Part shown: one piece after another, positions 1 through 64,000 of the stretch
How positions within the stretch are numbered: the first letter of the stretch is position 1
How the letters are laid out: every line of letters begins with the position of its first letter
Source of the DNA: Phycisphaerae bacterium
Lineage (GTDB): Bacteria; Planctomycetota; Phycisphaerae; UBA1845; Fen-1342
Length of the DNA stretch: 64,000 nucleotides
Assembly (NCBI GenBank): GCA_028277645.1
Contig: JANQFV010000037.1
Span: forward strand, 1-64,000
Direction of reading: 5' to 3'
Notes under the pieces: generated by a model
Seen by the model: the letters and a program-made list of their open reading frames with translations, nothing else
What the model was told of the DNA's origin: nothing
The model's database searches: none
Program-made: the position numbers and the translations under genes

Positions 1-97
1 CCACGAAGCGGGTCTTCTCAGTGGTGGGACAGTGCAGGTACGCGTGCCCTGACAGGATGTAATCCGTCAGCTGAGCGCAGAACGTGGGCATCGGCAT
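1..97 (-). CDS. N-terminal fragment of a hypothetical protein (MPMPTFCAQLTDYILSGHAYLHCPTTEKTRFV...), continues beyond the window
   Basis: Open frame on the minus strand from ATG at 97 with a GGAG-type Shine-Dalgarno upstream (CTTCGCGGAGATTCCCC-ATG). Confidence 0.45.
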   Translation of the reverse strand, partial: MPMPTFCAQLTDYILSGHAYLHCPTTEKTRFV

Positions 98-170
98 GGG
101 GAATCTCCGCGAAGAGTGGGATATTGGCTGGGGATTGAGAGAGAAGGACTGCGGGCTGTGAGCGGATACG

Positions 171-194
171 AAAAACGGCCCGCTGATCGGGCCG
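171..194 (-). terminator. Rho-independent terminator downstream of the integrase
   Basis: Minus strand CGGCCCG-ATCAG-CGGGCCG followed by TTTTT. Confidence 0.6.
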
Positions 195-328
195 CGTCGG
201 TGGTGCGTTTAGCTCAGCTGATGGCTAAGCCTCTCTCCTTATGGTAACACGATCAGGGCTGGAATTAAGCTGGATTAGAGCGATCAGTTGGTCGCGAATG
301 GTCGGCAAAGGGCCGCTGACGGAGGCGA

Positions 329-1678
329 TTAGTCGAAGTACGCCTTTTCGATCGCCGAGCACGCAGCTGCGGCCATCTTCGGATTTCGCTTCAGATAGTG
401 ATCAGCTACGCCGCTTACACGATGCCCCGCGAGCAGGCGTGCCTCGTCAATTGTCGCACCACCGCCAACCGCGGCAGAGTACGCCCCGTCACGGATCGTG
501 TCGAATGTGACGGACTCGTCCAATCCAGCAGCGTCTCGCCGACGACGGAAATTCCGACCAAGGTGGTTCGCATTGTAGGGCTGGCCGTTTTGGGAGACGA
601 AGACGTAATCTGATTGGTGCGGGTCGGCCGTCTGGTACGCTCGAATCGCACGCACGGTACGCGACCACAGCATGGCAATGCGGGGGACGCCTGTCTTCCC
701 TCGATCCATCACGAGCGTGCCCGCGTTCAGATCCATGTGTTCGCTGCGAACGGCTGCGACCTCAGACGGATAGAAAGCACAGTTCAGCGCCACAAGTAGC
801 ACCGCACGCCACTTCGGTGACGAGACGTCGAGCAGCTGCTGGAAATCCTCCCGTCCGATTGGTCGTGGATCGGTGCCCTTCTTAACCGGTGTCTCGAATG
901 TGGCACACAGGTCGAGGACTCGACTCACTTGCCGCTGGTCCTGCCCGGCCTTCAGAGCGTGGCGCAGAATCGTTCGGACTGCCTGCACACGATGGCTGAT
1001 GTACGTGGGTGAGCGATTGGCCTTCTCGTACTCATTCCAGATCGTGTCGTGGTAGCGTGCGATGTCGGGCTGCTTGATGCCCTTGAGATTCCGCTTTCGC
1101 ACGCACTTACGAAACTCCTTCCAGTAGGATTCCTGCTTGCGGCGCCAGTGATCGCTCACCTTCTTGCGCTTACCGAAGTAAAGCTCACCCACTTTCTCCA
1201 GCGTCAGCCCCGGCCCCGGTGGCTCCAGCTCGTCCAACCATGCGATCTGCGGAATCCCCACTCGCTCGGCGAATTTCGCCGGATCGGCTTGAATCTCGGC
1301 ACGTGCCCAGTCGTAAAGCCCATCCGGATCCGTGAACACCTGACCGGGTTCGCTCAGGTACGCCTCGAACTCCTCCGAGCTCATCTCGTCAGGAGGTTCT
1401 GGCACCGACCCGAGACGAACGCGTTCGCCCGTGGACGGCGGATTCGGTAACGCAACGAGCGTTCGTGTGTCTTGCCCGCTCTGCCAGGTCCGGAACTTGA
1501 CGACCGCCTGATCGAGGTCGCTGCCGAAGTACTTCTTGGGACGATGGTGCGTTGAGTAATACTGGTTCAGCGTCTTGTCGTACGACAGCCCCACAATCGG
1601 GCGACCGTTTCGCCCGAGCACGTACTTCGGCTGACCGCCCCGTTTTCGTCTGCTAATCTTCGCCATACTGCTCTCCAT
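329..1678 (-). CDS. Tyrosine recombinase/phage integrase-like protein with atypical catalytic motifs
   Basis: C-terminal LLAGHRV...DHYLKR, K-beta region DRGKTGVPR, N-terminal SAM-like core-binding region; sits at the 3' end of tmRNA. Confidence 0.8.
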   Translation of the reverse strand: MESSMAKISRRKRGGQPKYVLGRNGRPIVGLSYDKTLNQYYSTHHRPKKYFGSDLDQAVVKFRTWQSGQDTRTLVALPNPPSTGERVRLGSVPEPPDEMSSEEFEAYLSEPGQVFTDPDGLYDWARAEIQADPAKFAERVGIPQIAWLDELEPPGPGLTLEKVGELYFGKRKKVSDHWRRKQESYWKEFRKCVRKRNLKGIKQPDIARYHDTIWNEYEKANRSPTYISHRVQAVRTILRHALKAGQDQRQVSRVLDLCATFETPVKKGTDPRPIGREDFQQLLDVSSPKWRAVLLVALNCAFYPSEVAAVRSEHMDLNAGTLVMDRGKTGVPRIAMLWSRTVRAIRAYQTADPHQSDYVFVSQNGQPYNANHLGRNFRRRRDAAGLDESVTFDTIRDGAYSAAVGGGATIDEARLLAGHRVSGVADHYLKRNPKMAAAACSAIEKAYFD

Positions 1679-1750
1679 GAAACACTAAGAACAGCATAGC
1701 TTCTGTCTAGTATTCTGTCTAGTAACCGCATTCTGAGACAGAACATCAGT

Positions 1751-2105
1751 TGGAGGCGGGGGGAATCGAACCCCCGTCCCGAAGCATTTCGGACCGGGCC
1801 TCTACGTGCGTAGTCGGCCAATTTGAGTTTGAGCTCGCCGCAGACCAGCCGACAGGTCATCCGCGAGCCGAGCCCGGCTAAGTCTCATCCGCACGCCGCC
1901 CGGCGGGAACGTGCGAACCAGCCTGCTGATGTCGTCGGTACCGGCTAGCAGGCGTTGCCGGCCAACGGGTTGCCTACTTTCTAGGCAGCCAGACGGTAGC
2001 CATTGTTGGCATGTAAACAGTTGTGCCAGGTGTTTTACGAGGCCTCCTGACAACCTCGGCACGCCACCCAGACCTCAACCTGCCCGGTCGAAGCCAATCG
2101 CCCCC
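1751..2105 (-). ncRNA. ssrA: Transfer-messenger RNA (tmRNA)
   Basis: 5' GGGGGCGATTGGCTTCGACCGG and 3' GGTTCGATTCCCCCCGCCTCCA pair as an Ala-type acceptor with G3:U70; internal tag ORF GCC AAC AAT GGC TAC CGT CTG GCT GCC TAG = ANNGYRLAA*; CCA not encoded. Confidence 0.95.
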
Positions 2106-2261
2106 ATGTGACGTTGGTCACCAACGCCCTGTTGTAAAAGAACTTGCGCAAACGCGCGGTCGTCAGAACGACACGCGTCTGCACACCACTAGAGTATATC
2201 GCCCCAAACGCGCGCCGTCAGCAGCGGCGGGTTCGCCTGTTCCAGCCGGGCTTGGCGCCGC

Positions 2262-5200
2262 TCAGCGCAGCAGCAAGTCGATGAACGGGTTGATATCCGT
2301 GAAGCCGACGACGCCATCCTCATCAATATCCGCCATCTCACGGGTGCAATCCGGGTTACGCTGCCAGTAGCCCTCCGGATTCGAAACCGCCAGCGCGAAG
2401 CCGTCGACGTCGTCGAAGTTCACGAGCCCGTCGCAGTTGAGATCACCGCGGATCGAAGCGCCAAACTCGTACGCACCCATGTCCACGAGCGCGAATCCAT
2501 CCTGATCGCCGTCGCAGACGCGCAGGTATCCGTCCAAGTCGCGCGCATCGACGTCAAAGACCGCGTTCGGATCGCTGGCGTCGATGCACGGCGAATCCGG
2601 TTGGAGCCGGAGGTCGTTGTCGTCCCAGGTGCTCAGGTCGTCGTCCGGGCCGTCTTCATCCACAAAGAGCGGATCGACGATGATGTTGCCTGCGCCGGGG
2701 GCATTGAAATTCGTCGCGGAGTAGCGAACCGCGATGCCGCCGACCAACGGATAGTAACCGGTCCCCTGCAGAATGCAGTGCCAGACTTTGGTTCCGGTAC
2801 CGGAGTAGATGTGCGCCCCGCCGTAGTGAAGCGAGGCGTTCTTCAAGAACGTGCAATTGTCAAAGTGGCAATATGAGCCGTTCACACCACCCCCGCCGTA
2901 GCCTGTGCGGTTACGCGCGAGGATCGAGTTCTCAACCCAAATGTCACAGCCTTCATTCCGGATGCCACCGCCCCGGAACCCAGAAATATTGCCCGCGATC
3001 AAACAGCGCTCGAGGTGCAATTGCGCGCCGGTTGACTCGTCCGCCCAATGATGGATCGCGCCTCCGTCACGGTCCGCCAGATTATCGCGGAACTCGCAAT
3101 CAACAAACTCGGCAAAGAATGTCCCGACGGATAGTGCACCTCCCGAAGCTCCCCGCGCTTCGTTGCCAACAAAATCACACCGTCGCATGGTCACGCTCCC
3201 AGTTTCCGCGCATACCATGGCCCCGCCCGAGTGTCGCGCGGCGTTGGCAGTGAACGTGCAGTCCTCCGCTACGAGCGTTGGTGGTTCTCTAAAGTAGATG
3301 TCGCCGACGGCCACCGCGCCGCCATGCGCGTACGCGGCGTAGTTGTCCAAGAACTCGCATTGACGCAATGACAGCGTGCTACCGACGGATACCGCAACAG
3401 CCCCACCGCTCCCGTTTGTGGCCGTATTCGATTCAAACCTGCAAACGTCGACCGAAACGACGCCACCACCAACTGCACAAACTGCACCTCCAGCCGCTTC
3501 CTGCGACAGGTTCGATCCACGATTGAACGCAAACTCGCAGTCTCTGATTGATGCGCTTGTACCGTCGCACAAAATGGCACCGCCGGGCCCCGTTTTTCCG
3601 TTATGAATGGTCACGCCGCGAATCTCCGTCGGCTCGCGCTCGCCCTCGCGAATCCAGAACGCACGCCCATCCTCTTCGCAATCGATCACGCAGTTAGCCG
3701 CACCGTTTGCCGAGCGGATGATCAGCCGTCGCCCACGTAGCTCGACGTTCTTGTTGCCGACACCGGTATACACACCGTCGGCGAGCGTGATCACATCGCC
3801 ATCCACGGCGGTGGCGTCAACTGCATCCTGAATCGTCGCGTGCTGCGACGGCACGGCGAACTCGCGCGTGACGTGCATTGCCACGGTCACCGTGATTTCA
3901 TCGTTGATCGCCCCCGGAGCGGAGATGACCAGCGGCGTCGTGTACGCCCCGTACGCCAGCGAGCTGCTGTCCACGGCCAACGTCACCTCGGCCGGCGCAT
4001 CCGTTATCATCCCGCTCGTCGGCGTGACCGTCAGCCAGGGCACATTCTCCGCCAAAATCTGCCAGTTGAATACACCGTCCGCGTCGTTCCTGATCGTCAA
4101 CGTCTGTGTCTGCACGGCCTGAGCCGGATCGTCCTCAGCGCGGAAGAAATCGATCCACGGCGCTGACAGCCCAACGATCGGCATCGCGGCGCCCAACTCA
4201 TACGCTCCGATGTCCACGATCGGCGCCGCACCGTCACCCGTATCCGCAATGCTCGCAACGTCGGCGAAGCGTGTCACGCGGTGGAGATCGAGCGGCATCG
4301 GCTCGTTCGCGTCACCGTCGCCGTCGAGATCAACCAAGTCGAGGGGGACATTTTCGTTACTGCCGGCGTCGACACAGCGTGGGTCGATTGTGCGATAGTC
4401 GTTGTCTTCCCACGTGTTCGGATCGTCGTCGGGACCATCCGGATCGGCAAGCACCACCTGGATATCGAGATTACTGCCGTCGTTCCAGGAAGCGTAATCG
4501 GCACCATAAACGGCACAGCGTACGACCTGGACTTCATCAGAGTACGCAGAGTACGGATAGATGCCGAGAAATGCATCGACAATGCAGTTGGCAAGCGTAA
4601 CGTCCGTCGACCAGCAGTACACCGGCGCCACGCTGTAACCGTGTGTGGAGGCGTTGCCGTATATCGTGCAATTAACAATCGCTCCCTGTCCACCAGCGTA
4701 AATTCCCGTACCATCATCCGCACGATTGTGCGCGATAACGCAGTTCACGACGATGGGGTCGGACAGGTAGCTCCAGTGCAGCCCGCCGCCATCGCCCGTG
4801 GTGGAGTTTGCGAGGATTCGGCAATTCGCAATGAACGGGCTCGACCAGAACATGTGGATCCCGCCGCCATCATGGTTCCCCGCGATGACGCAATCCACAA
4901 TCTCAGCATCACTCTCATCGAGTGTCACGCCGCCCCCGCTGTTGTTCGTAATACGACACTTGAGCAATAGCGGAGCACCGTCATTAGCACGAAGCCCCAC
5001 TGACGCCCCATTAGTCAGCGTGCAGTTCCGAATCGTCGGGCTGGCCCCAGCGCATCTGATCGCGTAAGTGCTGGCGTTTGTGACCGTCAGACTTTCGACG
5101 ACCGACGCACGCGTCTCCCCATTCTCGAACAGAAACCCGCGGCCATCATTCTCACAGTCGATTATGCAATTCTCCGCCCCATGCTCCCCCCGCACCGTCA

Positions 5201-6869
5201 GCACTTTCCCGCCGAGATCTAACCCCTTATTGCCTGGGCCCGAATACACACCATCCCCGATCAGCACGACGTCCGCCGGCAGCAGTGCCGCATCAATCGC
5301 CTCTTGAATCGTCGCAAACTCGCTCGGCACGCGCAGGTTGGCCGACAGCGTCAGGTTCACGGTCAGGTGCCGGGGCGGGTTCAGACCGTCGACGTCGCTC
5401 ACGGTCAATTCGCAGGTGTTGTGCCCGTGCATGGCAAGCGTTGGATCAATGCTGACCGTCACGAAGTCCGCCTCGCCGAATGACTTCCCGCTCGGCGGAT
5501 CGACGAGCACCCAAGCACAATCCGAAGTCACCGCCCAGTTCAGCACACCGCCGCCGCAGTTTCGCACTGTGAGCGTCTCGGGTGCAGGTGCCGGCTCCTC
5601 CTCGTGCGCCGTGAAGTTGAACACCCCCACCGTCGCCGCCAGACAAGGCTCCGAAGCATCAAACTCATGCGCGCCCATATCGGGCAGCGCGACCGTGTCG
5701 CCGTCGCCATCCAGCACACGCGGGCGGCCATCGACGTCCTGCCCCGTTAATCCGCCCGGCGGCGTGTCTGTCCCCACATCGATGCACGGCGAATCAGCAC
5801 TGAGATGATAATCGCCAGGCGCCGCAAAGCGCGGATCAACGCTGATGTTCCCCTCGCCGGCCCACACGTACCAGGCGGTGTTGGTGTAGCGCACGTCGAC
5901 GCTACCACCGACGCTGACGATCTCCTCCGGCGAGTCGTCCCACAGAATGCAATTCCCCAGGACAACTGCGCCGTTATCCGAATACACGCCGCCACCGTAC
6001 GTCTGCGCGTCGTTGCGTGTCATTGTGCAGTTCACGGCCGTCGCCGAACCACCAACCAGCGCCACGCCGCCGCCGAAAGTCCCCGCGCTGTTGAAGCGCA
6101 GCACCGAGTTCCGCAGCACGAGTTCACCGCTGGCGACGTACGCGGCTCCGCCTATCTCCGCGGCGGCGTTGTTCTCGATCAAACAGCGCTCGAGCGAAAT
6201 CGTGCCGGCATCAACGCGAACCGCCGCACCGTGCAGATCGGTCGTACTCTCCGCCAATTGACAATCAACCAGCGTGACCGAACCACCATCGCAGGCAATC
6301 GTGCCGCCAACGGCCGAGTAGTGCCCGCGGAACACGCAGTTGATTAGCGTAGGATGCCCATCGTCCGAGCAGAACACGCCGGCCCCACGATCGTTGGCGT
6401 TGTTCTCGATAAACATGCAGTTCTGAAAGGTCGGACTGGCACCAGCGCAGCGCAGTCCGCCGCCGTTGGTGGCGTGCCCACCGGTGATGGTGAAGCCGTC
6501 GACAATGGCGTCGGGCCCCTCGTTCGCGTGGAAGTAGAACCCGCTTAACCAGCCGCCCACGTCGATAATGCAGTTGGCCGGCCCGTTCGCACTGCGCAGG
6601 TGAATCGACGCGCCGTAGAACCCCTGGTTGGAGTTTTGCAGGCCGACATACACGCCGTCGGCGACGACGATCTCATCGCCATCGGTCGCGAGCAGGATGG
6701 CCGACCGAATCGAAGGCTTCGGGCCGCAGGTCTCCCCCACCTTCGTGGGACAAAGGCCGTTGTATTCCTCTTTGCCCAGTTCAGCATCGACGTAGTACGT
6801 CGTGGCCTGCGTCGCCGGCACACCGACGACCCACCCGAGAATCAGTACGCACACCAGAGTCCGAAACAT
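2262..6869 (-). CDS. Giant secreted right-handed parallel beta-helix protein with BACON-like interdomains and a C-terminal dockerin-like module
   Basis: Signal peptide MFRTLVCVLILGWVVGVPATQA; three FATIQEAID/DGVY...beta-helix modules; C-terminal GDLNCDGLVNFDDVDGFALAV...ADIDEDGVVGFTDINPFIDLL. Confidence 0.85.
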   Translation of the reverse strand: MFRTLVCVLILGWVVGVPATQATTYYVDAELGKEEYNGLCPTKVGETCGPKPSIRSAILLATDGDEIVVADGVYVGLQNSNQGFYGASIHLRSANGPANCIIDVGGWLSGFYFHANEGPDAIVDGFTITGGHATNGGGLRCAGASPTFQNCMFIENNANDRGAGVFCSDDGHPTLINCVFRGHYSAVGGTIACDGGSVTLVDCQLAESTTDLHGAAVRVDAGTISLERCLIENNAAAEIGGAAYVASGELVLRNSVLRFNSAGTFGGGVALVGGSATAVNCTMTRNDAQTYGGGVYSDNGAVVLGNCILWDDSPEEIVSVGGSVDVRYTNTAWYVWAGEGNISVDPRFAAPGDYHLSADSPCIDVGTDTPPGGLTGQDVDGRPRVLDGDGDTVALPDMGAHEFDASEPCLAATVGVFNFTAHEEEPAPAPETLTVRNCGGGVLNWAVTSDCAWVLVDPPSGKSFGEADFVTVSIDPTLAMHGHNTCELTVSDVDGLNPPRHLTVNLTLSANLRVPSEFATIQEAIDAALLPADVVLIGDGVYSGPGNKGLDLGGKVLTVRGEHGAENCIIDCENDGRGFLFENGETRASVVESLTVTNASTYAIRCAGASPTIRNCTLTNGASVGLRANDGAPLLLKCRITNNSGGGVTLDESDAEIVDCVIAGNHDGGGIHMFWSSPFIANCRILANSTTGDGGGLHWSYLSDPIVVNCVIAHNRADDGTGIYAGGQGAIVNCTIYGNASTHGYSVAPVYCWSTDVTLANCIVDAFLGIYPYSAYSDEVQVVRCAVYGADYASWNDGSNLDIQVVLADPDGPDDDPNTWEDNDYRTIDPRCVDAGSNENVPLDLVDLDGDGDANEPMPLDLHRVTRFADVASIADTGDGAAPIVDIGAYELGAAMPIVGLSAPWIDFFRAEDDPAQAVQTQTLTIRNDADGVFNWQILAENVPWLTVTPTSGMITDAPAEVTLAVDSSSLAYGAYTTPLVISAPGAINDEITVTVAMHVTREFAVPSQHATIQDAVDATAVDGDVITLADGVYTGVGNKNVELRGRRLIIRSANGAANCVIDCEEDGRAFWIREGEREPTEIRGVTIHNGKTGPGGAILCDGTSASIRDCEFAFNRGSNLSQEAAGGAVCAVGGGVVSVDVCRFESNTATNGSGGAVAVSVGSTLSLRQCEFLDNYAAYAHGGAVAVGDIYFREPPTLVAEDCTFTANAARHSGGAMVCAETGSVTMRRCDFVGNEARGASGGALSVGTFFAEFVDCEFRDNLADRDGGAIHHWADESTGAQLHLERCLIAGNISGFRGGGIRNEGCDIWVENSILARNRTGYGGGGVNGSYCHFDNCTFLKNASLHYGGAHIYSGTGTKVWHCILQGTGYYPLVGGIAVRYSATNFNAPGAGNIIVDPLFVDEDGPDDDLSTWDDNDLRLQPDSPCIDASDPNAVFDVDARDLDGYLRVCDGDQDGFALVDMGAYEFGASIRGDLNCDGLVNFDDVDGFALAVSNPEGYWQRNPDCTREMADIDEDGVVGFTDINPFIDLLLR

Positions 6870-7113
6870 GGATGCACTCTCCCACTGCCGCGGCCGTTCC
6901 ATCGTGAGTCACGGTCCTACCCGCCCGCGTCAAGCCCACCACAGCCGATAAGCAGATACATTGATCCAGGATACTGCGCGGCTGCGACGAACCGCAACGA
7001 AATTCCGCGTCAGTCGACGTTGCCGGCCTGTGGATATGCGAAGTACCTTGACAGAAACGGCCGTACACACGATAGTTCATGGTTCTCCGCCGCTCATCAA
7101 AAGCGGCAAGCCC

Positions 7114-7187
7114 GGGCGATTAGCTCAGTTGGCTAGAGCGCGTGCTCGACATGCACGAGGTCACTGGTTCGAGCCCAGTATCGCCCA
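7114..7187 (+). tRNA. tRNA-Val (anticodon GAC)
   Basis: Cloverleaf GGGCGAT/ATCGCCC acceptor, anticodon loop TCGACAT, T arm ACTGG-TTCGAGC-CCAGT; CCA not encoded. Confidence 0.93.
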
Positions 7188-7195
7188 TCGTTTGA

Positions 7196-7227
7196 GGCCC
7201 CGTACAACTCTGCGGGGCCGTTTCCTT
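7196..7227 (+). terminator. Probable terminator after tRNA-Val
   Basis: GGCCCCG...CGGGGCC hairpin followed by gtttcctt. Confidence 0.5.
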
Positions 7228-7364
7228 GCGCTGGTCACCGGGACGATCAGCGTGTCCGCCCCGCTGAATATCACCCGGCCACCTGAGAGTACTGTCATCG
7301 AGCGACTAGGCGTCATACGATCCTGCAAGCGGTCGTCGATGTCCGCGATCTTCCGGAGCAGTGC

Positions 7365-8297
7365 ATGAGCTGGCAACATCGCGACTACGCCAACGTGGAG
7401 CACGCCGGCCCGAGCTATCGGCGGCAGGCCTATGGCGGCTCAGGCATGCGCCCGCGCAGCGTCACCACGACGATCATTATCGCGAATGTGGTCGTCTACC
7501 TCCTGACGCATGTGTTTCGTTCTCAGCTCTCCAACATCCTGCTGGGCTTCGGCGTGATGCAGGCCGAAGCCGTGCTCCACGGACAGATCTGGCGCCTCTG
7601 GACAGCGACCTACCTGCACGCGAACGCCGCACACATTTTGTTCAATATGCTCGGCCTGTACTTCTTCGGGCCGGCGCTTGAGCGCGTCTGGGGGCCGCGG
7701 CAATACTTCCTGGTCTACACGCTCGGCGGCATCATCGGCAACATCCTCCTGACCATCGCCGGCCTTGTGGGCTTCATCCACCCGCAGACGTACGCAGTCG
7801 GGGCCTCCGGCAGCGTGCTCGCTATGCTCGGCTCGGCAGCCGTGCTCTTCCCCAATGCGCAGATCTATGTCTACTTCCTCTTCCCGATCCGCATTCGCAC
7901 ATTCGTGCTGCTCTACGGCGTCTGGTTTGCGTACAACATCCTGCAAAAGGGCGCCAACTATGGCGGCGACATCTGCCACGTGGGCGGTCTCGCCCTCGGG
8001 CTCTGGTGGGCATACACCGGCGGCATCTCGCTATCCGGCAAGCACAAGACCACCGTCCACCCGAGTTCACTGCTCGGTTCGCTGCTCGCGCGAGAGGTCC
8101 GTCGCGGCCACGGAGCGTGGGATGCCCGCGTGCGCCGTCGGCAGGAAGACGACGCCCTGCTCGATGAATTGCTCGATAAGGTGCATCGTGAAGGCATCCA
8201 GTCGCTGACCGACGCCGAACGCCGAGCGCTCGAGGAGGCCACCGCCCGTCGCCGCGCCGACGAGGCCGAGCTGCGCCGCCGCGACAAGTCGTACTAG
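7365..8297 (+). CDS. Rhomboid family intramembrane serine protease
   Basis: Multi-TM protein with HANAAHILFNM, GASGSV and HVGGLALG motifs. Confidence 0.9.
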   Translation: MSWQHRDYANVEHAGPSYRRQAYGGSGMRPRSVTTTIIIANVVVYLLTHVFRSQLSNILLGFGVMQAEAVLHGQIWRLWTATYLHANAAHILFNMLGLYFFGPALERVWGPRQYFLVYTLGGIIGNILLTIAGLVGFIHPQTYAVGASGSVLAMLGSAAVLFPNAQIYVYFLFPIRIRTFVLLYGVWFAYNILQKGANYGGDICHVGGLALGLWWAYTGGISLSGKHKTTVHPSSLLGSLLAREVRRGHGAWDARVRRRQEDDALLDELLDKVHREGIQSLTDAERRALEEATARRRADEAELRRRDKSY

Positions 8298-8511
8298 CCG
8301 GTTGCCAGCCTGACAGTCCTGCCTGCCACGCCGTACGTCTACCTCGCCGGCGAAACTGCGCGCAACAATTTACGACAACGCCAGTTACGGCGAGTCCCCC
8401 TCGTCCGGATTTTCTGGCACAATGTTTGCTTTCCAACCGTCTGCACTGGTTGGAGGGAGTCGGTGTGCGCACCACCGGCCTGATCCCGCTACATGAGCGA
8501 AGGATGACTGC

Positions 8512-9510
8512 ATGGCAACGACCGAAATCGATGTGAAACAGATTGGGCAGCGCGTTCAGGCGGCCAGCGCCCCGTTCCGCCAACTGCTCGACCAGATCCA
8601 GGAAGTCATCGTCGGCCAGGACGAGCTGCTGCACAAAATGCTGGTCGGCCTCCTGTCCAACGGCCACATCCTGATCGAGGGCGTCCCGGGCCTAGCCAAG
8701 ACCACGGCCGTACAGTGCCTCGCCAACGGCATTCATACCGGCTTTCAGCGCCTCCAGTTCACGCCGGACCTGCTGCCCGCGGACCTGATCGGCACGCTGA
8801 TTTACCGCCCGCAGGACGGAGACTTCGTCGTGCAGAAGGGGCCGATCTTCTCGAACATCATTCTCGCCGACGAGATCAACCGCGCGCCGGCAAAGGTCCA
8901 AAGCGCCCTGCTCGAAGCGATGCAGGAACGGCAGATCACCATCGGTAAGGAGACCTTCAAGCTTGACGAGCCGTTCCTTGTGCTCGCGACGCAGAACCCC
9001 ATCGAGCAGGAAGGTACCTATCCCCTGCCCGAAGCGCAGGTCGATCGGTTCATGCTCAAACTCATCGTGACCTACCCCACGCGCGACCAGGAGCGGCAGA
9101 TCATCGACCGCATGGCGACGACCGAGCACGACCGGCACATCGCCCCGGTGATGGAGCCCGGCGCAATCATGGCAGCCCGTCAGGTCGTCGACCAGATCTA
9201 CATCGACGACAAGATCAAAGACTACGTGGTCGAGCTCGTGCTCGCGACGCGCGAGCCGGCCCGCGCCAACGTCCCGGTCGAGGGTCTCATCCAGTACGGC
9301 GCCTCACCGCGTGCGTCGATTTTCCTGATCCTCGGTGCGAAGGCGAACGCCTTCCTCGACGGCCGCGGCTACGTCGTACCGCAGGACGTAAAGGACATCG
9401 CCCGCGACGTCCTGCGCCACCGCGTGATCCTCAGCTACGAAGCCGAAGCGGAAGAGAAAACGCCGGACGACATCGTTCGCACGGTGCTGAGCCACATTCC
9501 TGTACCCTAG
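8512..9510 (+). CDS. MoxR family AAA ATPase
   Basis: EGVPGLAKT Walker A, DEINRAPAKVQSALLEAMQE, ATQNPIEQEGTYPLPEAQ motifs. Confidence 0.95.
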   Translation: MATTEIDVKQIGQRVQAASAPFRQLLDQIQEVIVGQDELLHKMLVGLLSNGHILIEGVPGLAKTTAVQCLANGIHTGFQRLQFTPDLLPADLIGTLIYRPQDGDFVVQKGPIFSNIILADEINRAPAKVQSALLEAMQERQITIGKETFKLDEPFLVLATQNPIEQEGTYPLPEAQVDRFMLKLIVTYPTRDQERQIIDRMATTEHDRHIAPVMEPGAIMAARQVVDQIYIDDKIKDYVVELVLATREPARANVPVEGLIQYGASPRASIFLILGAKANAFLDGRGYVVPQDVKDIARDVLRHRVILSYEAEAEEKTPDDIVRTVLSHIPVP

Positions 9511-9532
9511 CAAACGTCGAAACGCCGAAACC
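9511..9532 (-). repeat. Short tandem array, 8-nt unit (minus strand GTTTCGGC|GTTTCGAC|GTTTG)
   Basis: Read directly; inverted relative to the array at 10009-10046. Confidence 0.75.
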
Positions 9533-9578
9533 AGATCCGCACTTCGGCTGTACTTTCAGGTATTCAGATGGAGCTGCT

Positions 9579-9953
9579 ATGAGCCGAATTCAGGGGGACT
9601 TGAAAGAGCGCACGCTCGCCTTCGGCGAGCGCGTCTTGCGTATGTTGCGAACACTGCCGCAGGAGAATGCTGCATGGATCGTGGCGAAGCAGCTTGGCCG
9701 AAGTGGTACATCCGTCGGAGCCAACGTGTGGGAAGCCGACCATGCCCACAGCGATGCAAAGTTCGCGCAGAAGATCAGTATCGCACGCAAGGAAAGCTCA
9801 GAGACGGAATACTGGCTGACCCTGACGGAACGTACCGGGCTTGCACCCTCCAACGTCGCTACCCCCTTGCTAAAGGAAGCCGGCGAACTGACCAGAATCC
9901 TCGCTGCCATCGTCGTACGAACACAGCAGCACATAGCAGGCACAAGGCGATGA
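9579..9953 (+). CDS. Four-helix-bundle protein (S23/IVS-protein-like, Avd-like fold family)
   Basis: Family signature QLGRSGTSVGANVWEADHAHSDAKFAQKISIARKESSETEYWL. Confidence 0.93.
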   Translation: MSRIQGDLKERTLAFGERVLRMLRTLPQENAAWIVAKQLGRSGTSVGANVWEADHAHSDAKFAQKISIARKESSETEYWLTLTERTGLAPSNVATPLLKEAGELTRILAAIVVRTQQHIAGTRR

Positions 9954-10008
9954 CTATCTGGTACGTGACTGCGCGATACGGAACGTCAGCGTACAGGACG
10001 AAGTCCGA

Positions 10009-10046
10009 GTTTCGGCTTTTCGGCTTTTCGGCTTTTCGGCGTTTGG
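10009..10046 (+). repeat. Short tandem array, exact 8-nt period: GTTTCGGC|TTTTCGGC|TTTTCGGC|TTTTCGGC|GTTTGG
   Basis: Read directly. Confidence 0.95.
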
Positions 10047-10059
10047 AGTTGGCCGCGCC

Positions 10060-10935
10060 ATGATACCGAAGGACCTCCTAAAGAAGGTTCGCCGCATCGA
10101 GATCCGCACTTCGCGTATCGTGAACGAAGTGCTGGCGGGGCACTATCGCTCCACGTTCAAGGGCCTGGGCATGGAGTTCGAGGAGGTTCGCCAGTACCAG
10201 GTCGGCGACGATGTGCGCTCGATCGACTGGAACGTCACCGCCCGCTACGGCGAACCCTATATCAAGACGTTCCGTGAAGAGCGCGAGCTGACCGTGCTGC
10301 TGCTGGTCGACCTCAGCGCCTCGCACGGCTTCGGCACCAACGAACAACTGAAACGCGAGCTCGTCGCGGAGGTCTGCGCGACGCTCGCCTTCTCGGCTAT
10401 CCGTAACAACGACAAGGTCGGCCTCACTTGCTTCACGGACCACGTCGAGAAGGTCGTGCCCGCCGGCAAGGGCACGCAGCACGTGCTCCGCGTGATTCGG
10501 GAGCTGCTCTATCACCAGCCCGCCGGCCGCCGCACGAACATCGCCGCCGCACTGGAGCACCTGAACCGCACCACCAAACGCCGTGCGGTCGTATTCGTCG
10601 TCAGCGATATGCAGGACGATGGCTACGAGGACGCGTTGCGACTGGCCCGACAGAAGCACGACGTGATTCCGATCGTCATCAGCGATCCGCGTGAACACGA
10701 GCTGCCCAACGTCGGCCTGATCGAGCTCATCGACAGCGAGACGGACGAAGTCGTCGTCGTCGACACGGCGAACCGTAGTGTCCGCCAAGCGTACGCCGGT
10801 CGGGCCCGCCAAGCCCTGGAGCAACGCGATCAACTGCTGCGCAGCATGCGAATCGACAGCATCAAGGTCCAGACCGGCGAGTCGTTCGTCGACCCGCTGA
10901 CGAAGTTCTTCCGCGCCAGGGAGAAGCGCTTGTAA
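10060..10935 (+). CDS. DUF58 domain-containing protein
   Basis: GLGMEFEEVRQYQVGDDVRSIDWNVTARYGEPYIKTFREER motif; downstream of MoxR. Confidence 0.95.
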   Translation: MIPKDLLKKVRRIEIRTSRIVNEVLAGHYRSTFKGLGMEFEEVRQYQVGDDVRSIDWNVTARYGEPYIKTFREERELTVLLLVDLSASHGFGTNEQLKRELVAEVCATLAFSAIRNNDKVGLTCFTDHVEKVVPAGKGTQHVLRVIRELLYHQPAGRRTNIAAALEHLNRTTKRRAVVFVVSDMQDDGYEDALRLARQKHDVIPIVISDPREHELPNVGLIELIDSETDEVVVVDTANRSVRQAYAGRARQALEQRDQLLRSMRIDSIKVQTGESFVDPLTKFFRAREKRL

Positions 10936-10937
10936 TC

Positions 10938-11981
10938 ATGCCAGCAGGCACGCCGAACAACCTGTTGCACGTTCTCAAGCCAACCCGCGCCATGGGCGCA
11001 CTGTGCGCCGCGGCTCTGCTCGTGACCGTTGGCTGCCGAAGTGCAGTAGTGCCTACCCAGGATGCGGGCGTCGTCGCGAAACGCGCAGAACGCGGCCCCG
11101 TCGCCGTCGAGGTTCGCGCGGAGCCGAGCACCGTCAGCGTAGCCGAGCCGCTAACCTTCACGATTGAAACCAGCGCCGCCGCAAACGTCGACGTCGAGCT
11201 ACCCAGCGTCGACGGCGAGTTGGGCAAGCTGCGTCTGCGCGAGGTGGACGTTTCCCCTGCCATCCCGACGGAAACCGGCCATCGCTGGATCCAGACCTAC
11301 ACGCTCGAATGCTACTCCGCCGGAACGCACGAGTTGCCCGCGCTGACCGTCCGCTGCACCGACCGTCGCGATCCAGACAACGCGATCGAAAACGAGTTGA
11401 CCACACCTACCCTTCAAATCGAAGTAACGTCGCTGATCGAAGGGGAGTTCGACCCCGCCGAGTATCGCGACATCAAAAGCGCAGTCGCGTTGCCCACACC
11501 GCCAAGCCGCGCATGGCTCTGGTGGCTGCTGGCAACGTCCGGAGGCATTCTCGCCGCCATTCTGCTCGCGCTGTTACTCCGCCGCCGCGCGCGGCACGTC
11601 CGCGTCGCCCCGCCCATTCCGCCACACGAACAGGCGCTCGCAGCGTTACGTGGGCTCCGCACGGATGAACTCATCGAGCGTGGCGAGATTCACGAGTTCT
11701 ACTACCTCCTGACGAACATCGTCCGCATCTACATCGAACAGCGCTTCGGCATCATGGCGGCCGAACAGACCACGCGTGAATTCCTCGAAGCCGCCAAGGA
11801 CCAGCCGTCCCTCGGGGGCCGCTATCGCGACTTGCTCCGCAGCTTCCTCGTCGCCGGCGACATGGTGAAGTTCGCCTTGCACGTTCCGGGACAGGAGGAG
11901 TGCTTCGCGGCCTTCGACGCCGCCCTCGGCTTCGTCACCGAGACCGCGCCAGTGTCATCAACACCGGGGGCGGCGGCATGA
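10938..11981 (+). CDS. Membrane/lipoprotein of the Bat cluster (DUF4381-like)
   Basis: Lipoprotein-like signal ALLVTVGC, one TM, C-terminal helical region; position in the Bat operon. Confidence 0.6.
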   Translation: MPAGTPNNLLHVLKPTRAMGALCAAALLVTVGCRSAVVPTQDAGVVAKRAERGPVAVEVRAEPSTVSVAEPLTFTIETSAAANVDVELPSVDGELGKLRLREVDVSPAIPTETGHRWIQTYTLECYSAGTHELPALTVRCTDRRDPDNAIENELTTPTLQIEVTSLIEGEFDPAEYRDIKSAVALPTPPSRAWLWWLLATSGGILAAILLALLLRRRARHVRVAPPIPPHEQALAALRGLRTDELIERGEIHEFYYLLTNIVRIYIEQRFGIMAAEQTTREFLEAAKDQPSLGGRYRDLLRSFLVAGDMVKFALHVPGQEECFAAFDAALGFVTETAPVSSTPGAAA

Positions 11982-13081
11982 GTATCCTGGAGCTGTTCCA
12001 CGTTAACTCGCGCTGGGCCCTGCTGCTCCTACTGCTCATTCCGATCGTCTGGGGCTGTGCCCGCCTGCGCAATCGCCCCACCGCAATTCGCTTCTCGTCG
12101 ACCACAACGCTGCACGGACTCGGACGAAGCTGGCGCGTGCGCCTCTGGTGGCTGCTGCCCACGCTGCGCACGTTGGTCCTCTTGCTGCTCGTCATTGCGC
12201 TGGCCCGCCCGCAAAAAGGCAACGAACAGACCCGTATCCCCGCCCAAGGCATCGCGATCCAACTGCTCGTAGACCGCTCTGGCAGCATGCAGGCCATGGA
12301 CTTTGTCATCGATAACCAACGCGTCGATCGCCTCCGCGCCCTCGAAAGCGTTGTGCAGGAATTCATCAATGGCGACGGCGAGCTCGCAGGGCGTCCCGAC
12401 GACCTGATCGGAATGATTACCTTCGCCCGCTACGCCGACGATCGCTGCCCACTGACACTCGACCACGACTACGTCGTCGAAACGCTGGCCAAAACGAAGA
12501 TCGCCACCACACGGGAAGAGGACGGCACCGCCATCGGCGAGGCGATCGGCCTCGGCGTCGAACGGCTCCGCGCCCTCGACGAGCAACAACGCCGTCGTGG
12601 CGGCGAACGCGTCAAGAGCAAGGTGATGATCCTCCTGACCGACGGCGAGAACAACGCCGGCGAGCTCGATCCGCTAACCGCCGCTGAACTCGCCGAAACC
12701 CTCGGCATCAAGGTCTACACGATCGGCGTCGGCACACGCGGCTTCGCTCCCGTTCCCGTCCGCAATCCGCTTACCGGCCGCGAAGTCCTCCAGCAGATGC
12801 GCGTCAACATCGACGAGGAGACGCTGACGCAAATTGCGGAAGCCACCGGCGGCCAGTACTTTCGCGCCACAGACACGGACTCGCTGCGCGCGATCTACAA
12901 GGAAATCGACGAACTCGAGAAAACCCGCACGGTTGAACTGCGGTATTACCAATACACCGAGTTGGCCACACACAGCGTTCGCCTCGGCCCGCTGCGCGTG
13001 CCGCCGCTGCTGCTGATCGTCTTTGTGTTATTGACCCTTGAGGTGCTCTTTCGACACACGTTGCTGCGCCGGTTGCCGTGA
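11978..13081 (+). CDS. vWA domain protein, BatA-like
   Basis: MIDAS LLVDRSGSM, N- and C-terminal TM helices; ATG overlaps the upstream stop (ATGA). Confidence 0.9.
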   Translation: MSILELFHVNSRWALLLLLLIPIVWGCARLRNRPTAIRFSSTTTLHGLGRSWRVRLWWLLPTLRTLVLLLLVIALARPQKGNEQTRIPAQGIAIQLLVDRSGSMQAMDFVIDNQRVDRLRALESVVQEFINGDGELAGRPDDLIGMITFARYADDRCPLTLDHDYVVETLAKTKIATTREEDGTAIGEAIGLGVERLRALDEQQRRRGGERVKSKVMILLTDGENNAGELDPLTAAELAETLGIKVYTIGVGTRGFAPVPVRNPLTGREVLQQMRVNIDEETLTQIAEATGGQYFRATDTDSLRAIYKEIDELEKTRTVELRYYQYTELATHSVRLGPLRVPPLLLIVFVLLTLEVLFRHTLLRRLP

Positions 13082-13114
13082 GACGGCGATGAACTGAGAC
13101 GCATGTAGAACACG

Positions 13115-14146
13115 ATGCGATTCGAGAACCTCACATTCCTGCACCTGCTTTGGGTCGTCGTGGCCTTGGGCGTCATCGTGACGATCGCCTTTGCGCGCCG
13201 CCAGAACCTGCTTACGCGCTTCGCGTCGCTGAACCTCGTCGGCCAACTGACCAGCCGCGTCCACCGCGGCCGCCAGTGGGCCCGGTCCGTACTGACGCTC
13301 GTCGCCCTGCTCGCACTCGTCGTCGGCATCACCGACCCACGCTGGGGCGTGTACTACCAGGATGTCCCTCGCCGTGGCGTGGACGTGTTCTTCGTGCTCG
13401 ACGTTTCGCGCTCCATGCTGGCCGGCGACCTTTCACCCAATCGCCTGGCACGCGCAAAGCAGTATCTCGGCGACATGCTCGAGGTGATGGTCGGCGACCG
13501 CGTCGGACTCGTCACGTTCGCCGGAACACCGGTCCTCAAGTGCCCGCTGACCGTGAACTACAACGCGTTCCGCCTTACGCTCGATGAGGTCACCACTGAA
13601 AGCGCCCCCCGCGGCGGCTCACTCATCGGCGACGGCATCCGTATGGCCGCTGACGCGTTCACCGATGACGTCAAGGACTACAAAGCGATCGTCGTCATCA
13701 CCGACGGCGAGGATCACGAAAGCTACCCGATCGACGCCGCCCGCGAAGCCTTCAACGACCAGGGCATCCGCATCTACACCGTCGGGCTCGGCGACGAGGT
13801 CGAAGGCGCCCGCGTGCCTGATCGCGATCGCGATGACCTCTACCTCACGCACGAGGGCCGCGAAGTCTGGTCGAAGATGAATCCCGAGACGCTCCGCGAG
13901 ATTGCGCTCGCCGGCGGCGGAGCGTACATCCCCGTCGGCACGGCGTATGTCGACCTCGCCAAGCTGCTGTACGAGGACCGCCTCGCCCGCGCGGAAGAAC
14001 GCGAGTTCGACGTCAGCCAGGTCGAGCAGCACCGTCCGCGCTATCAGTGGTTCGCCGGGATCGCACTGGCGCTGCTGCTGATCGAGATGTTGATTCCGGA
14101 ACACCGGCTCGCGCGCCGAGAATCATGGATGGAGTCGAGCCAATGA
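13115..14146 (+). CDS. vWA domain protein, BatB-like
   Basis: FVLDVSRSMLAGDLSPNRLARAKQ, VVITDGEDHES, terminal TMs. Confidence 0.9.
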   Translation: MRFENLTFLHLLWVVVALGVIVTIAFARRQNLLTRFASLNLVGQLTSRVHRGRQWARSVLTLVALLALVVGITDPRWGVYYQDVPRRGVDVFFVLDVSRSMLAGDLSPNRLARAKQYLGDMLEVMVGDRVGLVTFAGTPVLKCPLTVNYNAFRLTLDEVTTESAPRGGSLIGDGIRMAADAFTDDVKDYKAIVVITDGEDHESYPIDAAREAFNDQGIRIYTVGLGDEVEGARVPDRDRDDLYLTHEGREVWSKMNPETLREIALAGGGAYIPVGTAYVDLAKLLYEDRLARAEEREFDVSQVEQHRPRYQWFAGIALALLLIEMLIPEHRLARRESWMESSQ

Positions 14147-15078
14147 GTCGACGGAGCATGACTGCGCTTAGCTTGATGCTGCTGGTTGTAAAAGCAGTGC
14201 ACGCCGCCGATCCATCGCCCACGGATCTGGTCACCCAAGGTAATGCGTATCTTGAGGCTGGCGAATTCGCCGAAGCCCTGGCCGCCTACGAACAGGCCGC
14301 CGAGCTCGCCCCGGATACGCCCGAGTTGATCTACAACCAGGGTGTGGCGCACTACCGCCTCGGCGATTATGCCCGCGCAGCGGAGTTGTTCAAGGATGCT
14401 CTGTCGCCCGAGAATCCCGAGCTCGACGCCCGATCGCATTTCAACCTCGGCAACTGCGCCTACGCGACGGCCGCCCAGCAGCAGCAGGCCGATCCGCAAG
14501 CCGCGCTGGAGCAACTCGACGAGGCCATACAGCACTACCGCCGCGCCTTGGACCTGACACCCGCCGACCGCGACGCACGCGAGAACATCGAACGCTCGCA
14601 GCGGCTGATCGAGCAGATCCAGGAGCAGATGCAGCAACAACAGCAGGATCAGCAAAACCGGGATCAGGAGCAGAACGAAGACCAGGAAGAGCAACAAGAG
14701 GAACAACAACAGAACGACGAGCAGCAGGATCCAAATCAGCCCGAACAGCAACAGCAGCAGGAACAACAACAGGATCCAAACCAGCCCCAGCAGCAGGACG
14801 AGCAGCAACAGGAGCAGGAACAGGAACAGCAGCAGCAATCAGATGAAGATGAACAGCAGTCTGCCGAGCAGGAGCAGCAACCACCGCAGGCGGAACAAGA
14901 CGAACAGGACACCCAGGATCAGCAGAACGCTCAGCCCCCGCCGACGGAGATGCGCGAGATGACGCAGGAGGAGGCCGAGCGTATCCTCCAGGCGATTCGC
15001 GATCGTGAACGGCAACGTCGCGAACAACGAGCGGAACAGGAAAAAGAGCGTCAGACGCCTGTACAGCGAGATTGGTAG
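14143..15078 (+). CDS. TPR protein with Gln-rich C-terminal tract, BatC-like
   Basis: Signal peptide, TPR motifs (AYLEAGEFAEALAAYEQAAEL), long Q/E/D-rich tract. Confidence 0.85.
   Translation: MSRRSMTALSLMLLVVKAVHAADPSPTDLVTQGNAYLEAGEFAEALAAYEQAAELAPDTPELIYNQGVAHYRLGDYARAAELFKDALSPENPELDARSHFNLGNCAYATAAQQQQADPQAALEQLDEAIQHYRRALDLTPADRDARENIERSQRLIEQIQEQMQQQQQDQQNRDQEQNEDQEEQQEEQQQNDEQQDPNQPEQQQQQEQQQDPNQPQQQDEQQQEQEQEQQQQSDEDEQQSAEQEQQPPQAEQDEQDTQDQQNAQPPPTEMREMTQEEAERILQAIRDRERQRREQRAEQEKERQTPVQRDW
14620..14905 (+). repeat. Gln-codon-rich low-complexity tract inside the BatC-like gene
   Basis: cagcaacaacag-type runs encoding QEQMQQQQQDQQNRDQEQ... Confidence 0.9.
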
Positions 15079-15093
15079 TTGAAGCGCGAAGCA

Positions 15094-16944
15094 ATGGTCA
15101 GCGGCACACGACACGAAGAGCCGCGGACTTCAGTCCGCGCGGTACATCGACTATGCGCAGTACTAGTCGCCGCATTGGCCGGCACCGCCGTTGCCCAGGA
15201 CACGGCCGTCAAGGTCACCATCTCCGACCGTGAAACCTACGTCGGCGTACCCATCACCCTGCGCGTCATCATCGAGAACGCCGAACAGCACGACGCGCCC
15301 GAAATCCCTGAGATCGACGACCTGACCATCCGTAGCACCGGTGGCCCGCAGCGTAGCTCGCAGACCACGATCGTCAACGGACGCCGCAGCAGCTTCGTCC
15401 GCGACACCTACATCTACCAGGTCGTTCCCCAACGCGCCGGCGAGTTCACCATCCCCGCCGTCGAGGTAAACGCCGACGGCACCACCTTCCGCACGCAGTC
15501 GCTACGGATCATCGCCACGAAATCGGAGACGGACGACCTACTCTTCGTCGAAGTAGTCGGTGGACGCGACCAACTCTACGTCGGCGAGCCGCTCGACGTC
15601 ACATTACAGATCTTCCTGCGTCCGTTCGCCGATCAGCGTCTGAACTTCCGGATGAACGAAGGGCACATGTGGGGCCGCATCGACCTGCAAAACAGCTCGT
15701 GGGGCGTGTTCGCCGAACCCTTGCAGGAAATGTACACCCAGCGCCAGCGCCCCTCCGGCAAGGCCGTCATCCGCGAGGATAGCGCGGGCAACCCGCACCG
15801 CTACTTCGTCTACGAACTGCGTCACCAGACCTGGCCCCAACGCCCCGGCACGCTCGACGTCGGCGACGTGAACATCATTGTCAACTACCCCGTGCGCCTC
15901 GGTCGCGACCGTTTCTCGCTGTTCAACGATCTGACGATCGAGCAGACGCGTCCGCTCGCGGTCCAGGCCACGCTGTCGCCGATCGAGATCATGCCCTTGC
16001 CGACCGACAACCGCCCGCCCCAGTTCGAAGGCGCTGTGGGCCAGTTTACGATCACCACGTCGGCGAATCCCACCGATGTCGCCGTCGGCGAACCGATCAC
16101 GTTGACCATTCAGATCAGAGGCACGGGACGTCTGGACACGCTCGAACCGCCGCCGCTGCCCCGCGTCGCCGAGCTGACGCGCGACTTCAAGGTGCCCACC
16201 GACCCGCTCGCCGGCGAGGTGCGTGGCTCGGCCAAGCAGTTCAACCAGAGCATCCGTGCCCTGCGCGATGACGTGACTGAGATCCCCCGGATCCCGTTCG
16301 CCTACTTCGACCCGCAGAGCACTGAGTACGTTACCACGTACTCCGATCCGATCCCGCTCACTGTGCGTCCCACCGAGACCGTCTCCGCCACCGAGATCGT
16401 CGACTCCGGCGCGGCACCTCGCTCCAACGGCCAACCGCTGACCGAAGTGGCCGGCGGCATCCTGGCCAACTACGCCGGCAGTAGCGCTCTGCTCGCCCAG
16501 CAGGCCTTCACGCCGAGCTGGATCTCCAACGCACTGCTCGCCGTGCCGCCCCTGGCGTTCGTGATCACCTGGATCTTCCAGCGCCGATGCCTGCGCCTGC
16601 ACGACGAGTTATACGCCCGGCGTCGCCACGCGAAGCGCAACGCGCTACGAGTGATTGACGCCGCCGTACGCGGCGCCCAGACGCCCATCCCCGCCGCGAT
16701 CACGAGCGCCGTCGCCGGCTACGTGGCGGATCGCTGCTCCCTGCCGCCGGGCGGGTTGACGCGCGCGGAAATTCACGCCCGCCTGACAAGCCAGTCAATC
16801 GACGCCGGCCTCGTAGATAAGATCGATACGCTGCTGGAACGCTGCGAAGCCCTGGCGTACGCCCCCGCCGGCGATGAAGCGGCTCACGATCTTGCCCAGA
16901 CCGCCCGACGCTGCATCGCGCGGCTCGAGGAGGTGCGATTCTGA
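15094..16944 (+). CDS. BatD-like oxygen-tolerance/aerotolerance protein
   Basis: Signal peptide AALAGTAVAQ, repeated beta-sandwich domains (VTISDRETYVGVPITLRVIIENA), C-terminal TM; operon position. Confidence 0.85.
   Translation: MVSGTRHEEPRTSVRAVHRLCAVLVAALAGTAVAQDTAVKVTISDRETYVGVPITLRVIIENAEQHDAPEIPEIDDLTIRSTGGPQRSSQTTIVNGRRSSFVRDTYIYQVVPQRAGEFTIPAVEVNADGTTFRTQSLRIIATKSETDDLLFVEVVGGRDQLYVGEPLDVTLQIFLRPFADQRLNFRMNEGHMWGRIDLQNSSWGVFAEPLQEMYTQRQRPSGKAVIREDSAGNPHRYFVYELRHQTWPQRPGTLDVGDVNIIVNYPVRLGRDRFSLFNDLTIEQTRPLAVQATLSPIEIMPLPTDNRPPQFEGAVGQFTITTSANPTDVAVGEPITLTIQIRGTGRLDTLEPPPLPRVAELTRDFKVPTDPLAGEVRGSAKQFNQSIRALRDDVTEIPRIPFAYFDPQSTEYVTTYSDPIPLTVRPTETVSATEIVDSGAAPRSNGQPLTEVAGGILANYAGSSALLAQQAFTPSWISNALLAVPPLAFVITWIFQRRCLRLHDELYARRRHAKRNALRVIDAAVRGAQTPIPAAITSAVAGYVADRCSLPPGGLTRAEIHARLTSQSIDAGLVDKIDTLLERCEALAYAPAGDEAAHDLAQTARRCIARLEEVRF
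15121..15142. repeat. REP-like palindrome inside the 5' end of batD
   Basis: ccgcggacttcagtccgcgcgg; arms cgcggact/agtccgcg. Confidence 0.6.
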
Positions 16945-17771
16945 TGGTGCGACGTGGCGCAATCCACTGGCCACTTGCCCTCGGCATAGTGCTGTCCGCC
17001 GTCGCCCTGGCGCGCGCTGTCGATCTGTCCGACGCCGAGCGCCTGGCCACCTTGGCTGAAGCCACCCGTGCCTTTCAACGCGGTGCCGACTTGCGCCAAG
17101 TCAACCCGTCCGAAGCCCGCGCTGCCTTCCGCACTGCCGCCGAACAGTACCAACTCCTACTTGACGCTGGCGTGCGCAACGGCAAGCTGTTCTACAACCT
17201 CGGCAATGCCTATTTCGAAAGCGGTGATTTGGGCCGGGCGATCGCAAACTACCGCCGTGCCCAGGAGTTCATTCCCGGCGATGGCCGCCTGGAGCACAAC
17301 CTGCGCTACGCCCGCTCGCTCCGCAGCAACCAGATCGAGAGCACCGGCCAGCGCGCCTTCTGGAAGACACTGTTCTTCTGGCACTACCAGTCGGCGTTCC
17401 GCACACGCATCGTCCTCGGGCTGACGCTCTACGTCGCGTTCTGGCTGCTGCTGATCGTACGCAACTTCGCACCCCGCGCGGGTTGGCGCTGGCTGCTCAT
17501 CCCCGCGCTTGCCCTCTGGGTTGCACTGGGAATCTCGGTAACCGTCGACCTCCTGGCCGCGCAGCAGCACCACGAGGGCGTCATCATCGCCAACAACGTC
17601 ATCGTGCGCAAAGGCAACGGCGACGGCTACGAACCGCAATTCAAGCAGAAGCTCCACGAAGGCGTCGAGTTCGTCGTCCGCGAGCGCCAGCCCGAATGGC
17701 TCCTGATCGAACTACCCGATGGCAAGACCGGCTGGATCCGCAACGACCAGGTCGAGCTCATCCAGGGCTAA
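16944..17771 (+). CDS. BatE-like TPR plus SH3 domain membrane protein
   Basis: TPR (NGKLFYNLGNAYFESGDLGRAIANYRRAQEFIPGD), two TMs, C-terminal SH3-like GKTGWIRNDQVELI. Confidence 0.85.
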   Translation: MVRRGAIHWPLALGIVLSAVALARAVDLSDAERLATLAEATRAFQRGADLRQVNPSEARAAFRTAAEQYQLLLDAGVRNGKLFYNLGNAYFESGDLGRAIANYRRAQEFIPGDGRLEHNLRYARSLRSNQIESTGQRAFWKTLFFWHYQSAFRTRIVLGLTLYVAFWLLLIVRNFAPRAGWRWLLIPALALWVALGISVTVDLLAAQQHHEGVIIANNVIVRKGNGDGYEPQFKQKLHEGVEFVVRERQPEWLLIELPDGKTGWIRNDQVELIQG

Positions 17772-17936
17772 CGAGGTGCACGTACTGCTCCTGGGCAGTG
17801 GCTGCTTTAAGCGCAAACGCGTGCCCCACGAATATCCCCCGCTAGACATCGCACACGCAACGCTGTAGGCTGAGGTCGAGCCGTCCGCTCAAGCGTACGA
17901 CCGGGTGCACAGTTGCGGGGCAAGCAGGGAATCGTC

Positions 17937-19007
17937 ATGTCTGACGCCAAAATCGCTGATCAACTCATCGAAGCTTCCGAGCCCAAGGACGAGCAGCTCA
18001 TCGGCATGGACCTCCTCCGTGCATCGGAAGCCGCTGCCCTGAACGTCTTCCATTGGATCGGCAAGGGCGAAAAAGAACTCGCCGACGAGGCCGCCACCGA
18101 CGCCTTCCGCGGCATGTTGAACCTCATGGACATGCGCGGCGTGTGCATGATCGGCGAAGGGATCAAAGACGAAGCGCCTGGTATCTTCGTCGGCGAGAAG
18201 CTCGGTACGTGGAGCGACGGCTCACCGCCAGTGAGCATCGCCATCGACCCCATCGATGGCACTACATTAACCTCAAAGGGCCTGCCCGGCGCGCTCAGCG
18301 TTATTGCCGCCGCCAAGGGCGAAGATCCTGAAGACCGCAAGCTGGCCGCGATACCGAGTGTCTATGCGGACAAGATCGCCGTCGGGCCCAAGGTGAAGGC
18401 CGGCGCCGGCCACGTCCGGCTCGACGCCACCGTCGAACACAACCTGGAGATCGTCGCGCTGACTCTGGGCAAACGCGTCAAGGATCTCGTCGTCTGCATG
18501 CTCGACCGTCCCCGTCACGAGAAACTCATCCAGGATGTGCGTAAAACCGGCGCCGCGATCCGCCTCATCGGCGACGGCGACATCGCCGCCGCCATCGCGC
18601 CCAGCCTGCCTGAGAGCGCGGTTGATATCTACATGGGGATCGGTGGTTCGCCCGAAGCCGTGCTTGCCGCCGCGGCGATCCGCACCCTGGGCGGCGACAT
18701 GCTCGCGCGCATGTGGCCCCGCACCCCCGAAGAGCGGCAGGAGCTCATCGACGAGGGCCACGGTGACGAACTGGATCGCGTCTATACCTGCAAGGACCTC
18801 GCCCGCGGCAAAGACATCATCTTCTGCGCGACGGGCATCACCGACAGCGCCCTGCTGCGTGGCGTCATCGTCGATGGCCACATCGCGATCACGCACTCAG
18901 TTGTCATGCGGGCCCACTCGCGCACCGTGCGCTACGTCAAGGCCTTTCACGACCTCAACCTCAAGACGATCCGCCTGGCCAGCCAGGCCCGTCACGTGCG
19001 GCTGTAG
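17937..19007 (+). CDS. glpX: Class II fructose-1,6-bisphosphatase
   Basis: RGVCMIGEGIKDEAPG, IDPIDGTTL, GIGGSPEAVLAAAAIRTLGGDM motifs. Confidence 0.93.
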   Translation: MSDAKIADQLIEASEPKDEQLIGMDLLRASEAAALNVFHWIGKGEKELADEAATDAFRGMLNLMDMRGVCMIGEGIKDEAPGIFVGEKLGTWSDGSPPVSIAIDPIDGTTLTSKGLPGALSVIAAAKGEDPEDRKLAAIPSVYADKIAVGPKVKAGAGHVRLDATVEHNLEIVALTLGKRVKDLVVCMLDRPRHEKLIQDVRKTGAAIRLIGDGDIAAAIAPSLPESAVDIYMGIGGSPEAVLAAAAIRTLGGDMLARMWPRTPEERQELIDEGHGDELDRVYTCKDLARGKDIIFCATGITDSALLRGVIVDGHIAITHSVVMRAHSRTVRYVKAFHDLNLKTIRLASQARHVRL

Positions 19008-19072
19008 CGTTACGAGGTGACCGGCGCTGCCCGGCACCTGCGTAGCAGCGCTGGTCCGGGTCCGGAGAGTGA

Positions 19073-19219
19073 TTACGTCGTCGCGGCCGTCAGTGCGCCG
19101 GTAATGATCTGCTGCGCTGCAAGCTGGATGACGTAGTACGCGATGTCTGTCACGCACGTCTGGAATTGCAGCAACATCCCGCCGGTCACGATCAGAGCAG
19201 TCCATTTCCACGTCTTCAT
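19073..19219 (-). CDS. Small (48 aa) membrane/secreted peptide
   Basis: MKTWKWTALIVTGGMLLQFQTCVTDIAYYVIQLAAQQIITGALTAATT, GGAG Shine-Dalgarno upstream; hydrophobic leader. Confidence 0.55.
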   Translation of the reverse strand: MKTWKWTALIVTGGMLLQFQTCVTDIAYYVIQLAAQQIITGALTAATT

Positions 19220-19373
19220 CGCAAACTCCGCACTGAAGCTCAGTTCTCCGAGTGTATTACCACGCCGGCGAACTATACCCCGATCCCCACCCTCAGGCCA
19301 CCGCACGCTCCGCTTGCGGCTCCGTTGGATCCGGCAATAATGCCTCGACCTCGGATCGCCACCAGGAGCAATT

Positions 19374-21068
19374 ATGCCGTATAGCGTCAGACCGTCCCGC
19401 GTGACCGAGAGCCAAGCACGGGCGGTGGTGTCTATCCTGCTCGTGACGCTCGCACTCGTAGCGAGCGGCTGCGGCCCCGGCGGACGCATACGGGCGCACC
19501 TGACCGACGATGTCACCCGGCCCCAGCCCGGCATCGTCTTGTTCCTTGTAGATGGCCTACCGCCGCGGATGGTGGTGGCCGGCTGCACCGCAGGCTGGCT
19601 GCCCAACATCCGTACGCGCTTCTGGGAAGGCGGCACGCGTGTCGAGCACGCGGTCACAACGACCCCATCGATAACATACTCCGCCATTGCCGGCATCCTC
19701 ACCGGCGCTTCCCCTGCCACCCACGGTATTATCGGAAATCGTTGGTTCGACCCCGACGAGCTGCTCTTCCGCAACTACGTCTCCATCGCGCACTACCGAA
19801 CCGTGAACCGCGATTTCGCCGCCCCGACGATTTACGAGCGGATCGCGCCTGAGCCCTCCACCAGCATTCAGGCCGCCCACTACCGTGGCGTGTCACGGAA
19901 CTTCTCAAATTGGGCCTGGTCCGGCGCCATGTGGGGCTTCCGCGACTACACCGCCGTTGACAAGCTCACCGCCACGAGCACGTCGCGTGTCGCCCGCTGG
20001 GCTAACGCACACAACCGGTGGCCGACGATTGCCATGTTCTACATGCCAGGCGCTGACTCCGTCGGACACGACCACGGGCCGAGTTCACCGGAGTTTCGCA
20101 GCGCTGTGCAACATGTCGATTATCAGATCGGCCGCGTCTGCGACTGGCTCGAAACGCGGGGCCTGCTCGAATCATCGTTGCTGGTCCTGGTGAGCGATCA
20201 CGGCATGACCGACGTCCACACACACGTGGACCTCGAAGCCTACGCACGTCAAACTTGGCGCCTGCCAACCACCAGCCGCATGATCCAGGACGGGCCCACC
20301 AGCGCCCGCCGGTCGTTCTACAACCGCCACGACATCGTGGTAAACCACCAGGACGGCCGCCGCGCGTCGCTGCACTTCCGTGGCTCCGACGGCTGGCAGA
20401 AGCCGCTCCCGCCGACACTGGTGGCTGCGATGCTCAAGTATCCCCCGGCTGGTAAACGACTGTGGGATCTCGAAGGCGTCGAACTGGTAGCGTGGCTCGA
20501 AGCCGCAGACACCGCCGTAGTACGGACGCGCCGCGGCATGGCACGCGTACGCACCGTCACCACTGACGGCCAGACGACGTCCGAGTACATCCCCGAACCA
20601 GACGACGCCCTCGGCTACTGCGACAACGCAGCGCTGGCGGAGTTCATCAACGCCGGATCGCACGACGGCCGCGCCTGGCTGCGGGCCGCTGCCGACGAGC
20701 ACTGGCCGGACGTCGTGCCCAGCCTCGTGCCCCTGTTCCGTCTCCGCCGCGCAGGGCAGGTGGTGCTCTTCGCCGAGCCCGGCTACAGTTTCGTGCATGA
20801 AAAAGGCGGCCATGGCGGCGTCAATCGCGACGACATGTTCATAACGATGATGTTCGCCGGCCCGGGAGTAACGCCCGGCGGAACAATCGATAGCGCGCGA
20901 TCTGTCGACCTGGTCCCTACCTTACTGAGCGTGCTGGGCCAACCGCCCGAAGACGATGACCCATGGCTGAGTGGCAGCGTGCTGCAACAGATTGTCGCCC
21001 CCTCAACACCGGCAACACACTCAGCGCGCGCACCGTCCTCCCCGCCATCGGCATTGTCTTCGCAGTAA
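19374..21068 (+). CDS. Alkaline phosphatase superfamily / type I phosphodiesterase-nucleotide pyrophosphatase
   Basis: VLFLVDGLPPRMV, TTTPSITYSAIAGILTG, SDHGMTD, HGGVNRDDMFI motifs; lipoprotein-like N-terminus. Confidence 0.88.
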   Translation: MPYSVRPSRVTESQARAVVSILLVTLALVASGCGPGGRIRAHLTDDVTRPQPGIVLFLVDGLPPRMVVAGCTAGWLPNIRTRFWEGGTRVEHAVTTTPSITYSAIAGILTGASPATHGIIGNRWFDPDELLFRNYVSIAHYRTVNRDFAAPTIYERIAPEPSTSIQAAHYRGVSRNFSNWAWSGAMWGFRDYTAVDKLTATSTSRVARWANAHNRWPTIAMFYMPGADSVGHDHGPSSPEFRSAVQHVDYQIGRVCDWLETRGLLESSLLVLVSDHGMTDVHTHVDLEAYARQTWRLPTTSRMIQDGPTSARRSFYNRHDIVVNHQDGRRASLHFRGSDGWQKPLPPTLVAAMLKYPPAGKRLWDLEGVELVAWLEAADTAVVRTRRGMARVRTVTTDGQTTSEYIPEPDDALGYCDNAALAEFINAGSHDGRAWLRAAADEHWPDVVPSLVPLFRLRRAGQVVLFAEPGYSFVHEKGGHGGVNRDDMFITMMFAGPGVTPGGTIDSARSVDLVPTLLSVLGQPPEDDDPWLSGSVLQQIVAPSTPATHSARAPSSPPSALSSQ

Positions 21069-22141
21069 CGGTGCTCATCGGCTATCTCTCCCAGCGCCCT
21101 GCACCACCGATTGGGCATGCTCCCACACCCGTGTTGCTCGGCGACATTCCCGCTGGTCAGATGCCCTATCGCGGCGTCGCCATCCAGTGTGCGTCGAGCT
21201 ACCGCGCCGTCGAGACCTACGTTCCTTTGCTACAGGAGATCGCCGACCTCGGTGCCAATTGTGTCCTGCTAGCGTTCCCTGGGCACATGGAGCACGCCCG
21301 CTCTCAGGCCATCTACATCGACGCGCGCAAAGTGCCGGCACGCGATGATATCCTCCGCATCATCCGCGCTGCCCGAGACCTCGACCTCCAAGTCATGGTC
21401 ATGCCCGTCGTGCTGCTCCAGGTGCCGCGCGGCAGCGAATGGCGCGGCGTCATCGATCCACCCAAGTGGGACAAGTGGTGGGAGGAATACGAGCGATTCG
21501 TGCTGCACTTCGCCGATCTCGCCCGTGAGGGCGGCGCGGCGGCGCTGCTCGTGGGGTCCGAACTGGTCAGCACCGAGAAGCAACCGGAACGTTGGATCGA
21601 GCTGATCGAACGCACTCGCCGGCGCTTCCCGGAGGGCAAGCTGGGCTACTCGGCAAACTGGGACCACTACCGTCCGGTGAAGTTCTGGGACCGGCTCGAT
21701 TTCATCGGTATGACGAGCTACAACAAACTCGCGGACGACAACGTGCCGACCGTCGCCGATCTGATCGAACGTTGGCGACCGATCCGAGCCGACATCCTCG
21801 AATGGCAGCGTAAGATCGGCAAGCCGATCGTCATGACCGAGGTCGGCTGGTGCAGCCAGGAGGGCGCCGCCCAATACCCCTGGAACTACTACCACAATCA
21901 GAATGCCACCCCCGGCGGTCTGGAAGAGCAGCGCCGGCTCTACGAGGCGTTTATCCGCGTCTGGAGCGACACGCCCGAACTGGCCGGCGTCATCTGGTGG
22001 GAATGGACCGCCGACCCGGGCGGCCCAAGCGATTTCGGGTACACCCCCAAGAACAAGCCCGCCGAGCAGGTCCTGCGAAAGTGGTTTCGCTCGACCCGAC
22101 CGACCAGTCAACCAACGTCCCGCCCCACCGACCCGCACTGA
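20963..22141 (+). CDS. GH113-like TIM-barrel glycoside hydrolase, membrane anchored
   Basis: RGVAIQCASSYRAVETYVPLLQEIADLGANCV, WDKWWEEYERFVLHFADLAREGGAAALLVGSEL, DFIGMTSYNKLAD, VMTEVGWCSQ; N-terminal TM. Confidence 0.75.
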   Translation: MAEWQRAATDCRPLNTGNTLSARTVLPAIGIVFAVTVLIGYLSQRPAPPIGHAPTPVLLGDIPAGQMPYRGVAIQCASSYRAVETYVPLLQEIADLGANCVLLAFPGHMEHARSQAIYIDARKVPARDDILRIIRAARDLDLQVMVMPVVLLQVPRGSEWRGVIDPPKWDKWWEEYERFVLHFADLAREGGAAALLVGSELVSTEKQPERWIELIERTRRRFPEGKLGYSANWDHYRPVKFWDRLDFIGMTSYNKLADDNVPTVADLIERWRPIRADILEWQRKIGKPIVMTEVGWCSQEGAAQYPWNYYHNQNATPGGLEEQRRLYEAFIRVWSDTPELAGVIWWEWTADPGGPSDFGYTPKNKPAEQVLRKWFRSTRPTSQPTSRPTDPH

Positions 22142-22190
22142 ACCCCACATTTTTTCTGACAAACCTCTGATCGGTTGCCGGTACAATACT

Positions 22191-22215
22191 CTGGGGGTGC
22201 CGGATTCGAACCAGC
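22191..22215 (-). pseudogene. tRNA 3' remnant (Gln-like T arm plus acceptor)
   Basis: Minus strand GCTGG-TTCGAAT-CCGGC-ACCCCCA-G; no matching 5' half upstream. Confidence 0.5.
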
Positions 22216-22264
22216 GTCACCTCACGCTGAACGTGCATAGAGACGCAATCGCGGAGCAAAACGC

Positions 22265-23197
22265 ATGTTGAACACGACCACTTACACCAGGGCCCGAGTG
22301 AGTCTCCTCGCGCTCATCGCGTTCGCCATTACCGCCGCTCCAACCGTCATCGCGGGCGAATTCCGCCGCGGACAGGAGTTTCCGGACTTTTCCGGCACCT
22401 GTCTGCGCTCGGGCAAGTCGTTCAGTCTGAAGGACTTTCGCGGCAAGGTCGTCCTCGTGGACTTCTGGGCAACCTGGTGCGGACCGTGCATAGCGGAGCT
22501 GCCGAACGCCAAGAAGGCCTACGAGAAGTACCACGATCAGGGCTTCGAGATCATCAGCATCTCGCTCGACAGTGACGTTGAGAAGTGCAAGCAGTTCATC
22601 GAAGACAAGAAAATGGCCTGGTATCACATTGCCGACGGCAAGGGATGGAATGCCAAGCTCGCCAAGCGCTTCAAGGTGCGCGGCATTCCGCTGGCGGTCG
22701 TCGTCGGCCGGGACGGCAAGGTCCTATCCCCCGAGGCGCGCGGCCCGATGCTCGCGGTGGCGATCAAAGAGGGCCTCGAGCAGAAAGCCGAGGTCGTCAA
22801 AGACGACGCGATCGAGATCGAGGCGAAGAAGAAGCTCGCCCGCGCGGACCAGTTGAAATCCGACGGCCGCTACGCCGAAGCGCTCAAACTGTACGACGAA
22901 ATCGGCATCAAGTACGCCGCGCGACCCACCGGCATGCGCGCCAACGAACGCGCCCGCCTGTTACGTGAAGATCCGAAGGTCGCCCAACAGCTAGCCCAGA
23001 TGGATCAGGTCGCAGATGCGGCTGCCGAGCAAGAGGCACAGAAAGGCAGCGAGCGCTGGTTCAAGGTCGCTCGGCAGATGACCAAGGCCAAGAAACCCGA
23101 CCTCGCCCGCATGTACTACCAGAAGATCATCGACAAATACCCCGGCACCAAGGCCGCCCAGACCGCCGAAAAGGAGATGGAGAAGCTGCCCGGTTAG
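22265..23197 (+). CDS. TlpA-like thioredoxin-fold protein with C-terminal TPR-like region
   Basis: VDFWATWCGPCIAELPN, GIPLAVVVGRDGKV. Confidence 0.92.
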   Translation: MLNTTTYTRARVSLLALIAFAITAAPTVIAGEFRRGQEFPDFSGTCLRSGKSFSLKDFRGKVVLVDFWATWCGPCIAELPNAKKAYEKYHDQGFEIISISLDSDVEKCKQFIEDKKMAWYHIADGKGWNAKLAKRFKVRGIPLAVVVGRDGKVLSPEARGPMLAVAIKEGLEQKAEVVKDDAIEIEAKKKLARADQLKSDGRYAEALKLYDEIGIKYAARPTGMRANERARLLREDPKVAQQLAQMDQVADAAAEQEAQKGSERWFKVARQMTKAKKPDLARMYYQKIIDKYPGTKAAQTAEKEMEKLPG

Positions 23198-23312
23198 ATC
23201 GGCCCATTACCCCCCCCTCACAGGTCGGGGGAGGCTAGGTTCGCCGCTCGGCGCTGTCCTCCAACTGCCACGCTTCTCGCGAAGCGTACACCCCCAAGCT
23301 ACAATCACGATC

Positions 23313-23727
23313 GGCGGAGTGGGCCTGGCGGCCGCCGGCGATTTCGTCGGAGGAAAGTCCGAACTGGACAGGGCACGGTGATGGCTAACAGCCACCGGGC
23401 GCGAGCCCAGGGAAAGTGCCACAGAAAACACACCGCCGACGGAGCGCGTGGGAACGTGGGCAAGTGTGGACGTGATCACGTTCCCACCTTCCCACGTTCC
23501 CACGCCTCCGGGTAAGGGTGAAAAGGTGCGGTAAGAGCGCACCGCGCGGACGGCGACGTCCGCGGCAGGGTAAACCCCACCGCCAGCAAGCCCAAATAGG
23601 AGGCGAGAGCCGGCCCGGCTCGCTATCAGCCTCGGGTAGGGTGCTAGAGCCCGTCGGCAACGGCGGGCCCAGATGAATGGCCGCCGCCTGAAAAGGCACA
23701 GAATTCGGCTTACCGGCCCACTCCGCC
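23313..23727 (+). ncRNA. rnpB: RNase P RNA (bacterial type A-like)
   Basis: P1 GGCGGAGTGGGCC/GGCCCACTCCGCC; GAGGAAAGTCCGAAC; CAGGGTAAACCCC; ACAGAATTCGGCTTAC. Confidence 0.96.
23446..23505. repeat. Palindromic array of 8-nt GTG-initiated units inside rnpB
   Basis: Perfect 15-nt arms gcgtgggaacgtggg/cccacgttcccacgc around centre GTGATCAC. Confidence 0.95.
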
Positions 23728-23789
23728 CTGTCTTCACCCCAGCCGCGCTGCGTACGCAGCGCACGGGATATCCGCTACGATACCCCACC

Positions 23790-24359
23790 ATGACACGCAA
23801 CTGGCCCGATACCCTCAACGAGCATCAACGCGTCGTCGCCGACCTGGCAGAGCAGGCTGACGCGCTCGACGCCATCGCCACGCTGATCGCCGACACGCTC
23901 CGCGACGGCCGCAGCGTCTACACGCTCGGCAACGGCGGCAGCGCCGCCGACGCCCAACACATCGCGGCAGAGTTGCTCGGCAGGTTCAAGCTCGACCGCC
24001 AGGCCCTCCCTGCTCTGGCCCTGACGACCGATACGTCGACGCTGACCGCGATCGCCAACGACTTGGGCTACGAGCGTATTTTCGCCCGCCAGCTCGAAGG
24101 TCTCCTGCAACCCGGCGACGTCGTCTGGGCCCTCAGCACGTCCGGCACATCGCCCAACGTTCTCGCCGCGGCGCGACTCGCTAACGAACGCGGCAACACC
24201 CTGATCGGTTTCACCGGTCAAACCGGCGGCGACCTAGCCCCGCTCTGCACGCACACGTTCCGAGTCCCCCACACGTCCAGCGACCGCATCCAGGAAGCTC
24301 ATCTGCTGGCATACCACTACATCTGCGAACGCGTCGAAGCACGGCTCGTGAATCGATGA
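23790..24359 (+). CDS. gmhA: SIS domain phosphoheptose isomerase
   Basis: LGNGGSAADAQHIAAELLGRF, ALSTSGTSPNVLAAA, RIQEAHLLAYH. Confidence 0.9.
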   Translation: MTRNWPDTLNEHQRVVADLAEQADALDAIATLIADTLRDGRSVYTLGNGGSAADAQHIAAELLGRFKLDRQALPALALTTDTSTLTAIANDLGYERIFARQLEGLLQPGDVVWALSTSGTSPNVLAAARLANERGNTLIGFTGQTGGDLAPLCTHTFRVPHTSSDRIQEAHLLAYHYICERVEARLVNR

Positions 24360-24646
24360 TCGTGCTCGCCCAGTCTTTCTTCGCCACCGCCAACCACATC
24401 GAGGCCACGTTCTGGATCGTCGTCGGCCTGATCTCTGCCGGGTACGCCCTTCGTCGGACCGGCGCGCTCGCCAACCGCTGCTGGCTGGCGGCGTTCCTGT
24501 TCACGATGTTCGGGTTCTCGGACGTCGTGGAAGTACAGACCGGTGCGTGGTGGCGACCGTGGTGGCTGTTTGCATGGAAGGCGGTATGCGTGCTCGGCCT
24601 GCTGGCGTTACTCGCGGATCACTGGCGGCGCCGTGCAAGACGCTGA
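24356..24646 (+). CDS. Small membrane protein
   Basis: Three TM-like segments; ATG overlaps the gmhA stop. Confidence 0.7.
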   Translation: MIVLAQSFFATANHIEATFWIVVGLISAGYALRRTGALANRCWLAAFLFTMFGFSDVVEVQTGAWWRPWWLFAWKAVCVLGLLALLADHWRRRARR

Positions 24647-24689
24647 GTATGCACGGGTTCGAAACCGGTGCCACAAGCTAAATCGATCG

Positions 24690-25970
24690 CTATACTTCCC
24701 CGTCTTCCTTTCGCACGATGTCTGCGTTGACCGCCCGCAGCTTCTCATCGAACCGATCATAACCGCGATCGAGGTGATAAATGCGGTGCACGCGCGTGGT
24801 CCCGCGTGCCGCCAAACCGGCCAGCACCAGCGCCGCCGACGCACGCAGGTCTGATGCCATCACCGGTGCACCGACCAGCCGCTTCACGCCTTCGACGATC
24901 ACCGTCGCCCCCTCGCGCCGCAGTTTCGCCCCCATCCGATTCAATTCTGCCACGTGCAGGAATCGATCCGGAAAGATCTTCTCCGTAACGATGCTGTTGC
25001 CGTCCGCCAGACACAGCAGTGCCATGAGCTGCGCCTGCAAATCGGTTGGAAATCCCGGAAACGGTTGTGTGGTCACATCTACCGGCTCCAGCCGCCGGGC
25101 CGAGGACACCACCACGCCCTTCTCCGTCTTCTCAACGTTCACACCGACGGCGTTGAGTCGGTCGACAAACGCCATCAGGTGATCAAGCCGGCCGTTCTCC
25201 AGCGTCAACTCACCGTTGGTGACCGCCGCCGCCACCATGAACGTCCCTGCCTCGATGCGATCCGGAATGATCTGGTGCTCGCACCCAGCCAGCTCACGCA
25301 CGCCCTCCACCACGATCCGCGGCGTTCCATACCCCGTAATCGACGCGCCGCACTTGTTGAGAAACTCGGCGAGATCCGTCACCTCTGGCTCACACGCGGC
25401 CATCTCGATGACCGTCGTTCCTTCCGCAAGCGTGGCTGCCATCATCGCGTTAGCCGTACCCAGCACCGTCGATCCGAACGGGCCACCCAGAAACATCTCG
25501 CGTCCGCGCAGCTTCTTGGCCTTGGCGACGATGTCACCGCTCACCAACTCAACATCCGCGCCAAGCTGCCGCATCGCCCGCAGATGAAGATCCACCGGTC
25601 GATCGCCGATCGCACAACCGCCCGGCATCGCGACGTGCGCCTGATGACGTTTGGCCAGCAACGGTCCGAGCACACAGATCGACGCCCGCATCTTGCGCAC
25701 GATGTCGTACTCGGCCTTGAAGTTCATCTCATCGCGCGCGTTCAGCCGTAGCGTGCCGTCAGCGTCGCGCTGCACGTGAACACCGAGCTTCATCAACAGC
25801 TCACCCAGAAACCGAACATCACTCACGTTCGGCACGCCGCGCAACACAACATCGCCTTCGCACAGAATGCTCGCCGCCATGATCGGCAGCGCCGCGTTCT
25901 TCGCGCCGCTCAGTTGCACGGCTCCCCGCAGGCGCGTGCCGCCGTTGATCTCGAAATAAGGAAGACCCAC
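24690..25970 (-). CDS. murA: UDP-N-acetylglucosamine 1-carboxyvinyltransferase
   Basis: LSGAKNAALPIMAA, PGGCAIGDRPVDLHL (catalytic Cys), ATLAEGTTVIEMAACEPEVTDLA. Confidence 0.97.
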   Translation of the reverse strand: MGLPYFEINGGTRLRGAVQLSGAKNAALPIMAASILCEGDVVLRGVPNVSDVRFLGELLMKLGVHVQRDADGTLRLNARDEMNFKAEYDIVRKMRASICVLGPLLAKRHQAHVAMPGGCAIGDRPVDLHLRAMRQLGADVELVSGDIVAKAKKLRGREMFLGGPFGSTVLGTANAMMAATLAEGTTVIEMAACEPEVTDLAEFLNKCGASITGYGTPRIVVEGVRELAGCEHQIIPDRIEAGTFMVAAAVTNGELTLENGRLDHLMAFVDRLNAVGVNVEKTEKGVVVSSARRLEPVDVTTQPFPGFPTDLQAQLMALLCLADGNSIVTEKIFPDRFLHVAELNRMGAKLRREGATVIVEGVKRLVGAPVMASDLRASAALVLAGLAARGTTRVHRIYHLDRGYDRFDEKLRAVNADIVRKEDGEV

Positions 25971-25983
25971 GAGAACCTCCTTC

Positions 25984-26910
25984 TTACGCTACCTGCGCAC
26001 TGCCGGCGGCCGCGCGGCGCGCATGGATAACACGCTCGTGTCCACCGCCGTCACGGTACGCGACAACGTCCTGCCAGTCACCTGTTCCGAGCAAGTCCCG
26101 CACCCGCGCCGCCTGGTCAAACGCCAACTCGACAAACAGGTGACCGCCCGCAGCCAAATGCCGGGGCGCCTCGTCAATCAGCCGCCGAGCGACGGCCAGC
26201 CCATCCGGCCCCGCGAACAACGCCTCGTGCGGCTCATATGCGCGCACGTTCTCCGCCACGTCCGGACTACCTTCCGCGATGTACGGCGGATTACTCACAA
26301 TCACATCAAACGACGTAGCCCCTGTGTCGTCGCTCCATGCCCCAAAGAGATCACCCGCACGGAATTCGATCCGATCCGCCACTCCATGACGCTTCGCGTT
26401 CTGCCGCGCCACAACCAGCGCCGCCTCCGACGTATCGCTCGCGAAGAGCCGCGCACGCGCCAGATGTCGCGCCAAGCTGATCGCGATGCAACCGGAGCCC
26501 GTTCCCAAGTCCAGAATGCTCGGCGACGTCGCCGCGTCGTCGCCCCACTGCTTGCGCACGATGTCCAGCGTACGCTCGACGAGAATCTCGGTTTCCGGCC
26601 GCGGAATCAGCACCTCCGGCGTCACGGAAAACGGCAACGAGAAGAACTCTTTTTGCCCCGTCAGGTAGGCAATCGGCTTGCCGGCGGCCGCCTCCTTGAC
26701 CAGCGCGCGGAAGGGGGCCAACGTCTTCTCATCAGGGATCGAATCGTGCCGCGTGAAGAGCTGGATACGCTCGCAATCCATCGCGTGTGCGAGGAGAATC
26801 TCGGCGCACAGCCGCGGCGATTCGACGCCCCGCGCCTGGAGGTACTCCCGCGTCCACGCCAACAGCCGCGCTACCGTCCATGGACCGGCGCTGTCTGACG
26901 AACCGCTCAT
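25984..26910 (-). CDS. prmC: Peptide chain release factor N5-glutamine methyltransferase
   Basis: YLTGQKEFFSLPFSVTPEVLIPRPETE, LDLGTGSGCIAISLA, SNPPYI. Confidence 0.95.
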   Translation of the reverse strand: MSGSSDSAGPWTVARLLAWTREYLQARGVESPRLCAEILLAHAMDCERIQLFTRHDSIPDEKTLAPFRALVKEAAAGKPIAYLTGQKEFFSLPFSVTPEVLIPRPETEILVERTLDIVRKQWGDDAATSPSILDLGTGSGCIAISLARHLARARLFASDTSEAALVVARQNAKRHGVADRIEFRAGDLFGAWSDDTGATSFDVIVSNPPYIAEGSPDVAENVRAYEPHEALFAGPDGLAVARRLIDEAPRHLAAGGHLFVELAFDQAARVRDLLGTGDWQDVVAYRDGGGHERVIHARRAAAGSAQVA

Positions 26911-26963
26911 ATCAGGGAATATAGCACACGCCCCCGCAACTGACGAGATTGCCCGCATGGGAC

Positions 26964-27209
26964 CTACCGCACCGGTCCGCGCATTTTCGTCGCCAACCAG
27001 CGCCCCCCGAGCAGCAGCAGCGTCGCACCACCGCTGATGCCACCGTACGCCGCCGCTCGCAGCGCCAACGGGTCCGCCGGATCATCAGCATTGATCTGAT
27101 AGGACATATAGAAGAAGCACAGTGTCACCAATCCCAGCGAGGCCGTGAGGACCCAGAATGTGATGGCCCAGACGCTCGGCGGCTCTTTTTGTGTAGTCGG
27201 CGGTTGCAT
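26964..27209 (-). CDS. Small membrane protein
   Basis: MQPPTTQKEPPSVWAITFWVLTASLGLVTLCFFYMSYQ...; two TM segments. Confidence 0.5.
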   Translation of the reverse strand: MQPPTTQKEPPSVWAITFWVLTASLGLVTLCFFYMSYQINADDPADPLALRAAAYGGISGGATLLLLGGRWLATKMRGPVR

Positions 27210-27261
27210 CGCAGGATTGTACACCGTACGCGTGCCGCAGGCGCGACTATACTGATGTGCC

Positions 27262-29493
27262 ATGGAGCGCGTGCTGAAGATCTTGCCGCGCCTTGCCATT
27301 GCCACCGGGCTGCTCTGCGCAACTTGCGCCACAGTGGCGGCATTCGCACCAGCCCGCGTCACCGGCGCCGAAGTGCAACGTGCCATCCGCCGCGGCGTTC
27401 GCACCATCGTCAACGCACAACGCCCGGATGGAACCTGGCGAGAGCGTAACTACCCCGGCGGCCAGACGTGCCTGGCGGCATTGGCGCTGTTGCAGGCCGG
27501 ACACGCGCCCACCTCCACATCGCTTCAACGGGCCCTGCCGCACATTCAGGCGTTCCCCAACAGGCACACCTACGTCGTCAGCCTCAAGTTACAGGTACTC
27601 GCGGCAGCCGATCCGCAACACTACGCCCGCGAGATCGGCGCTGCCGCCGACTGGCTAATCAAGGCCCAGAACAAGACCGGGTTGTGGGGCTATACCGAAA
27701 CCGGCGATCGCTTTGACCACTCCAACTCACAATTTGCCCTGCTCGGCTTGCACGCCGCGGCCCAGGCCGGCGTGCCAATCCCCGACACCGTCTGGCGCCG
27801 CGCGGAGCAACGCATTCTGCGGTCGCAGAACGCCGATGGCGGCTGGGCTTATCAGGACTCCGGTCGCAGCTACGGCAGCATGACCGCAGCCGGCCTTGCG
27901 GACCTCTATATCGTCGGCAATCAACCGTTTCAACGTCGCGAAAAGACCTTCCGCGACGGCGCGGCACCACGCTGCGGCAGGTACAACACCAATCGCAAGT
28001 TGATCCGCGCGCAGGATTGGCTCGGCCGGAACTTCGCCGCCAACACTAATCCCCGCGGCCACGGCAGCTACGTGAACTACTGGCTGTATGCAGTGGAACG
28101 CTGTGGCATTCTCTCGGGCCGACGTTACTTCGGCCCCCACGACTGGTACCGCGCCGGCGCTGCGCACCTCGTGCGCACCCAGCGCAGCGACGGCCTCTGG
28201 AACCGCAACCTCGTCGACACGTGCCTCGGCGTGCTGTTTCTCGCCAAGGGGCACAAGTCACTGCTTATCCAGAAGCTGCGCTGGTCGGATGATGACGAGT
28301 GGAATCCGGATCGCAACGACGTGGCCCACCTTGTCGCGCACATTGACGATCAACTCGGGCAGCCCGTCGCGTGGCAGGTAGTCGATTTCGATGCCCCGCT
28401 CGAAGACTGGCTCGCCGCCCCGATTCTCTACTTCCACGGCCATGAGTTCCCCGAATGGGACGTGACCCAGCGCGACAAGCTCCGCGCCTATGTCGAGCAG
28501 GGCGGCCTGCTGTTTGCCGAAGCCTGCTGCAGTCGAGCGGAATTCCGCGCGGGTTTCGAGCAGTTTGCGGCGAACACCTTTCCCGAAACACCTCTGCGCG
28601 TGCTTGGGCCGGACCACGCCGTCTACCGTGTGCGCCACGAGCTCGAACCGTACGACCTGCGCGGCGTCGATTTCGGCTGCCGCACCAGCGTGCTCTTCAG
28701 CCCGCACGATCTCTCATGCCTCTGGGAACAGGGCGACGTGCCGATCCTCAGCGAATACGCCTTCCAACTGGGCACCAATATCGCGGCGTATGCAATCGGC
28801 AAGCGCCCGCTACGCGATCGCCTAGATGCGGTTGTTCTACCGAGCGAAACGCCCGCAAAACAACGTATTGCCCCTCAACCTGGCGCATTTCGGTTGGCTC
28901 AGGTCGCATACGAAGGCGATTGGCGACCCTTCCCGCTCGCACTTGTGCGTTTCGCGGAGTTTCTGCGCGACGAGTTGAGCTTCGACGTCGTGACCGAGTA
29001 TCGACAAGTTCGCCTGACCGACTCCGAACTGTATCGCTCGCCAGTGCTCTACCTCGCCGGCCACTTCGACTTCGAACTCCCGATCGAGGAGCGCACCGCG
29101 CTCCGCGACCACTTGCGCCGTGGCGGATTCTTGATTGCTGACGCGTGCTGCGGCACACAGCCGTTCGACGGCGCCTTCCGGCGCCTCGTTCGCCAGATGT
29201 TCCCGGAAGCTACGCTACAACAGCTACCGCTCGACCACCCGGTGTTCCAGGGGCGCCCGGGCTTCGACGTTCGCCAGGTCAAGTACTCACCTGATGTCGT
29301 TCGCACCCAACCCGACAGGAACGAACCCGAGCTTTGGGGCCTGGAGATCGATGGGCGCCTCGTGACCGTCTACAGCCCGTACAGCCTCGGCTGCGGCCTC
29401 ACCGGCGAAGCCTTCGACGGCTGCTGGGGCCTAGCCAGCGAAGACGCCCGCCGCCTGGCCGCCAACATCATCCTCTACGCCGTCACGCATTGA
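27262..29493 (+). CDS. Prenyltransferase/squalene-cyclase-like alpha-barrel repeats fused to two DUF4159-like domains
   Basis: AQRPDGTWRERNYPGGQTCLAALAL, SQNADGGWAYQD repeats; YFHGHEFPEWDVTQRDKLRAYVEQGGLLFAEACC and YLAGHFDFELPIEERTALRDHLRRGGFLIADACC. Confidence 0.85.
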   Translation: MERVLKILPRLAIATGLLCATCATVAAFAPARVTGAEVQRAIRRGVRTIVNAQRPDGTWRERNYPGGQTCLAALALLQAGHAPTSTSLQRALPHIQAFPNRHTYVVSLKLQVLAAADPQHYAREIGAAADWLIKAQNKTGLWGYTETGDRFDHSNSQFALLGLHAAAQAGVPIPDTVWRRAEQRILRSQNADGGWAYQDSGRSYGSMTAAGLADLYIVGNQPFQRREKTFRDGAAPRCGRYNTNRKLIRAQDWLGRNFAANTNPRGHGSYVNYWLYAVERCGILSGRRYFGPHDWYRAGAAHLVRTQRSDGLWNRNLVDTCLGVLFLAKGHKSLLIQKLRWSDDDEWNPDRNDVAHLVAHIDDQLGQPVAWQVVDFDAPLEDWLAAPILYFHGHEFPEWDVTQRDKLRAYVEQGGLLFAEACCSRAEFRAGFEQFAANTFPETPLRVLGPDHAVYRVRHELEPYDLRGVDFGCRTSVLFSPHDLSCLWEQGDVPILSEYAFQLGTNIAAYAIGKRPLRDRLDAVVLPSETPAKQRIAPQPGAFRLAQVAYEGDWRPFPLALVRFAEFLRDELSFDVVTEYRQVRLTDSELYRSPVLYLAGHFDFELPIEERTALRDHLRRGGFLIADACCGTQPFDGAFRRLVRQMFPEATLQQLPLDHPVFQGRPGFDVRQVKYSPDVVRTQPDRNEPELWGLEIDGRLVTVYSPYSLGCGLTGEAFDGCWGLASEDARRLAANIILYAVTH

Positions 29494-29526
29494 ACCCTCT
29501 CTCTCAGGGAGGGGTTGGCGGAGGGT
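29494..29526 (+). repeat. C/G-rich repeat, same family as 50546-50581
   Basis: accctctctctcagggaggggttggcggagggt. Confidence 0.6.
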
Positions 29527-29607
29527 AACAACTCCCGAGTTTCAGGGCTCTCCGAAGCGCGTACGTCGGCTTCGAATGAGTTTCAGGATACGTTCTAATC
29601 CCCCCTT

Positions 29608-29639
29608 TGATCCTCAGATCCTGTGATCCTTCGGTCCTC
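29608..29639. repeat. Short tandem array, 8-nt period: TGATCCTC|AGATCCTG|TGATCCTT|CGGTCCTC
   Basis: Read directly. Confidence 0.85.
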
Positions 29640-29643
29640 CCCG

Positions 29644-29991
29644 CTACTCCACATACGCCCCCGGCGTGTCGCGGTCGAACTCCTTGCCACGCGGATCCGC
29701 GTCTTCCGATTTGCGTCGCTGCTCGGCGTTAGAGCGCGCGGCCCAGATCGAACCCAGCGCCCCCTCCCATACGTAGCCCCGCTTGCCCGACCAAGACCAG
29801 ACATTCGCGTAGCTCCCCTCACGCCCCAGCAGCAGCACCCGCGTCCCCGCCTCGAACGTCCCCTGCGGCGGCGCGAGCTGCGTCGGGCCGTCCTCATAGT
29901 ACGGCGTAGGACGTTCGATCACATGCGTACAGCCCACAAAGAGCGCCAGCCCCACCAGCAGGCCGCCGACCATGCTACGTCGTTGCGACAT
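29644..29991 (-). CDS. Small lipoprotein with SH3-like region
   Basis: Lipobox LVGLALFVGC; GTRVLLLGREGSYANVWSWSGKRGYVWEGALG. Confidence 0.7.
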   Translation of the reverse strand: MSQRRSMVGGLLVGLALFVGCTHVIERPTPYYEDGPTQLAPPQGTFEAGTRVLLLGREGSYANVWSWSGKRGYVWEGALGSIWAARSNAEQRRKSEDADPRGKEFDRDTPGAYVE

Positions 29992-30101
29992 ACGGTCATT
30001 ATACCGGTGTTTCGGACGCCCGCAGGGCGGAGCGGTTTACACGCCTGCCGACCCGCGCCCAGTTAGTTGTCAGCAAGATCGGAAAGCCGACAGTCCAACG
30101 G

Positions 30102-30130
30102 CTTCTCTGCGCCCTCTGTGCCTCTGTGGT
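30102..30130. repeat. 29-nt dispersed repeat, copy 1
   Basis: cttctctgcgccctctgtgcctctgtggt, identical to 37833-37861. Confidence 0.95.
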
Positions 30131-30134
30131 TCAG

Positions 30135-31019
30135 TTACTCTTCAGCGTCCACGCGAACCGTCCCATTGGACGTGCGCGCCTCGATCAGGCAACCACCGCC
30201 GTTCATCGCACCGCGCAGACTGTTCTTTCGCAGGCGTTCGATCGCAAACACACCGGCCGGCAAGTCGACGTGTACCTGACCGTTCGACGTACTCAACCGC
30301 AGGTCCGCCCCTAGATCGGCCGGCAAGGTCAGGTGAATCGTACCGTTGGACGACCGCGCCACCAGCCGCCCTTCTGCAGCGGGCGCGACGTGGGCCCGGA
30401 TAGACCCGTTCGACGTCTCCAGCGCACAGTCGCCGACGATGTTCATCGCTACGATGCGACCGTTCGCCGTATCGGCTGACACATTGCCCTGAATGTTCTC
30501 GAGCGTTACAGCGCCGTTAGAGGTGTCAACAGTCACCGAACCGGTAACATCGCTGACGCGCACGCGTCCATTGGCCGTATCGGCGATGACCTCGTCACAC
30601 ATGTCCGCTACGACGATGCCGCCATTACGCGTCTCCAGCCGCGCACTACATGCCGACGGGACCCGCACGCGTATGCTGCCGCCGACGTTCTTGTTGTGCA
30701 GGTGCGGCGGATATTCGAGCCGGACGAGCAACGTCTGCGTGGCACCGGTCGCCGGCTTGGCGACGACTTCGACCTGATCCAGGTGCTTATGCGCCGCGTC
30801 GTACGTCAACCCGCCGGCCGACACCTCCCCCGTGATCGTCACGTCATCGACGTCTGCCACGCGCAGATCGAGTTCACCGTTACGCGTGAAGACTTCGATG
30901 TGTTCGTAATCCTCCCACGGCACGTGCAGATCGAAGTCCCGTGTCACACGCACGGGATTGCTGCACCCACTGGCAAACAGCCCTGCGGTCATGGTCATCA
31001 GGACGAATAGACGGTACAT
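30135..31019 (-). CDS. DUF4097-like beta-strand-repeat lipoprotein
   Basis: Lipobox TAGLFASGC; repeated TSNGAVTL/TANGRI/TSNGSI beta motifs; GGAGGA upstream. Confidence 0.85.
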   Translation of the reverse strand: MYRLFVLMTMTAGLFASGCSNPVRVTRDFDLHVPWEDYEHIEVFTRNGELDLRVADVDDVTITGEVSAGGLTYDAAHKHLDQVEVVAKPATGATQTLLVRLEYPPHLHNKNVGGSIRVRVPSACSARLETRNGGIVVADMCDEVIADTANGRVRVSDVTGSVTVDTSNGAVTLENIQGNVSADTANGRIVAMNIVGDCALETSNGSIRAHVAPAAEGRLVARSSNGTIHLTLPADLGADLRLSTSNGQVHVDLPAGVFAIERLRKNSLRGAMNGGGCLIEARTSNGTVRVDAEE

Positions 31020-31144
31020 GTCATTCCTCCACTCTGGGTCGGATGCCAGTCGAACCGGTTTCAACGCCAGCTTTCCGCAAGTGTGTACCAGTCCCGCTCA
31101 TGGAGGTGTATTATCCCGCAGCGATCGAATATTGACGAATGCGG

Positions 31145-31180
31145 AAAAAAGACAGGTTCGGCCAGTCTCGACCGAACCTG
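31145..31180 (-). terminator. Rho-independent terminator after rplL
   Basis: Minus strand CAGGTTCGG-loop-CCGAACCTG followed by TCTTTTTT. Confidence 0.9.
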
Positions 31181-31213
31181 CCAGAATCGCAGATGTGTCT
31201 TTAGCGGCGGACG

Positions 31214-31642
31214 CTACTTGATCTCGACCGCAGCGCCGGCACCCTCGAGCTCGCCCTTCCACTTCTCGGCGTCTTCTTTGCTGACACCCTCCAGAAGCGG
31301 CTTCGGCGCCTCGTCCACAAGCGCCTTGGCTTCCTTGAGGCCCAGGTCGCTGCGCGCCGCGCGGACGACCTTGATCACCTGCAGCTTCTTGTCGCCGGCA
31401 CCCTTGAGGATGACGTCGAACTCGGTCTGCTCTTCTTCGCCGCCGCCATCGCCGCCGGCGCCCGGAGCCGCCGCCATCATGACGCCGCCGCCCGCGGCGG
31501 GCTCAATCCCGTATTCGTCCTTCATATAGTCGGCCAACGACTGCGCCTGAATCAACGTCAGGCCGGCGATCTTGTCGCCGATTTCCTTGATGGCCGCATC
31601 GTACTCTTTGGCTGGTGCCGCTTCGGCAGGTGCTTCCGCCAT
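31214..31642 (-). CDS. rplL: 50S ribosomal protein L7/L12
   Basis: [46 protein letters not shown]. Confidence 0.98.
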
Positions 31643-31759
31643 GATTCACTCTCCACAGTCAAACGCTTTCGGCCGGCCTGATAGCTGAGACCCCGTTAGC
31701 CTCATTTAATCCACTTCGGGAGCACTCAGGCACGCGCCGTCAATATCACTGTTCGCGTG

Positions 31760-32311
31760 CTAAGCCTGCACGCGTTCGATGGTCTCGCCTTTCTCCAGCT
31801 TCTCCGCGATCTGCTTGATCGCTCCGACGACCTTTCGGCCCGGGGATACCGCCGCGCCGACGACGTTCCGACCCGGAGTAGTCACGATCAGCACGATCTT
31901 CGCCTGGAGGTCCGCCCGGCTCGGCATCTTGTGCAGATCCTGCACCTGACTTTCGTCCAGGTACTCGCCCTCCAGCAGAGCACCACGCAGCCGTAGCGTG
32001 TCCTTCGGGAACTTCGGTGCCCAGTCTTCGAGCAGCTTGGCAACGTCGATCGCTGACTCACCGCCGGTGATCAGCGCTGCGGGACCTTCGAGCTGATCCG
32101 CAAGCGGCGCCAGCGGACTCTCCGCGCAGGCGCGCCGGAACAGGGCCGTTTTCACGACCTCCATCCGCATCTCCCGGCCGCGCAGGTCCCCGCGAAACTC
32201 GTTCGTCGTCGTGCCGTCGACACCGACCAGTTCGATCCACACCGCGTTGTTCTGCTCGGCGTAGCGCTCTTTCAATTCGTTCGTGATCAGTTCTTTGACG
32301 AGCTTACTCAT
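31760..32311 (-). CDS. rplJ: 50S ribosomal protein L10
   Basis: Position and L10-like sequence; ATG overlaps the rplA stop. Confidence 0.93.
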   Translation of the reverse strand: MSKLVKELITNELKERYAEQNNAVWIELVGVDGTTTNEFRGDLRGREMRMEVVKTALFRRACAESPLAPLADQLEGPAALITGGESAIDVAKLLEDWAPKFPKDTLRLRGALLEGEYLDESQVQDLHKMPSRADLQAKIVLIVTTPGRNVVGAAVSPGRKVVGAIKQIAEKLEKGETIERVQA

Positions 32312-33018
32312 GACGCGGCCTCCGCTGTCTGGGCCGAGGTGTCGATCTGCACTGCCGGCGTCATCGTGCCGCTGATGCACACCTTTTTCAGAAACGTCCC
32401 CTTCGCGGCGGCCGGCTTCATGCGCCGGATGTGGTCAACAAACGCCGTGATGTTCTCTTTGAGGTCGTCGTCGCTGAAGCTCAGCTTGCCGACGACCGCG
32501 TGTACGTTGCCGCCCGAATCGTTGCGGAACTCGAGCTTGCCCGCCGAGTAGTCCTTCACAGCCTTGGCGATGTCCGGCGTCACCGTGCCGCTCTTGGGCG
32601 ACGGCATCTTGCCCTGCGGGCCCAGGACCCGGCCCAACCGGCCAACCTTGCCCATCATCGACGGGTGCGCGACCGCGACATCGAAGTCCATCCACCCCTT
32701 CTGGACCTTCTCGACCAGCTCGTCGGCGCCGGCTTCGATGGCACCGGCTCCCTTGGCCGCCTCGACCTCCGTCTCGGGACAGAAGGCGATCACGCGTTTC
32801 GACTTGCCGATGCCCTTCGGCAGGCTCAGCGAACCGCGGATCATCTGGTCGGCCTGTCGCGGATCGATGCCCAAATGGAGCACCAGATCAACTGACTGGT
32901 CGAACTTGGTCTTGGAGTAGTTCTTCAGTCGTTTGACGCCCTCTTCGAGCGGCAAGGCCTGGGCAGGGATCTTCTCTGCATCTTTCTTGTAACGCCTGCT
33001 GCGAAATCGCATTGCCAA
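32308..33018 (-). CDS. rplA: 50S ribosomal protein L1
   Basis: KFDQSVDLVLHLGIDPRQADQMIRGSLSLPKGIGK, GRLGRVLGPQGKMPSPKSGTVT. Confidence 0.98.
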   Translation of the reverse strand: MAMRFRSRRYKKDAEKIPAQALPLEEGVKRLKNYSKTKFDQSVDLVLHLGIDPRQADQMIRGSLSLPKGIGKSKRVIAFCPETEVEAAKGAGAIEAGADELVEKVQKGWMDFDVAVAHPSMMGKVGRLGRVLGPQGKMPSPKSGTVTPDIAKAVKDYSAGKLEFRNDSGGNVHAVVGKLSFSDDDLKENITAFVDHIRRMKPAAAKGTFLKKVCISGTMTPAVQIDTSAQTAEAAS

Positions 33019-33137
33019 GCTCCCACTAAGTTACAGGCCCGTGGTGCGGCCCTCAGATTGTCGAACGCCCGGCCAGAACGCCGACCGACGTTTCGTCACT
33101 GCCGACGCCGCCGTGCGCCGGCCGCTGGCCCCCCGCT

Positions 33138-33587
33138 TTAGTCCACGACCTCAATGCCCATCGACCGGGCCGTGCCGGCGATGATGCGCGCCGCCGCGTC
33201 GACATCAAAGGCGTTGAGGTCCTTCATCTTTGTTTCGGCAATTTTCTTCAAATCGTCCTGCGTCACCCGTCCGACCTTGTTGCGATTCGGCTCGCCCGAG
33301 CCTTTCTCAACAATCGCCGCCCCCGCATCCAGTGGCTTGGCCGCCTTGACCAAGAGCACTGCGGCCGGCGGACTCTTGACGATGAAGTCGAAGCTCTTGT
33401 CCTTGTAGACGGTGATCTCCACCGGGCACGTGACACCTGCCAGGTCCTTTGTGCGGTCGTTGAACTGCTGCACGAACTGACCGATGTTCACGCCGTGCTG
33501 ACCCAGCGCCGGACCTACCGGTGGGGCCGGCGTCGCCTGACCGCCCGGGGCCTGCAGTTTGATCTTTCCGACTACGGCTTTGGCCAT
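33138..33587 (-). CDS. rplK: 50S ribosomal protein L11
   Basis: [40 protein letters not shown]. Confidence 0.98.
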
Positions 33588-33728
33588 GGTTCAATCCTGC
33601 CGTTACGCCCTGATTCGCCCGCACACGCGGTGCCCGCACCAAATGTCACAAGTCCAATCAATTTACCACACAATTCTTCCCGAATCCAGTCGGGACGCCC
33701 TGATTTTGCCCCGTATCGGCCGCTAGCG

Positions 33729-34586
33729 TTAGAGCTGCTCGACCTGCCAATGCTCCATGTCGATCGGCGTTGGCCGGCCGAAAATGGTCACGATCACGCG
33801 GACCGTGCCCTTCTGCTGGTTGATCTCGTCGACCACGCCTTCGAAGTTCTCGAACGGGCCGTCCGTGACCTTCACCCGATCCCCGACCTTGAAAGCCAGA
33901 TTCGCCAGCGAGGCCGACTCTTCCGGTCGCACCGCCGCAGCCAGCATGGCCTCGACGTCGCTCAACGGCATCGGCGACGGCTTGCCGCCCGACCCGATGA
34001 AGTCGCCCACACCGGTCGTCTCTTTGATCACGAACCAGACATTTTCCGGGATGCGCCCGTCGCTGTCGGTCGCCATCTCGACGAACACGTAGCCCGGATA
34101 AAGCTTGCGATGATAGATTCGCGCACTGCCGTCACGAACGCGCTTCTCACGCAGGGTCGGCACGAGCACCCGCCCCACGTGTTCTTCGAGTTGCTCGATC
34201 TTGATCTTACGTTCGAGCGCGTCGCGAACCATGTCTTCCTTGTTCGACGCCACCCGCAGGACATACCAGTCCATGCCCGGCTGTACGAGTTCCGTGGGCT
34301 GCGCGGACTCGGGCGGAGCCGCCTGCTCGGCGGGCTCAGGCTTTGCTTTCGTCTCGACGTCAGCCTCAGCTTCGTCCGCGGCAACCGGCGCTGCTTCGGC
34401 CTCCACCGGTTCCGTCACGTCGCTGTTGGACGTAACGGCCTCCTCGGTCACGGCCGGCTGATCGGTTTGCTGTTGTTCGGTATCCGGCACCTGCGCCTCC
34501 GCGAGCTCGCTGGGGTCAGTCGTGCTCGCCTGGGCACCTGTTTCCAGTTCCGCGCCTTCCGGACGTGGTTCTTCAGCACTGCTCAT
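33729..34586 (-). CDS. nusG: Transcription termination/antitermination protein NusG with a long acidic N-terminal extension
   Basis: MDWYVLRVASNKED, YPGYVFVEM, FKVGDRVKVTDGPFENFEGVVDEINQQKGTVRVIVTIFGR. Confidence 0.96.
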   Translation of the reverse strand: MSSAEEPRPEGAELETGAQASTTDPSELAEAQVPDTEQQQTDQPAVTEEAVTSNSDVTEPVEAEAAPVAADEAEADVETKAKPEPAEQAAPPESAQPTELVQPGMDWYVLRVASNKEDMVRDALERKIKIEQLEEHVGRVLVPTLREKRVRDGSARIYHRKLYPGYVFVEMATDSDGRIPENVWFVIKETTGVGDFIGSGGKPSPMPLSDVEAMLAAAVRPEESASLANLAFKVGDRVKVTDGPFENFEGVVDEINQQKGTVRVIVTIFGRPTPIDMEHWQVEQL

Positions 34587-35074
34587 TACGTGCTTCCGCC
34601 AAAGAATTTCTCGATCACATTGATCCGCAGTACACCAATCCCGCTGAAGAACACCATGAAGATTATGTCAACCACAAACAAGATGAGCGATAACGAGATC
34701 ACGGTGAAGATCACCACGCGCGTCGCGCCCATCACCTCCTTGCGCGTCGACCAGTTGACCTTCTTCATCTCGCCTTCGGTCGCGATCAGGAAGTTCACCG
34801 CTCCCTCGTGCCGGCCGACTAGGTAATACACGCCGTACGCCACCAGCAGCAGAAACACCACCGGAATGGAAAACCGTATGTACTCGTTCTCAGCGAACTG
34901 GAACAGTTGCATCTGCTCCGAGAGAAAGCCCGCACCGGCCAGCGCCAGCGCTCCGGTGCCCCCCACCGTACACCAGCGCACCCACTTGCCCTGCCCCGGC
35001 TTGAAGATCCGTAACGGCGAGCCGCTCCCGCTCCCGCGTGTGACATCTGTTGTTCGTTGTACTTGGTCAGCCAT
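34586..35074 (-). CDS. secE: Preprotein translocase subunit SecE
   Basis: ATEGEMKKVNWSTRKEVMGATRVV followed by a C-terminal TM; between tRNA-Trp and nusG. Confidence 0.92.
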   Translation of the reverse strand: MADQVQRTTDVTRGSGSGSPLRIFKPGQGKWVRWCTVGGTGALALAGAGFLSEQMQLFQFAENEYIRFSIPVVFLLLVAYGVYYLVGRHEGAVNFLIATEGEMKKVNWSTRKEVMGATRVVIFTVISLSLILFVVDIIFMVFFSGIGVLRINVIEKFFGGST

Positions 35075-35187
35075 GGGGTTCTGATGCTCCGCGCGATTCC
35101 GATTCGGATCGCTGATACGTTGCCGCACTCGCAGCTTTGGCCACTGAGCACGAATCTGATGCCACGCGCTATGCGCGGCTTATCGAC

Positions 35188-35261
35188 CAGGAGCGGAGGG
35201 ACTCGAACCCCCAACCTGCTGATTTGGAATCAGCTGCTCTGCCAAATTGAGCTACGCTCCT
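35188..35261 (-). tRNA. tRNA-Trp (anticodon CCA)
   Basis: AGGAGCG/CGCTCCT acceptor, anticodon arm CTGAT-TCCAAAT-CAG, GGGGG-TTCGAGT-CCCTC T arm. Confidence 0.96.
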
Positions 35262-35331
35262 TCAGCCATGCACGCCACGCAGCGAGCCCTGTCCACCGCG
35301 TGGCGCAAGTTCGGGTGTTCCCGACTGGCGC

Positions 35332-35499
35332 TTACTTGCGCTTAATCTTGTGGACCGTCCGCTTGCGCAAACGGGGGCTGTACTTCTTCAGTTGCAGCTT
35401 GGGCACGCCGCCCTGCACATTTACGTTCGTCCGGTAGTTCAGGTCGCCTGTCTCAGTGCACTGCAACCAAACCCACTCGCGTTTCTGAGCCTTGGCCAT
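35332..35499 (-). CDS. rpmG: 50S ribosomal protein L33
   Basis: MAKAQKREWVWLQCTETGDLNYRTNVNVQGGVPKLQLKKYSPRLRKRTVHKIKRK; missing from the supplied ORF list. Confidence 0.93.
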   Translation of the reverse strand: MAKAQKREWVWLQCTETGDLNYRTNVNVQGGVPKLQLKKYSPRLRKRTVHKIKRK

Positions 35500-35608
35500 T
35501 CCTGCGCTCCCGCGATACTGCCTATGACATCAGTAGCGGCCGGAGCCGTTGAAGCAGACCGGCCGCCACATTCCCTGATTCCCGTTATTACCGCCGCCGC
35601 GCTGCCAG

Positions 35609-36847
<1,239 letters not shown>

Positions 36848-36983
36848 TGATGCTCTCCACTCGTAGCCCGGGGTGCTCACACACCCGGGCCCGCCCGACA
36901 GGCGGCCTTCTCAACATGTCTTCCGTTTCAATCCTGACGTCAATTCCGCGCCCGGTCCCGAAACCGACCCGTAGCGTCCATAT

Positions 36984-37055
36984 AGCTGCTGATGGGGATT
37001 GAACCCATGACCTCCTCCTTACCAAGGAGGCGCTCTACCACTGAGCTACAGCAGC
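36984..37055 (-). tRNA. tRNA-Thr (anticodon GGT)
   Basis: GCTGCTG/CAGCAGC acceptor, anticodon loop TTGGTAA, ATGGG-TTCAATC-CCCAT T arm. Confidence 0.95.
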
Positions 37056-37258
37056 ATGTGATCCACGGACGGTACGTCGGGAACCGCCGACAGGCATACG
37101 CCTTAGGCCGCTTGCGCGAGCCGGAACGGGCATTCTAAGCACGTTCACCAAACGTTGTCAAAACCAAAAATTGTCCGACAATCACGCCGAAGTAATAATA
37201 CTTGAGGCGGTCGCACCCCTCCTGGCTACAGCATTATCGGCCGCCGGAGCACACGTAC

Positions 37259-37792
37259 ATGACGGACAAACGCCAACGCGCACTCTCCGAACTGCCGCAC
37301 CGCGTCCGCGACGAAGTGCAGCACCTGCCCGACCGTCTGCGCGACCTCCGAGAGGGGTTTCGGAAGGACCCCAGCGTCTTCCTCTCCTCCCGTCTCGTGC
37401 GACTTGGCTTGGTACTGCTCCTCGCAGTCCTCGCCATCTTCGTTGTCAACTGGTTCATCGGCGGACTCACCCCATCCACCGGCGCCGGACGTTTCGAGGA
37501 GCCGACCCCTTGGGCCACGCTCTACGTCGCCTGCACGAACCCGGACTGCCTCGCCCATTCCAACATGCAGGTAACTATGGATTTTGATCAATGGCCTCTC
37601 ACCTGCGAGAAGTGCGAACAGCAGACAGTCTACCGTGCGACCCGTTGCGCCGTATGCCGTGATTGGTACGCCCAGCAAGCAGGACAAGCGGACGAATGCC
37701 CCCACTGCGAGGTCCGCGCTCACCAACGCGCTGCCGAGCAAACCCCCGACCGCCCCCAACAGACCGGCGACGACGCCCAGGACCCCTGGTAA
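37259..37792 (+). CDS. Membrane protein with zinc-ribbon-like cysteine pairs
   Basis: One TM (LVLLLAVLAIFVVNWFIGGL); CxxxxC, CEKC, CAVC, CPHC pairs. Confidence 0.75.
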   Translation: MTDKRQRALSELPHRVRDEVQHLPDRLRDLREGFRKDPSVFLSSRLVRLGLVLLLAVLAIFVVNWFIGGLTPSTGAGRFEEPTPWATLYVACTNPDCLAHSNMQVTMDFDQWPLTCEKCEQQTVYRATRCAVCRDWYAQQAGQADECPHCEVRAHQRAAEQTPDRPQQTGDDAQDPW

Positions 37793-37832
37793 ACGCACAC
37801 GCACGGGAAGCGAGTCCCCACCCCCAAACCCT

Positions 37833-37861
37833 CTTCTCTGCGCCCTCTGTGCCTCTGTGGT
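37833..37861. repeat. 29-nt dispersed repeat, copy 2
   Basis: Identical to 30102-30130. Confidence 0.95.
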
Positions 37862-37881
37862 GAAACCCCGAAGCAAGAGCC

Positions 37882-37907
37882 CCGCGCGGTTCAAGAGAAC
37901 CGTGCGG
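37882..37907. other. Strong hairpin between convergent genes
   Basis: CCGCGCGGTTC-AAGA-GAACCGTGCGG; no T tract. Confidence 0.6.
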
Positions 37908-37942
37908 GACCTCGCTAAACCAATTCGACTCGCAGAGCCGCG

Positions 37943-39889
37943 CTACAGCGCGACCGGCTCCTCTACCGGGGCCGCGGCCTGCGCTTCATCGTCCTCGGTC
38001 GTCGGGCTCGACTTCGGCTTCGGCGGCTCCTGGTAGTTCGTCAGCGTCGTACAGTACGCCTGCCGACCGTCGAACGTCGTCACCGAGCAGGTCGACTTAA
38101 AGAAGTCGAGCTCTTTGCACACGTTCCCGGCCTTGGTAAGGATGCCGAGCAAGCCGCTAAGCATCGGATTGTTGCTGACGTCCGGCATCATCCGCATACC
38201 GAAGGCAATCGCCGGCAGTATCTGACCGAGTTGCTCGCCCAGTTTGGACAGGTCCTGGAAACTGAATGCAACCACCTGCGCCGACAAGGGCAAACCTTCC
38301 GCCAGAAACCGCTCGTTCTTGGTGAAGTTGTCGGCCTGTCCCGCGCCGGCCTCGAGCGCCGACGTGACGATCTCGGGACCGTTGCCGATGAACAGGTGCC
38401 CGCCTTTGATGCCGAAGATGGGCCGCCCCAGCCCCGGAATCATCGCGAACATCGGCGGCAAAATGACGCGTTTGAAACCTTCCGCGCCTTCGAGCTCGGC
38501 ATCTTCCACGCCCCCATTCTGCTCGACGAGCAGCGAGTCCAGCAGCACGCAAAGCTGCTGTAGCGCCGCGTTCGCCTTCTCCTCGTCGCTCACCTTCAGA
38601 ATCCACACCGAACCGGGCAGGAACGGCGTCGGAATCGGCGCCGAGAACGTCGCCATCGAACCATCGATCCACGACAGCAGGTCTTGCTCCACATCGATCG
38701 GCATCTCCGCCCGCACGGCGTCCCACTGGGCGATCATCTCGTCGCCTTCGGGCACCTCGTCGCGTACGAAACGAATCGCCTCCGTGTACAGTGCGTGCAG
38801 ATCGATTCCGCTGTTAACGCTGACGTCAGTCGCGATGGCCGGGATGTACTTCAACGGCTGCTTCAGCGGCGGATTGGAGTAGAACACCTTATACAGCGGC
38901 CGCGACTTCGCATCGTCGCGTAGCAGCACGATTTCCTCGGTGCGAGTCTGCAATCCGTCCGTGGACGACACACCCGCGACGTATTCCCAGATGTCCAGCG
39001 CATCGACGATCTTCGGCAGGAAACCGAGCGGGTTGGGGGCCGGCTCGCCTTCGACCGCAGGCGCCTCGGCCGCTGCCGCCGCCGCGCCCATTTCGGCGAA
39101 CGCCCGCCCCTGCTCCATCAGCTTGCCGACTTCGATGAAGTACATGCTGTCTGCGCCGTCCGGCAACTGCGCAAACGCCTTCTTGAAGCGCTCCGTGCTG
39201 GCCAGAGTGGCCTCGGCACCGCCTTCGCCGTCCAGCAGGGCCAGCACCTGGTCCGCCATGGACGAGCCGATGCCTAGCAGCAGTACGTCGCCGTGCCGCG
39301 CGAGCGTGAGCTTGACCGGCACCACGCCCCCGGCCACCGTGATGCGCTTGATCACACACTCCGCCCGTTTCTCCGTCGCGACGTCAAACGTCTCCGGCGG
39401 CGCGAGCCCAACCAGATTATCCAGCACCGCGCTGAGACCTTCGTAGTCCGCATCGAGCTGGCCGGCGGTCGGAATCAGCAGATATACAAAGTCCGCCCCA
39501 AATGGCGGCGCCAGACGCATCGCGAACGTGAACTCCTGGCCGGCCAATCCCGCCCATTCGACGCCCGCGGCCAGATCGGTGATCTTTTGCCACTGCTCGT
39601 CAAACGCCTCGATATCGCCGCCATTCTCCTTGATCGCCCCGCGAATCATGCGGCGGATGTCGCGGTCGAAGTTCTGCTTGCAGATCGCATCCCAGACGCG
39701 CTCGAACTGCTCGGTCACGAACGACATGCCGTCGTGGTTGCGCGTGTGGACGCAAATCATCGAGTCGGCCGGCACCGCCCGCGAAAGCTTATACGCGCTG
39801 ATGTCTGCCTTGGTGCTGGTCGCCAGAGCACACAGGCCCACGAGCATCGCTGCTCCCAGGCGCCAACCAAGCCGAACGGAACTAGTCAT
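37943..39889 (-). CDS. Large secreted hypothetical protein (DUF3352-like)
   Basis: Signal peptide; VPADSMICVHTRNHDG, repeated alpha/beta modules. Confidence 0.6.
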   Translation of the reverse strand: MTSSVRLGWRLGAAMLVGLCALATSTKADISAYKLSRAVPADSMICVHTRNHDGMSFVTEQFERVWDAICKQNFDRDIRRMIRGAIKENGGDIEAFDEQWQKITDLAAGVEWAGLAGQEFTFAMRLAPPFGADFVYLLIPTAGQLDADYEGLSAVLDNLVGLAPPETFDVATEKRAECVIKRITVAGGVVPVKLTLARHGDVLLLGIGSSMADQVLALLDGEGGAEATLASTERFKKAFAQLPDGADSMYFIEVGKLMEQGRAFAEMGAAAAAAEAPAVEGEPAPNPLGFLPKIVDALDIWEYVAGVSSTDGLQTRTEEIVLLRDDAKSRPLYKVFYSNPPLKQPLKYIPAIATDVSVNSGIDLHALYTEAIRFVRDEVPEGDEMIAQWDAVRAEMPIDVEQDLLSWIDGSMATFSAPIPTPFLPGSVWILKVSDEEKANAALQQLCVLLDSLLVEQNGGVEDAELEGAEGFKRVILPPMFAMIPGLGRPIFGIKGGHLFIGNGPEIVTSALEAGAGQADNFTKNERFLAEGLPLSAQVVAFSFQDLSKLGEQLGQILPAIAFGMRMMPDVSNNPMLSGLLGILTKAGNVCKELDFFKSTCSVTTFDGRQAYCTTLTNYQEPPKPKSSPTTEDDEAQAAAPVEEPVAL

Positions 39890-40138
39890 CGTGATTCTCC
39901 TTCTCATCGATTCTTGCCCGAGCGCCGCGTGTGGGTCCGCCAGCGCCTGCCTCCATATTCGCGTGCCGCGGGCTGCCGCTGGCAACGTGCCGCGCAGCCT
40001 GCAAACGACCGCGTCATCATATCGTTCATCTCGACCCCTGGGACCGATTCCGCGCAGACAAAGACAGGTACGTGCAATTTCCGACAGGACGGGGCCTTGG
40101 TGGTCGCGAAGTGCCCGAATCCCCCAGTCCTTTAATCC

Positions 40139-42217
40139 CTACCGTTTCCTTTTCTGCGGCCGACGATGTTGCCCCTGCGGCTGCCAGGACTTCTTCTCCC
40201 GCTTCTTCAAGCCTTCTTTGGGACGCGCGTCAGCGACAGCCACCTTCAACTCCGGCGAGTCTTTGAGCTCCTTGATGTGATCACGCAGCGCTGCCGCCTT
40301 CTCGAAGTCCAGCTCTTCGGCCGCCTGGAGCATCTCCTGTTCGAGTTGCCGGATCAGCTCGTCGCGGTCATAGTCCCCCTCATCCGCGTGAACGGCCTCC
40401 CGCACGCGCCGCATCGCCGCCACTTCGCCGATCAGACTGTTGCGAATCTCCTTCCGCACCGTGTCTGGCGTGATGCCGTGCTCCTCGTTGTACTTGAGCT
40501 GGATCTCGCGACGGCGCTCCGTCTCATCGATTGCCTGCCGCATCGCCTTGGTCGTCTTGTCCGCATAGAGGACGACCGTCGCGTCCACGTTTCGGGCACA
40601 GCGTCCAATCATCTGGATCAACGACGTTGCACTCCGCAGGAAACCCTCCTTGTCCGCATCCAGAATTGCCACCAGCGACACTTCCGGCAGGTCCAGCCCT
40701 TCGCGCAACAGATTGACACCCACCAGCACATCGAAATTGCCCACGCGCAGGTCGCGCAAGATCTCAACGCGCTCCAATGTGTCGATCTCGCTGTGCAGGT
40801 AGCGCCCCCGCAAGCCCGCCTGCTGCAAGTATGTCGAAAGATCCTCCGCCAACCGCTTAGTCAACGTGGTGATCAACACACGCTGCCCAGCCGCAACGCG
40901 CTCCTGGCAACGCTCCAACAGATCGGGCACTTGTCCGCGCGCCGGACATACTTCAATCGCCGGATCAACCAGGCCGGTCGGTCGAATAATCTGCTCGACG
41001 ATTTCGCCGCCCGTCGCCTCCAGCTCATACGGCCCCGGCGTGGCGCTGACGAACAGCACCTTCTTCCACATCTGCTCGAACTCTTCGAACCGCATCGGGC
41101 GGTTGTCCAGGCAACTCGGCAGCCGGAACCCGTGCTCTACCAGCACCTGCTTGCGATTGCGGTCGCCGACGAACATCGCCCCGATCTGCGGAATTGTCAC
41201 GTGCGACTCGTCAACAATCAGCAGGAAATCCTCGGGAAAGTAATCCACGAGCGTATACGGCTTTGCACCCGCCGGCGTCCCGTTCAGATGTCGCGTATAA
41301 TTCTCGATCCCGCTGCAATATCCGACCTCGACCAGCATCTCCATGTCGTACTTGGTCCGCGCCAGCAACCGCTGCGCTTCTAGCAGCTTGCCCTGATGCC
41401 GTAACTGCATCACGCGCTCATCCAGCTCCGCGTTGATCGACTGCACCGCCTGCTGCACGCTCTCCTCCGGCAGCACATAGTGCACCGCCGGATAGATGAA
41501 CACCTCGTTCCGCTCTTGCAGTGTGCTCCCCGTCAGCGGGTTGATGTACGCGATCCGTTCCACCGTATCGCCGAACAGCTCGATGCGGATCGCGTATTCT
41601 TCGTGCGCAGGTGCAACCTCCACCACGTCACCCCGCACGCGAAAAGTCCCGCGCTTCAGCTCCGTATCGTTGCGGTCGTATTGCAGCCGCACAAACTTCC
41701 GCAGCAACTCGTCACGCTCCTGCTCCGCCCCCACGCGGACCTGAATCACGCTCGCTTTGTATTCGTCCGGCGACCCCAGTCCGAAAATGCATGACACGCT
41801 CGCGACCACGACCACATCCGGCCGCGACACCACCGAGCTCGTCGCCGCCAGCCGCAGCCGATCCAGATCGTCATTGCGCGACGCGTCCTTCTCGATATAG
41901 ATGTCGCGCTGCGGAATGTATGCCTCAGGCTGGTAGTAGTCGTAGTAACTGACAAAGTACTCCGCGGCGTTGTGCGGCAACAGCTCGCGAAACTCCTCGA
42001 AGAGCTGCGCCGCCAGCGTCTTGTTATGCGAGATGATCAACGTCGGAACACCGAGCCGCGCGATCACGTGCGCCATCGTGAACGTCTTGCCTGATCCCGT
42101 GACCCCCATCAACGTCTGCCGCGCCGCCCCCGCCTGAAAGCGCTCGACGATCCGCGCGATCGCCTCCGGCTGATCACCCCGCGGCTGAAACTCACTGACA
42201 ATCTGAAAGTCCGCCAT
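40139..42217 (-). CDS. uvrB: Excinuclease ABC subunit B
   Basis: [37 protein letters not shown]-terminal UVR motif. Confidence 0.98.
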
Positions 42218-42244
42218 TGCCCGTCCAGGTCTGTTTCGAGCGGC

Positions 42245-44893
42245 CTATTGCTCCATCTTCCGCTGCGCCTCTGCGAGCAGCGCCACGAACTTCGGTTTCC
42301 AATCGACTCCACCCATTTCCGGATGCCACACCCGTTCCTGCGTTATCGCCTGCACGACGTCGCCCGCCGCACCTTCACGCAGTCTTAGCGACAACCAATT
42401 GTAGCGAGCTTCCCAATAGCGCTCCGGCGCTCGCTTGCGCAGGTTGGTCTCGCTCAGTAGCAACGCCCACGCTTCGCGCGCCTGGCCGATCTGTTCCGCC
42501 GTCACACCGTCGCCGAGCCGCGCCGTAACCACGCGCGCCCGCATTAGCCGCAGATCCCCGGACTCAGGCTGCTCCGCCAGCAGTTCATCGACCAGGGCAC
42601 TCGCCTCATCCAGGCGCCCCGCCAGTCGCAACATGTCTGCCCGCCCTAGTCGCACCGCACGCAACTCCGCCTGCCCCCGCGAGTGTCGCCGCAACCATTC
42701 CTCGAACGCCGTCAGCACATCCACCGTCGCGGCGGCCAGTCGTGCCGCCGCCCTGACGTTACCGGTCGCGACATGCCGATCTACCGCCGCACGCATGTCG
42801 CGTGTCAGGTCCGTCAGGATCGCCCCCGCCTGCTCAGGCTCCGCGTTGCCCACAAACGCACTCAGTAGCTCCGCCGCGCTCTCATACTGTCCCAACCGCT
42901 GATGGGTTCGAATACGTGCCGCCAGCAACGGTCCTACCAGTTCCACCGACAGGGCACCGGGATCAACCTGCCGCAACGCGTCCAGCGCCCCCACCGCATC
43001 ATCAATCTCCGCATTCATGAGCAACTCTGCCGCCGCGATTCGCGCCCGCACTGCCCAACTGCCGGCTGCGCCCGCTTCCGTCGCCTGCCGTCGTTCTGTC
43101 GCCAACGCGTACTTCAATAGACGCCCCACCACGCGCAGGGCTTCTTCCCGATAGGCGTCACTCGAAAGCGAATTACGTAAGCTCTCCAACACCCGGCGCT
43201 CACACACGACCTGCCGGTATTGCGCCTCTTCCCACCGCGGCGACGACCGGCTCACCTTGCCGAACTGTCGCGCCGCTGCTTCATGCTGCCCCGCCAGCTC
43301 CAGTGCGACCGGTAGCAACCACTCGGCCCGCTCGCGCTCGGAATGGTCGGCGTAGTTCTCCAGCAAATTCCGCAACGATGCCGCCAGGCGTTCGTAGTCC
43401 TCGGCGCGCCTGCGTTGTTCGGCGATCTCACCCCACAACTGGAATGCGAGCGTCGCCGCCCGCGGCGCGTCAACGTGATTCCGGTAACGTGTGGCCAGCT
43501 CCCTAAACGTTTGCGCCGCCGCGACCTTCTCTTCCATGAGAAACTGGCAACGCCCCAGCTCGAACAGCAGCGCACCGATCAGCTCTTTGTCCTGCGTCTC
43601 ACGCGCCAACGCGATCTCGAGTCGTTTCAGCGCGCCTGCATGATCACCGTCTGCCGCCAGCACCCCGGCCGAGTACAACAGTTCCGTTGCCGACAGCTCC
43701 GCCGGCGGCGCGTCGAGCGCCACGGCCGACCCGACGTACAACCGCGTCAGATCATGCCAGGGCGCACCCAGTTGCGCCAAGCGACGCATGCGCAGCAATC
43801 CCCGTTCGCGCACCTGCTGCGCCTGCCGGCGAACCGTCGCGTGCGCAGCGTCCGTGGAAGCAGCACGCCGCAATGTGTCTGCCTGCAACAGATAACTGTA
43901 CGCGTCGAGCAGGTGCGCAAAGTTGTAGTAGAACCGCAGCGGCATGTCCTCCGGCCTCAGCTTGCGGAGGTCCTTTTGCACCAGTGGCTCCAATACCCCG
44001 CGCGCATCGGCATGCCGCTCGCCATGCATGTTGCAGAGCGCCCATTCGCAGCGCGTCTGCGCGTCGACCATCAGTCCGGGGTTCGATTCGAGCGCCGTTT
44101 GAAATGCGCGTTCCGCATCACCCAGGCGACCCAGGTCACGCTGCGCCATGGCCAGCGCCATGTAACAGAGGCCGCGCGACGTTCCCAGCCGCCCCCACTC
44201 GATCAGTGTCTGAAATTTTCCTTTCGCGTCACGCAACCGGCGACGCTTCTCCGAAGGCTCTTCCGCCAGCATCGACAGGTAGTACTCGCACCAACCCCAG
44301 TTCAATGTAAGCTCGCGATAACTTCCATGCACTCGATCGTACACGCCCGCAGCCAGCAACTCTTCCTCCCGCCGTTCAACTCCACGCATCAGCGGGTCCA
44401 ACGTCGCGGCGGCCCGCGTATACTGATCCGCGGCACGTTCCAGCAACGTGGTCAGCCGCTCCCGATTAACGCGCTGGCCCAGCGTAATAACCAGCTCATC
44501 GACCAGCGGCGCCGCCCAGCCGCTGAGCACAACACCGCCACACTCGATCCGCAATTCCGCCAGCCGGACGCGATCGGAAAGCAGTCCCGCGCGCGCGACC
44601 CCTTCGAGTAACGTCAGCGCCGTCTCGTAGTGTGCAGCCGCCCGGCTGTACGCCGCATCACGTGCTGACCTCTCCGATGCCAGTCGCCCCCGCACAGCGT
44701 ACGCTCGGGCGAGCAGGCGCTCTTCGTTCAAACCGCGGGGCGGTTGGAGCTTCGCCTCCAGCACTTCCGTCATGCCGCGCTCAACCGCCTCGCGCAGCTC
44801 CTCGGAAATTGGCGGTTCCTGCCCCCAGACGGCGGGCACGCAGAGCAGCAGTGCGAGCCCCACCCACAGTCGATGCTCTGCCACACATGCCAT
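42245..44893 (-). CDS. Large TPR-rich secreted protein
   Basis: Signal peptide, TPR-like helices; last gene of the Exb-like cluster. Confidence 0.75.
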   Translation of the reverse strand: MACVAEHRLWVGLALLLCVPAVWGQEPPISEELREAVERGMTEVLEAKLQPPRGLNEERLLARAYAVRGRLASERSARDAAYSRAAAHYETALTLLEGVARAGLLSDRVRLAELRIECGGVVLSGWAAPLVDELVITLGQRVNRERLTTLLERAADQYTRAAATLDPLMRGVERREEELLAAGVYDRVHGSYRELTLNWGWCEYYLSMLAEEPSEKRRRLRDAKGKFQTLIEWGRLGTSRGLCYMALAMAQRDLGRLGDAERAFQTALESNPGLMVDAQTRCEWALCNMHGERHADARGVLEPLVQKDLRKLRPEDMPLRFYYNFAHLLDAYSYLLQADTLRRAASTDAAHATVRRQAQQVRERGLLRMRRLAQLGAPWHDLTRLYVGSAVALDAPPAELSATELLYSAGVLAADGDHAGALKRLEIALARETQDKELIGALLFELGRCQFLMEEKVAAAQTFRELATRYRNHVDAPRAATLAFQLWGEIAEQRRRAEDYERLAASLRNLLENYADHSERERAEWLLPVALELAGQHEAAARQFGKVSRSSPRWEEAQYRQVVCERRVLESLRNSLSSDAYREEALRVVGRLLKYALATERRQATEAGAAGSWAVRARIAAAELLMNAEIDDAVGALDALRQVDPGALSVELVGPLLAARIRTHQRLGQYESAAELLSAFVGNAEPEQAGAILTDLTRDMRAAVDRHVATGNVRAAARLAAATVDVLTAFEEWLRRHSRGQAELRAVRLGRADMLRLAGRLDEASALVDELLAEQPESGDLRLMRARVVTARLGDGVTAEQIGQAREAWALLLSETNLRKRAPERYWEARYNWLSLRLREGAAGDVVQAITQERVWHPEMGGVDWKPKFVALLAEAQRKMEQ

Positions 44894-44895
44894 CG

Positions 44896-45357
44896 TCAGC
44901 GGCCGTCCTCACCCGCCATGCTCACGGCGAACTGAATATTGTGAAACCCCGCGCTCACCGCCGCGTCCATTGCCCGTACGACGAACTTCCAGCGCACGCC
45001 TGTGTCCGCCCCGACCACAATCGGATTCTCCAGATCCGCACCGAGGTCTCGCCGCTGAGACAGGTACGATCGCAGCTCTGCGAAGGCATTCTCGCCAAGC
45101 GCCTCGTCCACGACGGTCACGTGCGCAGCCGCACCACCGCGGCGATCCTCGAGTGCGATCGTGATCCGCGGATTGATCTGCACCGCAATGCCCACCCCCG
45201 GCCCGCTGCGCGGATCCAGCTCTGTCTGAAGTACGCCCTGCTCCGACAGGCTCAATGATGCCCCCAGCAGAAAGAACACCAGCAACACCATGATGACATC
45301 CACCATAGGTGCTAGATTGGGCACGAACGTCGCCGGCGATTTCAGCGGCTGTATCAC
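44896..45357 (-). CDS. ExbD/TolR-type biopolymer transport protein
   Basis: FVPNLAPMVDVIMVLLVFFLLGASL. Confidence 0.9.
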   Translation of the reverse strand: MIQPLKSPATFVPNLAPMVDVIMVLLVFFLLGASLSLSEQGVLQTELDPRSGPGVGIAVQINPRITIALEDRRGGAAAHVTVVDEALGENAFAELRSYLSQRRDLGADLENPIVVGADTGVRWKFVVRAMDAAVSAGFHNIQFAVSMAGEDGR

Positions 45358-45869
45358 GAAGTCTCTTCCGGATCGAGGCCTTTATTGGCGGGGAACACGA
45401 CGTTGCTGATATCCGCGAGACCGCACGCGCGCAGCACGACTTCCACGTGCGCGTAGCGCACCTCGCGGTCGGCCCGCACGACGCAGCGTAGCGTGTCCCC
45501 GCTCTCGCGTGCCCGCCGAGCCCGCGCCGCGAGCAGCCGCTCGATCTGCTCGGACTCCAGACTCAGTTCCACGATGCGCTGCCCGTCCCAGTCGGTCACC
45601 AGATACTCCGCCGTGTCCCCGCGCGCGGTCTCAGGCCGCACGGTGATCGTCACCGTGTTCCCCAGTTCGCTCGGCTCGACAACCCGCGCCGCTTCCGCCC
45701 ACGGCAATTCCACGGGCTGCAGCTCCGTCGCTAGCTTGCTCGCCAGCAGGAAGAACACGATCAGACACATCATCACGTCCACCATCGGGGCGAGATTCAG
45801 CGTCATCGGCACGGGTTGAGGTGGCCGTGGCAGCACAACACCATTCCCGTTAGCGCGGCCGAGCCGCAT
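45354..45869 (-). CDS. ExbD/TolR-type biopolymer transport protein (second paralog)
   Basis: TLNLAPMVDVMMCLIVFFLLASKLA; start chosen at the internal Met near the ExbB stop. Confidence 0.88.
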   Translation of the reverse strand: MRLGRANGNGVVLPRPPQPVPMTLNLAPMVDVMMCLIVFFLLASKLATELQPVELPWAEAARVVEPSELGNTVTITVRPETARGDTAEYLVTDWDGQRIVELSLESEQIERLLAARARRARESGDTLRCVVRADREVRYAHVEVVLRACGLADISNVVFPANKGLDPEETS

Positions 45870-46671
45870 TCGGATCGGAGCTGCTCGTCGACGGTCTGCG
45901 CGGCTGCGCCGTCCGTGTCCGACCGACGTCGGTTGGTTCACTGATTGGATCATTCGAGACGCCGGCGGGCGCCGGGCGGAAGTACTCGAGCAGGTCGAGC
46001 GACTCCACCGTCGCCGCCACGGTCAGCGAATCAATCCGGTTGCGACAAACTCCGTAGAAGCCGATGCCCAGGATCGCCAATGCCAGTCCACCGAACGTGT
46101 TCACCAGCGCTTCACTGATGCCCTTGGCCAAATCACCGCCCGCACCGCCGGCCGCACCGAGTTCGCCAAATGCCCGAATCATGCCCCAGACAGTGCCCAG
46201 CAGACCCAGCAGCGGACCCAGGTTGCCGATGATGTTCAAGTATTCTGCCTTGCGAAACATGCGGCTGCTGAGCTCGCCGGACTTCTCCAGCGCCGCCGCG
46301 TGCATCGCATCGAAGCCGTGTCGGGCATGTTGCAGCGCAGTGCTCATCACCTGGGCGAAGTACGTGCTGCTGCCGCGCAAGCCGTCGAGACACTCACGGA
46401 ATCTGCGGGCTTCAATCTGCTGACGCGCCTCATTGATCTGCGCCGCCGGCACGATGCTTACCCGCCGCACTGCCAGAAAGTGCTCGATGATCAGCGCGAT
46501 CACGACGAACGATCCGGCAATGATGAAGTATGTCGGTAGTTCAATGCCGCGCCAGAAGATCTCCAGCAACGATTGACGCTGCCCCGGCGCCGACGTCTGC
46601 CCGAAAACCGGCAGCGCAGCGAGAAACGCGAATGCCAGCGGCAGCAGTGTTGCGTGAAGTCGCATATTCAC
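45850..46671 (-). CDS. MotA/TolQ/ExbB proton channel protein
   Basis: EYLNIIGNLGPLLGLLGTVWGMIRAF, GISEALVNTFGGLALAI. Confidence 0.93.
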   Translation of the reverse strand: MNMRLHATLLPLAFAFLAALPVFGQTSAPGQRQSLLEIFWRGIELPTYFIIAGSFVVIALIIEHFLAVRRVSIVPAAQINEARQQIEARRFRECLDGLRGSSTYFAQVMSTALQHARHGFDAMHAAALEKSGELSSRMFRKAEYLNIIGNLGPLLGLLGTVWGMIRAFGELGAAGGAGGDLAKGISEALVNTFGGLALAILGIGFYGVCRNRIDSLTVAATVESLDLLEYFRPAPAGVSNDPISEPTDVGRTRTAQPRRPSTSSSDPNAARPR

Positions 46672-46708
46672 TCCCGTCAGATGTTCATCGCAACCGGTTG
46701 CCCGCGCA

Positions 46709-47827
46709 TCAGCGGGAAAGATCCCGCCCGGTCACGATCTTCACTTGCCCACGATTGCCTTCCGCAATCCGCTTCATCCGCCGCGCTCCTTCCGTCTCCC
46801 GCGGCAGGTCGCTCGTGTCCTGCAGGAGCAGCTCGTCGAACACGAGACAGTAGATCCGCGCGCCGCCGTCATTCGCCCGGCCGATCTCATCAATCAGCGC
46901 GTCATCAAAGTACCCATCCGAGAAGAAGAACACGACATCCGGACGCAACGCCAACGCGCGCCGAATCGCTTGCAACGGCTCCGTCGCCCCACGCGGCGCC
47001 CGGTGATCGATCCAGTTGAAGAACTCCCGGCGTACACGCGCCTCCGCGCGCACCAGTTCTGGCCGAAAGCTCTCCGTCTGCACGCGTTCATCGTTGCCCG
47101 CACCGGTGCTGTAGAAGATGACGACGTTGAACGACTGCAACGGTTGCAGCCGGCCGATCGAGCGCTTCAGCTCCCGCTTGAGATCGTCGACCGCAACGAT
47201 GATCGAGCCCGAGAAATCGACCACATACGCCACGCGGTCGCCGCGCACGGTCAGATCCCAGATGCCCGCCTGCCCGATTCGGCCGGTGCCCGTACCGAAT
47301 CCTGATCCGAAGCCACCCGTGCCGGCCGCGCCTGCACCAGTGCCCGTCCCCAACAAGCTCAACGCCCCGGAGCCAAGCCCCAGCCCGCCGTGCCCCGGCC
47401 CGTCGCCGAACACACCTTCGAGCCCACCTGTCGAATCGCGCGACACCAGGTCGTCCAACGCCAGCCGCGGCAGGTCCAGCGATATTTCCTGCTGTAGCAC
47501 ATCACTCGTGGATCGGTTCTCCGGCTCCGTGAAAGACCTCGGCGTCGCCCAGCGAAAGCGCTGTGCGTCATCTGCATCGACACGACGCGTCACGCTGGCC
47601 GAGTACATCCCGGCGTTCGTGCCGTCTCGTGACAGCACTGTGAATGTCTTCAATGCCAACAGCCCGAACACGATCACGTGTATTGCCAGACTGACCGCGA
47701 TTGGCAACCAGAAATGCAGCAGGTGTCGAAAATGCAGATTGCGCGCTTCCCGATCGGAAAGCGGCGTCCGAAACGACGCCGCTCCGCCGGACCGACGTGT
47801 CGACACCACTGCGGTCCGCTCGCTCAC
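46709..47827 (-). CDS. Membrane-anchored vWA domain protein in a TonB/TolA-like position
   Basis: Single N-terminal TM, Gly-rich linker, MIDAS VVDFSGS, FFFSDGYFDD. Confidence 0.8.
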   Translation of the reverse strand: MSERTAVVSTRRSGGAASFRTPLSDREARNLHFRHLLHFWLPIAVSLAIHVIVFGLLALKTFTVLSRDGTNAGMYSASVTRRVDADDAQRFRWATPRSFTEPENRSTSDVLQQEISLDLPRLALDDLVSRDSTGGLEGVFGDGPGHGGLGLGSGALSLLGTGTGAGAAGTGGFGSGFGTGTGRIGQAGIWDLTVRGDRVAYVVDFSGSIIVAVDDLKRELKRSIGRLQPLQSFNVVIFYSTGAGNDERVQTESFRPELVRAEARVRREFFNWIDHRAPRGATEPLQAIRRALALRPDVVFFFSDGYFDDALIDEIGRANDGGARIYCLVFDELLLQDTSDLPRETEGARRMKRIAEGNRGQVKIVTGRDLSR

Positions 47828-47863
47828 GCGCGATTTCCTCTCACGAGTCGCGGTCGACCCCCG

Positions 47864-48268
47864 CTAACCTGCTCCGTCAGCCTGCGGCGTCGGCGGAGGT
47901 GTGGCGCCGCCGCCACCCGCGCCCTGCGCCACCTGCACAAAGCTCATGCGCGTCTCATACAACACCTGATCGAGCAGCTTCTTCTCCTCGGGTGTCAGAT
48001 TGCCCTTGGTCTTGTCCTCGATCATCTGCAGCATGTCGATGAAGTGCTTGGCTACCTCGATATTTGGCGGAATCCTCTCGCCCCCCGGGCCAGCCAACAG
48101 CCCCAGACCCGCCAGCGCTTGCACCACGATCAGATTGATCAGTTCGGCGAACGACGCCTCCGGCAACTTCTCGGTCGTGCCGGCCTCCTCCTGCAGCCGC
48201 TCCTTTTCGCGCTGGGCTTCCGCTTTCCAGTCATCATCAACAATGATCTTCTTCTCTTCGTCCGCCAT
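47864..48268 (-). CDS. DUF1844 family protein
   Basis: SFAELINLIVVQALAGLGLL...NIEVAKHFIDMLQMIEDKTKGNLTPEEKKLLDQVLYETRMSFV. Confidence 0.9.
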   Translation of the reverse strand: MADEEKKIIVDDDWKAEAQREKERLQEEAGTTEKLPEASFAELINLIVVQALAGLGLLAGPGGERIPPNIEVAKHFIDMLQMIEDKTKGNLTPEEKKLLDQVLYETRMSFVQVAQGAGGGGATPPPTPQADGAG

Positions 48269-48392
48269 GAGGGCACCTCTAAGCAGCGTGTCAGACTAGT
48301 TCAGTGAATGGTAGCCGCACCGAGCGTGGGGAACAACGCAGCCCACGCAGTGCCACACTGCTGTGTCAACAGTGGCCACCCTCGGAACAGCG

Positions 48393-49589
48393 TCACGCCT
48401 TCGCCGGCGCCCCCTCTTCCTCCGGCGGCTCCCACTTCACTGCCCGGTGCGACCGCGGCGAACGAGTGCGCAAATACACCAACCCCAGCAACCCCATGGC
48501 GCTCATTCCCACACCAATGCCCTGCGAGATCGTGAACATCCCCAGCGTGTCGACGGGATTGTCCGCCCGCAACACCTCCAGCGCCCAGCGCGTTAGCGGC
48601 TCCACCAGCAGGAACACACAGATCACTTGGCCGTCGAAACGCCGCTGCCAGTACAGCGCATTCAGAAACGCTGCCAGCACCAACAACGTGACCGTCGAAT
48701 AGAGCTGCACCGGATGAACCGACAGTGAGCGATACTCGACCGCCATAGCGCGCAACTCGGCACTCGTCACGCCGTAACGCTTCATCTGCACGCGAATGTC
48801 ATAGTACGGCAACGACACCTGCTTGCGCTGCAACGCCTGCGCCCGCGCCCGGAGTTGATTCTTCTCCTCAGCCGTTGCTGCCTGCGCCTCCTGCTGTCGC
48901 AAACCGGCAATCTCTGCCGCCAGCGCCTGCTCACGTTCGACGGCCCGCGCGATGTCCGCATCAGACACATCCCAGTTCAGCAGCTCACGCGAAATCGGCT
49001 GCGCCGCCGACCCGTCCGGCAATAGCGCCTGCGGACTGACGAAAACAAGCTCCTTGGGCAGATCGGCCCCCGGTCGCCGTTCGATCCAGTGCTGCCGCGC
49101 CGCGTTGCTGCCATACGGAAACTGCACGGACCACGGTAGCTCACACATTCCGCCCCAGCAGCAGCCGTTCAAAAAACAGCCGATCCGCCCGATCCCCATC
49201 CCCAGTGCCGCCGACGGCGCGATGATGTCGAGATACCAGCGAATCGAGTGCTTCCAAAGCCGCAGGTAGATCAGCACGCTCACCACGACCAGCAGCACAC
49301 CGCCGTAAACTTCGAGCCCACCCTTGCGCACGTCGAGCAACGCCCACAGCAGGTCATCCCGCCGTGCAAATTGATCCCAGTAGTGCCAGACGTACATCAC
49401 GCGCGAACCGACCACGCCGCCAAACAGCGCCAGGAACCCGCAATTCAGCACTACGTCCGGATTGGCCCCGCTGCGCAGCGCGCGCTTCGCGCCCCACCAG
49501 ATCGAAACCAGAAAGCCGATCATCAACGCCACGCCGTAGCCCGGCAATGACCAACCCAAACCGGGGATTTCCCAAAGCACAGGAATCAT
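48393..49589 (-). CDS. lgt: Prolipoprotein diacylglyceryl transferase with a coiled-coil insertion
   Basis: GMGIGRIGCFLNGCCWG, VHPVQLY, GLEVYGG. Confidence 0.93.
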   Translation of the reverse strand: MIPVLWEIPGLGWSLPGYGVALMIGFLVSIWWGAKRALRSGANPDVVLNCGFLALFGGVVGSRVMYVWHYWDQFARRDDLLWALLDVRKGGLEVYGGVLLVVVSVLIYLRLWKHSIRWYLDIIAPSAALGMGIGRIGCFLNGCCWGGMCELPWSVQFPYGSNAARQHWIERRPGADLPKELVFVSPQALLPDGSAAQPISRELLNWDVSDADIARAVEREQALAAEIAGLRQQEAQAATAEEKNQLRARAQALQRKQVSLPYYDIRVQMKRYGVTSAELRAMAVEYRSLSVHPVQLYSTVTLLVLAAFLNALYWQRRFDGQVICVFLLVEPLTRWALEVLRADNPVDTLGMFTISQGIGVGMSAMGLLGLVYLRTRSPRSHRAVKWEPPEEEGAPAKA

Positions 49590-49637
49590 GCTGCGTCCCG
49601 TTGCAACTCGACCTCGACACGCGCCGCCGACCGAATG

Positions 49638-50498
49638 CTACGTTCCCGCGGCGTGCGGGTCCACCACCATGTTGTCGATCAACCGCGTCGGCCCCAGGCG
49701 CACCGCCAGCGCGATCAGCACCGCCCGTTCGATCCGTAGCACGGGTTGCAGCGTCTCGGGATCGACAATGCTCACATAGTCAATGCCGCGCGGCTCCGCC
49801 GCCGCCAGGATGTCCAGCATCTCCGTCGTCAGCGTCACCGGATCGCGCTCGCCGACGCCGATGCGATCGCGCGCATGACATAACGCCTCGTGCAATCGCA
49901 GCGCCCGCCCATGCTCGTCCCCGTTCAACAGCACGTTCCGGCTGCTCATCGCCAATCCGTCTGGCTGGCGCACGATCGGACAGCCGACGACCTCCACCGG
50001 CATATCCAGGTCCCGCACCATCCGCCGAATGACCGCAAGCTGCTGAAAGTCTTTCTGCCCGAAGTACGCCCGGTCCGGCTGCACGATGTTGAACAGCTTC
50101 GTAACCACGGTCGCCACACCGTCGAAGTGTCCAGGGCGCGCCGGGCCACACAACGTATCGGTCAGCTTCCGGACCTGCACCGACGTGCTCGCATCCGGCC
50201 GATACATCTCGTCACCCGCCGGCAGAAACACCAGTTCGACGCCTGCGTCGGCACACTTCTTCAGATCGCCCTCGGTATCGCGCGGATACCGATCCAGATC
50301 GTCGTTCGGTCCGAACTGCGTCGGATTCACGAAGATGCTGACGACCGTGTACAGCCCGTCCGCCACCGACGCCTCGACCAGCGACATGTGCCCAGCGTGC
50401 AAATACCCCATCGTCGGCACAAGCCCGATCCGCCGACCGCTGCGGCGCGCCGCAGCGACGCGCTCGCGCACCGCTTTAATCTCACTCACATGTTCCAT
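49638..50498 (-). CDS. panC: Pantothenate synthetase
   Basis: LVPTMGYLHAGHMSLV, SIFVNPTQFGPNDDLDRYPR, YFGQKDFQQL. Confidence 0.96.
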   Translation of the reverse strand: MEHVSEIKAVRERVAAARRSGRRIGLVPTMGYLHAGHMSLVEASVADGLYTVVSIFVNPTQFGPNDDLDRYPRDTEGDLKKCADAGVELVFLPAGDEMYRPDASTSVQVRKLTDTLCGPARPGHFDGVATVVTKLFNIVQPDRAYFGQKDFQQLAVIRRMVRDLDMPVEVVGCPIVRQPDGLAMSSRNVLLNGDEHGRALRLHEALCHARDRIGVGERDPVTLTTEMLDILAAAEPRGIDYVSIVDPETLQPVLRIERAVLIALAVRLGPTRLIDNMVVDPHAAGT

Positions 50499-50545
50499 GC
50501 CGCACATTGCACCCCGCGCCCGCCCCAAACTCAAGTCGCCCTCTT

Positions 50546-50581
50546 ACCCCCCTCCCTGGCAGGGAGGGGCTGGGGGAGGGT
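50546..50581 (+). repeat. C/G-rich palindromic repeat, family of 29494-29526
   Basis: acccccctccctggcagggaggggctgggggagggt; arms cccctccctg/cagggagggg. Confidence 0.7.
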
Positions 50582-50660
50582 CGAGCACGCGACTCTCAAA
50601 ACGCGTCAGCACGCCACATGCCGTACAATGCCCCCAGCGCTCCCCTCTGGAGAACCACCG

Positions 50661-52403
50661 ATGTACCGCTGCACGTTACTCCTCCTCATCATCCTCACCT
50701 TCTCATGTACAACCCTCGCCGCCGACCCGCCCTGGATCGCCCGCAGCAAGCTCGGCATGGTCGCCAGCGACTCCCCCGAGGCTTCGCAGATCGGCGCCGA
50801 CGTCCTCGCCGGCGGCGGAAACGCCTTCGACGCCGCCATCGCGACCTCCTTCGCCCTCGCCGTCGCGCGCCCGCACAGCACCGGCCTCGGCGGTGGCGGC
50901 TTCCTGCTCGCCTACGTTGCCGAGCAGCAAGACTGCACCGCGCTCGACTTCCGCGAGTCCGCGCCAGCGGCAGCCACCAGAGACCGCTACATCAAGCTCC
51001 ACGCCGACCGCGGCGATGGCCCCTCGCCCAGCATCTACGGCGGAAACGCCATCGCCGTCCCGGGCCAGCTCGCCGGGCTTGCCGAAATCCACAAGAAATA
51101 CGGCACCAAGCCCTGGGCCGAGCTGGTCGCGCCGGCGATCAAGCTCTGCCACGACGGCTTCGTTGTCGACAAGTCCTTTCGCGGCGCCTGTAAGGACGCC
51201 CTCGCCGACTACCAGCGCTGGCCGGAGCTTCGGAAGTCGTGCGGTCGACTATACGAAACGCTGCTTAATAACGGCGACCTGCCCGAGATCGGCACGCGCA
51301 TCCGCCGCCCGAATCTCGCCCGCGCTCTGCAACTGATCGTCGAACACGGCGCCGACGCGATGCGCACCGGCCCGCTCGCCGAGGCGGTCGTGAAGGCCGC
51401 GAACAACGCCGGCGGCAAGATGACGCTCGCCGATCTGGCGGACTATCGCGTCAAGCCGCGCTCGACGTTGCGGGCCAGCTTGGCCAGTAACTGCGAGGTC
51501 TTCTCGATGCCGCCGCCCTCCTCCGGCGGCATCTGCCTGATCCAGATGCTGGAACACTACAACCACGTGATGCTGAGTTCCCTCATTCGCGAGTGGTCGC
51601 GTCCCTATCACATGATGACCGAGAGCATGAAGCACGCCTTTGCCGACCGCGCCCGTTGGCTCGGCGATCCGGACTTCGCCGACGTGCCGACGGAACGTCT
51701 GATCAGCCGCGAGCACATCAACACCCAGAAGATCGACTACAACACCACGCACCCGCCCGAGTGGTATGGCGGAACACTGCCGCCGCCGGACGACAGTGGT
51801 ACGTCGCACTTCTGCGTCGCGGACCGCTTCGGCAACGTCGTCTCGCAGACCGAGACGATCAACGGCACCTTCGGCTCGCTGGTCGTCGCCGAGCCGTTCG
51901 GCGTCATCCTCAACAACGAGATGGACGACTTCGCCACGAACCCCGGCCAGCCAAACATGTTCGGCCTGATCCAGGGCGAGGCCAACGCCGTCGCGCCGGG
52001 CAAGCGACCGCTGTCGAGCATGACGCCGACGATCGTCACGCGCGACGGCAAGCCCATCCTCGCGCTGGGCGCCTCCGGCGGCCCGCGCATCATCACGTCG
52101 GTCTACCAGGTACTGATTCGAGCAACGTGGGAACGGCAGGACCTCGCAACCGCGATGCAGGCCTTGCGCCTGCACCACCAGTGGCTGCCGAACGAGATCT
52201 ACTTCGACCGCGCGCCGCAGGAGAAGGTGGAATTCGCCGGCAAGAAACGTACGCTGGTCGAGTACCTGGAGAGCTACGGCCACAAGATCGCCACCAAACG
52301 AAAGACCGGCATAGTCCAGGCCATCCAGATCCAACCCGACGGCACGATGATCGGCGCCAGCGATCCGCGGAAAGGCGGGCGGCCGGCAGCGCCGGCAAAG
52401 TGA
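50661..52403 (+). CDS. ggt: Gamma-glutamyltransferase
   Basis: GGNAFDAAIATSFALAVARPHSTGLGGGGFLL; DSGTSHFCVADRFGNVVSQTETINGTFGS nucleophile region. Confidence 0.95.
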   Translation: MYRCTLLLLIILTFSCTTLAADPPWIARSKLGMVASDSPEASQIGADVLAGGGNAFDAAIATSFALAVARPHSTGLGGGGFLLAYVAEQQDCTALDFRESAPAAATRDRYIKLHADRGDGPSPSIYGGNAIAVPGQLAGLAEIHKKYGTKPWAELVAPAIKLCHDGFVVDKSFRGACKDALADYQRWPELRKSCGRLYETLLNNGDLPEIGTRIRRPNLARALQLIVEHGADAMRTGPLAEAVVKAANNAGGKMTLADLADYRVKPRSTLRASLASNCEVFSMPPPSSGGICLIQMLEHYNHVMLSSLIREWSRPYHMMTESMKHAFADRARWLGDPDFADVPTERLISREHINTQKIDYNTTHPPEWYGGTLPPPDDSGTSHFCVADRFGNVVSQTETINGTFGSLVVAEPFGVILNNEMDDFATNPGQPNMFGLIQGEANAVAPGKRPLSSMTPTIVTRDGKPILALGASGGPRIITSVYQVLIRATWERQDLATAMQALRLHHQWLPNEIYFDRAPQEKVEFAGKKRTLVEYLESYGHKIATKRKTGIVQAIQIQPDGTMIGASDPRKGGRPAAPAK

Positions 52404-52431
52404 CAAAGTGAAAACGTGACAAGGTGACAAG
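52400..52431 (+). repeat. Short tandem array, 8-nt period: GTGACAAA|GTGAAAAC|GTGACAAG|GTGACAAG
   Basis: Read directly; overlaps the ggt stop codon. Confidence 0.95.
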
Positions 52432-52565
52432 GGCAGACGCGGCGAACGTCGGCGGACGGGCGCGGCGTGCGACCGGTAAGACCGGGCCTGCGCGGCCTGA
52501 CGGGGAAGGGTATCAAGATACTCAAGGTTGCGCCCTCTCGTTTTGATACTCTTGGTCCGGCGGAG

Positions 52566-52605
52566 GTGGGGAGGTGAGAATGTGAGAATGTGAGAAGGTG
52601 GGTAT
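52566..52605 (+). repeat. Short tandem array, 8-nt period: GTGGGGAG|GTGAGAAT|GTGAGAAT|GTGAGAAG|GTGGGTAT
   Basis: Read directly. Confidence 0.95.
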
Positions 52606-52817
52606 GGCGCGCGGGGGGCGACGGCGGCGCAACGGGCGTGGGTGCGAACGGAGCCATGATTCCAACTTGCGCGCGCGGCGGGCGCGGGCCACGTGGATTT
52701 GGCTGAGTGCGCGAGTTTGGTGGATTTGCGCGGCGTTGGCGGTCGAACGAGAGCCCGTGGGGGGTGAGCTCCGCCCGCCGGTCTTGCACCGTGTTTCACC
52801 TCGGACGAAAGCGAAGC

Positions 52818-53900
52818 TCAACCGGATTCTGGCTTGCGAAAGTCCGTGAGCTTGAGGGCGCGGTACGGCCGGACAGGCACCGAACCCTCGAGCCCCATGA
52901 GCGGAATCGCGCGAGTGAAGAGCAGACGGGCCATATCGTCCTCGGAGTAGCCGTGATACTGCCGGTGTATCTTGATCAGTTCATTCAGAACGGTGGGCTG
53001 CTCAAACGAGATTGGGTACGGCTCGTTTCGTCGGAATCCGTGAATGCTAATCTGTGTGTAGAGGCTCTTGTACCGCTGCTCACTGATCCGGCGGAGGTGC
53101 CTCGCGCGCACGATCAGCGCCTGCATCGACACCTTCCACTGCATCTTCAGCTGGGCAGCGCGCTGAATCGTCAGGCCGTTGAGCGCGGGACCAATCTCCT
53201 CGGCAGGCATCAACAGCTCGCTCGCGAAGCGATCGGCTTCAGTCTCTACATCGTCTGATGGTAAGGTATGCATGATCGCGTGCCCGAGCTCGTGCGCAAG
53301 GCTGAATCTATGGCGATCGCCAGGGACCTTTGAGTTCATGAAGAACATCGGCGGTTGGCCATCGAGCCATAGGTGCGCTGCATCGATACGGTCCGTATCG
53401 AAGTCGAAGACGGCGACTATGCCACCGGCGTTCTCGAGCGCCGCCGTCAGATTGACAACTGGCCCGGGCGGAAGCCGCCACGCCAACCGTATACGCCGAG
53501 CAACCGCCTCCGCGTCTCCATCAAACCGATCGATATCCAGTCTCTCGAAACGGTTCTCTACGCCGATCTCAGCACCACGCAGCAGCCGTTCGATCTGCAT
53601 CCGCACTACATTCACTAGGGCGACGACTCGGCGCTGAACGTAAATTGGCGCTGTCCTGCGCTTCCGGTTAAACAACAGGCTTGACCCGAGCCCATACAGC
53701 TGATGGCTCTGGCAGAAGAACTCGGGGTCGTATTCGAGTATTGCGGCTATCCGCTTCAGATCTACGTCAGATGGATCGAGAAGCCCATTTTCGAATTTCG
53801 ACACTTTGCCCTGTGTGACATTTACGGCAGTTGCTAGGTCCGCCTGGCTCAGTCCACGTGACTCACGCGCCAGCACCAGCATCCGTGGATTAACATTCAT
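52818..53900 (-). CDS. Xre-type HTH plus ImmA/IrrE (COG2856) metallopeptidase
   Basis: HTH ESRGLSQADLATAVNVTQGKVSKFENG; zinc motif HELGHAIMH...EADRFASELLMP. Confidence 0.95.
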   Translation of the reverse strand: MNVNPRMLVLARESRGLSQADLATAVNVTQGKVSKFENGLLDPSDVDLKRIAAILEYDPEFFCQSHQLYGLGSSLLFNRKRRTAPIYVQRRVVALVNVVRMQIERLLRGAEIGVENRFERLDIDRFDGDAEAVARRIRLAWRLPPGPVVNLTAALENAGGIVAVFDFDTDRIDAAHLWLDGQPPMFFMNSKVPGDRHRFSLAHELGHAIMHTLPSDDVETEADRFASELLMPAEEIGPALNGLTIQRAAQLKMQWKVSMQALIVRARHLRRISEQRYKSLYTQISIHGFRRNEPYPISFEQPTVLNELIKIHRQYHGYSEDDMARLLFTRAIPLMGLEGSVPVRPYRALKLTDFRKPESG

Positions 53901-53908
53901 ACAGCGAC

Positions 53909-54517
53909 TTATCCGGCGTCAGCTTCCCCGCGATTCCGCTTCGATTTATCCAACAGGGCCTTGGGTCGCACTACTGGCGGTGCGACACTTGAGGGCACTT
54001 CAACGGTGGCGGCGCTCTGTTCGTCTTCATCAATGTACGTCCACCATTGAACGCCATCCTCCCCCTCCAATGTTAGAAGGACTCGATCGAGAACAGCCAC
54101 TCCTCGGTCATCTAAACGAGTAGTATGGCCAAACGTCAAGTGCCCCGGCGGCTCCTCGTGGAACGCGAAGTTCAGCTGTGGATGAAGATGCAGCTTGCCG
54201 GGACATCTCGATAGAGGACCGTTGAAGCTCAGTGGGTCGAGTCTGTTCACGCGCACGGAGATGCCAAGTTCTTCAAAAAACAGGACCTTCAAGCCATCGC
54301 TCTCAGCGACGCGAATCGAACCGCTGAACCCGAAGTGCCGCTCGAAGTGATCCCATATCAGGTGGTAGATCACAATGCCGGACGGACCACCATCGATCAC
54401 CGGCCGGCGCTCGACGGGAATATTGAACGACTCGAACTCTTCCGCAGCTGCCCGGATGAGCGCAGCGATCGACGGGAAGCTGGGTCTGAGCGCTGCCACA
54501 AGCTGTTCTTTAGTCAT
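53909..54517 (-). CDS. Hypothetical partner of the Xre-ImmA protein
   Basis: Complete ORF 8 bp upstream of the Xre-ImmA ORF, same strand, with GGAGGT Shine-Dalgarno. Confidence 0.75.
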   Translation of the reverse strand: MTKEQLVAALRPSFPSIAALIRAAAEEFESFNIPVERRPVIDGGPSGIVIYHLIWDHFERHFGFSGSIRVAESDGLKVLFFEELGISVRVNRLDPLSFNGPLSRCPGKLHLHPQLNFAFHEEPPGHLTFGHTTRLDDRGVAVLDRVLLTLEGEDGVQWWTYIDEDEQSAATVEVPSSVAPPVVRPKALLDKSKRNRGEADAG

Positions 54518-54572
54518 TGAGAACCTCCAGTCCGCGTAATATGTCAGCCCGTCGTTAAAAAATCAACTCCAA

Positions 54573-54591
54573 ATATTCCAAAATATATTCC
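54573..54591 (-). promoter_or_regulatory. Possible operator/promoter: direct repeat GGAATAT-N5-GGAATAT in AT-rich DNA
   Basis: Minus strand GGAATATATTTTGGAATAT upstream of the two-gene unit. Confidence 0.35.
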
Positions 54592-54608
54592 TGTCGGAGA
54601 AGCACAGC

Positions 54609-54632
54609 TGGCGGAGCCCGCCCTACGGGGCA
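54609..54632. repeat. REP-like sequence tggcggagcccgccctacggggca
   Basis: GGCGGAGCCCGCC-type dispersed palindrome by inspection. Confidence 0.4.
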
Positions 54633-54699
54633 CTCGCTCGCGCTTCATGCTCTGATACTTCGTCATCTACGTTCCCCCGTCCCTTTCTTCTCCCCCTCC

Positions 54700-54731
54700 G
54701 TGCCTGCATGCCTCAGTGCCTGCGTGCCTTC
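54700..54731. repeat. Short tandem array, 8-nt period: GTGCCTGC|ATGCCTCA|GTGCCTGC|GTGCCTTC
   Basis: Read directly; ends 7 nt from the sucD stop. Confidence 0.93.
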
Positions 54732-54737
54732 TCGCCC

Positions 54738-55625
54738 CTACTTGACCACTTCCGCCACACAATCCCCCAACGTCGCCGGGCTGTCCGACACCCTGGTTCC
54801 CGCTTCGCGCAGGGCGGCGATCTTGGACTGCGCCGTACCCTCGCCGCCGGAGATTATTGCGCCGGCGTGGCCCATGCGCTTGCCGGGTGGCGCAGTCTGA
54901 CCCGCGATGAAGGCGACCACCGGCTTGGTGATGTTCGCCTTGATGTGCGCCGCGGCCTGCTCTTCGTCCGTGCCGCCGATCTCGCCGATCATGACGATGC
55001 CGTGCGTCTCGGGGTCGGCCTGGAAGAGGTCGAGCAGCTCGATGTAGTTCAGTCCCTTGACCGGATCGCCGCCGATGCCCACGCACGTCGACTGCGAAAA
55101 GCCGCGCTGCGAGCACTGCCACACCGCCTCGTACGTCAGCGTGCCGCTGCGGGAGATGATCCCCACGTTCTTCGATCCGTTGGCCGGCGGCTGATGGATA
55201 TATCCCGGCATGATGCCCATCTTGCACTGCCCGGGTGTGATGATGCCGGGACAGTTCGGCCCGATCAGCCGCGCGCCCTTGTCGTCGAGGTACTTGCGGG
55301 CCTTGACCACGTCCAGCGTCGGAATGCACTCGGTGATCAGCACGATGAGCTTGATACCCGCGTCGGCCGCCTCCATCGTGGCCTCGGCCGCGAAGGGGGC
55401 CGGTACAAAGATCATCGTCGCATCGGCCCCGACCTCCGCAACGGCCTGGTGGCACGTGTCGAACACCGGCAGGCCGTGCTCCGACTTCGTGCCGCCCTTG
55501 CCCGGCGTGCAGCCGCCGACGATGTTCGTGCCGTATTCGAGGCACTGGGCCGTGTGAAACGCCCCAGCCTTGCCCGTGATGCCCTGGCAGATCACCCGCG
55601 TATTCTTGTCGACGAGAATGCTCAT
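54738..55625 (-). CDS. sucD: Succinyl-CoA ligase subunit alpha
   Basis: [64 protein letters not shown]. Confidence 0.97.
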
Positions 55626-55683
55626 GTGCTGTCGTATCCCTCGTGCAGCCGGCACCAACGCAACCGGCGGGCCTTGTATCTGT

Positions 55684-56520
55684 CTACTCCTGGCCGGCCG
55701 ACGCGGCGCCAACCGGCGGCGGAGCCGGGTCGAGCGTCTCCACGTCGAGCGTGTACCCGTCGGGCACCTTGACGTCGAACAAGCTGCTCGAAAAGCCGGT
55801 GTTCAGCTTCGCATCGCGAAACGTGACGGTGATGTACGAATCGAGCTGGCCGGTGCCCTTCAGCTTCGCCACCCGGACCTTGATCGGCAGACCGGCGACC
55901 TTGCCCTCGCGCGCCACCCAGAAATCCAGCGTCTTGTACGACTCGCTCGTCCGCGTTCCGCCGTGCGGCGTCAGACGCAGATGATCGCTCGCGGTCGGAT
56001 CACCCTCCGCCGGCGGCACCAGCACCACGTCAAACTCCGCCAGAATGTCCGCCTTCTTCTGCCCGAACGGCATGGGGAAGACGCCTTCGCCGACCTTGTA
56101 CGGATCGCCCGCATCGTCAGCCTTACGGACCTCACGCTTCGTCACCATCTTCGTCCGCGCCTTGACCTCGGTATACCAGCGACCATCGAAGACGTAGCGC
56201 TCATCCAGCTTGCGGCGCGTGCCGTCGCCGGTGATCTTGTCGCGAAAGTGGATCATGAACTTCGCGACCGGCTCGGCGTCCTGGTACCAGATCTCGCCGC
56301 GCTTGGTCACGTCGTCAGACTCATCCTCGATGATGTAGTGCTGATTCCACGTGACCTCGGCCCGCAGATCGCTGACCGCACGCTCTTCGAGCCGGGTGAG
56401 AATCTTGTCGACGGTCGGGTCCACCGCCGGCGTCGTTTCGGACTGTCCCCAGGCCACGACGCAACCGGTCAGAGCGGCTATGATGACGGCCCGAATGTCG
56501 CACTTCACTGGGTGCTGCAT
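55684..56520 (-). CDS. LolA-like outer membrane lipoprotein-sorting-type protein
   Basis: Signal peptide plus [17 protein letters not shown]...[22 protein letters not shown]. Confidence 0.65.
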
Positions 56521-56636
56521 ACGCGAGTACTCCCGATACGTCGGCGTCCACGGATTCTAAGCGGCGGTTCCGCGCGTGGAAAGCCGACGTCAGAACGGCC
56601 AGCTACGGAACCGTCCGGACGGGTTCACGCCGCGTG

Positions 56637-57929
56637 ATGCCTCTGCTGTTGGACCTGCTCTACGGCCTAGCGGTTTGTGTGCTCTGGCCGATTCTTGTGT
56701 ATCGGCGTCTGACGCGCGGACCCGGTAACGCGCCGTTTCGCGAGCTGTTTGGCTATGTGCCCTCGCGACCGGTGTCGGCCAACTGCGTGTGGATTCACGG
56801 CGTTTCGCTGGGCGAGATCAACGCGACGCGCACGCTCGTCGCCGAACTGCACCAGCGCGCCCCCGATACGGTGGTGGTCATCAGCAGCACGACGCGCACT
56901 GGCCTGGCCCGCGCGCGGCAGCTCTATCCCGACCTGGTGACGTTCCGCTTCCCACTCGACTTCTCCTTCGCGATTCGCAACGTGCTGAAGCGCGTGCGGC
57001 CGGCGATCATCGTGCTCATGGAACTCGAAGTCTGGCCGAACCTGATTGAGATCGCCACACAACGCCGCATCCCCGTCGTCATCGCCAACGGTCGCGCGAC
57101 AGCGGAGAAGAGCGTGCGCCGCTTCAACTGGCCGATCATTCGCACTGTCGCACGCCGCATGTTCGCGCAGATCCGCTGGGTCGGCGCGCAGGACGAGACC
57201 TACGCCTCTCGCTTCATCGAACTCGGCGTGCCCAAGGACCGCGTCGAAGTCACCGGCTCGGTGAAGTACGACGCGGCGGACGTCGGCGACCACATTCCCG
57301 GGCAAGAGACGCTGGCGCAGGAGATGGGGCTGCGGTTGAAACAGCCAATCTGGGTATGTGGCTCGACTGGACCGGGCGAGGAAGAACTGCTCCTTGACGC
57401 ATACGCGCGGCTTTTGGAACATTTCAACGACCTGCAACTCGTGCTGGTGCCACGCAAGCCCGAACGCTTCGACGACGTCGCCCGCCTGACCGTCAGCCGC
57501 GGCTTCGCTTGCCTGCGCCGCAGCACCGGCGCGCCGACCCTCCCACCCGACGTCAACGAGCCGCGCCCGGTCTTCCTCGGCGACACGATGGGTGAATTGC
57601 GAAAGTTCTACGCGTTGGCAACGGTCGTATTCGTTGGGCGGACGCTCGTACCCCTCGGCGGTTCCGACGTCATGGAAGCGGCGGGGCTCGGCAAGGCTGT
57701 CATCGTCGGCCCACACACCGATAACTTCGTCGACGCGGTAAACCTGCTGATCGCGGCGCACGGCTGCCGGCAGCTCACCAGCAGCGACGCACTACCCTCT
57801 GCCGTCACCGATCTGCTCCGACACCCCGACCGCCGCGACAAGATGGGCGCCGCCGGCCGCGAAGCGATCATCAGCCGCCGCGGAGCCACGGCGCAGACCA
57901 TCACCCGCCTGCTGGACCTGATGAGCTGA
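56637..57929 (+). CDS. waaA: 3-deoxy-D-manno-octulosonic acid transferase
   Basis: WIHGVSLGEINATRTLV, ISSTTRTGLARA, FVGRTLVPLGGSDVMEAAGLGKAVIVGPHTDNF. Confidence 0.95.
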   Translation: MPLLLDLLYGLAVCVLWPILVYRRLTRGPGNAPFRELFGYVPSRPVSANCVWIHGVSLGEINATRTLVAELHQRAPDTVVVISSTTRTGLARARQLYPDLVTFRFPLDFSFAIRNVLKRVRPAIIVLMELEVWPNLIEIATQRRIPVVIANGRATAEKSVRRFNWPIIRTVARRMFAQIRWVGAQDETYASRFIELGVPKDRVEVTGSVKYDAADVGDHIPGQETLAQEMGLRLKQPIWVCGSTGPGEEELLLDAYARLLEHFNDLQLVLVPRKPERFDDVARLTVSRGFACLRRSTGAPTLPPDVNEPRPVFLGDTMGELRKFYALATVVFVGRTLVPLGGSDVMEAAGLGKAVIVGPHTDNFVDAVNLLIAAHGCRQLTSSDALPSAVTDLLRHPDRRDKMGAAGREAIISRRGATAQTITRLLDLMS

Positions 57930-57964
57930 CACAGCGCGCGAAGTCCCCGCCAACGTGCCGCACG

Positions 57965-57995
57965 GCTGATAGCTGAAAGCTGACTGCTGATAGCT
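57965..57995. repeat. Short tandem array, 7-nt period: GCTGATA|GCTGAAA|GCTGACT|GCTGATA|GCT
   Basis: Read directly. Confidence 0.93.
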
Positions 57996-58335
57996 CTTGA
58001 GTATCCGGGACGAGGGCTGGGCGGCGAGCCCCCGCGCTCTACTCCGCCCAGCCCCGCCCCCCACTCCGCTGCCCCTCTCGGTGCCCCCGGTCTGCGGGAG
58101 CAGCCTCAGCCTCTCTCCTCCTCCGGATCCGTTGCGAAACGGCGAGGCCGTGGCACAAAAGTGGCGCCAATCCATCGACGAACGGGTGCATCCTGCGGAA
58201 ACATGCGCTTCTGTCCGAGTTGGAAATGAGACTCGAACTCAGCGCGGAGTATACCGAGATCAGCACGCGAATGCAACCGCTCCCGGACGCGGTTCCGAAA
58301 AAGTACACGCCACCTTCCGGCGGTTATCGCGTAAG

Positions 58336-58752
58336 ATGCGGTGGAATATGAGTATGAGTACTTTCACGAGTATAAGTGCCCGGGGCCACGCCATCGCGCT
58401 GCGGCTGGCGCTGCCACTGACCGCTTTCGCGATCACTGGCTGCCAACAGGCGCAACTTGCCGAGCAGCGTCTGAAGATGCAATCACGGTCGCTGGAATGG
58501 ACGTTCAAGACGGCGGAGAAATCCGAGCAAAAACGCCCACTTCGGCTCGAATCCACCACGCAACTCATCGGCACGAACCTCGAACGCCACGCTGAGATGT
58601 CCGCTCGTTGGGGCCCGTGGATTGGGGCCTGGTTCGAGCGCGACGCGGAGAAATGGGAGGACTCCGACCGGCGCTACGCCGACCCCGCCGCCCGCATCTT
58701 CTGGGGAAACCCCGAGATCATCGAAGAGACGGCCATACTGGCCTTCTACTGA
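58336..58752 (+). CDS. Small lipoprotein
   Basis: Lipobox LPLTAFAITGC; coherent tail TQLIGTNLERHAEMSARWGPW. Confidence 0.6.
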   Translation: MRWNMSMSTFTSISARGHAIALRLALPLTAFAITGCQQAQLAEQRLKMQSRSLEWTFKTAEKSEQKRPLRLESTTQLIGTNLERHAEMSARWGPWIGAWFERDAEKWEDSDRRYADPAARIFWGNPEIIEETAILAFY

Positions 58753-58777
58753 AGTGCGAAGTGTCGCCCGAAGACCT

Positions 58778-60418
58778 TTAACGCCGGCTGGCTGATGCCA
58801 CCTCTGCGTCCAAAGGCGGCGGGCTTCCTACAGGTGGTGGCTGCGTCGCGACTTCAGCCGGGGCGTTCAGCCGATCGATCAACTCGTTCGTACCGCTCTC
58901 AGCCTGAGCGATCAGGCCGTTGGGCCAGAACGCGAAGATCAACAGCAGGAAGCCGCACAGCAATGCACCAATCTGCTGGGCCTCGCGCGGCATCGCGCGG
59001 GCCGGCTGGTCATTGTCGTACAACAGCACCGCGGCGATCACGCGCAGGTAGTAGGCCGCCGCCAACGCCGAGTTCAGCACGCCAATGATCACCAGCGCGA
59101 TGATCCACTCGCTGGGAGCCGCGAGCGCACCGCTCTGAGCCGCGGCCAGCGCGCTCCCAAACAACCCGAGCTTGCCCCAGAACCCAGGCGTCGGCGGTAA
59201 GCCCATCAGCGTGAACATCGCCAGCGCAAACAGTAGCGCCAATGCAGGCTCACGCCGCAACAGACCGGCAACATCGCGCAACGTTTCGCATTCTGAATCA
59301 CGATTGCGCAGCAAGCCCAGAATCGCGAACGCGCCAAGGTTTGCAATCCCGTAGATCACGACGTAGTACAGCACCGCCGCGGTACCCTTCCCCATGAAGC
59401 CGATGCCGCCGAAGATCGAATCACCACCAGCAAATGGCCCCGCCATCAAACCCACGAGCATATAGCCGGCGTGCGCCACGCCGGAGTACGCCAGCATGCG
59501 TTTGATGTTCGTCTGCCGCAGCGCGAGCAGATTGCCAACGGTCATACTGACCGCGGCGATGATCCACAACAGCCAAAACACGACGGTCTGTCCGCCGGTC
59601 CAGTGCCCGGCCAGCAGCAGGATCTTCATCAAGGCAACGACGCCCGCGGCCTTCGGCACAAAGCCCAGCAGGCCCGCAACGGGGCTGGCCGCGCCCTGAT
59701 AGACGTCCGCTACGTACAAGTGCAGCGGCACCGCCGCCAGCTTGAACAGCAGCCCGCCGATCGACAGCAGAATACCGACCATCGCAAGTACGTACTGCAA
59801 GGTGCCCGGCTGAGCCAGGATGTCCCGCAGCACGACGATCGTGCCGCTGATCGACGCCGATCCGGTCACGCCGTACAGGAAGCTGAACCCGTACGCCATG
59901 ATCGCCGCGGACATCGCCCCGAGATAGAAGTACTTCGTGCCGGCTTCGAGCGCCTTCACATTCGTGCGGCTGAGCACAACCATGATGTACGTCGGGATGC
60001 TGACCAACTCGAGTGCGAGGAACAGCACCAACAGGTTGTCCGCCGGCCCAATAAGCAGCAGACCGGTAAGCGAGTACAGCATCATCGCCAGATACTCGCC
60101 GCGCTCGGATTCGCGGGCCTGCGACCAGTTGACGAGCGTGAAGAGGATGCCGAGCTCGATCGCGCTGATGCGTACGAAGATTGCCAGTGAGCCATACGCC
60201 AGCCCGTTGCCGACGCGACTTCCGCTGCCCAGCAAGTTGGCAATCTGCTCTTCCCACAACACTGCGAACAGCGCCGCCGCGAGCGAAATCAACGTGACCC
60301 AGGGCGCAGCGGCCCGACCACCATGACTGCGGGCCTGTCCGACAATCAGCACCACACAGCCGGCGACCAGCAGGATCAGCTCCGGTATGAGCGCGGCAAT
60401 GGAGATCGGTGCACTCAT
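58778..60418 (-). CDS. nuoN: NADH-quinone oxidoreductase subunit N
   Basis: Multi-TM, KAAAVPLHLYVADVYQGAASPVAGLLGFVPKAAG-type motif, ANLGAFAIL. Confidence 0.95.
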   Translation of the reverse strand: MSAPISIAALIPELILLVAGCVVLIVGQARSHGGRAAAPWVTLISLAAALFAVLWEEQIANLLGSGSRVGNGLAYGSLAIFVRISAIELGILFTLVNWSQARESERGEYLAMMLYSLTGLLLIGPADNLLVLFLALELVSIPTYIMVVLSRTNVKALEAGTKYFYLGAMSAAIMAYGFSFLYGVTGSASISGTIVVLRDILAQPGTLQYVLAMVGILLSIGGLLFKLAAVPLHLYVADVYQGAASPVAGLLGFVPKAAGVVALMKILLLAGHWTGGQTVVFWLLWIIAAVSMTVGNLLALRQTNIKRMLAYSGVAHAGYMLVGLMAGPFAGGDSIFGGIGFMGKGTAAVLYYVVIYGIANLGAFAILGLLRNRDSECETLRDVAGLLRREPALALLFALAMFTLMGLPPTPGFWGKLGLFGSALAAAQSGALAAPSEWIIALVIIGVLNSALAAAYYLRVIAAVLLYDNDQPARAMPREAQQIGALLCGFLLLIFAFWPNGLIAQAESGTNELIDRLNAPAEVATQPPPVGSPPPLDAEVASASRR

Positions 60419-62121
60419 TACTGCGCACCTCCTTCTACCGTGGTCGCGCCCGGAACAGCCTCACCCTCGATTCCGAATATCACCGGCTCGTGATGCGCGA
60501 TGCGCGGTGCTTCGCGCGCCATGCGCGCGATCTGTGCGTCTTCGACGCGATCGAGCACCTGCGTCTGCAACGCCGGATCCAGCGTGTCCGTGATAACGCG
60601 GGGATACACACCCAGCCACACGACGACAATTGCCAGCGGGACGAGAATCACCACTTCCCGCGGCGTCAGGTCGCGCGTCAAACCGGCCGAAAGATCGGGT
60701 GTGCCCTCTGGCTCCTTCACCGGTCCGAAGAGCACCTTCCCCGTCGCGTACAACATGTAGATCGCACCGAGCAGAATCCCGCTGGCACCCAGCACGCCGT
60801 ACCAAACACCGAGTAGATCGGAGTTGAACGCCGCGAAGAGCACCGTGAACTCGCTCACGAAGCCGTTGAGCCCGGGCAGGCCGATGCTCGACAGCACAAA
60901 CAGCACGAAGAAGAACGCCATCACCGGCATCTGCCAGGCGAGCCCGCCGATCTTGTCCAGGTCACGCGTGTGATAGCGCTCGTAAATCATGCCGACTACC
61001 AGGAACAGCGCCCCGGTGCTGATGCCGTGATTGACCATGTACAGCACCGAACCCGACAGACCGATCGGCAACAGGCTGAACATGCCGAGCATGCAGAAGC
61101 CCAGGTGCGAAACGGACGAGTAGGCGACCAACTTCTTCACGTCGCTCTGCACCCAGCAGCACAGCGCTCCGTAGATGATGCCCGCGATCGCCAGCCAGCC
61201 CATGAACTGCGCCCAGACAAGCGCGCCCTCCGGCACCATCGGCAGACTGAAGCGCAGGAAGCCGTACGTGCCCAGCTTCAGCAGCACGCCGGCCAGCAGC
61301 ACGCTGCCCGCGGTCGGCGCCTCGGTATGCGCCAGCGGCAGCCACGTGTGCAACGGGAAGAACGGCACCTTGATCGCAAACCCGCTGAAGAACGCCAGGA
61401 ACAGCAGCGACTGCTCCTGCACCGTCAAGCCGCCCGGGCCGAGCAGCAACGCCGACAGTCTGGCCAGGTCGAAGCTGATGAGATCAACGCCCTCGATCTG
61501 CGCGGCACGCAACCCCAGGTACATAATGCCGGCGAACGTGATCACACTGCCGACAAACGTGAACAGGAAGAACTTGTTGGCCGCGTAACGCCGCTGCGGA
61601 CCGCCCCAGATCCCGATCAGGAAGTACAACGGTACGAGCGTGAATTCGAAGAAGATGTAGAACAGCAGCACGTCGCGCGCGGCGAACACGCCGAACATCG
61701 CGGCGGTCAGACCGAGCAGCCACGCATAGTACTCGCGGACGCGCGTGCGAATCGCGGTAAAGCTGCACAGCACCGACAGCGGCACGAGCAGCCCCGTCAG
61801 CACGACCAGTGGCATGCTGATCGCATCGAGCCCGACGTGGTAGTGCAGCGCGACGCCGTTGAGCAGCTCGCTGCTGCCGTCGTCGGCTACGATCCGCTCT
61901 CCAACCGCGATCCACTGAACGTTGTTCTCGCCGACCAGCGCCCCCGGACCACCCCGCTCCATCACGCTCGGCAGCTGCAGCCACAGCCCGACGCTGATGA
62001 GGAACGTGACGACGCCGATGCCCAGCGCCAGTCGCTGCGCGAGCGACTCGCGCGCCACCCACACCACCACCGCCCCGATCAGCGGCAGGAAGATCAACAG
62101 GTTGAGACCAAGTGCGTCCAT
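60418..62121 (-). CDS. nuoM: NADH-quinone oxidoreductase subunit M
   Basis: KVPFFPLHTWLPLAHTEAPTAGSVLLAGVLLKLGTYGFLRF. Confidence 0.97.
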   Translation of the reverse strand: MDALGLNLLIFLPLIGAVVVWVARESLAQRLALGIGVVTFLISVGLWLQLPSVMERGGPGALVGENNVQWIAVGERIVADDGSSELLNGVALHYHVGLDAISMPLVVLTGLLVPLSVLCSFTAIRTRVREYYAWLLGLTAAMFGVFAARDVLLFYIFFEFTLVPLYFLIGIWGGPQRRYAANKFFLFTFVGSVITFAGIMYLGLRAAQIEGVDLISFDLARLSALLLGPGGLTVQEQSLLFLAFFSGFAIKVPFFPLHTWLPLAHTEAPTAGSVLLAGVLLKLGTYGFLRFSLPMVPEGALVWAQFMGWLAIAGIIYGALCCWVQSDVKKLVAYSSVSHLGFCMLGMFSLLPIGLSGSVLYMVNHGISTGALFLVVGMIYERYHTRDLDKIGGLAWQMPVMAFFFVLFVLSSIGLPGLNGFVSEFTVLFAAFNSDLLGVWYGVLGASGILLGAIYMLYATGKVLFGPVKEPEGTPDLSAGLTRDLTPREVVILVPLAIVVVWLGVYPRVITDTLDPALQTQVLDRVEDAQIARMAREAPRIAHHEPVIFGIEGEAVPGATTVEGGAQ

Positions 62122-62131
62122 CAGGCTCTGA

Positions 62132-64000
62132 CTAACCAGCAACGTCCGGCGGCACGACGTCAATCCACCGCCACAGCAACAGCAATAACGCGATACCGAG
62201 CGCCATCGTCAGGGCATAGCCCTGCAACGCGCCCCGCTGCATGAAGTGCAGCAAGAACGCCAGCCCACGCGGCACCGCGGAAACAAACCACACCAGCCCG
62301 TCGACACCGAATCGGTCGACGCCGAACAGGAAGTGTCCGATTCCACGCAACGGCCGAACAATGACCGCGTCGTAGATCTCGTCCACGTAGTACTTCGCGT
62401 TCCACAGATCCCAAACCGGGCCCAGGATCTTGCGATCCGGCTCGTCCTGCGGCGCCTGCCCGAAACGCATCCAAGCCAGTCCGATCCCGGCCAGCGCAAC
62501 CACACCCGACACGTACATCAGCCACATGCCGCCATGACCGTGGTGCGGATGGCCGATCGTGCTCGCGTGCAGGTAGTCGTGGAAATAACCGTGCGGCTTG
62601 AAGACTCCGATGAAAGCCTCACCGGAACCAACCGCGAATGTCACGCCCAAATAGCCGACGAAGATCGCACCCAGCGCGAGCACCCACAACGGCATGATCA
62701 TCACCGGCGGCGACTCGTGCGGATTCTCCCCCGCCTCGTCGGGCAGCCGCAGCTTGCCGTGGAAGCACAGGAAGAACATGCGGAACGTGTAGTACGCCGT
62801 CAGCCCCGCCGTCGCGAGCATGATCACGCCGACCAGCACGCTGTGGTCGAAGGCAGCGTGAACAATTTCGTCCTTGCTCCAGAAGCCGGACAGCAACGGC
62901 ACGCCGGCCAGCGCCAGACACCCGATGAGCATCAGGATATACGTCTTGGGCAACACGTGTCGCAGCCCGCTGAAATAGCGTACGTCGATCACGCCGCCCA
63001 TCGCGTGCATCACGCTACCGGCCCCGAGGAACAACAGCGCCTTGAACCACGCGTGCGTGAACACGTGAAACACACCGGAGTCGGGCACGGCCAACCCCAG
63101 CGCAACGAACATGTATGCCAACTGGCTGATCGTCGAATACGCCAGGATGCGTTTCATATCGTGCTGCGCGACCGCCATCGTCGCCGTCAGCGCCGCACCA
63201 ACCACGCCCAGCGTCAGAATCACATTCAACGCCAACGGCGAAAGCTCGTAGATCGGCGTGCAGCGGGCCACCATGTAGATGCCCGCGGTGACCATCGTGG
63301 CGGCGTGGATCAGGGCCGACACCGGCGTCGGGCCTTCCATCGCGTCCGGCAGCCAGGTGTACAGCGGGAACTGAGCACTCTTGCCCAACGCGCCGCACAT
63401 CAGCAGCAGCCCCACCAGCGACGCCTGCGACAAACCGAAATAGCCTGACGGCTCCGCCAGACTGCCGGCGTATTTGAAGACCACCTCGTAGTCGAGCGGA
63501 TTCTCGCCCGCACTCACGTGGCCCCGCATGAACATGTACAGCGCGAAGATACCCAGCGCGAAGCCGAAATCGCCGATCCGGTTAACGATGAACGCCTTCT
63601 TGGCCGCCGCCGCCGCGGACGGCTTGCGAAAGTAAAACCCGATCAACAGGTAGCTGCACAGACCGACCAACTCCCACCCGAGGTAGAGCAGCACAAAGTT
63701 GCCGGCCAGCACCAGCATGACCATCGAGAAAACGAACAGGCCGAGGAAGGCGAAGAAGCGCTCGTAGCCCGGCTCCGGATGCCCGTGGTGGTCACGCATG
63801 TAGCCGATCGCATAGATCACCACCATCAGCGACACCACCGTGACAAACAGCAGCATCATTCCGGTCAGACCGTCGAAGTAGAAGTTGATCGGAATCCAGC
63901 GGTTACTGTGCTCGTCGAGACTCTCCTCGGCACCGAAGCTCATCCAGTTGTAGAGCGTGTGCGTGAAACCGGGGTAATCGTGGTCGGCGTGCGCATGCGC
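62132..64000 (-). CDS. nuoL: NADH-quinone oxidoreductase subunit L, N-terminus truncated by the window end
   Basis: KSAQFPLYTWLPDAMEGPTPVSALIHAATMVTAGIYMVAR; frame stays open to 64000 (...AHADHDYPGFTHTLYNWMSFGAEES). Confidence 0.96.
   Translation of the reverse strand, partial: AHAHADHDYPGFTHTLYNWMSFGAEESLDEHSNRWIPINFYFDGLTGMMLLFVTVVSLMVVIYAIGYMRDHHGHPEPGYERFFAFLGLFVFSMVMLVLAGNFVLLYLGWELVGLCSYLLIGFYFRKPSAAAAAKKAFIVNRIGDFGFALGIFALYMFMRGHVSAGENPLDYEVVFKYAGSLAEPSGYFGLSQASLVGLLLMCGALGKSAQFPLYTWLPDAMEGPTPVSALIHAATMVTAGIYMVARCTPIYELSPLALNVILTLGVVGAALTATMAVAQHDMKRILAYSTISQLAYMFVALGLAVPDSGVFHVFTHAWFKALLFLGAGSVMHAMGGVIDVRYFSGLRHVLPKTYILMLIGCLALAGVPLLSGFWSKDEIVHAAFDHSVLVGVIMLATAGLTAYYTFRMFFLCFHGKLRLPDEAGENPHESPPVMIMPLWVLALGAIFVGYLGVTFAVGSGEAFIGVFKPHGYFHDYLHASTIGHPHHGHGGMWLMYVSGVVALAGIGLAWMRFGQAPQDEPDRKILGPVWDLWNAKYYVDEIYDAVIVRPLRGIGHFLFGVDRFGVDGLVWFVSAVPRGLAFLLHFMQRGALQGYALTMALGIALLLLLWRWIDVVPPDVAG

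Follow-up and report, generated by a model that had tools for sequence, protein, structure and literature searches.

The 23S rRNA of Leptospira, Coxiella and other bacteria can carry intervening sequences (IVSs) with an S23p/IVP ORF and an inverted terminal stem. To our knowledge, no function has been assigned to S23/IVP proteins since the discovery of IVSs in the 1990s, and neither arrays as defining, locus-specific termini nor target duplications have been described before. The STRR of heterocystous cyanobacteria, tandem units of 7 nt that have invaded rnpB (Vioque 1997, cited in PMC2858038), are not known to have a protein partner. STRR heptamers reportedly occur in helix P12 of cyanobacterial rnpB, with unrelated units in related strains, as described by Vioque in 1997, and we know of no established origin for their hairpins. 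In the Coxiella IVS, tandem GACAGAT heptamers, whose number varies between strains, precede the S23p ORF and lie in a 28-bp terminal stem that RNase III cuts, an arrangement that the authors did not generalise (PMC4990558). Avd of diversity-generating retroelements is a homologous small basic four-helix-bundle protein (PMC10053308). Heptamer arrays of the unit TAACTGA form intergenic direct repeats, patchily distributed in marine Beggiatoaceae, Cyanobacteria and Bacteroidetes (MacGregor 2015, PMC4679880); these are partly the same phyla that harbor the element described here, and neither a four-helix-bundle link nor a mechanism is reported for them (PMC4679880).

The locus under study lies in a 64,000-nt stretch of a Phycisphaerae bacterium contig (the window), between a moxR and a DUF58 gene and outside rRNA. 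It had been proposed from the letters alone that a four-helix-bundle gene is bracketed here by inverted arrays of a single 8-nt unit. The arrays, the ORF and its neighbors were all confirmed (Table 1), with the left array ending at 9531 and not at 9532, one base shorter than first given. The left array reads GTTTCGGC-GTTTCGAC-GTTTG on the minus strand and starts immediately past the moxR stop, and the right array reads GTTTCGGC(TTTTCGGC)x3 GTTTGG on the plus strand, 13 nt upstream of the DUF58 ATG. Both were detected independently by TRF. The termini are complementary and able to form a stem, and the arms pair in a predicted fold; no intact target duplication is visible around this copy. The protein family and the inverted terminal stem are common to the window element and the 23S IVSs, from which it differs in that the window copy, like nearly all others, sits in an operon junction and not in rRNA. 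To quantify the flanks, we scored the best alignment of the upstream flank against the reverse complement of the downstream flank, with a threshold of ≥30. The window copy scores 30, a value reached or exceeded by 0.8% of random positions (n = 3000, drawn from a 458-kb sample of its own genome, none of which attained ≥36), so that the window copy alone is only moderately significant; proof of the array architecture comes from the population of homologous loci.

Table 1 Features of the window that bear on the element and its array hairpins
Feature	Position	Strand	Details
moxR-type AAA ATPase gene, host, upstream	8512..9510	+	AAA_3 3e-64; stop codon 9508-9510
Left array, left end of the element	9511..9531	-	Unit GTTTCGRC, 8 nt, 2.6 copies
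Four-helix-bundle (S23/IVP) gene	9579..9953	+	124 aa, pI 10.1; PF05635 1.8e-19, TIGR02436 1.2e-23
Right array (right element end), opposite in direction to the left array	10009..10046	+	Unit KTTTCGGC, 8 nt, ~4.5 copies
DUF58 gene, host, downstream	10060..10935	+	DUF58 1.3e-85
rnpB (RNase P RNA, class A)	23316-23728	+	RF00010 286 bits; hairpin aligned as P12 insertion
ORF-less hairpin of inverted GTGGGAAC arrays, in rnpB helix P12	23441..23507	.	Inverted score 36

The combination of a PF05635 gene with inverted arrays is real and widespread in bacteria. Among 94 PF05635 loci from 41 genomes of the same order, 81% score ≥30, compared with 2.5% of mismatched flank pairs. The genome of the window encodes five PF05635 genes, and three further ones besides the window copy are flanked by inverted 7-8 nt arrays, with the units GGATTGAG, TAAGCTG and GTGGGAAC, one per locus. 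At loci collected from other phyla with a consensus protein query (n = 79; Desulfobacterota, Bacteroidota, Clostridia, Nitrospirota, Omnitrophota, Patescibacteria and others), the threshold was reached by 76% against a comparison value of 5%, and the period was 7 or 8 in 58/60. Inverted arrays also flank 12 of 15 plasmid loci in Cyanobacteriota, Bacteroidota and Gemmatimonadota. The main exceptions among the own-order loci belong to a PF05635 clade with a longer C-terminus (L032-L034, L098-L101, L104-L106), which is without flanking arrays; this clade may have a different role and is possibly domesticated. The frequency comparison proposed in the sequence-only reading thus came out in its favor, inverted arrays being far commoner at PF05635 genes than at random positions. 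The architecture recurs at dozens of unrelated sites, and most copies retain an open reading frame.

The arrays themselves share a consistent anatomy. The unit is 7 or 8 nt long and specific to each locus, with a median of 4.5 units per array. Arm identity is 0.89 in register, 0.83 at the best shifted position and 0.78 between adjacent units, which indicates that the arms are true inverted copies of each other, including the order of variant units. Polarity is fixed relative to the gene, since the AG-containing unit lies in the upstream arm (coding strand) in 123 of 127 decided arms. At orthologous sites both arms drift together in unit, for example through GTGGGAAC, GTGATAAG, GTGACAAG and GTAACAAG. 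Across 38 groups of non-orthologous sites, the more alike the proteins, the more alike the units (Mantel rho 0.355, p 2e-4), in line with the earlier suggestion that the protein is tied to its arrays. An array is not a fixed terminal repeat, because its sequence differs at every locus; units and ends vary between copies within one genome and between orthologous copies, whereas a DDE insertion sequence or MITE has a fixed terminal inverted repeat. Repeat-protein co-variation, together with dispersed intergenic hairpin repeats and a partner gene, may be likened to REPIN/RAYT (TnpA-REP) systems. Those have a Y1 transposase as partner and a single palindrome as repeat, whereas the window element has a PF05635 partner and a 7-8 nt array, and elements of its kind show 5-bp duplications at two plasmid sites. 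No Y1 (HUH) transposase lies next to the window repeats, where the adjacent partner is PF05635.

The empty-site comparison supports the earlier suggestion that the segment is a discrete insert bounded by the arrays. In relatives (G030, G034, G038 and G035) moxR overlaps DUF58 or is ≤7 nt away, with overlapping genes at L053, L058 and L060 and a 7-bp gap at L044. Other relatives have a different occupant: the junction of L041 holds another four-helix-bundle gene with the unit GTCGATT, that of L036 a 163-bp ORF-less inverted array with the same unit as the window copy, and in L071 a third, unrelated four-helix-bundle gene is flanked by a MoxR-like end on one side and DUF58 on the other. One might suppose that the gene is an accessory, functional member of the MoxR-DUF58 operon whose microsatellite flanks arose by slippage, and in favor of this, three genomes of the order have a four-helix-bundle gene at the junction. 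However, the three proteins are not mutual best matches, one is from a different subfamily and their units differ; most relatives are without the gene there, and the same architecture occurs at unrelated sites. We regard this explanation as highly improbable, and a vertically inherited operon gene is rejected by the relatives' junctions.

Filled and empty sites were also found in Nostocales plasmids with backbones 93-97% identical. Six plasmids have an empty site A (AAAAAGTAATTAAC) and three a filled one, at an identity of 97.5%; the filled version reads GTAAT-element-GTAATTAAC, with the 5-bp GTAAT on both sides. The same site has an ORF-less hairpin in Brasilonema and a truncated remnant in Nostoc C052. 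At site E, the 5-bp TTCTA is duplicated around an element related to that of site A and built of the same TCAGGAG unit. TCAGGAG is the unit that goes with the four-helix-bundle protein of Trichormus or Nostoc, and GGGAACA the one that goes with the protein of Nostoc C052. A plasmid with a TCAGGAG element also contains an ORF-less TCAGGAG hairpin that is absent from homologous plasmids, at a junction that is not clean. Empty versions of sites B, C, D and F were seen without a clean target duplication; the duplication length of 5 bp refers to sites A and E. The moxR-DUF58 junction, site A and site B each occur in several states. We interpret sites A and E as probable insertions rather than precise excisions from the plasmid sequences; the direction is not proven, because more distant plasmids have related elements or remnants at site A. 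Many of the copies in the order of the window are at orthologous sites, which indicates that movement is rare and much inheritance vertical. Four-helix-bundle elements were additionally observed between CRISPR genes, twice at cas6-cas4 and once at cas10-cmr3 (L176, L182, L185), with differing units; the cas10-cmr3 junction is empty in PCC 7002 pAQ6.

Arrays without an ORF were found in structured RNA. The hairpin in P12 of the window's rnpB (Table 1) is proposed to be a non-autonomous member of the same kind as the gene-bearing element. Among 30 rnpB loci, own genome included, five relatives have array hairpins in P12, mostly of other units, and most others have a short P12; the units in the window and these relatives are 7 or 8 nt. 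In the rnpB of G037 (L147), P12 holds a perfect inverted repeat that is long and of a different type (AAAAAGGTGTCAGGAACC...), which makes P12 look like a site where hairpins of various kinds can insert. The array hairpins in P12 recall the pattern reported for STRR in cyanobacterial rnpB, and differ from what is known of STRR in being tied to four-helix-bundle elements. In the 458-kb sample, three ORF-less period-8 hairpins were detected, with none in shuffles and none at other periods. ORF-less hairpins of the unit AGTGACAA lie at G000:C19 71118-71206 (L125) and G000:C11 32397-32477 (L140), and this unit family is also found around four-helix-bundle genes of related genomes. In relative G015, locus L091 matches 23S rRNA over its full length (1520 bits); at the classical 23S IVS position it has inverted AAACTAG arrays that enclose a four-helix-bundle ORF. 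As a true 23S IVS with the same kind of arrays, it establishes the IVS-type kinship of the window element, which had been put forward as a candidate for an undescribed element; the kind is already known as the S23/IVS selfish element of 23S rRNA, here outside rRNA. Elsewhere in the window, two solitary period-8 arrays of the same orientation lie ~130 bp apart at 52396-52432 (CAAAGTGA-like, overlapping the end of a gamma-glutamyltranspeptidase-like ORF) and 52562-52600 (GTGAGAAT), with no inverted partner and no four-helix-bundle gene. Identical short tandem repeats, (CCTCTGTG)x2, occur at 30113-30128 and 37844-37859.

We conclude, with a probability of roughly 0.7, that the window feature is one copy of a mobile element composed of a PF05635 four-helix-bundle gene and two inverted terminal arrays of a 7- or 8-nt unit. 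An RNA-only parasite, in which the arrays fold the transcript into a stem that RNase III cuts, excising the element from rRNA or mRNA while the protein is incidental or decaying, is unlikely yet deserves serious consideration. Protein decay has been proposed for Coxiella, and RNase III removes 23S IVSs by cutting in the first heptamer region (PMC4990558); the element of L091 is at an IVS position, hairpins extend P12 of rnpB, and the predicted fold of the window copy pairs its arms. Mismatches between arms are, however, not biased toward G.U-compatible pairs (82, versus 92 of the A.C type), and selection for strand-specific RNA pairing of the arms is rejected on this ground. Most copies keep an open frame, protein and unit co-vary, the element runs antisense to both neighbors at 3 of 13 annotated plasmid loci, and such a parasite leaves spread and target duplications unexplained.

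Two further explanations assign movement to an enzyme encoded elsewhere, and we searched the genomes for reverse transcriptase (RVT_1, PF00078) and Y1 transposase. Mobilization in trans by a DNA transposase of the DDE or Y1/RAYT type that recognizes hairpin ends, with the element as a MITE-like passenger, would account for 5-bp duplications, inverted ends and ORF-less versions. We find it doubtful, because the terminal sequence differs per locus and the unit co-varies with the element's own protein; moreover, the own genome (94% complete) has only one marginal Y1 match, and four PF05635 genes are present in G008, where neither Y1 nor reverse transcriptase was matched. Still less credible is retro-mobility, in which an Avd-like protein would hand its own RNA to a reverse transcriptase already in the cell, for copying into new sites. 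The homology of PF05635 to Avd (PMC10053308) and the fixed polarity of the arrays fit this idea, but the own genome has no RVT_1 match. Four-helix-bundle genes occur without RVT_1 in at least 12 of the 41 genomes of the order, and no template/variable repeat pair was seen. Neither enzyme qualifies as an obligatory partner, since the own genome shows none or a single marginal match and other genomes carry the element without them.

For the element defined by its gene and paired arrays, a mechanism can be outlined that turns on the protein. No recognized catalytic domain was found in it. The window protein matches PDB 2rld (E 2e-19), and five chains are present in both of its homologues, 2gsc and 2rld; XCC0516 (2gsc) is reported to form a homopentameric toroid (Lin et al. 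2006, via PMC4990558). By analogy with these homologues, the basic window protein is probably pentameric. It may recognize the tandem unit with about one unit per subunit, an idea drawn from the copy number of the arrays, and the ring could pair both ends as a hairpin or cruciform. Host enzymes would then cut, join and insert the DNA. Inverted arms and repeats may be homogenized jointly, and such homogenization would lead every locus to evolve its own unit. Harm to the host would be limited because insertions fall into the gap that separates one gene's stop codon from the next start codon, or extend the tip of an RNA helix that tolerates them. In a transcribed element, RNase III could cleave the paired arms, as it does in IVSs already described, and so limit damage further.

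The window element is thus a mobile IVS-type element outside rRNA, of which rRNA IVSs are special cases, and cyanobacterial STRR hairpins are probably special cases of the same element. More tentatively, and at somewhat less than even odds, these copies may represent a cross-phylum transposable class whose sole protein is a non-enzymatic four-helix-bundle ring recognizing evolving, element-specific arrays while host functions insert the DNA; in this view rRNA IVSs would be the autonomous copies and STRR/P12 hairpins the non-autonomous ones. Among transposons, it would be unusual for a terminal recognition sequence to change from locus to locus together with its protein. Within the open-licence papers searched, the unification of array termini and ORF-less hairpins with IVSs appears new. 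Inverted arrays, ORF-less hairpins, 5-bp duplications and protein-unit co-variation form a shared anatomy that ties S23/IVP proteins to STRR hairpins, and the element joins three puzzles that have been treated apart: rRNA "intervening sequences", lone four-helix-bundle genes and short tandem-repeat hairpins.

Follow-up and report, generated by a model that had tools for sequence, protein, structure and literature searches.

The rnpB gene lies on the plus strand of a 64,000-nt stretch of a planctomycete genome, referred to below as the window, whose proteins match those of Phycisphaerae bacterium RS_17_44 (74% over 1336 aa) and of other Planctomycetota. Its product belongs to the bacterial type A RNase P RNAs: in cmscan it matches RNaseP_bact_a (RF00010) over the full model (1-367) with 286.1 bits (E 1.8e-92; cut-off 100), which is above the gathering score, and a search of the whole genome returned this one match only. 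The gene contains an extended hairpin built largely of 8-nt units, and related arrays lie elsewhere in the window. The features are as follows.

23316..23728, plus strand: rnpB, RNase P RNA, bacterial type A (cmscan, RF00010; single copy in the genome)
23440..23510, plus strand: extended P12 hairpin (covariance-model alignment and RNA fold, 31 predicted pairs)
23446..23500 (approximate), plus strand: 55 extra nt in the terminal loop of P12, inserted between positions 136/137 of the type A model (covariance-model alignment)
23446..23460, plus strand: left outer arm GCGTGGGAACGTGGG (sequence inspection)
23472..23479, no strand assigned: self-complementary centre octamer GTGATCAC (sequence inspection)
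23491..23505, minus strand: right outer arm, the reverse complement of the left arm (sequence inspection)
52396..52432, plus strand: intergenic octamer array (GTGACAAN/GTGAAAAC), directly after the gamma-glutamyltranspeptidase gene
52566..52605, plus strand: intergenic octamer array (GTGRGAAN)
10007..10046, plus strand: octamer array of a different unit (TTTCGGCN, i.e. NGCCGAAA) on the 5' side of a DUF58 gene

A preliminary description of this DNA had reported a palindromic 8-nt array at 23446-23505, with both strands registered around GTGATCAC and with perfect 15-nt arms, and the array is exactly of this form. On the plus strand, positions 23448-23479 read GTGGGAAC, GTGGGCAA, GTGTGGAC, GTGATCAC, and on the minus strand positions 23503-23472 read GTGGGAAC, GTGGGAAG, GTGGGAAC, GTGATCAC. 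The outer units keep the 8-nt register exactly, and within the left arm it loosens at units 2 and 3. All 15 nt of the left outer arm (23446-23460) are complementary to the right one (23491-23505), and the 64-kb window has no other perfect inverted repeat of this kind (15 nt or longer, within 75 nt). The 89-nt segment 23430-23518 has a predicted folding energy of -56.7 kcal/mol versus -32.9 kcal/mol for shuffles (z = -7.08; matched by 0 of 200 shuffles). The location in P12 had previously been inferred from position; since the cmscan alignment puts the extra letters between model positions 136 and 137, it can now be regarded as a result. In the same alignment the core of rnpB is intact despite the insertion.

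Arrays elsewhere in the genome and within its genes

The intergenic octamer arrays earlier noticed at 52400 and 52566 are present, the first with units GTGACAAA, GTGAAAAC, GTGACAAG, GTGACAAG (52400-52431) and the second with units GTGGGGAG, GTGAGAAT, GTGAGAAT, GTGAGAAG, GTGGGTAT (52566-52605). Period statistics were obtained from a 464-kb sample (10% of the genome) comprising the window and 400 kb of further sequence of the same genome. At a strict threshold, 15 clusters of period 8 and 7 of its multiple, period 16, were found, all remaining periods in the range 4-30 gave 0 or 1 cluster each, and an order-2 Markov control gave 0 clusters at every period. A looser threshold yields 16-17 array loci in the sample, depending on how overlapping clusters are merged. 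The units differ between arrays, and include GTGGGAAN, GTGRGAAN, GTGACAAN, AGGGACGN, AGGCACGN, GCCGAAAN and TCCTCGAA. Within GTGGGAAN arrays, seven positions of the unit are invariant and the eighth varies. Some arrays form inverted pairs, facing one another across a spacer of ~40 nt, with arms that are not identical at the variable eighth base. The dimer GTGGGAANGTGGGAAN, characteristic of GTGGGAAN arrays, occurs 40 times in the whole genome against 0 for a reversed-pattern control; the Markov and reversed-pattern controls together rule out a chance origin of the arrays.

The arrays showed neither a target-site duplication nor a conserved core, so that the term mobile element, in its strict sense, is unsupported. 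A search of the genome for a transposase partner, in which Y1_Tnp alone was tested, found none, the one match being below the cut-off, and RAYT/IS200 was consequently rejected as the driver. A separate dispersed hairpin of ~54 nt, at 52500-52556 in the window (GGGTATCAAG...TTTGATACTCTTGGTCCGG), recurs in the genome as ~10 partial copies, and at two or more sites a hairpin of this type is immediately followed by an octamer array.

Beyond what the preliminary description covered, arrays were found in frame within conserved genes, and this is the case for 7 of the ~16 sampled loci. The proteins concerned are UvrA, Mfd, MurD, ArgRS and MiaB (genes uvrA, mfd, murD, argS and miaB). A UvrA-type protein of 1691 aa contains three in-frame octamer arrays with different units (L111 11022-16097, genome C71). 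As 8 is not divisible by 3, an octamer repeated in tandem encodes an identical eight-residue peptide in all three frames; an example is VGTWERGN, with VPTFPRSH on the opposite strand. The units in these genes are mostly stop-free on both strands, as are 46% of all octamers, so that this property is permissive rather than special. Mfd of the window genome carries two array inserts, of 108 and 87 nt (L106 6154-9759, genome C23). At both spots many relatives have linkers of 0-51 nt (L260-L285), and other repeats occupy the linkers in some genomes: GTGGGAAC in G005, AGGCACGN in G021, a GTGATNNG-type palindrome in G008 and GATCGAGG in G015. These two linkers, with different inserts by genus, are a protein counterpart of the P12 spot.

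P12 in the order, the family and the class

P12 was compared across 55 genomes of the order to which the window genome belongs (lengths in G045 and G046 being read by eye). The apical segment is shorter than 60 nt in 35 of the 55 (median 25 nt) and measures 67-231 nt in the other 20. Most of the long P12s are strong palindromes, with sequences unrelated to one another. GTGGGAAN octamers are found in G000, G009, G016 and G025, GTGAAAAC in G022, GTGACAAN in G012, GTCGAAAN in G041 and G059, GGGTTCA heptamers in G013, CGTAGGGTGGGC in G021 and G049 and AAAAAGGTGTCAGGAACC in G039, amongst others. The inserts of G009, G025, G041, G059, G039 and G021 have dispersed copies in their own genomes. In G039 (L012) the long palindrome of P12 is nearly perfect and includes AAAAAGGTGTCAGGAACCTTTTTT, of which the same genome has dispersed copies. 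The Mfd tree of the family implies at least five changes between long and short P12. Thus the earlier suggestion of a dispersed array in a tolerated loop of an essential RNA holds good: the P12 array is an insertion with respect to both the model and most relatives, and it matches the array family of its genome. Relatives do not share an equally long, aperiodic P12, which would have spoken against this view: most have ~25 nt, and 14 of 25 long ones have 7 or 8 as their best period.

Amongst the family genomes, those with the GTGGGAAN octamer in P12 contain 40, 36, 60 and 6 GTGGGAANGTGGGAAN dimers, whereas 18 of the remaining 19 have 0-14 (p = 0.004 in a one-sided rank test, which takes no account of genome relatedness). 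G005, which groups with the window lineage on the Mfd tree, has the most arrays (283) yet a P12 of 15 nt. Array abundance alone is therefore no predictor of P12 colonisation, and loss or chance absence of the array also occurs. The P12 arrays of G009 and G016 are probably one shared insertion, in which the outer stem unit has been altered on both sides, from GTGGGAAC/GTTCCCAC in G009 to GTGGAAAC/GTTTCCAC in G016, with wobble pairs occurring. At the level of sequence, and in a small sample, this compensatory change fits with selection for an RNA helix. rnpB is absent from the draft assemblies of two same-genus partners, G008 (paired with G025) and G026 (paired with G016). The single-contig genome G057 has two RNase P RNA genes (L009 and L038), both scoring above 300 bits. 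A general invasion of structured RNAs can be rejected, tmRNA in the family being near its normal length: it measures 351-399 nt in the 21 family genomes, out of 27, that gave an above-cut-off match, and a second match in G017 measures 328 nt.

In the class as a whole, 117 of 120 genomes gave an RNase P RNA match, in most cases ~350-590 nt long. Twenty of these genomes were picked by length for inspection of P12, so the share of long P12s among them cannot be read as a rate; long palindromes occupy P12 in many of them, in some cases with heptamer arrays, and P12 has been filled repeatedly in the class. A best period of 7 or 8 (lags 5-12, at least 12/16 matches) was obtained for 14 of 25 long P12s, from several families, and all nine significant cases (p <=0.02) have a lag of 7 or 8. 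About half of the long P12s are palindromes lacking this period. A 7-nt unit is present in the P12 of G013, G100, G105, G135, G139 and G140.

In G100 and G135 the P12 unit is the heptamer GTAGKCA, tandem dimers of which number 119 and 15 in the respective genomes, many of them as inverted pairs. Of six members of family f13 which do not have this P12 array, five contain no GTAGKCA dimer and the sixth contains one, and there are none in the window genome, which belongs to another family. This case is an independent replication of the link between a P12 array and the dispersed arrays of the same genome. A search for GTGGGAAN arrays gave at least 80 loci, with Phycisphaerae frequent among the matches listed. 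Such arrays are seen in many phyla, including Verrucomicrobia, Bacteroidetes, KSB1 and Chlamydiota (L144-L223), often with a preferred eighth base in each genome.

The length of P12 varies widely across bacteria, and several of the long P12s examined here have no period. It might then be supposed that P12 is simply a variable helix in which the octamer look is coincidental. This appears highly improbable in view of the exact register on both strands, the dispersed copies and the period of 7 or 8 in every significant case, and it is contradicted by the dispersed GTGGGAANGTGGGAAN and GTAGKCA dimer counts.

Origin and maintenance of the P12 array

The sequences establish where the array lies, its palindromic form, its dispersal in the genome, its repeated turnover amongst relatives and the presence of in-frame copies in essential protein genes. 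The P12 hairpin is very probably one resident member of a population of inverted tandem arrays of short period that extends throughout the genome. In the form envisaged, an array would comprise a run of an 8-nt (elsewhere 7-nt) unit, a short spacer and then the reverse complement of such a run. Once transcribed, it would fold as one long helix, and an array at the tip of P12 would therefore only lengthen a length-variable arm, leaving the catalytic core unchanged. The array may be a mildly selfish or neutral passenger that stays within a working, uncut RNase P RNA. Its retention there would reflect the tolerance of P12 to extension, and its retention in genes the fact that the units used read stop-free in all frames. 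Its spread is envisaged as transposition-like; arrays could move or be re-created either through copying by a trans-acting enzyme, or through local seeding followed by slippage and template switching.

Alternatively, P12 may have lengthened locally, through slippage of replication on a short seed, its arms being matched by hairpin-templated correction (quasi-palindrome conversion), so that its likeness to other arrays would reflect a shared mutational bias. The confinement to periods 7 and 8, with many unrelated units, is what a mutational process might yield, and the arms of the dispersed pairs, with their differences at the eighth base, are inexact as inverted copies. However, a process blind to sequence would not produce a P12 unit that is also the abundant unit of its own genome, as is the case for GTGGGAAN in G000, G009 and G025 and for GTAGKCA in G100 and G135, and a purely local origin seems unlikely.

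Less likely still is that the long P12 and the arrays are functional adaptations serving as binding sites for a protein, such as a nucleoid or regulatory factor. A role of this kind has been suggested for the octanucleotides of Geobacter metallireducens, inverted pairs of which are listed as predicted global regulator binding sites in the account of that genome (PMC2700814), and the conserved heptamer part of GTGGGAAN, with its variable eighth base, could be viewed in the same light. Against this, sister genera carry unrelated palindromes in place of the P12 sequence, G005 lacks it, and the arrays lie within essential coding sequences and rnpB without positional logic.

In a broader scheme, the inverted 7/8-nt arrays of many phyla would form one class of spreading element, defined by period and not by sequence. 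Their propagation would depend on a mechanism not yet described, for instance a polymerase that is templated or resembles telomerase, with P12 and certain protein linkers as favoured landing sites. This is put forward tentatively, as a possibility rather than an expectation.

Across a bacterial class, repeats scattered through a genome have time and again occupied the same arm of an essential ribozyme, and genes for DNA repair, the cell wall and tRNA charging carry such a repeat in frame. P12 thereby provides a natural record of the array family active in each lineage. The strict 7/8-nt period common to unrelated units is an unexplained regularity, which could point to the mechanism.

Comparison with known repeat systems

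In Nostoc, the STRR in rnpB are reportedly heptamers located in P12. STRR inside rnpB are known from heterocyst-forming cyanobacteria (Vioque 1997, Nucleic Acids Res 25:3471, as referenced in PMC2858038), and P12 is cited as dispensable in cyanobacteria. The window genome resembles these organisms in having its dispersed short tandem repeats inside the RNase P RNA gene: a tandem repeat of period 8 lies in P12 (model 136/137), and the repeat is dispersed in the genome (40 dimers, control 0). The unit is of 8 nt (7 nt in some relatives) rather than a heptanucleotide, and the best named relatives of the host are Phycisphaerae/Planctomycetota rather than heterocyst-forming cyanobacteria. Unlike STRR, the planctomycete arrays are inverted, many unrelated units and palindromes replace each other at one spot, and essential protein genes also carry arrays in frame.

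Rickettsia palindromic elements (RPE; Ogata 2000, 2002, reviewed in PMC2229807) are located between genes and in frame in conserved protein genes. They are also found in the genes for tmRNA and M1 RNA (RNase P RNA), and form families of 105-146 bp with a recognisable sequence (PMC2229807). Dispersal between genes, in-frame insertion in conserved protein genes and a site in the RNase P RNA gene are properties in common with the arrays described here. By contrast, these have no common sequence over 105-146 bp, the octamer arms alone being shared whilst the spacers differ, and, unlike the situation with RPE, tmRNA is of normal length in the family of the window genome.

Multicopy sequences of G. 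metallireducens consist of 4-5 tandem 7/8-nt units, often as opposite-strand pairs with a variable gap, and one heptanucleotide family is found within genes as well (PMC2700814). Their units, GTTGCTYN, GGACCGG and MTYCTGA, are interpreted in that account as regulator sites or RNA elements. The window arrays are likewise tandem octamers, some in inverted pairs; they differ in their units, and RNase P RNA goes unmentioned in the part of PMC2700814 that concerns these repeats. GTAG-tagged REP repeats are short dispersed palindromes known in Planctomycetes (PMC3733652), and the CGTAGGGTGGGC-type P12 palindrome of G021 and G049 may be of this kind. The window array does not have the GTAG stem and Y1 transposase of the GTAG REP/RAYT system, its arms being of GTGGGAAN and the sole Y1_Tnp match sub-threshold.

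No report of such arrays in planctomycete RNase P RNA was found in the literature consulted, which was mostly open access. The preliminary description had drawn a parallel with the intervening sequences of 23S rRNA; the STRR in rnpB and the RPE are better parallels.
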